From Candidatus Parcubacteria bacterium (GTDB taxonomy: Bacteria; Patescibacteriota; Minisyncoccia; UBA6257; 2-01-FULL-56-20), in assembly GCA_027324805.1 (NCBI GenBank), contig DAHVRZ010000005.1:1-50077 (forward strand): a stretch of 50,077 bases of DNA, written 5' to 3'. The notes below the pieces were generated by a model. It was not told where the DNA came from, made no database searches, and worked only from the letters and a program-made list of their open reading frames with translations. Below are positions 1 to 50,077 of the stretch, piece after piece. The translations under genes and the position numbers were made by a program. Positions within the stretch are counted from its first letter, which is position 1. Each line of letters opens with the position of its first letter.

Positions 1-389
1 ACAACATCGTCCTTCCCACAACGGGCGCCTACGGGATCACCGTGAACGACGGCTCCGCCCTCGTCACTTCCACGGTCTTCATGGACCTCAATACTGTCGC
101 CACCACCACCATTCCGTTCAACACGTATACGACGGCATCGAACCAGTATCCCGGCCAAACGATACCTTTCACCTTCAACGGCACCGCGGGACAAGCGATC
201 AACCTCGTCTGGTCGAGCAACTGGACCAACGGGTGTCCGAACTTCAATCTCACGAACCCGTCCGGCACCACGATGCAGAACACGACCCAGTGCGGTACCG
301 GCTGGTCCTGGAACAACATCGTCCTTCCCACAACGGGCGCCTACGGGATCACCGTGAACGACGGCTCCGCCCTCGTCACTTCCACGGTC
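1..389 (+). repeat. Direct DNA repeat: nt 1-77 identical to nt 313-389 (312-nt period = 104 codons)
   Basis: acaacatcgtccttcccacaacgggcgcctacgggatcaccgtgaacgacggctccgccctcgtcacttccacggtc is present at both positions. Confidence 0.95.
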
Positions 390-719
390 ATGCTGAGCGC
401 TTCGGCGAACCTCGGCACCTTATCGCCCAACACCAATACCACGTTCAGCAACAGTTATGCCGGCCAGTATATCTCCATGACTTTCAGCGCAAGCTCCGGG
501 CAGGTGGTGAACGTTTCGGGCTCCGGAATCGTGCGTTCCGGCGGTAATTGTCCGACGTATTATCTCCTCAACCCTTCGGGCGGCGTCGTACAGAACACCG
601 GCGTCTGCGGCAGTTCCTTCTCCCTCGGCAGTACCACGCTTTCGACCGCCGGAACGTACACCGTTTCCATGAACCCCGGCGTCGATCTCGTCACAACCAC
701 GCTTTATCTGGGGGAGTGA
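3..719 (+). CDS. Secreted repeat/PPC-like surface protein, 5' truncated by window edge
   Basis: Frame is open from nt 3 (NIVLPTTGAYGITVND...) to the TGA at 719. It contains ~104-aa beta-rich repeats (NPSG..QNT..CG..; TTGAYGITVNDG). The ORF-track start at 42 is internal. Confidence 0.75.
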   Translation, partial: NIVLPTTGAYGITVNDGSALVTSTVFMDLNTVATTTIPFNTYTTASNQYPGQTIPFTFNGTAGQAINLVWSSNWTNGCPNFNLTNPSGTTMQNTTQCGTGWSWNNIVLPTTGAYGITVNDGSALVTSTVMLSASANLGTLSPNTNTTFSNSYAGQYISMTFSASSGQVVNVSGSGIVRSGGNCPTYYLLNPSGGVVQNTGVCGSSFSLGSTTLSTAGTYTVSMNPGVDLVTTTLYLGE

Positions 720-737
720 TTCCTGCCGCAGCATTGT

Positions 738-766
738 TTGACATCCGTTCCTTCCCGCGCTATAGT
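738..766 (+). promoter_or_regulatory. Sigma70-like promoter TTGACA-17-TATAGT
   Basis: TTGACA 738-743, 17-nt spacer, TATAGT 761-766, upstream of the ArsR-like gene. Confidence 0.8.
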
Positions 767-782
767 TCAATATATATTGAAC
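765..782. promoter_or_regulatory. Perfect 18-bp palindrome GTTCAATATATATTGAAC, probable operator
   Basis: Identical to its own reverse complement; overlaps the -10 edge and predicted TSS and ends 1 nt before the ATG at 784. Confidence 0.75.
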
Positions 783-783
783 C

Positions 784-1032
784 ATGAAAAACCTTTGGCT
801 TTTCGACGAAAAGAGGGTGGCGATCCTGCAAAAGCTCCTTTCCTGCGATGCGGCGACGGGCTGCGATCTTCGGGAGTGCCTGAAAATGAAGAAAGCCCTC
901 CTTTCCTATCACCTAAAGGTCCTACGAGATAAAGGGATCGTCGAGGAGACGAAAGAGGGGAGGGATAAATATTATAAGATCAGGAGCCGCAAAGTGCCGT
1001 TCGTAAAAACAGTTGTTTCGGTCGTTGATTGA
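784..1032 (+). CDS. ArsR-like winged-helix transcriptional regulator
   Basis: 82 aa; LLSYHLKVLRDKGIVEETKEGRDKYYKI matches the ArsR-type recognition helix and wing; Cys residues in SCDAATGCDLREC. Confidence 0.8.
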   Translation: MKNLWLFDEKRVAILQKLLSCDAATGCDLRECLKMKKALLSYHLKVLRDKGIVEETKEGRDKYYKIRSRKVPFVKTVVSVVD

Positions 1033-1078
1033 AATCATAAAAGATCCGTAATACAAAAATAACAATTATATTAAAGCA

Positions 1079-1705
1079 ATGAACATCGCATATTTCCGTA
1101 AAACCAAAAAGACCAAAGAGGAGGCGCTTGCTTCACTGAAAGAGGGGTTTGCAAAACGGGGTATCGCCATTGCGGCGGAAAAGACACTTCCGTCGGGATC
1201 GGTGCTTGTACAATTCATGGATGAGGCGAAGACCGCCGCCATATTAAAGGAGGACCGCATGCTGCTCGGGCTCATCCCCATGGTTGCCATGATCGATATG
1301 GACGGCAAGCAGGTTTCCGTCGGGATCATGAATCCGCAGCTTATGCAGGGAACCGAACATCTCGATGCGCTTGAGGAAACGGTGGGGGATATGACGAATG
1401 ACCTGCGTTTGTTGGTGAATGAGGTTGCGGGTGTCGGCGAGCCGAAGATCTCAAAGGTGAAGCTTTATTCGACCGCCACATGCCCGTACTGCAAAATGGA
1501 AAAGGAATATCTCGAAAAAAACAATGTTGCGTTCGATCTTGTCATGGTGGACGCCGACCGCAAAGCGGCACAAGAAATGATCCAAAAGTCCGGAAGGACG
1601 GGTGTTCCTCAGACGGAGATCATCTATGATGACGGCGATTCGGAGATCGTCATGGGATTCGACCGGGAACAGCTCGCTCAGCTTTTAATGGTGGGGAAGG
1701 CTTGA
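1079..1705 (+). CDS. DUF302-like domain fused to glutaredoxin/NrdH-like domain
   Basis: C-terminal KVKLYSTATCPYCKMEKEYLEKNN...TGVPQTEI is glutaredoxin-like (CPYC); N-terminal half resembles DUF302. Confidence 0.75.
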   Translation: MNIAYFRKTKKTKEEALASLKEGFAKRGIAIAAEKTLPSGSVLVQFMDEAKTAAILKEDRMLLGLIPMVAMIDMDGKQVSVGIMNPQLMQGTEHLDALEETVGDMTNDLRLLVNEVAGVGEPKISKVKLYSTATCPYCKMEKEYLEKNNVAFDLVMVDADRKAAQEMIQKSGRTGVPQTEIIYDDGDSEIVMGFDREQLAQLLMVGKA

Positions 1706-1852
1706 TTTTTGGTGTGCGGGGCTAGTGGTATTATATTTTACGGTTTCCCCATAGAAAAGTTTTCCACAGTCTCTATGGTATAAATATGGCATTTCAGGTA
1801 CCATATTTGTACGGATGGGTTGTATATGGCCATCTTCACTCCAGAGACGTGT

Positions 1853-4800
1853 ATGAAGATTATTTATAAGGGAAATCGTAATTTGTTTATTGCGACCGGC
1901 ACAATTGTTGCCGCTGTTTTGATTTTTGGTGCGGTAGGTTTGCTGCCGAAAAAGACCTATGCTTCCACGATAGGAGCTCAGGCATCACTCTCGGGAGGCG
2001 TCTCCGGTTCATACGGGAATCTTCTTACGTATAACGGCAGTAATATATGGTCATTGAATTCGGACAGCAGTCTTACGAAATGGGGGCACTACGGCCCGAT
2101 CATTACCTATCCTTCTTCTACGGCCGGAATGTCGGTTACAACGACGGCCTCTATTTCAGCCATAGCGTCCGACTCGAGCGGTAATCTTTGGTTGGCGGAA
2201 CAGGTCAATGTGAGCGGAAGCTCTCACGGCCATATCGTCAAAGTTTCTCCTTCGGGAACCGTCTTGGCGGCCCTTGATCTTGGCGGAACCGAGACGCCTT
2301 ACGGAGCGGTTGTTGATAGCAGTGGGAACCTATGGACGGAAAATCGGGACAGTTACGTATCAGAGGTTTCGGCGACGGGAACGCTCATTGGGACGTATAA
2401 CGTTTCGGCCAGCCAGCTTCAAAATATTACATCCGACGGAACTCATGCATGGGTATCGGGTGGCAATACGATAGAAGAAGTCTCTTCCACCGGTACCGTT
2501 CTTGCAACGGTTACCCTTCCATCATCCTATTACGATATTTTTGGTATTGCTTTTGACGGAACCAATATCTGGGCGACCTATCAGAGCTTTCAGACATCCA
2601 CCGATAATGGCGTGGTGGTCATCTCTCCTTCTTCCGGCACGGTGATCGCGACCTACCCCGGAAGCGGCGGTATAACCAATATCACTTCTATTGGGTTCGA
2701 CGGCACCAATATGTGGATTTCATATGGCGCAGGCGTTGCGCGGATCTCTCCCACCGGCACCTACACTCTTTATCCCGGAGATAATGGCGGATCCACTCAA
2801 ACGAACAATAATCAAACTTTTGCTTATAATGCCGGCGATAAGACCATGTGGACGAGCGCGCGATACGGGGCGACGTATGTGATGCAAACCACCGCGACCG
2901 TACCGAGCGTTTCGTCTCTGAGCGCTCTTTCGGGAAGTTATCCCTTGTCGCCATCGTTCTCGAGCGCAACGACGAGCTATGCGATGTCCGTTCTTGAAAA
3001 TGCCTCGAGCGTTAATGTGGTTGCGACGACAACCGATCCACTTGCCGAATTATTCATCAATAGCAACACCACATCCACCCTGAATGGCGTGCCGACCACC
3101 ATTCCGTTCTCTCAGGGCGCTTTTGGTGCGGATGGAAGCACGTATTTCGTTAAGGTGCTTGCCCAGGATTATTCCTCGACACAGTACCCTATTGCCATTG
3201 CGGCAACAACCACCCCCGATTCGGCGCTCACCTTTACCTCCACGAATGATTCGATCGGTTGCCCCTCAACGACGCCCGTGCACTGTACGCTTACTGCGAC
3301 GAGCACCAAATTTTTAATTCCATTCGATTTCACCCCGACTCTTACGGTTCCCGGAGGGAGCATGACGATCAATGGGGCGCCATGGACGAGCGGTACGGAT
3401 TATACAAGCAGTACCGTGCAGGGAGGAACCTCTTTGACCATTAACGTTACGGGTGTGGATAGTTCTACCTCGACCTATCAAATCAGCGTCAGTGCAAATT
3501 ATCCTTATATTTCCGGGGAATCGGATTTCGGTTCATTCTCCCAGTTCAATATTCTTAACCTTACGACAATCGGCAGTAATGCCTGGGCCACTGACAATAG
3601 CGGAAATCTTTATGAAATAACGCCATCGGGAACCGTCACTGAGCATGTCTACGGCGGCACCGATCCAAACCCATCGCCTTTTGGCCTTGTCACTGATGGG
3701 ACTAATCTGTTTATGATCGGTAATGAATATCCGACGAGCGGCATCATAGAATATATGCCCGGCAGTAATACGTGGAAAACATACAACCCTCCTTATGCCA
3801 ACAATACGGATGGCTATTTCGGCGGGGCTGTCGATAAAAACGGCAATATATGGGCCATCAACTGGGATGATGACAGTATTATGGAGATGTCACCCACGGG
3901 GACATTCCTTGGCAATTTCCCCAATGCCACGACCACAAGCTATCTTGAAACGTATGGCGCAATGGCATATGACGGAACCAATATGTGGGCGTATAGCGGG
4001 AATAAATATCTTACCGAATTTTCGCCTACGGGCACCATCCTTACTTCAGTGAATCTCACGAGCGGTTGCTATCCATCAGGAGCAACGTTCGACGGAACCA
4101 ATATATGGGTGCTTGATATGTGCGGTACCGTAAATGAAATTTCTCCGAGCGGTACGATACTCAAAACCCTAAGCACTGCAGGAAGCAATGAGGGTGGCAT
4201 CGTATTCGACGGTTCCAATATTTGGGTTATGGGAAGAGGCTATGTTACGAAGATAGTTCCTTCTTCCGCTCAGGAATATGCGTATCAATACAAACAGACG
4301 AATGGATATGCCGCGGCATATGCGGCGGGAACAAGCATGCTATGGGCATCCGGGCATGGCGCAACGACCTTCTCACCAAACCAGCCTGGAAGCGGCCCCT
4401 CGACCTATTCCGTCACCGTAACGCAGGGGAGTAACGGCACTATCTCTCCGGGAACTCAGGCAAGCATTTCGAGCGGTTCCTCCCAAACATTCACCATTAC
4501 TCCTTCTTCCGGTTATGAGATTGCGACGCTTACCATTGATGGATCCTCTGTCGCCACATCGACCTCATATACGTTCTCGAATATAACCGCGAATCATACG
4601 ATCACCGCGAGCTTTTCCGCCATACCTTCTTCTTCCTCCGGCGGTGGTAGTTCCGCGCCGATCGTTGTTTCGGTAGCTTCGGGTGGTGGGGGAGGTGGTG
4701 GCTATATTCCTCCGACACAGCCTTCCAATCCGTCATCTCTCGCGCCGAGCACCTCGACCGCGCCCACGAATACAAACACGAACACCAATACGAATACCGC

Positions 4801-7432
4801 GACGAGCACCGCTTCGACGACCCCATCTACAATCCCGCCTCCAGCACCGTCTTCCACTCTGGCGAATCTCACCGGCATAACAACCTCGACAACCTCGACG
4901 CCGCCCCTTCCTCCCACACCGCACGTTCCCACTTCCACGAAGGGCAAGAGCGATGCCTATGTTTTTGCCGTCCTTAATGTCGTGAATGGATATGGTGGCG
5001 TCACGCTTCCATCCTCCTTTACTCTTTCCGTTAAGGGCAAGGGCGTTTCACCCTCATCATTCAAGGGTAATAATTCAGGGACCATGATTGCCCTTGTTCC
5101 CGGAAGCTATTCCGTTATTGCACATGCCTATGCCGGATATTCTTTTGCATATACCCCGGACTGCAAGGGTTTCGCGGCTTCCCATAATGTAGCGACCTGC
5201 GTTGTCACCGCGACCCAGCTTCAGCCCCCCGTACTCACCGTCATACAGAGCGTTGTGAATAATGCCTTCGGAACCGCCCTTTCATCGGCTTTCACTGTGA
5301 AGGTTGCGGGTACGCGGGTTTCTTCGTCGAGCTTCGCCGGCGATGCGGCTGGGACTATTGTTTCCCTCGCGCCTGGCCGTTATTCCGTTTCAGAGAAGAC
5401 GATTCCCGGATACACCCTTTCCTATTCCAAGAGCTGTTCCGGCAGTGTGACATACGGTGCCGCTCCCATCTGTACGATCACCGCAACAAATCCTGAGGTT
5501 GCCCATCTCTTTGTCCTTCAAAATGTCGTGAACGCATACGGCGGCACGAAGATCGCTTCAAATTTCAGCATCACCGTGAAAGGGAGGTCCCCGTCACCAT
5601 CCTTCTTTTCGGGAAACGCTTCCGGCACTCTCGTCACTCTCGCTCCCGGCGCGTACACTGTTTTCGAACGTGCCGTAGCGGGATATGGCATCACTCTCTC
5701 TCCTGAGTGTACGGGCGCTGCGATTGCCGGACAGACGATCATCTGTACGATCAATACCGCGGAACTCCCGCCACCCACGCTCACCGTGATCGGGAGCGTC
5801 GTGAACAGCTACTTCGGAACCGCTTCGTCCTCAAATCTCGCCCTCCGTGTCAGCGGCACCAGGGTAACCCCTTCCTCCTTTACGGGTAATGCATCGGGAA
5901 CGGTCATTTCTCTCGCCGCCGGTAGCTATGCGGTCGCGGCGACCGCTCCCAAGGGCTACACCCTCACCTATTCGTCCGCATGTAAGGGGAGTGTCACTTA
6001 CGGTAGCGCGCCTGTCTGTACTGTTGTTGCGAGCGATCCGCCCGTTGCACGCCTCATTGTCACCGAAGCCGTCCTTAATAACTATGGCGGGACGAAGACG
6101 GCCGGTAGCTTCTCGGTCTCCGTGCGCGGGGTTTCCGTTTCTCCCTCCTTCTTCTCCGGCAATGCCTCCGGTACTGTTGTCACCTTGAAGCCCGGCGACT
6201 ATTCGGTTTCCCAGCGTGCCGTCGCGGGCTACCAAACAACGCTTTCTCCGGGTTGCACGGGGACTATTGTTGCGGGCGAGGTCGTCCAGTGTACGATCGT
6301 CGCCGGTGATCTTCCGTCGCCCCTCCTTACTGTTTATGCGGGAACCGTTTCCGCATACGGCGGCAAGGCCGTTCCTTCCAATCTTACACTCACCGCCCAC
6401 GGAACGAATGTTGCGCCTTCGACCTTTTCGGGAAGCACGGCGGGCACCCTCGTCACCCTCGCCCCCGGTAGCTGGTCGGTCTCCGCGCGATCCCTCACGG
6501 GCTACACACTCCAGTATTCCGGTTGTTCCGGCCGCGTGACGTACGGGAGCAACCCCGTCTGCACTATCATCGCGACGCAGGTGAAGCCGCGGGGTTGGGT
6601 CCCACCGCCCGTCGTTCTGCCCCCCACGCCGACAAGCACCCCCACCTCGACACCTGTGATACCGAGCTCGACGACGCCCACGAGTACGCCGTCCACGCCG
6701 ACATCCAGCACTCCCATTACGCCGACATCCACCACTGCGGTTCCGACGAGCACGCCTTCGACGCCTACTACCACAACAACACAGCTTCCGATTTCAACCG
6801 CACCGCTTACACCTCCTTCGAACGGCGTTACCGTTGATAACGGCACTTCCACCGTCTCGACGACGACCGTCGTATTGAATCTTCCCTCCTCATACATCGC
6901 CCCCGGCACGGTGAGTATTGCGAACAATGGAGGCGCACCCGGACCGACGGTTTCCGTCCCCTCCGGTCCCTATCAATGGACTCTCACTCCGGGCGATGGC
7001 GTAAAAACAGTCACTGTTTTCTATACTGCCCCCGGTTCGTCCTCGGCGACGGCGAGCTCTACATTCCAGGTTTTCCTGGATACCGGAAGTGACATTATTC
7101 AGCAACCCCAACTCGATTGTACCGGCCTCTATCTTACCGGTTACGCTTTCGCGAACCAGCCGAGCGATCCCACCACTGTCATCCGCATTCAGCAGTTCCT
7201 CAATAAATATATGGGTGACGATCTTGCGGTGACCGGTATCTATGACAAAGCGACCCAGGATGCCGTCAACCAGTTCCAGCTCGAATACAACCAAGAGATT
7301 CTCGCTCCGTGGGTGCCCTACGGACTTCCGAATTCGACCACCCCCACTTCGAACATCTACAAGACGACCCAGCGTTGGATCAATGTCCTTGCCTGCCCGG
7401 GGATCAGTCTGCCGACGCCAAAACTGCCTTAG
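1853..7432 (+). CDS. Giant secreted surface protein: beta-propeller-like repeats, cadherin-like domain, InlB-type repeat, six ~91-aa repeats, Pro/Thr linkers, C-terminal peptidoglycan-binding-like domain
   Basis: Signal-like N-terminus MKIIYKGNRNLFIATGTIVAAVLIFGAVG (ATG 1853; the track start at 1820 gives an N-terminal extension). Repeated FDGTNIWV/NIWAI...SPTGT blades. C-terminal IRIQQFLNKYMGDDLAVTGIYDKATQDAVNQFQLEY resembles PG-binding. Confidence 0.85.
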   Translation: MKIIYKGNRNLFIATGTIVAAVLIFGAVGLLPKKTYASTIGAQASLSGGVSGSYGNLLTYNGSNIWSLNSDSSLTKWGHYGPIITYPSSTAGMSVTTTASISAIASDSSGNLWLAEQVNVSGSSHGHIVKVSPSGTVLAALDLGGTETPYGAVVDSSGNLWTENRDSYVSEVSATGTLIGTYNVSASQLQNITSDGTHAWVSGGNTIEEVSSTGTVLATVTLPSSYYDIFGIAFDGTNIWATYQSFQTSTDNGVVVISPSSGTVIATYPGSGGITNITSIGFDGTNMWISYGAGVARISPTGTYTLYPGDNGGSTQTNNNQTFAYNAGDKTMWTSARYGATYVMQTTATVPSVSSLSALSGSYPLSPSFSSATTSYAMSVLENASSVNVVATTTDPLAELFINSNTTSTLNGVPTTIPFSQGAFGADGSTYFVKVLAQDYSSTQYPIAIAATTTPDSALTFTSTNDSIGCPSTTPVHCTLTATSTKFLIPFDFTPTLTVPGGSMTINGAPWTSGTDYTSSTVQGGTSLTINVTGVDSSTSTYQISVSANYPYISGESDFGSFSQFNILNLTTIGSNAWATDNSGNLYEITPSGTVTEHVYGGTDPNPSPFGLVTDGTNLFMIGNEYPTSGIIEYMPGSNTWKTYNPPYANNTDGYFGGAVDKNGNIWAINWDDDSIMEMSPTGTFLGNFPNATTTSYLETYGAMAYDGTNMWAYSGNKYLTEFSPTGTILTSVNLTSGCYPSGATFDGTNIWVLDMCGTVNEISPSGTILKTLSTAGSNEGGIVFDGSNIWVMGRGYVTKIVPSSAQEYAYQYKQTNGYAAAYAAGTSMLWASGHGATTFSPNQPGSGPSTYSVTVTQGSNGTISPGTQASISSGSSQTFTITPSSGYEIATLTIDGSSVATSTSYTFSNITANHTITASFSAIPSSSSGGGSSAPIVVSVASGGGGGGGYIPPTQPSNPSSLAPSTSTAPTNTNTNTNTNTATSTASTTPSTIPPPAPSSTLANLTGITTSTTSTPPLPPTPHVPTSTKGKSDAYVFAVLNVVNGYGGVTLPSSFTLSVKGKGVSPSSFKGNNSGTMIALVPGSYSVIAHAYAGYSFAYTPDCKGFAASHNVATCVVTATQLQPPVLTVIQSVVNNAFGTALSSAFTVKVAGTRVSSSSFAGDAAGTIVSLAPGRYSVSEKTIPGYTLSYSKSCSGSVTYGAAPICTITATNPEVAHLFVLQNVVNAYGGTKIASNFSITVKGRSPSPSFFSGNASGTLVTLAPGAYTVFERAVAGYGITLSPECTGAAIAGQTIICTINTAELPPPTLTVIGSVVNSYFGTASSSNLALRVSGTRVTPSSFTGNASGTVISLAAGSYAVAATAPKGYTLTYSSACKGSVTYGSAPVCTVVASDPPVARLIVTEAVLNNYGGTKTAGSFSVSVRGVSVSPSFFSGNASGTVVTLKPGDYSVSQRAVAGYQTTLSPGCTGTIVAGEVVQCTIVAGDLPSPLLTVYAGTVSAYGGKAVPSNLTLTAHGTNVAPSTFSGSTAGTLVTLAPGSWSVSARSLTGYTLQYSGCSGRVTYGSNPVCTIIATQVKPRGWVPPPVVLPPTPTSTPTSTPVIPSSTTPTSTPSTPTSSTPITPTSTTAVPTSTPSTPTTTTTQLPISTAPLTPPSNGVTVDNGTSTVSTTTVVLNLPSSYIAPGTVSIANNGGAPGPTVSVPSGPYQWTLTPGDGVKTVTVFYTAPGSSSATASSTFQVFLDTGSDIIQQPQLDCTGLYLTGYAFANQPSDPTTVIRIQQFLNKYMGDDLAVTGIYDKATQDAVNQFQLEYNQEILAPWVPYGLPNSTTPTSNIYKTTQRWINVLACPGISLPTPKLP
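4952..6580 (+). repeat. Six divergent ~273-nt (91-aa) coding repeats in an alternating A-B-A-B-A-B pattern
   Basis: Unit starts near 4952, 5226, 5498, 5770, 6043 and 6316. A units carry VxNxYGG...SPSFFSGNASGT...AVAGY; B units carry VVNxxFGT...GTRV...GYTLxYSxxCxGSVTYGxxPxCT. Confidence 0.85.
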
Positions 7433-7454
7433 GTATAAAAAAGAGCCGATCTTG

Positions 7455-7483
7455 TTTTCCGCCCGAAATTTCGGGCGGTTTTG
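7455..7483 (+). terminator. Intrinsic terminator (perfect palindrome CCGCCCGAAATTTCGGGCGG + T-rich)
   Basis: 20-bp inverted repeat at 7459-7478 followed by TTTT. Confidence 0.8.
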
Positions 7484-7531
7484 GTGTATAAGTTGTGTAT
7501 AAATAGGGTAAAAATATAAGCCTTTTCGTGA

Positions 7532-7561
7532 TTGACAGACCCAATGGCATGCTCCTATGAT
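7532..7561 (+). promoter_or_regulatory. Promoter TTGACA-18-TATGAT
   Basis: TTGACA 7532-7537, TATGAT 7556-7561, upstream of the 1411-aa gene. Confidence 0.7.
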
Positions 7562-7691
7562 GGACGCATCGGGTTTAATATTGTAAAATACTGTAATTAT
7601 TAAGAGATTTATAGCTAAAGGGAGTCAGGCCGAAGCTCCATCGCTATCAAAAAGAACGCTTCCGGGACGATAAATAAATAACAATACAACC

Positions 7692-10600
7692 ATGAAAAAG
7701 ATCACCTTAGCGGGTCTTATTTTTGCATTTTCGCTTTTGGGAATAAATACGATGGCGCATGCGATAATCGCACCGGCTCCGTGCAGTACGGCCGGCACGC
7801 CGTTTGTGACGCTTACCCAGCACATCACGAACGATCCGGATTCCGGCACCTCCGGTAACTGGGCAACCGATGCATTCACGGAACACGTCGCCGTGTGGCT
7901 CGGCAGCGACAATGCGACCTATTGTGCGACCGCGAGCACGACGGACGGCACGTTCGTGACGAGCGGCGGCATTTCTCCGGAGAAAGGAACATACCTCGCG
8001 CCGGGTATCACCGGTACTTTTACCGGCGGCGAAAGTTATATCATCCCATCAACTGCGGCGCTTTCGGACCTGTACAGCACTTCGACGCCGACCTCGACCG
8101 TTTTGCCCGACAGCAATACCGCGGGATTCTCCTGGTGGGTAAATAATGTATTTCCCTCCATTTCCACGAGCAGCGGCTCGAGTCTCACCAATGCCTATTC
8201 GCTTACTTACGTAACCGATCACTATGGCACATGGACCGACGCGAATACCGGTGATGTCGGTGATCTTGGTCCTGCGGTCAATATGACCACCCATACGGGG
8301 TATGGAACCATCCAGGCGGCGGTGAACGCCGCATCGGCGGGCGATACGATCGCCGTCGCCTCCGGCACCTATAATGAGACCGTTTCGATCACGAAGCCGC
8401 TCACGCTTGAAGGTGCCCAGGCGGGCGTTCAGGGCGCGAATGCGAGTTCCACTCCGCGTAACGGCGACGAATCCACTGTGATGGCCATGAATATATCATC
8501 CGGCAATGTGACGGTAAATGGCTTTTCATTCGCAAATCCGGGCAACCAGATGAACATAGGGTCGTCTACAATCCTTTCGGGAGTTGTTATTGAAAACAAT
8601 ATCTTTTCTGGTTATTCGAGCGTCGGCATGCCGACCAATCTCGCCGGCAATCTTGTCATTAAAGGGAACTTGTTCGAGAATCCCAAGGCAAGTTCCGAGC
8701 CGATGCAGATCAAATCGGACGAAACGGCAGGCGGTTGCAGTGGAACGGCAGTTGAAAATAATACATTCATCAATGCCGCCAATAACGGTGGTGCCGATAT
8801 TAATTTCTCCTGTACGGGGAGCGCATCATCCAACGTGACCGTTTCCGGGAATACCGATACCGGCAATACGGGGGAAACGAGTTTTGTCGCGCTTGCCGGC
8901 ATTGAAGGCGGTCTTACGATCTCCGATAATACCGCGACCGGCATCAGTGGTTCCGCTCTCTTCTTTTGGGGCGGAATGAACGGTTCCGCGTCGATCACCG
9001 GTAATGCGATCACGAACGGGGGCGGCAGCGTGGTTTCCATCCACCACGACCTTGACGGCGTAAATATGGGAACGTTCACTATCGCAAGCAATACTTTCTC
9101 GGGAAACGTCCGTGGTATTTATATCGCTTCTGGAGCGGTCGCATCAGGCGCTCAAATAATAGCACAAGGAAACAATCTTTCCGGGAATAGTACTGCGGGC
9201 ATCGATAATGAAGCGACGGTATCTACAAGCACTGCGGTTATTGCCACGGGCAACTGGTGGGGATCGATGAGCGGTCCCCTTGATGCGGTTTCGGGCGATG
9301 GGAGTATTCCCGATACGAACGCGAGCGGCACCGGATCGGCTGCCGTCGGCGCGGTGAAATATTCGGGGTGGTGCGTGAACTCGGCTTGTGCAACTCCGAC
9401 ACTTACGATCACCGCTCCTGCGGCGAATGGTAATTATGCCACCGGAACGTACGACTTTACGGCTTCGTATATGAACGGCGTTACGACAAACCTCGCCTGG
9501 GCGATCCGCGCCGACACGGGTTGCAGTACTGGAACGGTGGCGGGTAATGTCGATGGCTTCAATAACTCGAGCACGTTTTCGGGTAGCGCGTTCAGTGCGT
9601 CACTCGATACCACCAAATGGGCGAACGGGGAATACTGCTTCGTCGTGAACGACATGAATGGTTTGCGGATAACCCGCCTCTTCAATGTTTCGAACGGCGG
9701 ACCTTCCGTCCCGACGCTCAAAAGCCCGGTGAACGGAGATATTGAGGCGACGAATAAATTCTATTTCGCATGGAACCCGTCAGTCGAATCGCCGTCCAGT
9801 ACGATTACATACGAGTTTCATTCTTCCATGAACCCCACGGAGACGAACGGTGTCCTTACGACGGGCCTCTGGGATTCCGGAACGTTGACGACGACCACTA
9901 TCTATTCGTCCGGCGCACCGGACGGAACGTGGTACTGGCAGGTGCGTGCCAAGGATGCCGCCGGCAACACGAGCGCTTGGAGCAATATCTGGTCCATGAC
10001 GATCAACACTGCTCCAATCCCATCGCTTGCGACCTGCTCCGTGGGCACGACGCCGATTTTCGTGGAGACCACTATCGTGAATTCTGCTTCATCCACTCCG
10101 ACGGTTGGCGCGAACGACCTGGTTGCCGGCCAAACCTATCTCCTGGTGGCTTCGGGAACCTGGAAGAACGCGAGCCTCAATGTGGATGATCCGGCATACG
10201 CAAGCGTTGATAATTGGGCGACCTATATGCATGGCTACAACATTGCCCCGTACTATGAAGGAACTAATGATCTTACGCTTCAGGTGGATAACGCGTTCGT
10301 CAACTGGGGTGCGTACCAACCGACACATGAATACTCGTACCTTTATACGGGCACGGGAAATCCGGTCAGTTTCCGGGTGTTCGATGGAGATGCAAACGCT
10401 TCATCCGCCACGCCAAATCCTTCCTGGTATGGAGATAATGCCGGAAACCTTCAGGTCTCGGTGTATGCCTGCCATGCACCAACCTATGTGACGACCGATG
10501 CGGCGACGGGCGTGACCGCATCCGATGCGACGCTGAACGGCACGAACGGCGATTACAGCGCGGACTATCATTCGTTCTGGGTTTCCACTTCGACCTTCAG

Positions 10601-11927
10601 CACTTCTACGCCGACCATTCCGGCAGGCGTCTATTCGACCCCTGGTTTCGGTTCGATCGCCTCGGGCACTCCGTTCTCCGCCTCGCTCTTGTCCCTGACG
10701 ACGAACGCCGTCGTTCATGGGCAGGGCACCGGAACCATGCCCGCGATCCGGCCCGATACGACCTACTACTATGTGGCGTGGTCATACGTCAACGGTGCGT
10801 GGCATGCGGGTGCGATGCAGTCCTTCACAACGGCATCGAACTATGTGACGACCGATGCGGCGACGAACGTCGCCCAGTACGGTGCGACGGTGAACGGAAC
10901 GAACGGGTCGTTCAATGCACAAGACACTTCATTCTGGTGGGGAACGACTCCCGCGGGTCCGTTCACGGCCGGAGGTAACGTCACGGAATTTCCGGCGACC
11001 GGCTGGCAGCACGACGCCGGTCTTGGATCGGCTTTGATTGGCGGCCCGTTCCATGAGGGTCTCACGGAACTTGCTCCGAGCACGACGTATTACTATGTCG
11101 CGTGGTCCGATGTGGGCGATATATGGTATCCGGGCGATGTCATGACCTTTACGACACCCGCTCTCGGCGGTGATGCCACATTGAGCGCTCTCGGCGTCTC
11201 CGACGGGATCCTTTCACCCTCGTTCACTCCCGGCACCACGGAATATAGCGACGTCTTGCCGTACAACGTGACCGTGGTGCCGACGGTGACCGCGACGTCG
11301 ACCGATCCGAACGCGACGACGGTCATCACGCAGGCGACCAGCACGACGGGAACGGCAACGGTCAAAGTGACGGCGCAGGACGGCGTGACCACGCAGGACT
11401 ACACCGTTGACTTCTCGCTTGCGGCGCCGACCTCGAGCATGCTGACGGTCAAAGTATTGGTGAATAATTTCCTGGGAGGCAGCGCAACCCCATCTGATTT
11501 CACGGTGAACGTGATAGGGAACGCCACCGAGGGGAGTTCGACGACCTTCCCCGGCAATGCGGGGGGAACGATGGTCACGCTTGTTCCTAACACCACTTAC
11601 TCCGCGAGCATCATCAAGTCGAATGCCATCCAATACGCCAACTATATTCAAGGCTTAAGCGGTGGTTGCCAGGATTCGAGTGGCCTCCCCAGCGGCAGCT
11701 TGGCGACCTGTACGTTTACGGAAACATACATTCCCTTTTCCCCCACCTTCAGCGTTACAGTCGGTGGCGGTCCCAACGCGTACGGCAGCAACGTTCGGGG
11801 CGCGGTTCTCGGTGAGAATGTCAGCGGCAATGCGGCGCTTGAAGCACAGATCCAGGCGCTCCAGCAGCAACTGGCGGCACTTCTCCAGCAGTATCTTGCC
11901 CTCCTCCAGTCGGAATTGCATCGCTAA
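7692..11927 (+). CDS. Secreted 1411-aa surface protein: right-handed beta-helix, FN3-like, cadherin-like domains, C-terminal coiled coil
   Basis: N-terminal signal peptide; GYGTIQAAVNAASAGDTIAVASGTYNETVSITKPLTLEGA beta-helix entry motif; repeated NNTF/GN.I motifs; C-terminal LEAQIQALQQQLAALLQQYLALLQSEL. Confidence 0.85.
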   Translation: MKKITLAGLIFAFSLLGINTMAHAIIAPAPCSTAGTPFVTLTQHITNDPDSGTSGNWATDAFTEHVAVWLGSDNATYCATASTTDGTFVTSGGISPEKGTYLAPGITGTFTGGESYIIPSTAALSDLYSTSTPTSTVLPDSNTAGFSWWVNNVFPSISTSSGSSLTNAYSLTYVTDHYGTWTDANTGDVGDLGPAVNMTTHTGYGTIQAAVNAASAGDTIAVASGTYNETVSITKPLTLEGAQAGVQGANASSTPRNGDESTVMAMNISSGNVTVNGFSFANPGNQMNIGSSTILSGVVIENNIFSGYSSVGMPTNLAGNLVIKGNLFENPKASSEPMQIKSDETAGGCSGTAVENNTFINAANNGGADINFSCTGSASSNVTVSGNTDTGNTGETSFVALAGIEGGLTISDNTATGISGSALFFWGGMNGSASITGNAITNGGGSVVSIHHDLDGVNMGTFTIASNTFSGNVRGIYIASGAVASGAQIIAQGNNLSGNSTAGIDNEATVSTSTAVIATGNWWGSMSGPLDAVSGDGSIPDTNASGTGSAAVGAVKYSGWCVNSACATPTLTITAPAANGNYATGTYDFTASYMNGVTTNLAWAIRADTGCSTGTVAGNVDGFNNSSTFSGSAFSASLDTTKWANGEYCFVVNDMNGLRITRLFNVSNGGPSVPTLKSPVNGDIEATNKFYFAWNPSVESPSSTITYEFHSSMNPTETNGVLTTGLWDSGTLTTTTIYSSGAPDGTWYWQVRAKDAAGNTSAWSNIWSMTINTAPIPSLATCSVGTTPIFVETTIVNSASSTPTVGANDLVAGQTYLLVASGTWKNASLNVDDPAYASVDNWATYMHGYNIAPYYEGTNDLTLQVDNAFVNWGAYQPTHEYSYLYTGTGNPVSFRVFDGDANASSATPNPSWYGDNAGNLQVSVYACHAPTYVTTDAATGVTASDATLNGTNGDYSADYHSFWVSTSTFSTSTPTIPAGVYSTPGFGSIASGTPFSASLLSLTTNAVVHGQGTGTMPAIRPDTTYYYVAWSYVNGAWHAGAMQSFTTASNYVTTDAATNVAQYGATVNGTNGSFNAQDTSFWWGTTPAGPFTAGGNVTEFPATGWQHDAGLGSALIGGPFHEGLTELAPSTTYYYVAWSDVGDIWYPGDVMTFTTPALGGDATLSALGVSDGILSPSFTPGTTEYSDVLPYNVTVVPTVTATSTDPNATTVITQATSTTGTATVKVTAQDGVTTQDYTVDFSLAAPTSSMLTVKVLVNNFLGGSATPSDFTVNVIGNATEGSSTTFPGNAGGTMVTLVPNTTYSASIIKSNAIQYANYIQGLSGGCQDSSGLPSGSLATCTFTETYIPFSPTFSVTVGGGPNAYGSNVRGAVLGENVSGNAALEAQIQALQQQLAALLQQYLALLQSELHR

Positions 11928-11945
11928 AGAGGATTATTCCACGGA

Positions 11946-11981
11946 GAAAGGCGCATCCAATGAACGGATGCGCCTTTTTCA
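11946..11981 (+). terminator. Intrinsic terminator AGGCGCATCC-AATGAAC-GGATGCGCCTTTTT
   Basis: 10-bp stem plus T-tract after the 1411-aa CDS. Confidence 0.9.
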
Positions 11982-12037
11982 TCAAAAAATACGATGATCC
12001 TTTACTGAATATCTGTCGGGCCGGACCGTCCGCGCCG

Positions 12038-12499
12038 CTATTCAGGCCTCTTTTTGCGGAAGGAGACGTGAACGATATTGTCGAAGCCGAGATAAGTCCC
12101 TGCATTCGCGAGGAATAAAACAACAAGGCAAAGAATGAGGATCACTTCGCCGTTTATGAATTGCATCAGGTTGAGCGCCGTGTAGCTCACGCTCGGAAGA
12201 AAGCTGAGGAGCGTGATGCCGATGCCGATGGCTGACACGAGCCGCACCGCGAGCCCGAGGATGAGGCATGCACCGATCACAAGAAACGCCCATTGGGCAA
12301 AGGGTTGGACCCATCCGCCTGCGGCGGGTGCCGAAAGCCATGCATAAAGATTATTGAATGATTGCGCGCGCACGCCTTTGCCGAGTGCCGGGTTGAACAG
12401 TACCGCAAACCCGAAATAGAAAAAATTGAGTCCGATCGCGAGCCGGAGGAGGAAGATCGCGCTGCGCAGGGGATGGGAAATCTTCGAAGGGTTGGCCAT
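12038..12499 (-). CDS. DoxX-like membrane protein
   Basis: 153 aa, multiple TM segments, RLAIGLNFFYFGFAVLFNP..., DoxX-like pattern. Confidence 0.7.
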   Translation of the reverse strand: MANPSKISHPLRSAIFLLRLAIGLNFFYFGFAVLFNPALGKGVRAQSFNNLYAWLSAPAAGGWVQPFAQWAFLVIGACLILGLAVRLVSAIGIGITLLSFLPSVSYTALNLMQFINGEVILILCLVVLFLANAGTYLGFDNIVHVSFRKKRPE

Positions 12500-12521
12500 G
12501 GCTATCTGCTATAATTGAGGG

Positions 12522-13091
12522 ATGATGGAGGATCGCCAGGTGCATCGGCTCGGCCACCGCGCGTTCATGCTGTTCCTTTCGCGGCGGTGCAAGTTTGCCG
12601 TATTTCTCTTCCTGCTTACCGGGGCTGTTTGGTTCGGAACGATGCAATGGCTTCCGCAAGCGTATGCCTATTGGGGAAGTTATGCGACGGAACTGATCCT
12701 CCTTATAAGTATAGCGTATCTCCTTATGGTTCTGCTACGGACCTATATTGAATATCGCGCTTATACATATATGTTCACGCGGGACGCGTTCGTCGTGACG
12801 AAAGGGTATATGACGCGAACCGAGGCAGCGACGCTTTATCACCAGATCCAGAACGTGAACATCGAGCGGAGCATGGGGGACCGTATGACGGGCGTATCGA
12901 GCATCGTTATTTTTCTTGCGGGCGGCCAGCACGATTCCCCGCACAACCGGATCGTGCTTCCCGCGGTGGCGGCAAGAAAGGCGCGGACGGTGCAAAAGGA
13001 ACTTCTTGTCCGTGCGCGGAAACATGCGTCCGCCGGCGGTGGGATCGGAGATACCGCCGGAGACCGATCTCCACGAAGCACTGTTCGATAG
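12522..13091 (+). CDS. Membrane protein with bacterial PH (YdbS/bPH2-like) domain
   Basis: Two TM segments then YTYMFTRDAFVVTKGYMTRTEAATLYHQIQNVNIERSMGDRMTGVSSI, typical bPH2. Confidence 0.75.
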   Translation: MMEDRQVHRLGHRAFMLFLSRRCKFAVFLFLLTGAVWFGTMQWLPQAYAYWGSYATELILLISIAYLLMVLLRTYIEYRAYTYMFTRDAFVVTKGYMTRTEAATLYHQIQNVNIERSMGDRMTGVSSIVIFLAGGQHDSPHNRIVLPAVAARKARTVQKELLVRARKHASAGGGIGDTAGDRSPRSTVR

Positions 13092-13139
13092 ACGAGAGGG
13101 ACTGGAGGATTTTTATAATAGGTTCTATACTTTGAAATA

Positions 13140-13700
13140 ATGAGCACCACTACTATTGCTTTGCTTCTCCAGATGGCCGCCTCGCTCCTTGCGGGAGCGC
13201 AGAATAACCCTTCGCTTACTCCGTCAACGACGGCACGGATCGCCGCAATAGGTGAACATACGATCCAACTTGCGGCACAGGCCGAGGCGAATATCGGTTT
13301 TACAGTACCGCAGAATACGAGCATCTGGCCCACCATCGACGACCTTATGCATGCTGCATATCTGAACGCCGGTGGAGCTTATGTGCCGGAGGGTCCTTCC
13401 GCCGCACTTGAGCAATCCACCGTTTCCTTTGGCGACCTCAATAACGACGGCCTTGACGACGCTGCGGGAGTTGTGGACCTTAAGAACGCCAGCGGTGCGC
13501 CGGAACCGTATCTTGCCGTGTTCCTCAACCAGGGCGGCGTCATGTTCAATATCGCCGATCTTCCGCTTGCCGCGTCCACGACCCTCTATTCGCACGAGAT
13601 CATGAATGGTGTCCTTGTGATGGATATGCAGGTCGCCGGCGGCATGCGCGCAACATCCACCTATGAGCTTGTCGGAAACCGCATCGTGAAGATTGACTAA
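13140..13700 (+). CDS. Hypothetical secreted protein with a DxNxDGxxD (FG-GAP/dockerin-like Ca-binding) motif
   Basis: FGDLNNDGLDDAAGVVDL motif; TATACT-8 nt-ATG at the start. Confidence 0.6.
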   Translation: MSTTTIALLLQMAASLLAGAQNNPSLTPSTTARIAAIGEHTIQLAAQAEANIGFTVPQNTSIWPTIDDLMHAAYLNAGGAYVPEGPSAALEQSTVSFGDLNNDGLDDAAGVVDLKNASGAPEPYLAVFLNQGGVMFNIADLPLAASTTLYSHEIMNGVLVMDMQVAGGMRATSTYELVGNRIVKID

Positions 13701-13739
13701 GGCTGCGATCGGGCTGTCCCGGGCGCGATATCCAACCCT

Positions 13740-15098
13740 TTAATTCGGGAAATTGAATCGGATCAGCCGTTCGCCTTGGTCTATGAGATACAGGGCATTT
13801 TCCTGCATATCGTATGTAGGCGCGGTGTCCGTTGCCATCCCCGAGATGTTCGTGAAGTTGCGCACCGAAAGATCGGCGAGATCGAGGAAGTTCACATGCG
13901 TGGGATATGTCACAAAAAGGTGGGTTTCGTCGCGGTACCATGTGAGCGACTTTATCGATCGGATATCGGGAAGATTAAAACGGTAATATCCGCCCTGGTT
14001 TGCGGGGAGCGTGAGCGAAAACACTTCAATACTGTTGCTTTCGAGCGTGGCGATGGTCGAGCCGTCCGAGGTGGGATAGAACGACCTTACGTCATCCGCC
14101 ATTTTGGTCAGTGTTTCGGAGGGGATATCGTAGCGGTAAAATTCGCCGTCCGTACCGAGCACTCCGAGAAGCGTGCTTCGGATCCATTGGAGTGAAGCGA
14201 TGCGGCCGGGAAGGGTGAGCGACGAATCGATCGTGTCTCCCGAGAACGGATCATAAACGACGATCTGCGAGGTGCCCGAAGCGTTGCGATAATCGGCCCA
14301 TGCGAGCCATGACGACGACATCGCGAGCGGACGTTCGAGCGTCCGGCCGGGCCCGGCTGCGGCAAAGGAATTGATCGTGCCGCCCGGTGCCCCCGTGGCG
14401 AGGTCGATCGCATAGAAACGCGACGGTGTTTCCACGAATATATTTGCGCTATCGTTGGGATTCACCGTGATGGCGGTCACCGAGCTTTGCGGTATGGATT
14501 CTTTCCGCAAGAGTGCCGTGATACTCGTGCTTGTGCCGTTCACGAGATTGTATGCGGAATATATCCCCGATGCGGATCTCGTGACAATGGTCGTAAAATC
14601 GTTGCCGTAGCTCGCGATCATTCCGTGCGTTATCGTGCTTGTTCCCATTGCGATCACCCCCGCTGCATTTTCGGTGGCGACGTTTCCTCCCGCTTCGAAG
14701 AAATCGGTGATATTCGCCGCGGGAGATGCGCTTGATGCGTTCGTCGGGACGAGCACCGCGTACTTCATCTCGGTGACGAGCGTCGGCGCAACCATCGCGT
14801 TCTCGGTCCAACTGTCATATCCCGGCGCTGCGAGGGAAAGGATATAATTTTTGGGAAAAAGATTTGAAATGAGCGTACCACGACTCAGAAACCCATTTGT
14901 ATTCTGTACCGATTTCCCACTCAGGGTAATTTGGGCATTTGCGGGAAACGATTCCAGAAAAATAGCCCCGACTTTTTCAGTCTTGAATGTGGCGAGATCG
15001 ATCCGCCATCCTTGTGCATAGAGCGTTATGGCGGTTCCCAGAACCAAAAAAAGGGCGAAAAGCCCATAAAAAAGCATCCTGCGTGCTCGAAGTGTCAT
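13740..15098 (-). CDS. Membrane-anchored PEGA-domain / beta-propeller-like protein
   Basis: N-terminal TM; FLESFPANAQITLSGKSVQNTNGFLSRGTLISNLFPKNYILSLAAPGYDSW matches PEGA. Confidence 0.75.
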   Translation of the reverse strand: MTLRARRMLFYGLFALFLVLGTAITLYAQGWRIDLATFKTEKVGAIFLESFPANAQITLSGKSVQNTNGFLSRGTLISNLFPKNYILSLAAPGYDSWTENAMVAPTLVTEMKYAVLVPTNASSASPAANITDFFEAGGNVATENAAGVIAMGTSTITHGMIASYGNDFTTIVTRSASGIYSAYNLVNGTSTSITALLRKESIPQSSVTAITVNPNDSANIFVETPSRFYAIDLATGAPGGTINSFAAAGPGRTLERPLAMSSSWLAWADYRNASGTSQIVVYDPFSGDTIDSSLTLPGRIASLQWIRSTLLGVLGTDGEFYRYDIPSETLTKMADDVRSFYPTSDGSTIATLESNSIEVFSLTLPANQGGYYRFNLPDIRSIKSLTWYRDETHLFVTYPTHVNFLDLADLSVRNFTNISGMATDTAPTYDMQENALYLIDQGERLIRFNFPN

Positions 15099-15163
15099 GC
15101 AAGGTCATTGTAGGACGGCGGGGAATTGTAGTAAAGCGTCGCAGGGGATTGTATACTTAAAGG

Positions 15164-15318
15164 AGGTCCAGCCTTAGATCTCGGATCAAACATTACTAAC
15201 AGGGAGGGCTACAGCACTGCAGTCCGTGGACCGCAGTTGGATGGCCCACCCACCTGGCTTTACGCCAGAGATCTTCGGTTGGATCGATGAAAAGCACCCC
15301 TTTCGGGGTGCTTTTCAT
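15164..15318 (+). ncRNA. Structured ncRNA, 6S RNA (ssrS)-like architecture, with own promoter and terminator
   Basis: TATACT 15152-15157. Closing helix 15165-15182/15268-15285 (18 positions, 2 mismatches). Inner helix GGGAGGGC/GCCCACCC. Apical hairpin ACTGC..GCAGT. 3'-side hairpin CTGGC-TTTAC-GCCAG. Terminator 15287-15318. Family assignment is inferred. Confidence 0.6.
15287..15318 (+). terminator. Terminator ATGAAAAGCACCCC-TTTC-GGGGTGCTTTTCAT
   Basis: Perfect 14-bp stem with 4-nt loop. Confidence 0.9.
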
Positions 15319-15342
15319 TTCTATTCCATCCAATGGAATGTC

Positions 15343-15372
15343 TTGACCTGCGGAAGCATTTCGATATATAAT
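15343..15372 (+). promoter_or_regulatory. rpsP promoter TTGACC-18-TATAAT, 7 nt from ATG
   Basis: TTGACC 15343-15348; TATAAT 15367-15372; ATG 15380. Confidence 0.8.
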
Positions 15373-15379
15373 GTCTTTC

Positions 15380-15721
15380 ATGTTGGCGATCAAATTACAG
15401 CGCATAGGAAAGAAGCATCAGCCGAGCTACCGGGTGGTCGTTGCGGAAAGCCGCTCGAAAATGGCGGCCCCTCCGGTGGAGGACCTCGGTTCTTACAATC
15501 CGTCCACGAAGACGGCGATCCTCAAGAAGGATCGTTTGGAATATTGGGTGAAGACGGGGGCAAAGCCTACCGTTACCGCGCACAACCTGCTTGTTAAGGA
15601 GGGTGTCATTTCGTCGGCCAAGAAGGCGGTGAAGATGCCGAAACCCGTAGCGAAGGAATCCGAAAAGAAGGAAGAGGCCGCGCCTGCGGCTGCCGCCGAA
15701 GCTCCCGCAGCCGAGGCATAG
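15380..15721 (+). CDS. rpsP: 30S ribosomal protein S16
   Basis: MLAIKLQRIGKKHQPSYRVVVAESRS...LGSYNP... Confidence 0.97.
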   Translation: MLAIKLQRIGKKHQPSYRVVVAESRSKMAAPPVEDLGSYNPSTKTAILKKDRLEYWVKTGAKPTVTAHNLLVKEGVISSAKKAVKMPKPVAKESEKKEEAAPAAAAEAPAAEA

Positions 15722-15823
15722 TTTGACGTTTACCCGGTTCAGATTCAAAATTTATCCGTAATCGAAAGGAACGCACCGAAAGGTCGAACCGTATCATTCC
15801 CGTATCCGCAATACCGAACCGCA

Positions 15824-16132
15824 ATGACGAATGCAATTCCAGCAGACCAGGAATTTTTGGAATATCTCGTAAAGTCCCTCGTGGACCATCCGGATGACGT
15901 GAAGGTGGAGCGCAAAGTGGACGAAATGGGCGTGTTGCTCACCCTCCGCGTGAATCCGGTGGATATGGGCCAGGTGGTCGGCCGACAAGGCGCCACCGCG
16001 AAGTCCATCCGCTCGCTTCTTAAAATCGTCGGCGTCAAGAACAATGCCCGCGTGAATCTCAAGATCGAAGAGCCGGAAGGCGGCATGCGCCAACCCCGCA
16101 CCGACGGTCCCGACAAGCCGCAGGATTATTAG
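15824..16132 (+). CDS. khpA: KH-domain RNA-binding protein (KhpA-like)
   Basis: EYLVKSLVDHPDDVKVE...VGRQGATAKSIRSLL; located next to rpsP. Confidence 0.85.
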   Translation: MTNAIPADQEFLEYLVKSLVDHPDDVKVERKVDEMGVLLTLRVNPVDMGQVVGRQGATAKSIRSLLKIVGVKNNARVNLKIEEPEGGMRQPRTDGPDKPQDY

Positions 16133-16217
16133 AAATCGACAGATGTTCATAACTGGCCCGAAAGGGCCTTTTATGGTGCTTGCAAAGTAACTTATTTTTG
16201 TTATCATAACTAACGCT

Positions 16218-16781
16218 ATGGCACTTGCTTATACCGATCTTACCAAGGGAGTCCTTTTTATCATGGACGGTTCGCCGTACGAGGTTGTGGACATGCATTT
16301 TCTCCGCATGCAGCAGCGGAAGGCGGTCGTACAGACCAGGATCCGTAACCTTATAACAGGCAAGCTTTTGGATCGCAATTTCCAGGCGAGCGATTCGTTC
16401 GAGGAGGCGGAAGTCGAGCGGAAGATCGCGAATTTCATTTACGAGAGCCGCGGCGAATATTGGTTCCATGAGGACGGCAACCCAAAGGCCCGTTTTGCGC
16501 TGGACGGGGACGTCATGGGCGAACAGGGGCGCTTCCTCAAGCCGAACACGAAAGTGACCACCATGAATTTCCAGGGCAAGGTCATCAAGGCGGAGATTCC
16601 GGTGAAGATGGAATTCAAAGTGACCGAAGCGCCTCCGGCCATCAAGGGCAATACCGCGCAGGGCGGCAACAAGCAGGTGACGATCGAAGGCGGCGCCAAG
16701 GTCAATGTCCCGCTTTTTGTGAACGAAGGCGATACCATCCGCATCAATACGCAGACGGGGGAATACGTAGAACGCGTATAA
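16218..16781 (+). CDS. efp: Translation elongation factor P
   Basis: Full-length 187 aa; C-terminal VNVPLFVNEGDTIRINTQTGEYVERV. Confidence 0.95.
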   Translation: MALAYTDLTKGVLFIMDGSPYEVVDMHFLRMQQRKAVVQTRIRNLITGKLLDRNFQASDSFEEAEVERKIANFIYESRGEYWFHEDGNPKARFALDGDVMGEQGRFLKPNTKVTTMNFQGKVIKAEIPVKMEFKVTEAPPAIKGNTAQGGNKQVTIEGGAKVNVPLFVNEGDTIRINTQTGEYVERV

Positions 16782-16800
16782 TGCTTTTGTTTACCGCTTG

Positions 16801-16835
16801 AACGGGCTGCCGCTTCGGGCGGTGCCCGTTTTTGT
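16801..16835 (+). terminator. Intrinsic terminator after efp
   Basis: AACGGGC...TTCG...GCCCGTTTTT. Confidence 0.8.
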
Positions 16836-16851
16836 TATCATTCAATAAAAG

Positions 16852-17958
16852 ATGGATTTTTCTGGGAAAACGGTTTTTGTCGGCATGTCCGGCGGCGTGG
16901 ACAGCTCCGTTGCGGCGCTTTTGCTCAAGCGGCATGGCTATCGCGCGGTCGGCATCTTTATGCGCTCCTATAACGTGGACGGTTGCGCCGAACGGGATGC
17001 CGAAGACGCCCGCCGCACAGCGGAGCATATCGGCATACCGTTCTACGTTTGGGATTTCGAGAAGGAATATAAACAGCGCGTGGTGCAGTATATGATCGAC
17101 GGATACCGCGACGGAATCACGCCGAACCCGGATGTGATGTGCAATCGCGAGATCAAGTTCGGTCTGTTCCTTGAGAAGGCGCTCGCCATGGGCGCAGATT
17201 TTGTGGCGACGGGCCATTATGTGAAAATAAAAAAAACCGGCACCGGTACAAAGGCCCGCTCCGCGCTTTTTGCGGCGAACGATCCAAACAAAGACCAGTC
17301 GTATTTCCTTTGGACGCTCACACAGAAACAGCTCGCGCATTGCCTGTTCCCGATCGGCGGATATGAGAAACCCGTGGTTCGAGAGATTGCGCGGAAGGCC
17401 GGTTTGCCGACCGCAGAGAAGAAGGATTCCCAGGGCATTTGCTTCCTTGGTCAAGTTTCCATTGAGGATTTCTTAAAGGAATATATTCCCGAACGGCGCG
17501 GTGCGGTCATCACGACCGGCGGGGTCAAAGTGGGCGAGCATCGCGGCGCGCAGTTCTATACCATCGGCCAGCGGCATATCGATGCCGATTTCACGTTTCC
17601 GAAGACGGGTCCTAAAAGCGTCGGGGGAATGCCGTTCGCGCGCAAGCCGTTCTATGTGGCTGCGAAAGACGCAGTGACGAACACGGTGACCGTTGCCGAA
17701 GGCGCCGACGATCCGGCACTCTACCGCGGCGCGGTGCGGCTCGTGCAAATGAATTTCATAAGCGGCACGGAGTACGAAGGGGCGGTCATGGCGCGCGTCC
17801 GGTACCGCCAACCGCTTTTCAAAGCCGTCCTTGCAAAAAGCGACGATGGCTCGTTCGCGCTTTCGTTCGCCGCACCCCAGAAGTTCGTTGCGGAGGGCCA
17901 ATCGGCGGTGTTCTATTCGCCGGATGGCGAGATGCTTGGCGGCGGCGTGATCGTATGA
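16852..17958 (+). CDS. mnmA: tRNA-specific 2-thiouridylase MnmA
   Basis: VFVGMSGGVDSSVAALLLKRHGY; NPDVMCNREIKFG; QGICFLG. Confidence 0.95.
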   Translation: MDFSGKTVFVGMSGGVDSSVAALLLKRHGYRAVGIFMRSYNVDGCAERDAEDARRTAEHIGIPFYVWDFEKEYKQRVVQYMIDGYRDGITPNPDVMCNREIKFGLFLEKALAMGADFVATGHYVKIKKTGTGTKARSALFAANDPNKDQSYFLWTLTQKQLAHCLFPIGGYEKPVVREIARKAGLPTAEKKDSQGICFLGQVSIEDFLKEYIPERRGAVITTGGVKVGEHRGAQFYTIGQRHIDADFTFPKTGPKSVGGMPFARKPFYVAAKDAVTNTVTVAEGADDPALYRGAVRLVQMNFISGTEYEGAVMARVRYRQPLFKAVLAKSDDGSFALSFAAPQKFVAEGQSAVFYSPDGEMLGGGVIV

Positions 17959-17978
17959 GATGTGGTATGCTATGGCAT

Positions 17979-18605
17979 ATGAAGAAGGATGAGCTCCAGG
18001 CCATAGCACACTTCATTTACGAGGCGGGGATTCTCAGCAAGACCCCGCGGTCCGGACTGTGGTTCCTCGGCACGGGCGATCAGTCCGTGGCGGAGCATCT
18101 CCTTCGCACTACGTACATCGCATATGCATTGTGCCATCTTGCACCAAAGGCGGACCGCTCGAAAGTCATCCTTATGAGCATCTTTCATGATTTTGCCGAA
18201 GGGCGGACGTCGGATTTGAACTACGTCCACCAGCGCTATGGTCGCCTTGCCGAATCAGAGGCGTTCAAAGATATTGCAAACGTGGTCCCGTTCGGAGGGG
18301 AAATGGCCGCCTTCTATGCCGAGGAACAGGCCAAGCAGACGTTCGAAGCAAGGCTCGTGAAGGACGCCGACCAGATCGAATGGCTGGCCACTCTACGTGA
18401 AGAGGAATTGAAGGGGAATGCAAAAGCCAAAGCGTGGCAGAAGAGCGCCTACAAGCGCCTCAAGACGCCGCAGGGGAAGGCGGTCGGCAAGTATCTGCTC
18501 TCCACCCATTCCGATGCGTGGTGGTTCGATTCGAACGATAAATGGTTCGTGTCCCGCGATCCGAAGTTCATCAAGAGGAAAACCGCACGCGCAAAAAAGA
18601 AATGA
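17979..18605 (+). CDS. HD-domain hydrolase (YfbR/HDDC2-like)
   Basis: SVAEHLLRTTYIAYAL...MSIFHDFAEGRTSDL...KDADQIEWLATL. ATG 17979 follows TATGCT + 7 nt. Confidence 0.85.
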   Translation: MKKDELQAIAHFIYEAGILSKTPRSGLWFLGTGDQSVAEHLLRTTYIAYALCHLAPKADRSKVILMSIFHDFAEGRTSDLNYVHQRYGRLAESEAFKDIANVVPFGGEMAAFYAEEQAKQTFEARLVKDADQIEWLATLREEELKGNAKAKAWQKSAYKRLKTPQGKAVGKYLLSTHSDAWWFDSNDKWFVSRDPKFIKRKTARAKKK

Positions 18606-18886
18606 TCCTTCAATGGCTCGCGACGGCCACGGGCATCTTGATGTCGCTTGGATATTATCCGCAAGCGTGGAAGATTTTCCGCCAGAAATCGGCGCGCGAT
18701 ATTTCGATCCCCACGTTCGCCATATTTTCGTTCGGAACATTGTCGTGGCTGTGCTATGGATTGTATGAGCACGATTGGACGATCATCCTCGGCTTCGTCC
18801 TCGGCGTGATCGGCTCATGGACGGTGCTGGCCCTTACGCTTTGGTATCGCCGCGATCGCGGCGGGTCCCCGGAGGCGCTTCCGTAA
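18602..18886 (+). CDS. SemiSWEET-like transporter
   Basis: LATATGILMSLGYYPQAWKIFRQKSARDISIPTFAIFSFGTLSWLCYG; ATGA overlap with upstream CDS. Confidence 0.85.
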   Translation: MILQWLATATGILMSLGYYPQAWKIFRQKSARDISIPTFAIFSFGTLSWLCYGLYEHDWTIILGFVLGVIGSWTVLALTLWYRRDRGGSPEALP

Positions 18887-18898
18887 GCGCTTTTTTTT
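18875..18898 (+). terminator. Terminator GCGCTT-CCGT-AAGCGC-T8 containing the SemiSWEET stop codon
   Basis: Stem-loop plus eight Ts; TAA 18884-18886 lies in the hairpin. Confidence 0.85.
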
Positions 18899-18927
18899 CG
18901 CATAAAACTGTGCTATTATGGCGCTAT

Positions 18928-20154
18928 ATGCGCCAATCCCAGCTGTTTACAAAGACGCAGAAGACCGCCCCAAAGGACGAGACGGCGCAGAATGCCCAGC
19001 TCCTTACGCGCGGAGGGTTTATTTATAAGAATTCCGCGGGCGTGTATTCGTTCCTCCCGCTTGGCTGGCAGGTGATCAAGAATATTTCGCAGATCGTGCG
19101 CGAGGAAATGGATGCGATAGGCGGAACGGAGATGCTTATGTCCGCACTGCACGACAAGCATTATCTCCAGGCGACGGGGCGCTGGGATGTGGACGTGGTC
19201 TATAAAGTGATCGCGGGCGGCGATAAAGAGCCGGCGGCGAACATCAGCTGGACGCACGAGGAGATCCTCGCCGAGATCGCGACGAAATACGTGAACTCCT
19301 ATAAGGATCTTCCGTTCGCCGCATACCAGATCCAGACGAAGTTCCGCCACGAGCCGCGGGCAAAATCCGGTCTGCTCCGCGGACGCGAGTTCCTTATGAA
19401 GGACCTCTACAGCTTCCACGTTTCGGAAGACGATCTTTACCGCTATTACGCCAACGTCGCCGAAGCCTATAAAAAAGTGTTCGAACGGTGCGGGCTCAAA
19501 GCGTACTATACGCTTGCGGCGGGCGGCGATTTTACGGTGAGCAATACGCATGAGTTCCAGGTGGAATCTCCGGTCGGCGAGGATACGGTCTACGTATGCA
19601 CGAAGTGCGAATACGCCGAGAACAAGGAGGTTTCACAGGCGAAGGACGGTGGTGCGTGCCCGAAGTGCGGAGGCGCGATGCGCGAAATAAAATCGATCGA
19701 GGTGGGCAACATCTTCCCGCTCGGAACGAAATATTCGAAGGCATTCGGCCTTACCTTCACGAACGAGAAAGGCGAACGGCAGGACGTGGTCATGGGCTCC
19801 TATGGTATCGGTATTTCGCGGCTCATGGGGACGCTTGTCGAGGTGTATCATGACGAAAAGGGGATTCTATGGCCGGAGGCGATCGCGCCTTTCAATGCGC
19901 ACCTTTTGGCATTGAATGGGGCCGATGGAGCGCCCGTTTACGATGCTTTACAAACCGCAGGGGTCAAAGTACTCTATGACGATAGGGAAGCGACTCCCGG
20001 CGAGAAATTCGCGGATGCCGATCTTATGGGCATTCCGTGGCGTATCGTCGTGAGTCCGAAGGTCGGCGAAGGCAAGGTTGAATTGAAACGGCGCGCCGAA
20101 GCGGAATCGCGCATTGTGGATTTTGACGAAGCTCTCAGAATCATTAAACACTAA
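18928..20154 (+). CDS. proS: Prolyl-tRNA synthetase lacking the INS editing domain
   Basis: MRQSQLFTKTQKTAPKDETAQNAQLLTRGGFI...GREFLMKDLYSFH...VMGSYGIGISRLMG; 408 aa, with a CxxC...CPKCG insert. Confidence 0.93.
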   Translation: MRQSQLFTKTQKTAPKDETAQNAQLLTRGGFIYKNSAGVYSFLPLGWQVIKNISQIVREEMDAIGGTEMLMSALHDKHYLQATGRWDVDVVYKVIAGGDKEPAANISWTHEEILAEIATKYVNSYKDLPFAAYQIQTKFRHEPRAKSGLLRGREFLMKDLYSFHVSEDDLYRYYANVAEAYKKVFERCGLKAYYTLAAGGDFTVSNTHEFQVESPVGEDTVYVCTKCEYAENKEVSQAKDGGACPKCGGAMREIKSIEVGNIFPLGTKYSKAFGLTFTNEKGERQDVVMGSYGIGISRLMGTLVEVYHDEKGILWPEAIAPFNAHLLALNGADGAPVYDALQTAGVKVLYDDREATPGEKFADADLMGIPWRIVVSPKVGEGKVELKRRAEAESRIVDFDEALRIIKH

Positions 20155-20183
20155 ATAAAATTTCATTAATCAAGTTTTTCCCC

Positions 20184-21227
20184 ATGGCTCTCTTTGGTAA
20201 TGTCTTCAAGGACATCGGCATCGATCTCGGGACGGCGAATTCCCTCATCTATATAAAGGGACGCGGCATCGTGGTGAACGAACCTTCGGTCGCCGCCATC
20301 AATACAAAGACGAACCACGTACTTGCGGTGGGCGATGAGGCGAAGAAGATGCTCGGCCGCGTACCCCCGCACATCAGCGTGATCCGACCGCTCGTGAACG
20401 GAGTGATCTCCGATTTCGAGATGACCGAAGAGATGCTTCGACACCTTTTGAATCGTCCGAAGGCGCATCCCGTCATGTCGTATCGCCGCGCGCTTCTTGC
20501 CATTCCGAACAATCTCACCGAGGTCGAGCGGAAGTCCGTCGAGGATGCGGCGCTCAATGCCGGATGTGCGAAGGTGTATCTCGTGGAATCGCCGATTGCG
20601 GCAGCACTCGGTGCGGGACTGCCGATCACCGTACCCGAGGCGAGCCTTATCATCGATATCGGCGGCGGCACGACGGATATCGCCGTGATCTCCATGGGCG
20701 GCGTTGTCGTTTCGCGCACACTGAAGATCGCGGGCGACCGCTTCAACGAGGAGATCATTCATTTCGTCCGCGAAGAGTTCCATCTTGCGATCGGCGAACC
20801 GACGGCCGAGTATGCCAAAATCGCGGTCGGATCCGCGGTTCCGCTCGACGAACGCATCGAGGTTCCTATCCGGGGGCGTGATTTTGAAACGGGCCTTCCG
20901 CGCGAGATCGCAATGAAGAACAATCACGTGCGCATGGCGCTTTCGAAATCGCTCCGGGCGATCGTCGATGCGGTGCACGAGGTGATCGAGGAGACCCCGC
21001 CGGAACTCGCGGGTGACGTCCTGCGCCAAGGCATCGTGATGTGCGGCGGTGGCGCGCTCTTGCGCGGTCTCGATGAACTTATCGAAAAGGAAACCGGCGT
21101 CACCGTGACGGTGGCGGACGATCCACTGACGTGCGTTGCGCGCGGCCTCGGCCAGATGGTCGACGATTTCGATGCCCACCGGGAACTTCTCGACAATCCC
21201 TTGAAACCGCTTTCGATCAATCTCTAG
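20184..21227 (+). CDS. mreB: Rod-shape determining protein MreB
   Basis: IDLGTANSLIYIKGRGIVVNEPSV...IDIGGGTTDIAVIS... Confidence 0.97.
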   Translation: MALFGNVFKDIGIDLGTANSLIYIKGRGIVVNEPSVAAINTKTNHVLAVGDEAKKMLGRVPPHISVIRPLVNGVISDFEMTEEMLRHLLNRPKAHPVMSYRRALLAIPNNLTEVERKSVEDAALNAGCAKVYLVESPIAAALGAGLPITVPEASLIIDIGGGTTDIAVISMGGVVVSRTLKIAGDRFNEEIIHFVREEFHLAIGEPTAEYAKIAVGSAVPLDERIEVPIRGRDFETGLPREIAMKNNHVRMALSKSLRAIVDAVHEVIEETPPELAGDVLRQGIVMCGGGALLRGLDELIEKETGVTVTVADDPLTCVARGLGQMVDDFDAHRELLDNPLKPLSINL

Positions 21228-21249
21228 TGCATTATGCGCCCGTAATACG

Positions 21250-21948
21250 ATGACATCGGAAAGGAAATCGAACATCCTCCTTTTAAGCGCTCTCATCGTC
21301 ATACTTCTCTTCTTTGTTGTTTTTGAACCCTCGTACGGTTGGAAGATTCGTTCATTTTTCACGCCAATAAGCGGGGCATCATCGTCCGTTACGGGCGGGA
21401 ACGCGATGGATGGGCTCATCGCGGAAAACGACCAGTTGAAGGCCCAGCTCGCCGAGCTACAGGGGGTCGCCGCGGAACTTCCGACCTCCACGCCGAACTA
21501 TCTCCGTGCGATGGTCTATTCGCGCTATCCGCTCAATTTCAAAAATGAACTTTTCGTGGATGCCGGTGCGGATGACGGCGTTGCGACGGGGAGTGCCGTG
21601 GTGTACCGGGGGCTGCTCGTCGGGCGAATCGTGGAAACATGGACTCATTACTCCGCGGTGCAGACGGTGTTCGATAATGATTTCCGGCTGCCGGTGCGCA
21701 TCGGATCAAGCGGGTATGACGGGCTCCTCACCGGCGGTTCATATCCGTTCGTCGCCTCGATCGCCAAAGGTTCGTCGGTGGCCGCAGGGGATATTGTTGC
21801 GAGCGCCGCGACGGGCGTTCCGTACGCGCTGCCGGTGGGCGAGATTCGGTCCACGAGCACATCGCCCGACAATCTTTTCGAGCAGGCGTCGATCGTCTTT
21901 CCATATGATATCAATCAGGTCGAGACGGTGCTGATCGCGAAACCATGA
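21250..21948 (+). CDS. mreC: Rod-shape determining protein MreC
   Basis: N-terminal TM, coiled coil, then LFVDAGADDGVATGSAVVYRGLLVGRIVE; follows mreB. Confidence 0.9.
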   Translation: MTSERKSNILLLSALIVILLFFVVFEPSYGWKIRSFFTPISGASSSVTGGNAMDGLIAENDQLKAQLAELQGVAAELPTSTPNYLRAMVYSRYPLNFKNELFVDAGADDGVATGSAVVYRGLLVGRIVETWTHYSAVQTVFDNDFRLPVRIGSSGYDGLLTGGSYPFVASIAKGSSVAAGDIVASAATGVPYALPVGEIRSTSTSPDNLFEQASIVFPYDINQVETVLIAKP

Positions 21949-22379
21949 GCTTCCGCTCTTTTGTCGCGCTCCTTATCCTGTTCCTTTCCTGCGGATTTCA
22001 GTTTTTCCTTGGATCGGTCGGTATATTTGCGAATCTCATTCTCGCTGCGCTTATTGCGTTCGCTTTCTATTTTGACTGGCTCGAACTTGCGGTGTTCGTG
22101 CTGTTTGCCGTGTTCGTGCTGAACTGGGAGCCCGCAGTGAGTTCCGCTATCGTTATCTTCGCCGCGATCCCCTTTGTCGCATATGCGTTCCGCAGATTTT
22201 TTTCCTGGACGCCGTGGGCGGGGGTGCCTATCGTTATCATCTGCAGTTTCGTCGTATTCTATCTCGCGATTGCGCCACGAATGTTCGCGGTTGCCTTGCC
22301 GTCGGTCCTGCTCGACATTGCAGGAAGTCTTGTTTTCGGTGAACTCGTGATTGCGACGCTCGTGAGGGCGGAGCGCTGA
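21945..22379 (+). CDS. MreD-like polytopic membrane protein
   Basis: 144 aa, several TM helices, between mreC and PBP2; assigned mainly by position. Confidence 0.55.
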   Translation: MSFRSFVALLILFLSCGFQFFLGSVGIFANLILAALIAFAFYFDWLELAVFVLFAVFVLNWEPAVSSAIVIFAAIPFVAYAFRRFFSWTPWAGVPIVIICSFVVFYLAIAPRMFAVALPSVLLDIAGSLVFGELVIATLVRAER

Positions 22380-22410
22380 CAAGGTCCTTTTTTATGGTAT
22401 AATCTGCGCA

Positions 22411-24390
22411 ATGAGGCGCCATAACGACATTCCATTCGAGGATTCATTGAACGACGATTGGAGCCGCGACCTTAATATGGTCGAGGTCCCTCTCGGCAAC
22501 CGGCCGCTTGCGGCGCTTGCGATCGTCGTGCTCGGCGTGGTCCTTGCGGTGTTCGGCAAGGTCGCCTATCTTAACGTCTTCAAAGGGGCATATTATGACG
22601 CGCGTGCCGCGGATAATGCGGCGCAGTCCGTGAGCGCTCCGGCGCCTCGCGGAATCATTTACGACGCCGAAGGTGATCCACTCGCCGAGAACAAGGCAGT
22701 GTTCACCGCCGAGCTGGATGCCGAGAAGTTCATCCGCGCCGACGCATCGCTCCAGAGTTCGACGCTCGGTGCCGTATCATCCATCCTTGGCGTGCCGACG
22801 TCCACGTTCTGGTCGCTCCTTGCTTCGAGCTCGGCCCAGGATTTTGCGACGCCGGTCGTTCTTTCCGAAAATCTCAGCCAGACCCAGCTCGTCAATCTGC
22901 AGGCGCTCGCCCTGCCAACGATCGCGATCGGCGGCAATTTCGAGCGCATCTATCCGGATGGGCAGATATTCTCATCGGTCGTCGGTTATACCGGGCGCGT
23001 GACACAAGCCGACCTTACGGCCGATCCGCTGCTCAACGCGTATGATTTTATCGGCAAGACGGGCATCGAGGCGGAATACGACACCGCGCTCCAGGGCAAG
23101 CCCGGCGTTGATATAACTTTCACGAATGCACAGGGGCACGTGCTTGGCGAAAAACAGCAATCGGCGCCCGCGATCGGCGATCCGGTGCATCTTACGATCG
23201 ACGGCGGTCTGCAGAAGGAACTTTACGGCGCCATCACGAACGAACTCGCCATCCTTGGACGGCAGGTCGGCATGGGACTTGCGATCGATCCGCAGACGGG
23301 TGCCGTGCTCGCGCTCGCGAATGTACCCGGGTATGACAATAACGTGTTCACCCAACCATCACCTTCGAGCTCGGCCGTGATCGGAAGCCTGCTCACTTCG
23401 CCGTTAAATCCGATGTTCGACCGCATCGTGTCGGGCAACTACAACCCCGGTTCGACGATAAAACCGCTTGATGGCGTTGCGATCATGAAAGAAGGGATCG
23501 TATCGCCGACGCGACAGATTTTTTCGCCGGGCTATCTGATGGTGCCGAACAAGTACGATCCTTCGCATCCAACAAAATATCTCGATTGGCAGTACCAAGG
23601 CAGTGTCGATCTTGCATCCGCACTCGCACAATCGTCGGATGTCTATTTCTATGTCACGGTCGGCGGATCGCCGGCCATGACGACGCCGCCCATCAATGAT
23701 GCAAGCGATTATGGCGTCGGCGGTCTTGGCGTGAGCAAACTGTTCGATTGGTGGACTACGTTCGGTCTCGGCAAGAAGACCGGTATCGACCTTCCGGGCG
23801 AGGCAAGCGGTTTCCTTCCGACACCGTCATGGAAAGAGAAGGTGCAGGGCACATCCTGGCTTCTTGGCGATACCTATAACGTCGCGATCGGACAGGGTTC
23901 TCTTACGGTGACGCCGCTTCAGCTTCTCAGCTACATCGATGCGATTGCGAACGGAGGGACGCTGTGGCGGCCATTCCTTAATGCCAGCTTGACGCCGTAT
24001 GTGAATGCCGACCTCACATATCTTGCGCCGCAAATCGAAGAGGTTCAGCAAGGATTGCTTGCGGGCGTGAATTCGCCGAAGGGCACGTCGCATATGCTCT
24101 CCGATCTTCCTATTCAGGCGTGCGCGAAGACGGGAAGCGCTCAGGTCAAGGATAACTCCCAGGAAAATGCTCTTTTTGTCGGATATCTTCCATGCAACCC
24201 GAACGCCCCGGATGATGGAACGCCGCAGATCGCACTCATCATCCTCATCGAGAACTCGAAACAGGGGAGTCTCAATGCGGTGCCTATCGCCAATCAGGTC
24301 TTTAATTGGTATTATGAAAACCGTATAAAGGGGCAGTCTTCGAGCACGCCTTCTCTTTCCTCTTCTTCCATTCCTTCCATAAAACAATGA
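22411..24390 (+). CDS. mrdA: Penicillin-binding protein 2 (transpeptidase)
   Basis: PRGIIYDAEGDPLAEN; NYNPGSTIKPLDG (SxxK); SSD; KTGSAQV. Confidence 0.93.
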   Translation: MRRHNDIPFEDSLNDDWSRDLNMVEVPLGNRPLAALAIVVLGVVLAVFGKVAYLNVFKGAYYDARAADNAAQSVSAPAPRGIIYDAEGDPLAENKAVFTAELDAEKFIRADASLQSSTLGAVSSILGVPTSTFWSLLASSSAQDFATPVVLSENLSQTQLVNLQALALPTIAIGGNFERIYPDGQIFSSVVGYTGRVTQADLTADPLLNAYDFIGKTGIEAEYDTALQGKPGVDITFTNAQGHVLGEKQQSAPAIGDPVHLTIDGGLQKELYGAITNELAILGRQVGMGLAIDPQTGAVLALANVPGYDNNVFTQPSPSSSAVIGSLLTSPLNPMFDRIVSGNYNPGSTIKPLDGVAIMKEGIVSPTRQIFSPGYLMVPNKYDPSHPTKYLDWQYQGSVDLASALAQSSDVYFYVTVGGSPAMTTPPINDASDYGVGGLGVSKLFDWWTTFGLGKKTGIDLPGEASGFLPTPSWKEKVQGTSWLLGDTYNVAIGQGSLTVTPLQLLSYIDAIANGGTLWRPFLNASLTPYVNADLTYLAPQIEEVQQGLLAGVNSPKGTSHMLSDLPIQACAKTGSAQVKDNSQENALFVGYLPCNPNAPDDGTPQIALIILIENSKQGSLNAVPIANQVFNWYYENRIKGQSSSTPSLSSSSIPSIKQ

Positions 24391-25373
24391 GCGAACTTCG
24401 ACAAGATCTTGTTTCGGGCGATTGGATATTGCTTGCGCCCGGACGGGCAACCCGTCCGAGATTTTTGGATGCGAAGCGTAAGCTCCGCAAGCCACTCCCC
24501 AAAAGAAAATGTCCCTTTGAGGATCTTTCAACGGCGAGTTCAGAGCCGCCTCTCTTTCTTTCTCCCGAGGGAAAGAATTGGAACATTGCGGTAATCCGTA
24601 ATAAATATCCAGCCGTTACCGAGGATGGCGAACATTCCAAACCGTTCCATCACGGCATTTATCTCGGGCGCATGGCCATAGGTACGCATAATCTCCTTAT
24701 TACAAGGGATCATTATGCTCCGTTCGCCGCCCTTCCCGTTGCGGACGCCGTATCGGTATTCGCGACGATCAGGGAATTCCACCGCGCTGCGGCAAAGGAT
24801 GCGTGCGTGAGATATATTTCTTCATTTTATAATTATGGGACGCTTGCGGGTTCGTCCGTATGGCATCCCCATTATCAGATGCTCGCCCTTCCCATCACTC
24901 CCGACCACGTGGAGCATTCCCTTCGCGGAGCTTCGGACTATTTCCGGAAGCATAAGCGGTGCGTGCGGTGCGATATCATCCGCGCCGAACGGATGGAAAA
25001 AACGAGGGTCATTGCGGAAAACGCACATGCGGTCGCGATCGCACCCTACGCATCAAAAAAACCGTTCGAGATAAGCGTCCTTCCAAAACACCATTTTTCG
25101 TCGCTGCGCGATACGTCGCCCGCAGCGCTCCGCGGTGTCGCGCTCCTGACCCGCGAGATCGCGGGACGTTTCAAGCGTTACCTCAACGATCCGGATTTCA
25201 ATTTCTATATCCACGATACGCCATTCGGCAAACATGACCATCGGCACCACCATTGGCACGTCGAAATGGTGCCGAGAATGACCACAGATGCCGGGTTCGA
25301 GCTCTCGACAAGCATCATAATCAACATCGTTGATCCCGACCATGCCGCCGCGATCCTGCGTGGGGAGCGGTAG
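24387..25373 (+). CDS. Galactose-1-phosphate uridylyltransferase-like (HIT superfamily)
   Basis: RQDLVSGDWILLAPGRATRP; NKYPAV; SSVWHPHYQMLALP (HPHxQ). Confidence 0.8.
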   Translation: MSELRQDLVSGDWILLAPGRATRPRFLDAKRKLRKPLPKRKCPFEDLSTASSEPPLFLSPEGKNWNIAVIRNKYPAVTEDGEHSKPFHHGIYLGRMAIGTHNLLITRDHYAPFAALPVADAVSVFATIREFHRAAAKDACVRYISSFYNYGTLAGSSVWHPHYQMLALPITPDHVEHSLRGASDYFRKHKRCVRCDIIRAERMEKTRVIAENAHAVAIAPYASKKPFEISVLPKHHFSSLRDTSPAALRGVALLTREIAGRFKRYLNDPDFNFYIHDTPFGKHDHRHHHWHVEMVPRMTTDAGFELSTSIIINIVDPDHAAAILRGER

Positions 25374-25403
25374 GCCGTGCATTTATATACCATCATCATT
25401 ACC

Positions 25404-25766
25404 ATGGCGGAATTGATCGGCGGCAAACATAGATCGATAGTTGCAATGGGCACCGCGGCGCTCGCATTCGCGGGAGGGGGGTTCATGTGGGCGCTCGCGG
25501 CGCTCGGGGAGAGGGGAAACGGCGGTGTCGCCGCGGGACCGTTCATCCTTCATTTCAACGACATTTCCGGCATCACGCAGGTTGGTTCCGTGGGGGAGCT
25601 TGCACGTGCGGGGATCTTTGCCGTGGTTGCGGTCATTGCGAGTTTCGCTGTGGCATTCGAGCTTGATCGGCGCGATCGCATACTCGGCAAACTCATGGCT
25701 GCCGTCACCCTTGCCGCGACGGTCTTGCTTTTTATCGCCTGTGCGGCTATACTGAACGTCAATTGA
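25404..25766 (+). CDS. Hypothetical membrane protein
   Basis: Open frame with ~3 TM segments; start uncertain (track start 25377). Confidence 0.45.
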   Translation: MAELIGGKHRSIVAMGTAALAFAGGGFMWALAALGERGNGGVAAGPFILHFNDISGITQVGSVGELARAGIFAVVAVIASFAVAFELDRRDRILGKLMAAVTLAATVLLFIACAAILNVN

Positions 25767-25777
25767 TACTAAACCCT

Positions 25778-26095
25778 ATGGCTAAGGATTTTGCGATTAT
25801 TTTGACCGGCGGCAAGCAATATAAGGTGTCCGCGGGCGACAAGCTCAAAGTGGAGAATATCGAAGGCGCCGAAGAGGGCGGAACGGTGGTCTTTGATGCC
25901 GTCCTTCTGCGCTCCTCCGACGGTTCGGTTGAAGTCGGCGCGCCTCACGTTGCCGGAGCCAAAGCCGAGGCAAAGGTTTTGCGTAATGCACGGGAGAAGA
26001 AAAAGATCATTTTCAAATATCATCCGAAGACCCGCAGCCGCCGAAAGAAGGGGCATCGTCAGGAGTTCACGGAAATCGAGATCACGAAGATCTAA
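25778..26095 (+). CDS. rplU: 50S ribosomal protein L21
   Basis: FAIILTGGKQYKVSAGDKLKVENIEG...KYHPKTRSRRKKGHRQEFTEIEI. Confidence 0.95.
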   Translation: MAKDFAIILTGGKQYKVSAGDKLKVENIEGAEEGGTVVFDAVLLRSSDGSVEVGAPHVAGAKAEAKVLRNAREKKKIIFKYHPKTRSRRKKGHRQEFTEIEITKI

Positions 26096-26104
26096 CGAAT
26101 CAGG

Positions 26105-26128
26105 AAAGCCGCCCGGGAGGGCGGCTTT
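26105..26128 (+). terminator. Terminator AAAGCCGCCC-GGGA-GGGCGGCTTT (possibly bidirectional)
   Basis: 10-bp stem between convergent genes. Confidence 0.8.
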
Positions 26129-27660
26129 CAGTTTATGTAAAATATGTCAGCGGAAGGGGTGCCGACGGGCATGGTATCCATTCCCATCGTCGGACTTCCG
26201 GGAACTATATAGTGGATATTGCGTGCCGCGGCGTCCGCGCCGGTGAAAGAGTGTGTGACGAACATTACTGTTTCGGCAGGAATGGGCACGCCCCGTGCAA
26301 GTACGCCCCCTGCATTTACGACGACATATTTCGGCGTGCTTGAGGGGAGTGCATTTATTGCGTCGCCGACGAGCACGTAATTTTCATTGAACGCACCCGG
26401 AACATTCGGATTTTCCGCCCAGGTGAAGAAATATTCGGTGTAGCCAAAAATGGCGACAATGATGAGGAAAATGATGAGGATGGATCTTGTGATCTCGTTG
26501 CGCCAATGCAGGTGTTCTTCCGCAAAGCGCCAGAGCCACACGCCGCCGACCGTTGCGAAAACAAGTGCTGGTGCAAGTGCGAGGATCGAACGGAGTGCGT
26601 GCGGGATACCTTCATCCGATGCGGCGGCGGGCAGTATTCCGAGGGCAAACCATGCAAACGTAAGCAAAAGAGCGAATGGCGGGAACATGTCGGCCGAAGC
26701 ATCGCTCGCGATGGCGTTGCGTCGCGTGCGCCAGCTTTTTATCAACGAAATGATCGCAATGACGATGCCAAGGAGGAACAGAGTGCCGACGGGCGAAGGG
26801 AGTTCCGCGGCTCCGCTCACATTTTGTCGCCAGTTATAATCGCCGTGCCAATTGAACATGAGCAATTCTTTTGCGATATTCGTCGCGAATACTGCGGCGG
26901 GGTTTGAGCTGCTTGTTACGGCTATTTCGCTCGTGCGGCCGAAGAAACTTCCAGGATGGCTCGCAAAATACCAGCCGATGGGCGTCGCAACGATGATTGT
27001 CGCAATGAGGAATATCGCGGTCTTTTTCCAGAAGCCGGGCTTTCTCAGAAAGAAAGGTATGAACAAAAGGAAAAGTGCAGGTGTATCGCGATAAGCAATG
27101 TAGGTATAGAAACCGGTGCCGTAGATGATGCCGGCAACTGCCGCATACCACCAGCCGGATGCGGTTGTTTTACCATCGCGCTCCGCGCGCAGCGACTTCA
27201 CAAAGAGCCATAACGCCCAAGTAAGGAATAATGGGGCGAGGATCGCACGGAAGCCGATGCGAGAGAAAATGATACCCCAGAAGCTCGTTGCAAGAAGGAA
27301 TGCCGCGAAAAGTCCTGCGGCGTCGCCGAGGAGTTCCGCAATGAGCAGATAAAGCCCCCAGACGGTAAGCACGCCAGCGACCGCGGCGGGCAGGCGCACG
27401 ATCCATGGCTGCGTGGTTTCTGCGGAGGGCACTATTTTGAACGTAAGGGCGAGGATATTCACGTAGAGTCCCTCGCGTCCGTTATCTTCGACATAGAACG
27501 GCTGGAAGTGTCCGGTTTCCGCAACTTCGATCGCATTATTGCCATCCATTGCCTCGTCGGGATAGAGTCCCGAGGGAACGGTGGTTAAATGGTAGAAGCG
27601 GAGGAAGGTTGCTATAATGAGAATACCGACCAACAACGACCATCGAAGGCGTTTGGACAT
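26128..27660 (-). CDS. PMT/ArnT-like glycosyltransferase (GT39-like), multi-TM
   Basis: LYPDEAMDGNNAIEVAETG loop; >10 TM segments. Start MSKRLRW chosen from the shared TATA box. Confidence 0.75.
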   Translation of the reverse strand: MSKRLRWSLLVGILIIATFLRFYHLTTVPSGLYPDEAMDGNNAIEVAETGHFQPFYVEDNGREGLYVNILALTFKIVPSAETTQPWIVRLPAAVAGVLTVWGLYLLIAELLGDAAGLFAAFLLATSFWGIIFSRIGFRAILAPLFLTWALWLFVKSLRAERDGKTTASGWWYAAVAGIIYGTGFYTYIAYRDTPALFLLFIPFFLRKPGFWKKTAIFLIATIIVATPIGWYFASHPGSFFGRTSEIAVTSSSNPAAVFATNIAKELLMFNWHGDYNWRQNVSGAAELPSPVGTLFLLGIVIAIISLIKSWRTRRNAIASDASADMFPPFALLLTFAWFALGILPAAASDEGIPHALRSILALAPALVFATVGGVWLWRFAEEHLHWRNEITRSILIIFLIIVAIFGYTEYFFTWAENPNVPGAFNENYVLVGDAINALPSSTPKYVVVNAGGVLARGVPIPAETVMFVTHSFTGADAAARNIHYIVPGSPTMGMDTMPVGTPSADIFYIN

Positions 27661-27683
27661 ATATATCCAGTATAGCAAATCAT

Positions 27684-28127
27684 ATGGACCAACCATCACC
27701 ATCTTCCTTTGAAAAAGAGATCGAATCGGATATTGCGAAGCTTGCCGTAGAGATCAAGAATCGGCGCGAGGGTATTGCCGTCCAGAATTATAATGAACGG
27801 GAGCTTTTGAAGGAGGCGATCCGCGCGTTCCCCAACTTGGAGAAAACCCCCGCGACCGCTCCGATTTCCGCGCCTGCATCGGCTCCCGCCTCCGCTCCGG
27901 TTCCTGCTTCCGCGACGATGTCGAGCGTTCTTCCCGAATATGCGCAAAGCGCCCCGCCGGAGGTGAAGCTTGAGATCGAATACCTGCTTGATACCGCGTT
28001 CCGTCACGGCATCGGCAAGGCACTCGCCGAATCCGAACGATCATCATACTTCGTTCAGGATGCGTTCCATGATGCGCTCGCCGGGAGGCTCTATCCGGAA
28101 TTGCAGAAGCGCGGCATCGTGAAGTAA
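27684..28127 (+). CDS. Hypothetical protein with Ala/Pro linker
   Basis: 147 aa, N- and C-terminal conserved-looking segments flanking ASAPASAPVPASA; upstream of the TraD-like ATPase. Confidence 0.65.
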   Translation: MDQPSPSSFEKEIESDIAKLAVEIKNRREGIAVQNYNERELLKEAIRAFPNLEKTPATAPISAPASAPASAPVPASATMSSVLPEYAQSAPPEVKLEIEYLLDTAFRHGIGKALAESERSSYFVQDAFHDALAGRLYPELQKRGIVK

Positions 28128-28165
28128 GAGGCTGAGACGTTTTTCCTTGTGCTACAATTAAAGCA

Positions 28166-30559
28166 ATGGGTGCTTTTTACCTACTCCTTGCCGTTGTCGT
28201 GGGCGCCTTTGCGGGTGTCGCGGCGTTTTTTATTGTACGCGCTGCAGCCCGGCGGAGGGTGTTCGATTCGCTCCAGACAGCGATCTTTCTGGTGAGGGTT
28301 CCGAAGGGTTCGGCGGACGAAAAAGGAAACGGCACGGAGGGGAACGACTTCAAATCCGAACTTGCACATTTTGAGCAACTGCTCGGTTCGCTTGCGGCGA
28401 TCAGGAAGCCGTTCGCTTTCGAGGTCGCGGTGCCCCACGTGGGAGAAGAGATCCATTTTTACATGGTGGTGCCGAAGCTTTCCTCTGAGACCGCGGCGAA
28501 GCAGGTGCAGGGGTTGTGGAGCGGCGCAAGCGTGGAGCGCGTGGATGACGATTACACCGTCTTCAATGTGCACGGAGCAACGATGGCCGCTTACATTATC
28601 GAAAAAGAGAATTTCGCCTTGCCGGTCCGGACGTACGCGGAGCTCGGCGTCGATTCTTTCGAATCGATCGTGGGGGCGTTCGCGAGGATAAACGAGATCG
28701 GCGAAGGGGCTTCGCTCCAGATCATCGCCCGTCCGGCATTCCCAAGCGCGAAGAAAACGATCCATGGCTATATTGAGCTTCTGAAGCGCGGCGAGAAACT
28801 GGAGAAGGTATTCAAATCGGGCTTTGCGACCGGCCTTTCCGATGCGGCCAAGCTCCTCAATCCCGATTCAAAAGAACAACAGAAAAAGAAGGAGAAAGAG
28901 AAGGTGGTGGATGACGAGGCAGTGAAGGCACTCACCGCGAAAGCATCGAAGCCGCTTTTCGACGTGAATGTGCGGCTCGTCGCAAGCGCCGGATCGCAGT
29001 TCCAGGCTGACGACATCCTTGACGGCCTTGCCGCCGGCTTCAGCCAGTTCGCAAGCCCGATGCGCAACGAATTCAAAGTGGTGAAGCCACGCAATCCGAA
29101 GTCGCTCATTGAAAAGTTCATCTACCGCACCTTCGACGATTCCCAGAAGATGACCCTTTCCGCGGAGGAGATCGCGAGCTTTTATCATCTGCCCATCTCG
29201 TCCACGGAGACGCCGCATGTGAAATGGCTCAAGGCGAAAGAAGCGCCGCCACCGGAGAATATGCCGAAAGAAGGCCTTCTCCTTGGCGAGAGCGCATTTC
29301 ATGGGGCTACGCGGCCGATATTTCTTGCCGATGAAGATCGTCGCCGGCATATCTATATTGTCGGTCAGACGGGTACCGGCAAATCCACCCTGCTCAATAA
29401 TCTTCTTATAGAAGATATTGCGCGAGGAAAAGGTGTGGCAGTGATCGATCCGCACGGTGATCTTGTGGAAAAGGCCCTCGCATTCGTACCGAAGGAACGG
29501 CTTGATGACGTTATCTATTTCGATCCCGGCGACCTCACGCGGCCGATCGGGCTCAATATGCTCGATCACGATCCAAACAAGCCGGAGGAACGAACATTCA
29601 TAGTGAACGAGATGCAGAGCATCTTCGACAAGCTTTTCGATCAGGAGTCCATGGGGCCGATGTTCCAACAATACATGCGGAACGCACTCCTGCTTCTTAT
29701 GGAGGATATGCCGAACGAGCCGGCTACGCTCGTCGAAGTGCCGCGCGTCTTTACCGACAGCGCATACCGCATGCGCAAATTGGCGCGCATCCACAATCCG
29801 GTGGTCATGGATTTTTGGGAAAAGGAGGCGGTGAAAGCCGGTGGCGAGGCGTCGCTCGCAAACATGACGCCGTACATCACCTCGAAGTTCGGCGGATTCA
29901 TCACGAACGATTACATGCGGCCGATCATCGGTCAGGCGAAATCGGCGTTCAATTTCCGTGATGTGATGGATTCCGGAAAAATCCTCCTCGTCAACCTTTC
30001 AAAGGGTAAAATAGGGGACATCAATGCGAGCCTGCTCGGCATGGTCTTCACGGGCAAGATCCTGATGGCCGCCCTTTCGCGGACGGGAAGCGACGATGCC
30101 TCGCGCCGTGATTTCAACCTTTATATCGACGAATTCCAGAACTTCACGACCGATTCGATAGCGACCATTTTGAGCGAGGCGCGCAAATACCACCTTTCCC
30201 TCACGATGGCCCACCAGTTCATCGCCCAGCTCACCGATACGATCAAAGCTGCGGTGTTCGGCAACGTTGGCTCCGAGATCGTGATGCGCGTGGGCGTGGA
30301 AGATGCCGAATTTCTCGCCAAGCAGTTCGAGCCGGTCTTTAACGAGAACGATCTCATCAATATCGATAATTTCAACGCGTATGCGAAGATCCTCGTGAAC
30401 GGCCAGACTTCAAAGCCCTTCAATCTCAAAGTGGGAACGCAATCCTGGGCGCCGGGCAATGCGGATCTCGTGCCGAAGCTCAAGGAGTATTCGCGGCTCA
30501 AATACGGGATGGATCGGCAGCAGATCGAGGAAGAGATCTATAAGCGATTGCGGGGATAG
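28166..30559 (+). CDS. TraD/HerA-like ATPase (type IV coupling-protein family), membrane anchored
   Basis: IVGQTGTGKSTLLNNLLIEDI (Walker A); GVAVIDPHGDLVEK; FNLYIDEFQNFTTDSIATILSEARKYHLSLTMAHQF. Confidence 0.85.
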   Translation: MGAFYLLLAVVVGAFAGVAAFFIVRAAARRRVFDSLQTAIFLVRVPKGSADEKGNGTEGNDFKSELAHFEQLLGSLAAIRKPFAFEVAVPHVGEEIHFYMVVPKLSSETAAKQVQGLWSGASVERVDDDYTVFNVHGATMAAYIIEKENFALPVRTYAELGVDSFESIVGAFARINEIGEGASLQIIARPAFPSAKKTIHGYIELLKRGEKLEKVFKSGFATGLSDAAKLLNPDSKEQQKKKEKEKVVDDEAVKALTAKASKPLFDVNVRLVASAGSQFQADDILDGLAAGFSQFASPMRNEFKVVKPRNPKSLIEKFIYRTFDDSQKMTLSAEEIASFYHLPISSTETPHVKWLKAKEAPPPENMPKEGLLLGESAFHGATRPIFLADEDRRRHIYIVGQTGTGKSTLLNNLLIEDIARGKGVAVIDPHGDLVEKALAFVPKERLDDVIYFDPGDLTRPIGLNMLDHDPNKPEERTFIVNEMQSIFDKLFDQESMGPMFQQYMRNALLLLMEDMPNEPATLVEVPRVFTDSAYRMRKLARIHNPVVMDFWEKEAVKAGGEASLANMTPYITSKFGGFITNDYMRPIIGQAKSAFNFRDVMDSGKILLVNLSKGKIGDINASLLGMVFTGKILMAALSRTGSDDASRRDFNLYIDEFQNFTTDSIATILSEARKYHLSLTMAHQFIAQLTDTIKAAVFGNVGSEIVMRVGVEDAEFLAKQFEPVFNENDLINIDNFNAYAKILVNGQTSKPFNLKVGTQSWAPGNADLVPKLKEYSRLKYGMDRQQIEEEIYKRLRG

Positions 30560-30598
30560 GACTGTCTGATTTCCCGGGATTCTGATAAAATTGGGTTA

Positions 30599-31771
30599 AT
30601 GATTCATTATCTCAGCAAGGCATCGCGGAAAGCGATCGCCGGCACGGCGCTTCTCAGGCTCGATTTCAATACGGAGGATGATTGGCGGATGCTTGCCGTC
30701 ATTCCGACGATACTGTTTTTATTAAAGAATGATTGCAGGATCGTCATCGTGAGCCATCGTGGGCGTCCGGAGGGCGGATCGCTCAATGACGGCGTCCCGG
30801 CGGGATTTCCTGCCGCTTTGCATCTCAAAAACGATGCGGCGGAACTTTCGAAACTTATAAAGAAACCCGTTATTTTTATTCGCCATTTCCGTTTCGCCGA
30901 GATAAAGAAGGAAGTCGCAACGTCGCCGAAGGGTTCTGTTTTTCTGCTCGATAATCTCCGTTTTCTGCCCGGCGAAGAGAAGAACGATCCCGCATTGGCG
31001 CGCCAGCTTGCCTCGCTTGCGGATTATTACGTGAACGACGCATTTGCCGTATCTCACCGTGCGAATGCATCGGTGGCCGCCGTCACGAAGTTCCTTGAAA
31101 GCTATGCCGGCCTTGAGCTTGAAAAGGAGATCGCGGGACTTTCCCGGGCGGTCGTTACGCCGAACCATCCGGTGGTTCTTATTTTGGGAGGGGCGAAGGC
31201 ATCGGATAAACTCGGCGTCATAAAGCATTTCCGTTCTTCCGGCAAGGCGGACCATTTTCTTCTGGGAGGAGGTTCGGCAAATAGCGTGCTCACGCTCAGG
31301 GGCTTTGATGTAAAAGATTCGCTTCGCGAGAGCGACCCTAAAACGCTTGCCGTGCTCACGCCGCTCGCCACGGACAAAAAAGTGGTCGTGCCCACGGACG
31401 TCGTATGGGGCGTCGGTTCGGACAAAAAGAAGATCCTTGATATTGGGCCGAAGGCGATACGCCGCTTTTCGGAGGCGATCGCCGCGGCGCGGACGATCAT
31501 CTGGAGCGGACCGCTTGGTTTCATCGAGAGAAAGGAATATACGAAGGGTAGTATTGCCGTTGCGCGGGCGATCGGCAGGAATCGAAAAGCCTTTTCACTT
31601 ACGGGCGGCGGAGAGACGGTGATGTTCCTCAAGAAATACAAACTCGACAAGCAATTCAGTTTTATCTCGACGGGCGGCGGAGCGATGCTCGACTTCCTCG
31701 CGGGGGAAAAATTACCCGGCATCGAGGCGCTGAAGCGGGTGAAGTCCAAACAAACAAAACCCAAACAATAA
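30599..31771 (+). CDS. pgk: Phosphoglycerate kinase
   Basis: RLDFN, SHRGRPEGG, DAFAVSHRANASV, LILGGAKASDKLGVI, GGGETV...STGGGAMLDFLAGEKLPGI. Confidence 0.96.
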   Translation: MIHYLSKASRKAIAGTALLRLDFNTEDDWRMLAVIPTILFLLKNDCRIVIVSHRGRPEGGSLNDGVPAGFPAALHLKNDAAELSKLIKKPVIFIRHFRFAEIKKEVATSPKGSVFLLDNLRFLPGEEKNDPALARQLASLADYYVNDAFAVSHRANASVAAVTKFLESYAGLELEKEIAGLSRAVVTPNHPVVLILGGAKASDKLGVIKHFRSSGKADHFLLGGGSANSVLTLRGFDVKDSLRESDPKTLAVLTPLATDKKVVVPTDVVWGVGSDKKKILDIGPKAIRRFSEAIAAARTIIWSGPLGFIERKEYTKGSIAVARAIGRNRKAFSLTGGGETVMFLKKYKLDKQFSFISTGGGAMLDFLAGEKLPGIEALKRVKSKQTKPKQ

Positions 31772-31785
31772 TTACGGTCACAACA

Positions 31786-32760
31786 ATGATCTACGACGCC
31801 TATTTCCATAATGATTTCGACGGGCGCGCGAGCGCGGCAGTGATGCTTGCGTTCCTGCGGAGCCGCGGAGACGACATCGAGCATTTTGTTCCGGTGGATT
31901 TCAATCTCACGAAACAGTGGCTCGATGAAAAATTCTTTGCCAAGCACAGGCTGTTCAAAGGGAGGCGGAATCCCGCAATCGTCCTCGATTTCCCATACCA
32001 TCCCGGCGCGGCGATATGGTTCGACCACCATCCTACCACTTTCAAAAAGGAGGCTTGGCAAAAGAAGTTCAAGCGTGATATGTTCCACCGGCTCGATCCC
32101 TCATATCTTTCAAACTGCCATCTTACCTATACCGCACTCAAGGAAAACTTCGGCTGGAAACCTCCCGCTCATTTCCGCGAGCTCGTGAAATGGCTTGATG
32201 TGATCGATGGCGCGCGCTACGCTTCGGCCGAGCAGACGATCGCGATTAAGGAGCCCGCACTCGAGGTTACGGCGTATGTGGATGGAACGGAAGACGACCT
32301 CCGAGCAACGGCGGCATTCGTGGAGCTGCTTGCCACGGAGCCTCTCGGCGAGATCGCGAAGATGCCTGCGGTGCGCACGATGGCGGCAGCCGCACGCAAA
32401 ACCAATCTCAAAGCACTCGCATTCTATCGCAATCATCTCAAGGTGGAAGGCGATGCGACGTTCGTGGACCTTACCGGTACGGATTTTGCGACGCTTCGCT
32501 TTGCACCGTATTATCTTCATCCGAAGGTTCTTTATGCGGTACGCGTCACGAAGCGAGGGAGATTCTATCATGTTGGTGTCGGCGCAAATCCGTGGATGAC
32601 GGCGGCGGCACGGAAGAAGCATGCGGACGTCCATATCGGTGAACTTATGCGGAAGTTCGGCGGAGGAGGGCACAAGAATGCCGGAGCCTGCGAGATCGCG
32701 ACGAAACGCAAAGCGATCGCTGTTGCAAAGGCGATTATCCCCGTACTGAACGGGGATTAG
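31786..32760 (+). CDS. DHH-family phosphoesterase
   Basis: YFHNDFDGRASAAVM; FDHHPTTF; C-terminal GGGGHKNAGACEIA. Confidence 0.85.
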   Translation: MIYDAYFHNDFDGRASAAVMLAFLRSRGDDIEHFVPVDFNLTKQWLDEKFFAKHRLFKGRRNPAIVLDFPYHPGAAIWFDHHPTTFKKEAWQKKFKRDMFHRLDPSYLSNCHLTYTALKENFGWKPPAHFRELVKWLDVIDGARYASAEQTIAIKEPALEVTAYVDGTEDDLRATAAFVELLATEPLGEIAKMPAVRTMAAAARKTNLKALAFYRNHLKVEGDATFVDLTGTDFATLRFAPYYLHPKVLYAVRVTKRGRFYHVGVGANPWMTAAARKKHADVHIGELMRKFGGGGHKNAGACEIATKRKAIAVAKAIIPVLNGD

Positions 32761-32786
32761 GAGAGGCATTTAACCCATTTTTTTCA

Positions 32787-33437
32787 ATGACATCTTCGAA
32801 GAAGAAGAAATATTATGCGTACTTCGTGCCGCCGGTCGCTGCGGGCAAAGCGGAACGGACGGGGGTGACCGGCGAATGGAAGGTTTGCGAGTCCTTGGTG
32901 TCCGGCGTTCCGGACGCCCGATATAAAGCTTTTGAATCCCTGCGCGAGGCGGAGGCGTGGCTTGCGGGCGGCGCGATGTACGAGGCGCGTCCGCCGAAGG
33001 CAGTACGCAGGGCCGTACTCGAGCCGGGAATCTATTTTGACGCCGGAACCGGCCGGGGTGAGGGCGTGGAGGTGAGTGTGACGGACGAAAAAGGAAAAAA
33101 TCTTCTCCATAAAGCCGTTTCACGGGATGGGCTTAACCGTTTCGGCAAGCATCTTGTGGGCGATGCCGCGGCAACAAACAACTATGGCGAATTGCTGGCG
33201 CTCCGCTGGGCTCTCGAGATCGCCCGGAAAACCGGGAAAAAGAAAGTGTTCGGTGACAGCAAGCTCGTCATTGATTATTGGTCAAAGTGGAAGATAAAGC
33301 GCAAAGAGGTTGCAACAGAAACCGTTGCGCTTGCGGACGAGGTCGCGGCGCTCCGTGAAGCATTCGAAAGAGGCGGAGGCGCGGTGGCGCGCATTTCGGG
33401 CGACGATAATCCCGCAGATCTTGGATTTCACAAATAG
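32787..33437 (+). CDS. Ribonuclease H with N-terminal viroplasmin-like domain
   Basis: KYYAYFVPP...CESLVSGVPDARYKAFESLREAEAWL, then YFDAGTG, NNYGELLALRWAL, GDSKLVIDYWSKW, SGDDNPAD. Confidence 0.8.
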   Translation: MTSSKKKKYYAYFVPPVAAGKAERTGVTGEWKVCESLVSGVPDARYKAFESLREAEAWLAGGAMYEARPPKAVRRAVLEPGIYFDAGTGRGEGVEVSVTDEKGKNLLHKAVSRDGLNRFGKHLVGDAAATNNYGELLALRWALEIARKTGKKKVFGDSKLVIDYWSKWKIKRKEVATETVALADEVAALREAFERGGGAVARISGDDNPADLGFHK

Positions 33438-33461
33438 ACAAAGGAGATCCTCTCATAAAAA

Positions 33462-33512
33462 ATAAAAGGCATCCCAGCGGCCGCAGTGAACGGGCGCGCA
33501 TGGGATGCCGTG
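33462..33512 (-). terminator. Hairpin GGCATCCCA...TGGGATGCC, terminator for the XRE gene
   Basis: 9-bp stem followed by a T-rich run on the minus strand. Confidence 0.6.
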
Positions 33513-33537
33513 TGATATTGATCGATGAGAACTGTTT

Positions 33538-33867
33538 TCAGGCGAGGGAAAACTGTGCTTTCGAGGCACGGGAAGGTTGCTGCGGCGGGGATGTGAGATC
33601 GCTCACCGTGCACCGGAATACCTTCGTGAGGCGTTCCATCTGGCCTTCGGTAAGGTAAACCTGGTCTCCGCTGATCACGATCTTGTAGAGGGCGTGATAC
33701 CGTACACCCGACGTATTCGCAAGGTCTTCGAGCGACAGGCCGAATTTCCTCATGAATGCGCAGAGGGATTCTTTGTTGGGCACCTTCGTGCGCATGCGGT
33801 TCGGGCGGGGAGTTGCATTCGGTGCGTTCTTCGCGCGCGGCGTTTTTTTCATCTCTTGTTCGGTCAC
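33538..33867 (-). CDS. XRE-type HTH regulator
   Basis: LCAFMRKFGLSLEDLANTSGVRYHALYKIVISGDQVYLTEGQMERLTKVF; start codon uncertain (GTG). Confidence 0.7.
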   Translation of the reverse strand: MTEQEMKKTPRAKNAPNATPRPNRMRTKVPNKESLCAFMRKFGLSLEDLANTSGVRYHALYKIVISGDQVYLTEGQMERLTKVFRCTVSDLTSPPQQPSRASKAQFSLA

Positions 33868-33970
33868 CTCATTCTTCGATTTTTTTGCCTGGCAGTTCTG
33901 ATGAAACGAACTGCGTTCAATGATACGGCATCACGGCTACGAGTCAATAGTATTTTCCGGGGAAGCGTGT

Positions 33971-33976
33971 TATAAT
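33971..33976 (+). promoter_or_regulatory. rnpB -10 box TATAAT
   Basis: Predicted +1 at 33983 coincides with the first base of P1 (GCAGGGCAG). Confidence 0.75.
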
Positions 33977-33982
33977 GTCGGA

Positions 33983-34413
33983 GCAGGGCAGAACGGACGA
34001 TCGCTCTTCGGGTGCAAACCAGGGGAGAGGAAAATCCGGACACCCTCCATGGATCGCTTTTGCTTCGGCGGAGCGGTGTATGGACAAAAAGGTACCCGGC
34101 GAAACGCCGGGCGTCCGTAAGGATAGAGGTGCGAGCAGTGACGTCCCGAGGCAAAAGCCGAGGGAGGGCCCGATCCCGACGTAGAAGGCCTAATTCCGCC
34201 ATAGGGACAACAAAGCGGAAGTGAAACGGCAAAATCCTTACCGGGTGCAAGGTCGTGCCTCTCGCCGTGATCCGAAAGGACCGCGTGCAAGGGGAGTGCC
34301 GCATGAGCCTGCGAGCAATCAAAGGCCAAGATGAATGATCGTCCCCGCATTTTGCGAACTGCTTATGCAGAGCGAAGGTGTGGCGACAGAATCCGGTTTA
34401 CAGTCTGCCCTGC
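33983..34413 (+). ncRNA. rnpB: RNase P RNA
   Basis: P1 GCAGGGCAG (33983-33991)/CTGCCCTGC (34405-34413); GAGAGGAAAATCCGGACAC; GGCCAAGATGAATGATCGTCCCC; GACAGAATCCGGTTTACAGTCTGCCC. Confidence 0.93.
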
Positions 34414-34420
34414 AATCCAG

Positions 34421-34445
34421 AACCCGGCGATGAGCCGGGTTTTTG
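34421..34445 (+). terminator. rnpB terminator AACCCGGC-GATGA-GCCGGGTTTTT
   Basis: 8-bp stem plus T-run. Confidence 0.9.
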
Positions 34446-34510
34446 ATTGAGAAGCCAACGAATATTCCGCGATTGTTTTTATCTTCTGATGTCGCACCGG
34501 AGTCCGGTAT

Positions 34511-35203
34511 TCACGCCTGGAGGAGTCGCGCCTTTTCCTCCATCTCCTCTTTGATGTCCTCCGAGTAGGGGAGAATACGATTCCTTCCGCGGACGATTGT
34601 TCCATCCGGCAGTTCTCTGTCTTCCTTTGCTATGAAAAGAGCTTCGTCGGCGCGCGCGAATGCCGTTTCTACATCTTCTCCGGGCGTGACGACCGTGTAC
34701 CCGCCGCTAAATGTTATGGGCGTCGGTTCGCCGTCGAGTTCCACCATGAATCCGAGCTTGAGGCGCTCCATAAGGCCTGCGACATCCACCTCCTTAAGAA
34801 GTACGGCAAATTCCTCTCCGCCGTAACGCGCGACGACATCGTCGACGCGGAATTTTTCCCTGACGAGCGACATGAGATGTTCCGCGGCCGCCTTAAGCGC
34901 GCGGTCGCCGCCGACATGGCCTTCCCTGAATGCGTCGTTTACGATCTTGAAGTTATCGAGATCGAGGATCAGGAGCACGTCGGGGTTGCCCTCCGTCGCC
35001 GAGCTGCGTTTTTCGATATCGCCCTTCCGTCGCGCAAATTCTTCATTGAATTTGCGCCGGTTATCGAGTCCCGTAAGTTCATCGGTATAGGCCATTTTCA
35101 TAAGCTCTTCAATTTTCCGGTCACGCTTGTTAATGGCGTCCTTCAGCTCTGCAATCGTTTCTTCCGGAGCGGGGATGTATTCTTGAGGGGGCTGTTCTGT
35201 CAT
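34511..35203 (-). CDS. GGDEF-domain protein (putative diguanylate cyclase)
   Basis: AYTDELTGLDNRRKFNEEF...DLDNFKIVND...VGGDRAL...RYGGEEFAVLL; start chosen as MTEQPPQ. Confidence 0.9.
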   Translation of the reverse strand: MTEQPPQEYIPAPEETIAELKDAINKRDRKIEELMKMAYTDELTGLDNRRKFNEEFARRKGDIEKRSSATEGNPDVLLILDLDNFKIVNDAFREGHVGGDRALKAAAEHLMSLVREKFRVDDVVARYGGEEFAVLLKEVDVAGLMERLKLGFMVELDGEPTPITFSGGYTVVTPGEDVETAFARADEALFIAKEDRELPDGTIVRGRNRILPYSEDIKEEMEEKARLLQA

Positions 35204-35353
35204 GGTTATGGTGTTTCTCAAATTATGCTATTTTTTTCAGAAAGAGCAACATTCCATTTTTTCCAAGGGAGGAGTATGTTGTGATGACCAAATCGCCGTC
35301 GTTTCAAAAAAGCTACGCACAAGCCCCTATCTGTGATTTGTTATAATGAATGT

Positions 35354-36520
35354 ATGAAAAAAATAAACATAAGTCGATTCAGAGTGGTCGGATTGGCCCT
35401 TGCAGCGACGATTGCGTCGTTTGCCATGTATGCCGTTCCGGCGGCCCATGCGGCATATTTTAATGCCGGAAGGAATGTAACGGTCGAAAATGCGGCAACG
35501 GTCGCGCAGAACGTTTATGTGGCCGGCGCAAGCGTCGCGGTATCCTCGCCTGTGAATGGCGATGTGCTCGCGGCGGGTAGCACGCTTTATATTTCGAGCA
35601 AGGCAAGCGGTGACATCATGGCGATCGGCAGTAATGTGATCATTCAAGGCGCTTCGGCACAGGACGTCCGCGTGGCGGCTGCCAACCTTACGGTGGGCGG
35701 CACGTTCAGCGGCGAGCTTGCCGCTGCCGGTGCTTCGGTCACGGTTACGCCGGGCACGACGATCGCGAAAGATTCGTATATCGCCGGCGCCAGTATTTCG
35801 TTCGACGGCAGCGAGTCGGGTAGTTTATACCTTGCCGGCGGGGCGGTATATTTCGACGGCACGACGGGCGGCAATCTTGTCATCAAGAATGCGAAGCAGG
35901 TGACGATCGGACCGGATGCGGTGATCGGCGGAAATCTTGATTACACCGCGCAGGCTTCGGCGACGATAGAGCCGGGTGCGCATATTGCCGGCGCGACGAC
36001 GTTCCATCAGACGGTGGTGAAACAGAGTCCCGATGCCTGGATGGGTCCGTTTGCCGTATTGATCACGTTGTGGTGGTTCATCAAATTCCTTATGATGCTC
36101 ACGGCGGCATATCTTTTCTGGTATGTCCTTCGCAGGGATGCGACGGAGATCGTAACGCGCGCGACACACGGGTTCTGGAAGGAACTCCTTCGGGGTTTCG
36201 TTGTCGCGGTTGCTCTTCCTGTCGCCGCGATCATTGCACTCATCACGGTGATCGGTATGATTCCCGGTATTGCGGCATTCCTCGCGTACGGTCTGGTGCT
36301 TCTCGTTGCCTGTCCCATGGCGGGCATCGTCACTGCGGCAGTCATCTGGCGGAACCGGACCCCGAATCTCAGGTGGTATCATATCCTCCTTGGCGTATTG
36401 ATCCTCGACATCATCGGATTCATCCCGTTCATCGGATGGATCGTGGCGCTTGCCGTTTATCTTGCTTCGTTCGGTGCGCTTGTGATGGTGTTATGGCTCC
36501 GGATTATCAAGCGAGCATAA
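35354..36520 (+). CDS. Secreted/membrane bactofilin-like (polymer-forming) protein with C-terminal TM region
   Basis: Signal peptide; repeated short beta-helix rungs (VYVAGASVAVSSPVNGDVLAAGSTLYIS...); C-terminal 3-4 TMs. Confidence 0.75.
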   Translation: MKKINISRFRVVGLALAATIASFAMYAVPAAHAAYFNAGRNVTVENAATVAQNVYVAGASVAVSSPVNGDVLAAGSTLYISSKASGDIMAIGSNVIIQGASAQDVRVAAANLTVGGTFSGELAAAGASVTVTPGTTIAKDSYIAGASISFDGSESGSLYLAGGAVYFDGTTGGNLVIKNAKQVTIGPDAVIGGNLDYTAQASATIEPGAHIAGATTFHQTVVKQSPDAWMGPFAVLITLWWFIKFLMMLTAAYLFWYVLRRDATEIVTRATHGFWKELLRGFVVAVALPVAAIIALITVIGMIPGIAAFLAYGLVLLVACPMAGIVTAAVIWRNRTPNLRWYHILLGVLILDIIGFIPFIGWIVALAVYLASFGALVMVLWLRIIKRA

Positions 36521-36550
36521 ACCGGATTCGACAAAAATAAGCGACAACGG

Positions 36551-36582
36551 AAAACGGACGGCTTTGGCCGTCCGTTTTTTTT
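36551..36582 (+). terminator. Terminator ACGGACGGC-TTT-GCCGTCCGT-T8
   Basis: Stem-loop plus T-tract. Confidence 0.9.
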
Positions 36583-36653
36583 CCTTATATTTGTGCGATG
36601 CTCCGCTTTCTTTATATTTTTAATCCAAAGGGCGATAAGGTATACTCATAACT

Positions 36654-37217
36654 ATGAACGATCCTATGGCCGTTTACGGCATTATTATCGCGATCCTGTG
36701 GACCATTTTCATTCTTTATTGGATCATCTCCGCGGTATCGGTGAAAAAGGATGTGTATCGGCAAGGGGCCTGGTGGCAGAGAGCTTTCGTTTTTGCGATC
36801 GCCGCGTTCGTCCTTACGAATTTGGTGCCGGCGTGGCGCGAGCCACTTTTCCCGCAGAGTCCCGCTTTTGCGATCGCCGCGATCGTCCTCACTGCAATAG
36901 GTATTTTATTTGCCGTATGGGCGCGGATCCATCTCGGCGCGAACTGGAGTTCCCAGCCGGCGCTCAAAGAAGGGCACGAACTCGTTACCTCGGGGCCCTA
37001 CCGTTTTGTCCGGCACCCCATCTACACGGGGGTCATTCTTGCGTTCATCGGGACGGCGCTCGTTAATAACATGCTTTGGGACGTGGTGATCCTTCTTGTA
37101 GCTATTATGTTCGTTCGTCGCGTGTATGCGGAGGATCGGCTCATGGCGCGGCAATTTCCTGACCGATATCCGGAATATAAAAAAAGGACGAAGGCACTTA
37201 TTCCGTTCGTTTGGTAA
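36654..37217 (+). CDS. Isoprenylcysteine carboxyl methyltransferase (ICMT)-like membrane methyltransferase
   Basis: LGANWSSQPALKEGHELVTSGPYRFVRHPIYTGVIL...EDRLMARQFPDRYPEYKKRTKALIPFVW. Confidence 0.85.
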   Translation: MNDPMAVYGIIIAILWTIFILYWIISAVSVKKDVYRQGAWWQRAFVFAIAAFVLTNLVPAWREPLFPQSPAFAIAAIVLTAIGILFAVWARIHLGANWSSQPALKEGHELVTSGPYRFVRHPIYTGVILAFIGTALVNNMLWDVVILLVAIMFVRRVYAEDRLMARQFPDRYPEYKKRTKALIPFVW

Positions 37218-37247
37218 TAAAAATTCAAGCCTATCCATAACAAATCC

Positions 37248-37823
37248 ATGAATGAACTCATTATCAATAAAGAAAAAACGGCGATCGTCGTGATAGATCT
37301 GCAGAAAGGGATCGTCGGTATGCCGGTGGAGCCTCATGCGGCGGCGGACGTCGTGGCGAATGCGGCGAAGCTTGCGCAGGCGTTCCGGAAAAACGGCATG
37401 CCGGTTTTCCTCGTGCATGTCACGCCATCCGCGGACGGCAAGGATGCGCTTCATCCCGTGAGCGATGCGGCGACGATGAGTGCCCCGCGCGCAGCGGACT
37501 GGGCGGAGTTTGTGCCGGAGATGGGACCGGAGCCAGGGGATTTTATCGTTACGAAGCGGCAATGGGGAGCGTTCTACGGTACCGAACTGGACCTCCAGTT
37601 GCGCCGGCGCGGCATCAATACGATCGTGCTTTGCGGCATTTCGACGAATATAGGAGTGGAAAGCACTGCCCGTTTCGCGTTCGAATACGGCTATGAACAG
37701 ATATTTGCAGAGGACGCGACCGCCGCGCGGTCAGCGGACGAACATGAGCATGCGATGAAAGGCACCTTCATGCGCATAGGGCGCGTTCGCACGACGGAAG
37801 ATATCCTGTCGGCGCTTGTATAG
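37248..37823 (+). CDS. Isochorismatase-family cysteine hydrolase
   Basis: AIVVIDLQKGIV; FIVTKRQWGAFYGTELDLQLRRRGINTIVLCGISTNIGVESTAR. Confidence 0.9.
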   Translation: MNELIINKEKTAIVVIDLQKGIVGMPVEPHAAADVVANAAKLAQAFRKNGMPVFLVHVTPSADGKDALHPVSDAATMSAPRAADWAEFVPEMGPEPGDFIVTKRQWGAFYGTELDLQLRRRGINTIVLCGISTNIGVESTARFAFEYGYEQIFAEDATAARSADEHEHAMKGTFMRIGRVRTTEDILSALV

Positions 37824-37862
37824 TTATCGCGCCGGACCGCCCCCGTGCGCTATAATGACAAT

Positions 37863-40424
37863 ATGGATGGCGCATCATATCCCGATGTTGCGGCGCTTGC
37901 GGCGTATGCCGACAACGATATTTTTCGATCGCTCGGCACGTCGGCGAAAGGCCTCGATCCGATGGAGGCCGCGCGTAGGTTCAAGGAATACGGGCCGAAC
38001 GAGTTCGGTGCCCACAAGAGGATCAGACCCGCACTCATTTTCCTTTCAAAGTTCCGGAACCCTCTTCAGATATTGCTGATCGCCGCGTCAGCTGTCACAT
38101 ATTCGCTCGGTTCGCATCTCGAGGCAATCATCATTCTTGCGATCGTGTTCGGCAGTGCCCTTATCGATTTCGTGAACAGCTACCGATCGGCGCAAGCGGC
38201 GGAGGCGCTCCAGAACAAAGTGCGTATCACTGCTGCGGTCATGCGCGGAGGTGAACTTGAGGAGAGAAACATGCGCGAAGTGGTTCCCGGGGATGTATTC
38301 AGCCTTGAAGCAGGTGACCTGGTCCCTGCGGATGGGTTACTGCTGGACGCAAAGGACCTTTTCCTCAACGAAAGTATGCTCACCGGCGAGTCGGTGCCGG
38401 TCGAGAAGTTTGCGGAGGTTCCTGCGGCAGGAGCCGACCGCGGTGCACGGACGGTACTTTTGGGCACGAGCGTGGTGAGCGGCAAGGGCCTTGCGGTGGC
38501 GTGCGAGACCGGCATCCATACGAAGGTTGGGGCGATCGCCGGCAAGCTCGCGAAGCCTGCCGAACCGACCGAGTTCGAACGGAATCTGAAGGATTTCAGC
38601 ATGTTCATCTTCCGTACGACCATCCTGCTTGTCCTCGCGGTCATTCTTCTTGATTATCTTTTTACCAAGCAGGATCCGCTCGAAATTTTTCTTTTCGCCG
38701 TTGCGATCGCGGTTGGAATCACGCCGGAACTCCTGCCTCTTATCGTGACGAGCAATCTTGCGAAAGGCGCCGTCCGCATGTCGGAAGGCGGCGTCATCGT
38801 GAAGCGGCTCGGTGCGATCCATAACTTCGGCGGAGTCGATGTGCTTTGTACCGACAAAACAGGAACGCTTACCGAGGACCGCATCACACTCGTCAAATGC
38901 CTCGATCCTTTCGGAAAGGAAAGCGAAGAAACGCTCTTTTGGGGCTACGTAAGCAGTACAAACCTCACCGGAATACGAGGCGTGCTCGATAAGGCTATCG
39001 AAGAGTTCAAGAAGGCCGAAGCCGAGGCCAAGGACGCTTCCTCGTGGAAGAAGGTGGATGAGATTCCTTTTGATGCGGAGCGACGGCTCGAGTCGGTCGT
39101 CGCACAAAAAGGGAACGAGGTTGTGCTTATCGCGAAGGGTGCTCCCGAGGGAATCCTTGGACATGCAACGCATTATGGCGGACTCGATCGTTCAAAGAAG
39201 CTCACTGCCGCGTCGCGTACGAAGATCGCCAAGCAATACGATGCGCTTTCGGCGGACGGATTCCGCGTACTTGCGGTCGGCATAAAGCGTGTTTCAAAGA
39301 GGAAGGCTTATGACAAGGATGACGAAGGAGGGCTTTCATTTCTCGGATTTCTTGCTTTTCTTGATCCGCCCAAGAAAAGCGTGAAAGATACGCTTACGCG
39401 GATGGCAGAGCATAACGTCAATATCAAGATCATCACGGGGGATAACTTCCTTGTGACGAAGCATATCGCCGAAGAAATTGGACTCGCCATCGTGAATCCG
39501 CTTACGGGCGACGATCTCTCGAAATTCGACGAACACCAATTGGCACGACGGGTCGAGGCGACGAATGTTTTCACGCGGGTCAATCCCGAACAGAAAGAGG
39601 CGATCATCCGGGCGCTCCGCTCAAACGGGCATGTCGTCGCCTATATGGGCGATGGCGTTAATGATGTGCTTTCCCTTAAGGAAGCGGATGTTGGCATTTC
39701 CGTGGACAATGCCGTGGATATCGCAAAGGAGACTGCCGACATCATCCTTTTGAAAAAAGGACTTGGCGAGATCATAGACGGCATCGTGGAGGGGCGGAAA
39801 ACGTTCGCCAACACGTTCAAATATCTCATGATGGCCCTTTCATCCAACTTCGGAAATATGTTCAGTATGCCTGTCGCATCACTATTCCTTCCGTTTCTTC
39901 CGATGACCGCGCCGCAGATTTTGCTCAATAATTTCCTCTACGATTCATCCCAGCTTGCGATTCCATTCGACAATGTCGACCCTGATTTTCTTGCGCGTCC
40001 GAAGAAATTCGATATTACATTCATGAAGAGGTTCATGATGATCTTCGGGCCCCTCTCGTCAGTGTTCGATTTTGCCACATTCGGCGTTCTCCTTATCGTG
40101 TTCCGCGCCTCGGGAGCGACATTTCAGACGGGCTGGTTCCTCGAATCGATCGCCACGCAGACGCTCGTTGTAAACATCATACGGAGCAAGTTCAATTTTT
40201 GGGCGAATGGTGGCCCAAGCAAGGCACTCCTCGGTGCGTCCATCGGTGCGGTTGTGCTGGCGTGGATCGTCGCTTATTCGCCGCTTGGTCCCGCATTCGG
40301 GTTCGCGCGCATCGGTGCTCCGGCTCTCGGTCTTATCCTTGTCATTGTGGCGGTCTACCTTGCGACCGTCGAAATAGCCAAGAAATATTTCTATCGGAGA
40401 TACGGGGCGCTTATTGAGAAATAG
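37863..40424 (+). CDS. P-type ATPase, MgtA-like (Mg2+-transporting)
   Basis: LNESMLTGESVPVEK; VDVLCTDKTGTLTEDRI; YMGDGVNDVLSLKEADVGISVDNAVDIAKETADIILL. Start follows TATAAT + 6 nt. Confidence 0.88.
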   Translation: MDGASYPDVAALAAYADNDIFRSLGTSAKGLDPMEAARRFKEYGPNEFGAHKRIRPALIFLSKFRNPLQILLIAASAVTYSLGSHLEAIIILAIVFGSALIDFVNSYRSAQAAEALQNKVRITAAVMRGGELEERNMREVVPGDVFSLEAGDLVPADGLLLDAKDLFLNESMLTGESVPVEKFAEVPAAGADRGARTVLLGTSVVSGKGLAVACETGIHTKVGAIAGKLAKPAEPTEFERNLKDFSMFIFRTTILLVLAVILLDYLFTKQDPLEIFLFAVAIAVGITPELLPLIVTSNLAKGAVRMSEGGVIVKRLGAIHNFGGVDVLCTDKTGTLTEDRITLVKCLDPFGKESEETLFWGYVSSTNLTGIRGVLDKAIEEFKKAEAEAKDASSWKKVDEIPFDAERRLESVVAQKGNEVVLIAKGAPEGILGHATHYGGLDRSKKLTAASRTKIAKQYDALSADGFRVLAVGIKRVSKRKAYDKDDEGGLSFLGFLAFLDPPKKSVKDTLTRMAEHNVNIKIITGDNFLVTKHIAEEIGLAIVNPLTGDDLSKFDEHQLARRVEATNVFTRVNPEQKEAIIRALRSNGHVVAYMGDGVNDVLSLKEADVGISVDNAVDIAKETADIILLKKGLGEIIDGIVEGRKTFANTFKYLMMALSSNFGNMFSMPVASLFLPFLPMTAPQILLNNFLYDSSQLAIPFDNVDPDFLARPKKFDITFMKRFMMIFGPLSSVFDFATFGVLLIVFRASGATFQTGWFLESIATQTLVVNIIRSKFNFWANGGPSKALLGASIGAVVLAWIVAYSPLGPAFGFARIGAPALGLILVIVAVYLATVEIAKKYFYRRYGALIEK

Positions 40425-40448
40425 CGAATAATATAATGCATAGTATGA

Positions 40449-40712
40449 TTTTTAAGAAGTATCGGAACCATACCACCCAATACTTGGATATTCGTCGCAT
40501 GCACATACGATGGCGCCATCCTCCGGATCTATTTCAATGGCGTGCTTGATTCTGCTCAGGCAATGTCTGCGCCGGACATTCCCATATTCATTAAAATCGG
40601 CGCTGAGTCATGGACCATCGGATATCTGGAAGGATCCCTCAATGATATGCGCATCTATGACCGGATATTTTCCGCTGCGGAAGTACAGGAGATATCCGAT
40701 GCCGAGAACTGA
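40449..40712 (+). pseudogene. C-terminal remnant of a LamG/concanavalin A-like lectin domain protein
   Basis: The 40449 frame, with no usable start, reads ...GTIPPNTWIFVACTYDGAILRIYFNGVLDSAQAMSAPDIPIFIKIGAESWTIGYLEGSLNDMRIYDRIFSAAEVQEISDAEN*; in-frame TGA at 40446-40448. Not in the ORF track. Confidence 0.75.
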
Positions 40713-40714
40713 TT

Positions 40715-41608
40715 TCAGCGGTTAATAAACCAAACGCCGGCAAGCACGAGGGCAAGCGAAACGAGTTTAAGGCTGAGCATGGAACGCGAGATATCTTCCT
40801 TCAGGATGCGCGGGAACCAGAGGGAGATGATCGTACCGTACAGAAAGACGAAAAGAGGGATGAGGCCGCCGATCACGGATACGAGGGAGACCGGGCCGAG
40901 GGCGATCGCGAAGAACCAGAACATCTGGCCGAGAAAATAGACGGCTTCGTTCGCGCCGACGGTCAGCCATGCTCCGGCACGCAATGCGCGGAACTGTACG
41001 ATACACCGGCGGTAATAGATCGCGAAAAGGATGAGCGCTCCGATCGCGATGCCCAGGAAGGTATATGCGGCAGTGCCCCAAAATCCCTGATCGAGTGTGA
41101 TGAATTTGAAGAGTACGGTGGGTGCCGCCCAAAGGACGCTTGTCAAAATGATCCACCCGAACGACTTTCGGATCCTGAACATTCGAATATCGAAGCGTTC
41201 CACTGCGAGAAGGAAGCTTCCCGCGAGGATGAGCATGAATGCGAACACCTGAAGGGCGGTGAGGGTTTCGCTCAGGAAAATAAACGAAAAAATAAGGACG
41301 AGCACCGGTACGAGCTGGAAAAAAGGCATGACCGTGGATGCATCATCGTATGAAAGCGCTTTGTAATACGGAACGAGCGCGATCTCGTCCATGATGCCTA
41401 CCGCAAGAAGGATGAGTACCTGCTCCGCGGAGAATGCGCCGAATCCCTTTATGGCGAAAATGATCGCGGCGCCGACGAGCACGATAATGCCCCCAAACGC
41501 ACTCAAAAAAATGGGATCCTTGATCCGTTTTTCAATGAGGAATTTATCGATAATGCTCGATGCGCCGAAAAGCGCCGGTGCCGCGAGAGCGAAAGCGAGC
41601 CAGGGCAT
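40715..41608 (-). CDS. EamA/DMT-family transporter
   Basis: 297 aa, ~10 TM segments in two repeats, EamA-like. Confidence 0.85.
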   Translation of the reverse strand: MPWLAFALAAPALFGASSIIDKFLIEKRIKDPIFLSAFGGIIVLVGAAIIFAIKGFGAFSAEQVLILLAVGIMDEIALVPYYKALSYDDASTVMPFFQLVPVLVLIFSFIFLSETLTALQVFAFMLILAGSFLLAVERFDIRMFRIRKSFGWIILTSVLWAAPTVLFKFITLDQGFWGTAAYTFLGIAIGALILFAIYYRRCIVQFRALRAGAWLTVGANEAVYFLGQMFWFFAIALGPVSLVSVIGGLIPLFVFLYGTIISLWFPRILKEDISRSMLSLKLVSLALVLAGVWFINR

Positions 41609-41620
41609 CGCGTACCTGCG

Positions 41621-42118
41621 TTACGCCTTTGATCTCTTTGCGACCGCCGATTTCTTTTCCACACTTTCGCTCACATTGAGCTTTCTGAGGAGATAGAGGA
41701 CGAAGGCGAGGATGATGGCCGTCGTGATCGCGAACGGGATGAGGCCGATACCCACAAGCGCGCCGATGCCGGCTGCCGCCCATACGAGCGCCGCGGTCGT
41801 CACGCCGCGTGGATGATCGTTCTGTTTGATGATGATGCCGGCGCCGAGGAATCCGATGCCGACCACGATGTTTGCGATTACGGCAAGGAAGCCGCTGTTG
41901 CGCGCAACGACGTCGCCGAGCGACGACCCCGTACCGGGGTAGACGATATAGGGCAACGAAATGCTTATCATTGAAAAGATAGCCGCACCTGTCGTCACGA
42001 GTCCCAGTGTCCGCACGCCCGCCTCTTCCTTTCCGACAAGTTCGCGTTCGAGGCCGAGAAGCGCCCCAAGGACGAGTGCGATAAGAAAACGTCCGAGCAT
42101 TTGTTCAAACGTCAACAT
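41621..42118 (-). CDS. MgtC/SapB-family membrane protein
   Basis: FLIALVLGALLGLERELVGKEEAGVRTLGLVTTGAAIFSM...GIGFLGAGIIIK...RGVTTAALVWAAAGIGALVG. Start 42118 (TAATAT + 7 nt), not 42565. Confidence 0.9.
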   Translation of the reverse strand: MLTFEQMLGRFLIALVLGALLGLERELVGKEEAGVRTLGLVTTGAAIFSMISISLPYIVYPGTGSSLGDVVARNSGFLAVIANIVVGIGFLGAGIIIKQNDHPRGVTTAALVWAAAGIGALVGIGLIPFAITTAIILAFVLYLLRKLNVSESVEKKSAVAKRSKA

Positions 42119-42148
42119 TGTACTAATATTACCATATTGCTTACAGCT

Positions 42149-43552
42149 ATGAGAACAAACGTCATCGATATCGTTGCGAAGGAGGGGCAGGAAATCGAGG
42201 TATATGGCTGGGTCCATGCCCGGAGGGATCACGGAAAGCTTGTTTTCATCGACCTGCGGGACCGTAGCGGCCTCATGCAGGTGGTCTTCGGCCCCAAGAT
42301 CGCAGGCGCGTCGGACCTGCGTCTCGAATATGTCGTGAAGGTCACCGGTATGGTGAACAAACGTCCGGAGAACATGATCAATGACAAAATCCCGACCGGA
42401 AAGCACGAGATCTTCGCGAGCGGGCTTGAGATCCTGAATGTCTCCAATGAAATGCCGATCCCAGTGGATACGGACGGGTACGACATCAACGAGGAAAAAC
42501 GTTTGAAATACCGCTATCTCGATCTTCGCCGCGAGCGTCTTGCGAAGAACATCGCGTTCCGTCACGGGACGATCTCGTTCATCCGTAATTTCCTCAACGA
42601 GCAGGGATTCTATGAAGTCGAGACGCCGAACCTCACCCGTTCCACGCCGGAAGGAGCGCGTGATTATCTCGTACCTTCCCGCATCCAGAAGGGGAATTTT
42701 TACGCCCTTCCGCAGTCGCCCCAGCAGTACAAACAGCTTCTCATGGTGGCCGGCATCGAAAAATATTTCCAGATTGCGAGGTGCTTCCGCGACGAGGACA
42801 CGCGGGGCGACCGACAGCCGGAGTTCACTCAGCTCGATATGGAAATGAGCTTCGTCGAGGAGGAAGATGTTTTGAAACTCAACGAAGAACTTCTCATCGC
42901 ACTCGTCAAGAAGGTCTCTCCGGAAAAAAAGATTCAGGAGATCCCGTTCCCGCGCCTCACTTATAAGGAGTCAATGGAACGGTATGGTACCGACCGTCCG
43001 GATCTCCGTACCGACAAGAACGATCCGAACCTCCTTGCATTTTGCTGGGTGATCGACTTTCCGTTCTTCGAAAAAACGGATGAAGGCGGATGGACCTTCA
43101 CGCACAACCCATTCTCTGCGCCGAAGCCGGAATTCATGGACGACCTTCTCGCCAAGCGTAATATCGAGGGCATCCTCACCACGCAGTACGATGTGGCGAT
43201 GAACGGGCTTGAGATCGGGGGTGGAAGCATCCGTAATCATCGCCCCGAGGCGCTTGAGGCGGTGTTTGAAATAATGGGCTTCGAAAAAGAACGTATCCAC
43301 AAGAATTTCGGGCATATACTCGAGGCGCTCGGCTATGGCGCGCCGCCCCATGGCGGCATTGCCTGGGGTCTTGATCGGCTCATTTCGCTCCTGCGCGCGG
43401 AGCCGAACATCCGCGAGGTGATTGCCTTTCCGAAAACGGGCGATGGACGCGATCCGATGATGGGTTCGCCCGCGGAGGTGGATGATGCGCAACTCAAGGA
43501 GCTTGGGATCCTGATCGATGAAAAAGCGCAACCGAAAGAGGGTAAAAAATAA
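42149..43552 (+). CDS. aspS: Aspartyl-tRNA synthetase lacking the GAD insertion domain
   Basis: YGWVHARRDHGKLVFIDLRDRSGLMQVV; RYLDLRR; FRDEDTRGDRQPEFTQLDMEMSF; GIAWGLDRL. Confidence 0.95.
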   Translation: MRTNVIDIVAKEGQEIEVYGWVHARRDHGKLVFIDLRDRSGLMQVVFGPKIAGASDLRLEYVVKVTGMVNKRPENMINDKIPTGKHEIFASGLEILNVSNEMPIPVDTDGYDINEEKRLKYRYLDLRRERLAKNIAFRHGTISFIRNFLNEQGFYEVETPNLTRSTPEGARDYLVPSRIQKGNFYALPQSPQQYKQLLMVAGIEKYFQIARCFRDEDTRGDRQPEFTQLDMEMSFVEEEDVLKLNEELLIALVKKVSPEKKIQEIPFPRLTYKESMERYGTDRPDLRTDKNDPNLLAFCWVIDFPFFEKTDEGGWTFTHNPFSAPKPEFMDDLLAKRNIEGILTTQYDVAMNGLEIGGGSIRNHRPEALEAVFEIMGFEKERIHKNFGHILEALGYGAPPHGGIAWGLDRLISLLRAEPNIREVIAFPKTGDGRDPMMGSPAEVDDAQLKELGILIDEKAQPKEGKK

Positions 43553-43573
43553 ACCATAAAAAATAACAACATC

Positions 43574-44068
43574 ATGGAACGTTCGCTCGTATTGCTCAAG
43601 CCGGATGCATTGGATCGGGGTATCGTCGGAGAGGTTATTCATCGTTTCGAGCGTGCCGGCATCAAGATCGTCGGTATGAAGATGGTGGTTGCAAACGAAG
43701 AAACCGCCAAAAAGCATTACACGGAAGATCTGGCGCAGCGGCGCGGTGAGGCGGTCCGCAACCTCATGATCTCAATGATCTCCTCCGGCCCGATTGTCGC
43801 ACTGGCTCTCGAAGGCGTGGAAGTGGTCGAGGTCGTCCGCAAGATGGTCGGTACGACCGAACCGAAGTCCGCAGCACCGGGCACGATCCGCGGTGACTTT
43901 GCGCATGTGTCCTTCAAACACGCCGATGAACATAAGATGGGTGTGTTCAATCTCATTCACGCGTCGGGTTCCAAAGAAGAAGGTGAAACCGAAATTGCGG
44001 TGTGGTTCAAACCCGAGGAGCTTGTCGAGCATCACCCCTCCTATACCCATATCACCTTGAAGCAATAG
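43574..44068 (+). CDS. ndk: Nucleoside diphosphate kinase
   Basis: ERSLVLLKPDAL; GTIRGDFA; NLIHASGS active site. Confidence 0.95.
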   Translation: MERSLVLLKPDALDRGIVGEVIHRFERAGIKIVGMKMVVANEETAKKHYTEDLAQRRGEAVRNLMISMISSGPIVALALEGVEVVEVVRKMVGTTEPKSAAPGTIRGDFAHVSFKHADEHKMGVFNLIHASGSKEEGETEIAVWFKPEELVEHHPSYTHITLKQ

Positions 44069-44083
44069 GCTTTATTTATCACC

Positions 44084-44461
44084 ATGGAATTCATTCATAC
44101 TGATCATCCCATAGAGAATGAATATCCAAAGTTGGTAAGGGATAATATACCCGCCATCATCGAAGCGCATACGGGTGCGGCACCGGAAACACGGATTGCG
44201 GCGGACGATGCCGAGTTCGAGCGTTTCCTGTTGAAGAAGGTTGTCGAAGAGGCGACGGAACTCCAGCATTCCGCGGAGCAAGACAATCTTGAAGAGGAGA
44301 TTGCGGACCTCAATGAGATCATTGCGTCGCTTTTGAAACTTCGGGACAGGAAGGAGGATGAGATCGCCGCCATTCAAATGGAGAAGCGCGAGAAGAACGG
44401 CGGATTCGACAAGCGCATCATCATGCTTTCGAAGATAGCGAAGCCCGAAAGCGGGAAATAA
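44084..44461 (+). CDS. MazG-like nucleotide pyrophosphohydrolase
   Basis: YPKLVRDNIPAIIEAH...FLLKKVVEEATELQHS...LEEEIADLNEIIASLL. Confidence 0.8.
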   Translation: MEFIHTDHPIENEYPKLVRDNIPAIIEAHTGAAPETRIAADDAEFERFLLKKVVEEATELQHSAEQDNLEEEIADLNEIIASLLKLRDRKEDEIAAIQMEKREKNGGFDKRIIMLSKIAKPESGK

Positions 44462-44472
44462 CTCCAGCTTTT

Positions 44473-44940
44473 ATGAAACAAACGAACATCTGCTTTTTGG
44501 TCAAAGACGGGAACGTTCTTCTTGGTATGAAGAAGAGGGGTTTTGGTGTGGGAAAATGGAATGGGTTCGGGGGTAAGGTGGAGGCCGGCGAGGATCCGAA
44601 GAGCGCGATCATTCGCGAGCTCAAAGAGGAGGCCGGCGTGGATGTCGCACCGGACGATCTCCGGGACGCCGGCATCCTTACATTTACATTTAAGGATAAT
44701 TCCGATTGGGACAATTCCTGCCAGGTCTTTACGACCGAAACATGGACCGGCGATCCTGCGGAATCGGATGAGATGAGGCCGATGTGGTATCCCATTTCCG
44801 AACTTCCATTCGAATCGATGTGGGCGGACGATCCGCATTGGGTGCCGCTCGTGCTTCAAGGGAGGAAGATCAATGGAAGGTTTCTTTTTGACGATAAAGG
44901 GGGTGAGTTACTGAACTTCGCCGTTTCGACGAAACAATAA
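44473..44940 (+). CDS. Nudix hydrolase, MTH1/8-oxo-dGTPase-like
   Basis: Nudix box GGKVEAGEDPKSAIIRELKEEAGV; WNGFGGK; WADDPHW. Confidence 0.88.
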   Translation: MKQTNICFLVKDGNVLLGMKKRGFGVGKWNGFGGKVEAGEDPKSAIIRELKEEAGVDVAPDDLRDAGILTFTFKDNSDWDNSCQVFTTETWTGDPAESDEMRPMWYPISELPFESMWADDPHWVPLVLQGRKINGRFLFDDKGGELLNFAVSTKQ

Positions 44941-44970
44941 AAAAGCCCCATGAGGGGCTTTTTTTATCGC
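44939..44970 (+). terminator. Terminator AAAAGCCCC-ATGA-GGGGCTTTTTTT
   Basis: Stem-loop plus T-run. Confidence 0.88.
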
Positions 44971-44983
44971 TTCCGTCCATCCC

Positions 44984-45709
44984 TTATCCCTCTTTTTCAA
45001 ATGCCTTCACAATAGGATCAAAATCGCCTTCCATGATTTTTTCGATGTTGTGCCATTTCTTTCCGATGCGGTGGTCGGTGATACGGTCGTCCGGGAAATT
45101 GTAGGTGCGGATCTTTTCCGAGCGATCGCCGGTTCCGATCTGTTCGCGGCGCATGTCGGTGACGTTGCCGGTGGCTCTGATCTGCTCGATCTCATAAAGT
45201 TTGGCGCGGAGAACATCCATCGCCTTTTCGCGGTTCGCATATTGCGAGCGTTCCTCGCGCGATGCGACAACGATACCCGTTGGCTTGTGGAGGATCCGCA
45301 CCGCAGTTTCCACTTTATTGACGTTCTGGCCGCCGGGTCCGCCCGCGCGGGAAAAGGTCACTTCGAGATCGTTGTCCGCGATGCGGACCTCTTTCGCTTC
45401 GACGATCGGAAGGATTGCAACCGATGCGGTCGAGGTGTGGACGCGGCCCGACTTTTCGGTGACCGGGATCCGCTGGACGCGATGCACGCCCGATTCATGT
45501 TTGAACGCATCATAGCATCCTTCGCCCTTCACTTCGGCGACGAGGTGTTTGTAGCCCTGGCCGTTATCATTCGAATCGAGGACGGAAAAGGTCCAGCCCT
45601 GTTTGGCGCAATAACGCTGGTACATGCGTGCAAGATCTCCGGCGAAAATGGATGCTTCGTCGCCGCCGGCACCAGCCCGGATTTCCATGATGATTTTATT
45701 GGTGGTCAT
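44984..45709 (-). CDS. prfA: Peptide chain release factor 1, N-terminally short form
   Basis: [50 protein letters not shown] (PxT); [19 protein letters not shown]; 241 aa. Confidence 0.9.
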
Positions 45710-45739
45710 AACGGGACTATCCTATCACATCGGGCGGAA

Positions 45740-45800
45740 TATGAAAATAAAAAAAGGGCCTTTGCCGGAGGCCGTGGTTACGGTCGGCAAAGGTCCCTTG
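45740..45800 (-). terminator. Terminator for the Ser-rich/LysM operon
   Basis: GGGCCTTTGCCG...CGGCAAAGGTCCC hairpin; minus strand continues into TTTTTTTATTTT. Confidence 0.75.
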
Positions 45801-45825
45801 AGTGATGATGTGTACTGACAAAGTG

Positions 45826-46659
45826 CTATTGCGGCGCCGGTGCGGGCACTGAAGCGTTTGCACCTGCCGATGCGCTTGAGCTCGAACCTGAGTTCGATTT
45901 GCTCTTGCTCGAGCTTGAACTGTTGCTCGCGCTCGAGCTTGAACTCGAGCTGTTGCCTCCGGTCGCCGAGGCGTTTCCGCCTTGACCCCCGGTGGCGCTT
46001 GCCGAGTTGTTGCCCGCGTTGGAGACGCTCGCTCCACCTCCGCTCTGGGACACGTTGATGCCTGCCACGTTCTGGTAGGCCATGCCCATGCTGAAGCCGG
46101 TTGCGTCCGTCATGTGATACAGGAGCTGCCACAAGTGATCGTGTTTCAGATACCCAGCCCTCATTGTTACGAGGTTGGTATCCGCCTGCATCGCCTTCTT
46201 GCGAAGGGGCAGGAGCTCATTGTCGTCTGTTGTCTGCTGAGCAACAAGCCCTGCGTCGGCGTGGATCTTCTCGATCTGCGCCTCTGCGAGCATCCTCTCG
46301 GTTTCTGCGCGGAACTGGTTCGTTCCTTGTGAGGGGATCTGGACTTGTTGGAGCCTCTGCTGATCCGTGTCGGCCTTTTCTTTTTCGGAGTCGGCCCAGG
46401 TCTGCAGGGGTTTCTCGAGACAGCATGGCATCATGAGCGGCAGGGTTGGAATCTCTGCCGCCGCCGGTGCGGGCTGCGGTTTCGGACTGGAAGCAATGTG
46501 CACGGTCTTTGGGGCCGGAGGGAGCACCGCATAGCAGTGCTTCACGTCCCCGCCGCACGGCGGGCAATTGCTCTTCGTGTTGGGCGGTTTCTGCGCACCC
46601 TGGGCAAGCAACCCCAGGGCAGAGAACAACATGGTGAGAACGACGAGGTGTTTCCTCAT
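45826..46659 (-). CDS. Secreted hypothetical protein with Ser/Asn/Gly low-complexity C-terminus
   Basis: Signal peptide; ...SSSSSSASNSSSSSKSKSNSGSSSSASAGANASV; upstream SD aaggaggagcgATG. Confidence 0.75.
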   Translation of the reverse strand: MRKHLVVLTMLFSALGLLAQGAQKPPNTKSNCPPCGGDVKHCYAVLPPAPKTVHIASSPKPQPAPAAAEIPTLPLMMPCCLEKPLQTWADSEKEKADTDQQRLQQVQIPSQGTNQFRAETERMLAEAQIEKIHADAGLVAQQTTDDNELLPLRKKAMQADTNLVTMRAGYLKHDHLWQLLYHMTDATGFSMGMAYQNVAGINVSQSGGGASVSNAGNNSASATGGQGGNASATGGNSSSSSSSASNSSSSSKSKSNSGSSSSASAGANASVPAPAPQ

Positions 46660-46671
46660 CGCTCCTCCTTC

Positions 46672-47994
46672 CTAGGGGGCCTGGCCCCTGGATGTGGACA
46701 CGAGCGCGGCTTGCTGCTGCTGCTGCTGTTCGCCGCGTTCAAGGTCCAGGTTGGCGTTCACGGCCGCATCTTTCGCGGCGTCTTCGTTTGCGGCTACGAC
46801 TTTCTGGTGATGATCGCGCGCAAGGCGGATCAGGGATGTTACCGCGAATGCGCTTGCGCCCCCGATGGGCCCAAGTGCGAAGTAGGCGATGGTTCCGGCT
46901 CCTGCATCCTGCCCGGTCCCAAAAAGGAATTGGGTGAACCGGTGCGACGAAGCCGGGAAGTGCTTGTACACCGGCGTTGCGTGCCGGCGAACATACTCAC
47001 CGGCGACGGGACCGCTTAGTCCTGCGACGGCGAGGTTGAACTCCTGTGAGGGAAGTGGTTTGAGCGGTACATAGAGGACGAACTGTCCTTTTTGAACCTT
47101 CACTTCCGAATTTCCGATTCGGCGCTGGCTTGTGGCGACCCTTTCTTCTGGTTGGAAGAAATAGACGCGTGTTTCCAGTTGCCGATCGATCACCGAGGCC
47201 GTCATTCCCGGAGGAAGTACGACCGCATAGCCTTTCGGCGTACGGTGATCACGGACGGCTGCCTTTCCGGCTGCGGCATGCTGCGGCGCTGCAACGAGAG
47301 TGTTCGTGTCCGATATTGTGGCGTATTCCGCTTTCATCGCAGGCAGGTTGGCCATGGATGTGAGTGGCGGGTCATCAATTTCGGACGTGATCGGCGGCGC
47401 TGCGACAGCGAGCGTCACCGCTGCTGCGGCGGCGGACTGTTTCAGTGCGGTCAGACGGTCCGACATTGGCTGCGTTACCTTGTTTGGTTCGGCGGCCTTC
47501 GAGGGATCTTCTTTCTGCGGAACGGTCTTTGGTGCAGTGTCGCGGGTGGCTGTTGCTGTGCAGGGAACGCACGGAACTTTGCCGCGGGAGTACGGTGGAA
47601 TGTAGATCCACCATCCCGCCTGAACTGTCCGCAGATCCTGCGGAAGGCCCGGGTTGGCGTGCACAATCGGGAACCAGTCTGCGCGCTTGTAGGCGCGAAG
47701 GGCAAGCTCCGAAAGTATGTCGCCCTGCTGAAGCTGATACCAGCCCGGTTCGAATTGGATCGGCGCTTGCTTGTTCGTCTGCGATTTGTTGCTCGCGGGC
47801 GAAGCGTTTCCCGTCTTCACTCCTGCCGTTTTTGCGGCGGGTTTGTTTGGGTGATGATGGGAGGTTGCCCATTTCCAAGGAAAGAATCCGCCAAGCGTTA
47901 CAGCCGCTACGATCAGGGCTGTCGCGATCGGACGAACTGCCTTCCGGAAACTGAGTTCGGAATTCCAGTGATTTTGCAAATGCTCGAATGGCAT
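46672..47994 (-). CDS. Membrane-anchored LysM-like domain protein
   Basis: N-terminal TM; GWYQLQQGDILSELALRAYKRADWFPIVHANPGLPQDLRTVQAGWWIYIPPYSRG; SD aaaggagtaagccATG. Confidence 0.75.
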   Translation of the reverse strand: MPFEHLQNHWNSELSFRKAVRPIATALIVAAVTLGGFFPWKWATSHHHPNKPAAKTAGVKTGNASPASNKSQTNKQAPIQFEPGWYQLQQGDILSELALRAYKRADWFPIVHANPGLPQDLRTVQAGWWIYIPPYSRGKVPCVPCTATATRDTAPKTVPQKEDPSKAAEPNKVTQPMSDRLTALKQSAAAAAVTLAVAAPPITSEIDDPPLTSMANLPAMKAEYATISDTNTLVAAPQHAAAGKAAVRDHRTPKGYAVVLPPGMTASVIDRQLETRVYFFQPEERVATSQRRIGNSEVKVQKGQFVLYVPLKPLPSQEFNLAVAGLSGPVAGEYVRRHATPVYKHFPASSHRFTQFLFGTGQDAGAGTIAYFALGPIGGASAFAVTSLIRLARDHHQKVVAANEDAAKDAAVNANLDLERGEQQQQQQAALVSTSRGQAP

Positions 47995-48129
47995 TGGCTT
48001 ACTCCTTTCTCCCGGGAGAGCGCCCGGGCAAGTCGTGCGGTTGCGGTTGACCTGCGCCTTGCGGTGCAGGAGAGCTGCGTTGCCGCTGTCATCGGTTCCT
48101 CAAAGCCATCATTATTCCCATCCGATAGG

Positions 48130-48235
48130 CCGTTCCCATACGTCGGGCAACGGGATCTCGCATGCAGGAATTTCGAATAGCGTCACTCCGTCACTGCGTG
48201 GCCGTGCTGTTCCGTCCCCATGTATCGGGCAACGG
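48130..48235 (-). promoter_or_regulatory. Tandem pair of near-identical hairpins in the leader of the LysM operon
   Basis: Plus-strand copies CCGTTCCCATACGTCGGGCAACGG (48130-48153) and CCGTCCCCATGTATCGGGCAACGG (48212-48235). Confidence 0.6.
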
Positions 48236-48509
48236 TAAGCGGCGGTCTAACGCAATGACGGACGCGAGTCTCCGATACTAGTATCAACGAGCACAATCGT
48301 TCGGAAAGGCATCCTTGGCGGAGACAGAGAGCCGCATCGATCATCCTTCAGAAGGCGACCATAGCGGTTCCTCGTCCTTTATTCCATACCGGTATGAAAT
48401 TGCCAAGGAACCCTCCCAAGTTCATGCGCTCGGGAGGTCTTATTATTAGCATATTTTTGATATTTTGTAAAGGTATGATCAAGATACCGTCTTCCTTTAT
48501 GAATATACG

Positions 48510-48536
48510 AAAAACCCCGCGATGGCGGGGTTTTTG
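48510..48536. terminator. Terminator AAAAACCCCGC-GATG-GCGGGGTTTTT
   Basis: Perfect stem with A/T tails, downstream of rpmE on the minus strand. Confidence 0.85.
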
Positions 48537-48552
48537 AAAAGGGACCAATCGA

Positions 48553-48801
48553 TTATTTCGCTTGTTTTTTGGCGCGCACTTTTTTGGGTTTTGTGGGAAC
48601 CGCAGCTGCGCGGCGCGTCTTGAACTTTTCGACGCGGCCCGCCGTGTCGATGAGCTTCTCTTCGCCGGTATAGAACGGGTGGCACTGTGCACAGATTTCG
48701 ACGTGGATCTCCGGTTCGGTTGCGCCAACAACGAACGAATTGCCACACGAACAGGTCACTTTTGCCTGGGAATAGTATGCGGGATGGATTTCCTTTTTCA
48801 T
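48553..48801 (-). CDS. rpmE: 50S ribosomal protein L31
   Basis: MKKEIHPAYYSQAKVTCSCGNSFVVG...EICAQCHPFYTGEEKLIDTAGRVEKFKTR. Confidence 0.95.
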   Translation of the reverse strand: MKKEIHPAYYSQAKVTCSCGNSFVVGATEPEIHVEICAQCHPFYTGEEKLIDTAGRVEKFKTRRAAAVPTKPKKVRAKKQAK

Positions 48802-48884
48802 AACGTTGTCTATTCTATAGTGTCGCCACGTTTTCGTCAAATATCGAATATCCGATCTGCTGCTCGGTTTCTATAAAAAGTCAT

Positions 48885-48915
48885 GAGGCCGCCAAGCATT
48901 GTGCTGGGCGGCCTC
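48885..48915 (-). terminator. Terminator GAGGCCGCC...GGCGGCCTC
   Basis: 9-bp stem; minus strand continues into ATGACTTTTT. Confidence 0.75.
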
Positions 48916-48933
48916 GATTGGGGATGGGGGGAT

Positions 48934-49176
48934 TCACCGTCCCTTGATCTTCGTTGTTATTATCGTTGGTCCGATATACCTTGATTTTCTTTCTCCTCGT
49001 CTGAAGATGAGAAATCCGACAAAGATAACAATGAAACCGACCCCCACCTGTTCCATTATCCTGTGGAAGGGGACCACTTCCACCATGCTAACCGTCGTCT
49101 GGTAATCGCTGGTGCCGGCGGCACCTAGGATCGCCAGAATCCCGATACCCATGAGAATACCACCAAGGGTTTTCAT
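48934..49176 (-). CDS. Small two-TM membrane protein
   Basis: 80 aa with two hydrophobic helices; SD GGAGG upstream; terminator downstream. Confidence 0.6.
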   Translation of the reverse strand: MKTLGGILMGIGILAILGAAGTSDYQTTVSMVEVVPFHRIMEQVGVGFIVIFVGFLIFRRGERKSRYIGPTIITTKIKGR

Positions 49177-49309
49177 TGCTCAGCCTCCTGTGCTGAAAGT
49201 ATGAAAACCGTTGGCCGGTTTTCTGAAATAATACTAACATATATAAAATAGTTTGTCAAATATGCGGAACAGGCCTTTGGGGGAGGTTTCTGTAGGCTTT
49301 CGTATAGGG

Positions 49310-49337
49310 TTGACATGCATCCTCTTTCTGCTACACT
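49310..49337 (+). promoter_or_regulatory. rRNA promoter TTGACA-16-TACACT
   Basis: TTGACA 49310-49315, TACACT 49332-49337, ~190 nt upstream of 16S. Confidence 0.75.
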
Positions 49338-49520
49338 ACTACTCGTTGTGCGGCCCCGCGGCCGCGCATGCACTTTGATAATTCGTCTGGTAAAAATCAA
49401 CTAAAAGTTTAGAGAGCTTTTTAGTTGTCCCAATCTATATTCTTTTGGTGACGTTTGGAATTCACAAAATGTCACAACCAATAGATCTGTGATGGTTCCG
49501 CAAGGAATCGGAATAGATTT

Positions 49521-50077
49521 TTTTCAGAGGATTTGATCCTGGTCCAGGATGAACGCTGGCGGTGTGGATAAGGCATGCAAGTCGAGCGCTTCATATTTTG
49601 AAACTGTTTGCGATTACATCAAGAGCGGCGGATGTTTATGAGGAGCGGCGAACGAGTTAGTAACACCCTGGTACGTACCTCGAAGACGGGCACAGCTCGC
49701 CGAAAGGCGGGGTAATTCCCGATATTCCCGAAAGGGCAAAGTCGCAAGACGCTTCGAGATCGGCCTAGGTCCGATCAGCTAGTTGGTAGGGTAACGGCCT
49801 ACCAAGGCTATGACCGGTAGGGGAGGTGAGAGCCTGGCCCCCAACGACGAGACTGAGACACGGCTCGTACTCCTACGGGAGGCAGCAGTCGAGAATATTC
49901 GACAATGGGCGAAAGCCTGATCGAGCGACACCGCGTGCAGGATGAAGGCCTTCGGGTTGTAAACTGCGGTAGTATGGGAGGAATGTAAATGACTGTACCA
50001 TACGGAAAGAGGTGGGTAACTACGTGCCAGCACCAGCGGTAATACGTAGACCTCAAGCGTTATCCGGATTTATTGGG
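49521..50077 (+). rRNA. rrs: 16S rRNA gene, 5' portion (3' truncated by window edge)
   Basis: GGATTTGATCCTGGTCCAGGATGAACGCTGGCGG; GGCATGCAAGTCGAGCG; ACTCCTACGGGAGGCAGCAG; GTGCCAGCACCAGCGGTAATACGTAG. 5' boundary approximate. Confidence 0.95.

What the first reader, a model, noticed from the sequence alone, without database searches (positions are those of the whole stretch)
15126..15320. Unannotated structured RNA with 6S-like fold upstream of rpsP
A -10 (TATACT 15152-15157) predicts +1 at ~15164, one base before an 18-position closing helix GGUCCAGCCUUAGAUCUC (15165-15182) / GAGAUCUUCGGUUGGAUC (15268-15285) with only two mismatches and two G-U pairs. Inside are an unpaired 5' strand (GGAUCAAACAUUACUAACA), helix GGGAGGGC/GCCCACCC, an apical hairpin ACUGCAGUC..GACCGCAGU, and a small 3'-side hairpin CUGGC-UUUAC-GCCAG, followed by a perfect 14-bp terminator. 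A closing stem, asymmetric central bubble with a 3' hairpin and an apical stem is the layout of 6S RNA. It lacks the SRP GGAA-tetraloop motif, tmRNA features and a tRNA fold.
Basis: partly seen in the sequence, partly recalled or inferred. Interest (0 to 1): 0.7.

Follow-up and report, generated by a model that had tools for sequence, protein, structure and literature searches.

The report
Compact 6S RNA in Patescibacteria
This stretch encodes a short version of 6S RNA, the bacterial RNA that blocks RNA polymerase by posing as an open promoter; it is widespread in the Patescibacteria, where the standard Rfam 6S model almost always misses it.

Summary
Window 15165-15285 (+) encodes a 121-nt structured RNA (fold z = -8.8) between a -10 box and a 14-bp terminator. 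The 6S reading is also correct, although the window sequence alone cannot show it: Rfam 6S scores only 11.3 bits against a cut-off of 46.4.

The proof is a chain. Twenty homologues from the same order covary strongly (23 of 35 pairs changed on both sides). A covariance model of them finds full-length relatives across the phylum. Scanned against all of Rfam, 24 of 40 of these match 6S (RF00013), same strand, in register; 18 have E < 0.01, one passes the cut-off. In an independent scan of 381 Patescibacteria genomes, 29 of 32 Rfam-6S places coincide with model hits. The invariant core (GGGA ... CACCCACCU) is the 6S core. Rfam passes its cut-off in 5 of 381 genomes; the second model finds 156 of 381, and 154 of 199 in the window's order.

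It is not an rpsP leader: its conserved neighbour is the divergent upstream gene (17 of 20 loci). It is shorter than the 160-200 nt quoted for 6S, with a trimmed apical arm and no outer stem. RNA polymerase binding and pRNA synthesis are inferred, not shown.

The parts
15152..15157 (+). -10 box TATACT (extended, TTG before it) of the RNA's own promoter
   Evidence: -10 hexamer with at most 1 mismatch at 5-7 nt from the stem in 20 of 20 homologues
15165..15285 (+). 6S RNA (ssrS homologue), compact form, 121 nt between the ends of the closing stem
   Evidence: Fold z -8.8; covariation; homology chain to RF00013
15165..15182 (+). 5' strand of the closing (downstream-DNA-like) stem; pairs with 15268-15285
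   Evidence: helices 1 and 2, 13 of 16 pairs with changes on both sides
15183..15201 (+). 5' strand of the central bubble (GGATCAAACATTACTAACA)
   Evidence: Unpaired in the fold; GGATCAA core nearly invariant in the order
15173..15186 (+). Predicted template for a 14-nt pRNA (AUCCGAGAUCUAAG), start opposite U15186
   Evidence: Inference by position from E. coli and B. subtilis 6S; not tested experimentally
15202..15252 (+). Apical (upstream, -35-like) arm: GGGAGGGC/GCCCACCC and hairpin ACTGCAGTC/GACCGCAGT, shorter than in Rfam 6S
   Evidence: about 30 model positions deleted against RF00013 in phylum relatives
15248..15257 (+). Conserved core ACCCACCTGG at the apical-arm / 3' bubble junction, same as the Rfam 6S consensus CACCCACCUgg
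   Evidence: 86-100% conserved at 15248-15255 in 66 sequences; Rfam consensus
15254..15268 (+). Small hairpin in the 3' strand of the central bubble (CTGGC-TTTAC-GCCAG)
   Evidence: helix 5, 97.5% paired; kept, and one pair longer, when the pRNA template is blocked in silico
15287..15318 (+). Perfect 14-bp intrinsic terminator separating the RNA from rpsP
   Evidence: terminator-like hairpin in 19 of 20 homologues
13740..15098 (-). Divergent 452-aa protein gene, the conserved genomic neighbour of the RNA (no Pfam match)
   Evidence: tblastn match next to the RNA in 17 of 20 loci
15371..15721 (+). rpsP (ribosomal protein S16), downstream neighbour only within the genus
   Evidence: Pfam PF00886; rpsP found within 1.5 kb in 5 of 20 loci

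Best explanation
The locus is the single-copy 6S RNA gene (ssrS) of this patescibacterium, transcribed from its own promoter and ended by its own terminator. The RNA folds into a rod with an asymmetric open bubble that imitates a melted promoter. It most likely occupies the RNA polymerase-sigma-A holoenzyme, with the closing stem as downstream DNA, the 3' bubble strand as the -10-like contact and the apical arm as upstream DNA, and so damps transcription from ordinary promoters. When NTPs are plentiful, polymerase copies the 5' strand from about U15186 into a short pRNA (predicted AUCCGAGAUCU...), which opens the inner closing stem and releases the enzyme. Structure, conservation, transcription unit layout and homology are shown by sequence analysis. 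Polymerase binding, pRNA synthesis and physiology are inferred from homology. In this lineage the RNA is a compact form: the outer closing stem is absent and the apical arm is short.
For: Fold and its z-score. Homologues in the order with covariation: 23 of 35 pairs changed on both sides, 0 of 500 shuffles. Model R1, built only from the order, finds 61 of 381 phylum genomes, essentially one full-length hit each. An all-Rfam scan of 40 of these gives RF00013 6S in 24, same strand in all, best 47.7 bits over the cut-off of 46.4 and E 1.4e-7, with no competing family. Independent RF00013 search: 32 of 381 genomes, 5 over cut-off (up to 60.2 bits), 29 at the same place and strand as R2 hits. The invariant positions GGGA and ACCCAC.U are the 6S consensus positions. 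R2 found in 154 of 199 genomes of the order and in none of 6 genomes from other phyla. Promoter and terminator conserved. Truncated 78-82-nt B. subtilis 6S-1 variants still go through the 6S cycle, with about 10-fold lower affinity (PMC8876501), so a short form can work.
Against: The window sequence itself does not reach Rfam's 6S cut-off (11.3 against 46.4 bits, E = 8). R2 does not recover E. coli ssrS, so the link to classical 6S runs through intermediate Patescibacteria and the Rfam model. It is 121 nt against the 160-200 nt quoted for 6S (PMC8414754). The predicted pRNA lacks the GG described as conserved in known pRNAs (PMC8414754), although the true start is unknown. No transcript or protein data.
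Confidence: 0.92

Rival explanations
1. A 6S relative that has diverged in function, for example an Ms1-like RNA that stores core RNA polymerase rather than blocking the sigma holoenzyme, or a promoter decoy that does not template pRNAs.
For: Ms1 of Actinobacteria is structurally related to 6S and binds core polymerase (PMC9130861), so the fold alone does not fix the partner; the predicted pRNA lacks the GG found in known pRNAs.
Against: Sequence homology runs to RF00013, not merely the fold, and the junction leading into the -10-like 3' bubble strand is the most conserved part. Truncated 6S-1 keeps 6S function.
Confidence: 0.06
2. A cis-regulatory leader of rpsP (ribosomal protein autoregulation or attenuation).
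For: It lies immediately upstream of rpsP in the window and four other genus members.
Against: Fifteen of 20 loci have no rpsP match within the fetched flank; the conserved neighbour is the divergent upstream gene. A perfect terminator separates it from rpsP. It has the sequence and structure of 6S.
Confidence: 0.01
3. A divergent form of another housekeeping RNA (SRP RNA, tmRNA, RNase P RNA) or an unrelated new RNA class.
For: No RF00169 SRP RNA was found in the assembly, so an SRP slot is formally empty.
Against: tmRNA (111.7 bits) and RNase P RNA (85.5 bits) lie elsewhere in the genome. None of 40 homologues matches SRP; 24 match 6S.
Confidence: 0.01

Closest known systems
6S / SsrS RNA (Rfam RF00013)
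   Same: Closing stem, asymmetric central bubble, hairpin in the 3' bubble strand, apical arm, GGGA...CACCCACCU core, own promoter; homologues over the Rfam cut-off in the same phylum at loci found by the window-derived models.
   Different: Scores below the cut-off itself; 121 nt instead of about 160-200; outer closing stem absent; about 30 positions of the apical arm missing; different neighbours from E. coli (zapA-ssrS-fau).
Bacillus subtilis 6S-1 RNA
   Same: Small 3' bubble hairpin predicted already in the free RNA and kept when pRNA opens the stem, unlike the long release hairpin of gamma-proteobacteria (PMC8876501).
   Different: Shorter; no central-bubble-collapse helix could be identified with confidence.
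Ms1 RNA of Actinobacteria
   Same: 6S-like structure that binds RNA polymerase (PMC9130861).
   Different: Known from another phylum, different genomic context; binds core polymerase; no sequence link found here.

Membership tests
6S RNA (RF00013) | Common descent with known 6S RNAs | tested here: met
   Order-only model R1 -> phylum homologues -> RF00013 matches in 24 of 40, one over cut-off in that scan; 29 of 32 independent RF00013 places coincide with R2 hits, 5 places over cut-off
6S RNA (RF00013) | Closing stem, asymmetric central bubble, apical arm in one rod | tested here: met
   Fold; covariation in all helices except the 3' bubble hairpin in the order-level set; all helices except the invariant GGG/CCC covary phylum-wide
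6S RNA (RF00013) | Conserved GGGA...CACCCACCU core around the bubble | tested here: met
   GGG 100%, ACCCAC.U 94-100% in 66 sequences; same letters conserved in the Rfam consensus
6S RNA (RF00013) | Sequence itself above Rfam's gathering score (a detection threshold, not a property of the RNA) | tested here: not met
   11.3 bits against 46.4; no match in own genome. Membership rests on the homology chain instead
6S RNA (RF00013) | Usual length of about 160-200 nt (typical rather than defining; PMC8414754) | tested here: not met
   121 nt from stem end to stem end, about 155 nt if the terminator is retained; the -10 box leaves no room for an outer stem
6S RNA (RF00013) | Independent transcription unit | tested here: met
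   -10 box 20 of 20, terminator-like hairpin 19 of 20
6S RNA (RF00013) | pRNA template in the 5' bubble strand, with the GG seen in known pRNAs | tested here: inconclusive
   Template position present, but the predicted pRNA AUCCGAGAUCU lacks GG; start site unknown
6S RNA (RF00013) | Binds sigma-70/A RNA polymerase holoenzyme and is transcribed into pRNA | not testable with these tools
   Needs biochemistry
Ms1 RNA | Binds core RNA polymerase without sigma | not testable with these tools
   Needs biochemistry
rpsP leader | Located in front of rpsP across relatives | tested here: not met
   rpsP found in 5 of 20 loci only
Bacterial small SRP RNA (RF00169) | Match to the SRP RNA model | tested here: not met
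   No match in own genome nor in homologues

The most novel reading that the evidence does not exclude
The Patescibacteria carry a phylum-wide, naturally minimal RNA polymerase-binding RNA that descends from 6S but works differently: for example it binds without the -35-like arm contact, uses a different pRNA start, or acts on core polymerase as Ms1 does, adapted to ultrasmall, host-dependent cells.
Probability: 0.12. Interest if true: 0.75.

Novelty: new variant of a known kind. Interest (0 to 1): 0.5.

Why it matters
6S RNA is described as present in nearly all bacteria, but no paper found in the searched open library reports it in the Patescibacteria (Candidate Phyla Radiation), and Rfam's model passes its cut-off in only 5 of 381 genomes here. 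A model grown from this locus finds 156 of 381, and 77% of the window's order. That gives a concrete handle on global transcription control in tiny, mostly uncultured and reduced genomes, a better family model for annotation, and a natural counterpart to the artificially truncated 6S-1 RNAs used to ask which parts of 6S are needed.

Tried and rejected
Direct Rfam scan of the window: only an in-register but insignificant 6S match; the top lax hit, rsmX (19.7 bits, E 0.21), aligns best over the terminator and is taken as chance. The first alignment mixed strands, because loci of minus-strand hits are not turned; it was discarded. R2 against E. coli ssrS: no meaningful match, as may be expected for a model of short patescibacterial forms. 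A pattern scan of genome contigs returned 23 contigs; R2 finds nothing in the Bryobacterales, Chthoniobacter, Acidobacteria, Jiangella, Solincola and Acidimicrobiia genomes hit by it, so those hits are taken as chance. Antisense R1 matches (26-32 bits) are mirror images of the rod; promoter and terminator fix the sense strand. A central-bubble-collapse helix could not be identified convincingly. Literature searches for 6S RNA with Candidate Phyla Radiation, Patescibacteria, candidate phyla, Parcubacteria or Saccharibacteria gave nothing relevant; the library is open access only.

Full report
WHAT IS THERE. The RNA 15165-15285 plus terminator folds at -79.5 kcal/mol, z = -8.8, with no shuffle as good. 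Part of that stability belongs to the terminator hairpin, so I rely mainly on the comparative evidence below.

RELATIVES. A DNA search of 100 relatives led to 20 homologous RNAs, the window's own included, in the same genus, family and order; two further hits covered the terminator only, and one was the window's own terminator palindrome. Turned to one strand and trimmed to the stem ends, they align end to end. On the given structure 91.9% of cells pair, 23 of 35 pairs show changes on both sides, and no shuffle or slid control comes near. All 20 have a -10 hexamer with at most one mismatch 5-7 nt before the stem, mostly with a TG just upstream; 19 of 20 have a terminator-like hairpin and T-run just downstream, some of them weak.

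NEIGHBOURS. rpsP follows the RNA only in the window and four genus members. The divergent 452-aa gene upstream (13740-15098, minus strand, no Pfam match) accompanies it in 17 of 20 loci. So this is an independent gene, not an rpsP leader.

IDENTITY. Rfam scanned at the gathering threshold gives nothing here. A lax scan gives 6S at 11.3 bits, E = 8, but in register: the 5' bubble strand, GGGAG and CACCCACCUGG fall on the same elements of the 6S consensus. To settle it I built a covariance model (R1) from the 20 order-level sequences alone and searched 381 genomes of the phylum: 61 had a match, essentially one per genome, full length. I then scanned short loci of 40 of these homologues against all 4227 Rfam families: 24 matched 6S at E up to 1, 18 of them below 0.01, always on the strand R1 had chosen, the best at 47.7 bits (cut-off 46.4, E 1.4e-7). 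The only other matches were neighbouring tRNAs and chance microRNA models. A second model R2 (66 sequences) found 156 of 381 phylum genomes. An independent search with Rfam's own 6S model found 32 of the 381, 5 over cut-off (up to 60.2 bits), and 29 of the 32 places coincide with R2 hits on the same strand (confirmed on loci). R2 finds 154 of 199 genomes in the window's order (129 of 163 good-quality ones) and nothing in six genomes from other phyla. Named contigs that carry the motif include Parcubacteria, Paceibacterota, Liptonbacteria and Colwellbacteria, which places the window in the Patescibacteria.

CORE. In 66 sequences the near-invariant positions are GGGA (15202-15205), A15211, A15213, GG (15228-15229), TG (15238-15239), G15244 and ACCCAC.T (15248-15255). 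GGG and CCCACCU are also the strongly conserved letters of the Rfam 6S consensus printed.

A COMPACT FORM. Known 6S RNAs are given as about 160-200 nt (PMC8414754). Here the stem-to-stem length is 121 nt. The apical arm lacks about 30 Rfam model positions in the aligned phylum relatives. In most of the other phylum members where a -10 box could be placed it sits about 16-32 nt upstream of the modelled stem, leaving room for an outer closing helix that Rfam aligns. In the window's order and some others of its class it sits 5-9 nt upstream, so the outer helix cannot be transcribed. Truncated 78-82-nt B. subtilis 6S-1 variants consisting of the bubble and two short arms still complete the 6S cycle with about tenfold lower affinity (PMC8876501), so such a form can plausibly work.

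MECHANISM (inferred). By homology the RNA should occupy the sigma-A holoenzyme as an open-promoter mimic and be released by pRNA synthesis. Analogy with E. coli and B. subtilis puts the pRNA start at about U15186, giving AUCCGAGAUCUAAG. Blocking that template in silico opens the inner stem, leaves the apical arm intact and keeps the 3' bubble hairpin, often one pair longer, as described for B. subtilis 6S-1 rather than E. coli (PMC8876501). The predicted pRNA lacks the GG noted in known pRNAs (PMC8414754), so the exact start is open. None of this is tested at the bench.

ALTERNATIVES. An Ms1-like core-polymerase role (PMC9130861) cannot be excluded by sequence. tmRNA and RNase P RNA lie elsewhere in the genome. 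SRP RNA was not found by RF00169 in the assembly, but nothing links this RNA to SRP.

LIMITS. R2 does not recover E. coli ssrS; the link to classical 6S goes through intermediate Patescibacteria and Rfam's model. E-values from the home-made models are rough. A6 was fitted to the model, so its pair counts lean towards the structure; one search is the fairer test. The literature searches cover open-access papers only.

VERDICT. Observation confirmed; interpretation supported and sharpened: the 6S RNA of a patescibacterium, a compact variant that Rfam's model misses.

Noticed in passing
window 33984-34416 (+): Bacterial class A RNase P RNA, 85.5 bits (E 6e-27) but below Rfam's gathering score of 100, so a standard scan misses it too.
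   Followed up: partly
window 49521-50077 (+): 5' part of a 16S rRNA gene, cut by the end of the contig.
   Followed up: no
whole genome G000: No Bacteria_small_SRP RNA (RF00169) match at E 0.1 in the 96.5%-complete assembly; either missing from the assembly or diverged as 6S is here.
   Followed up: no
window 13740-15098 (-): 452-aa protein without a Pfam match, divergent from the 6S gene and conserved beside it in 17 of 20 loci at 33-70% identity.
   Followed up: partly
G504:C1:131646-131768 and 131990-132107: Two tandem R2 matches in one genome of the order, possibly duplicated 6S genes as known in the Bacillus cereus group (PMC7726162 abstract).
   Followed up: no
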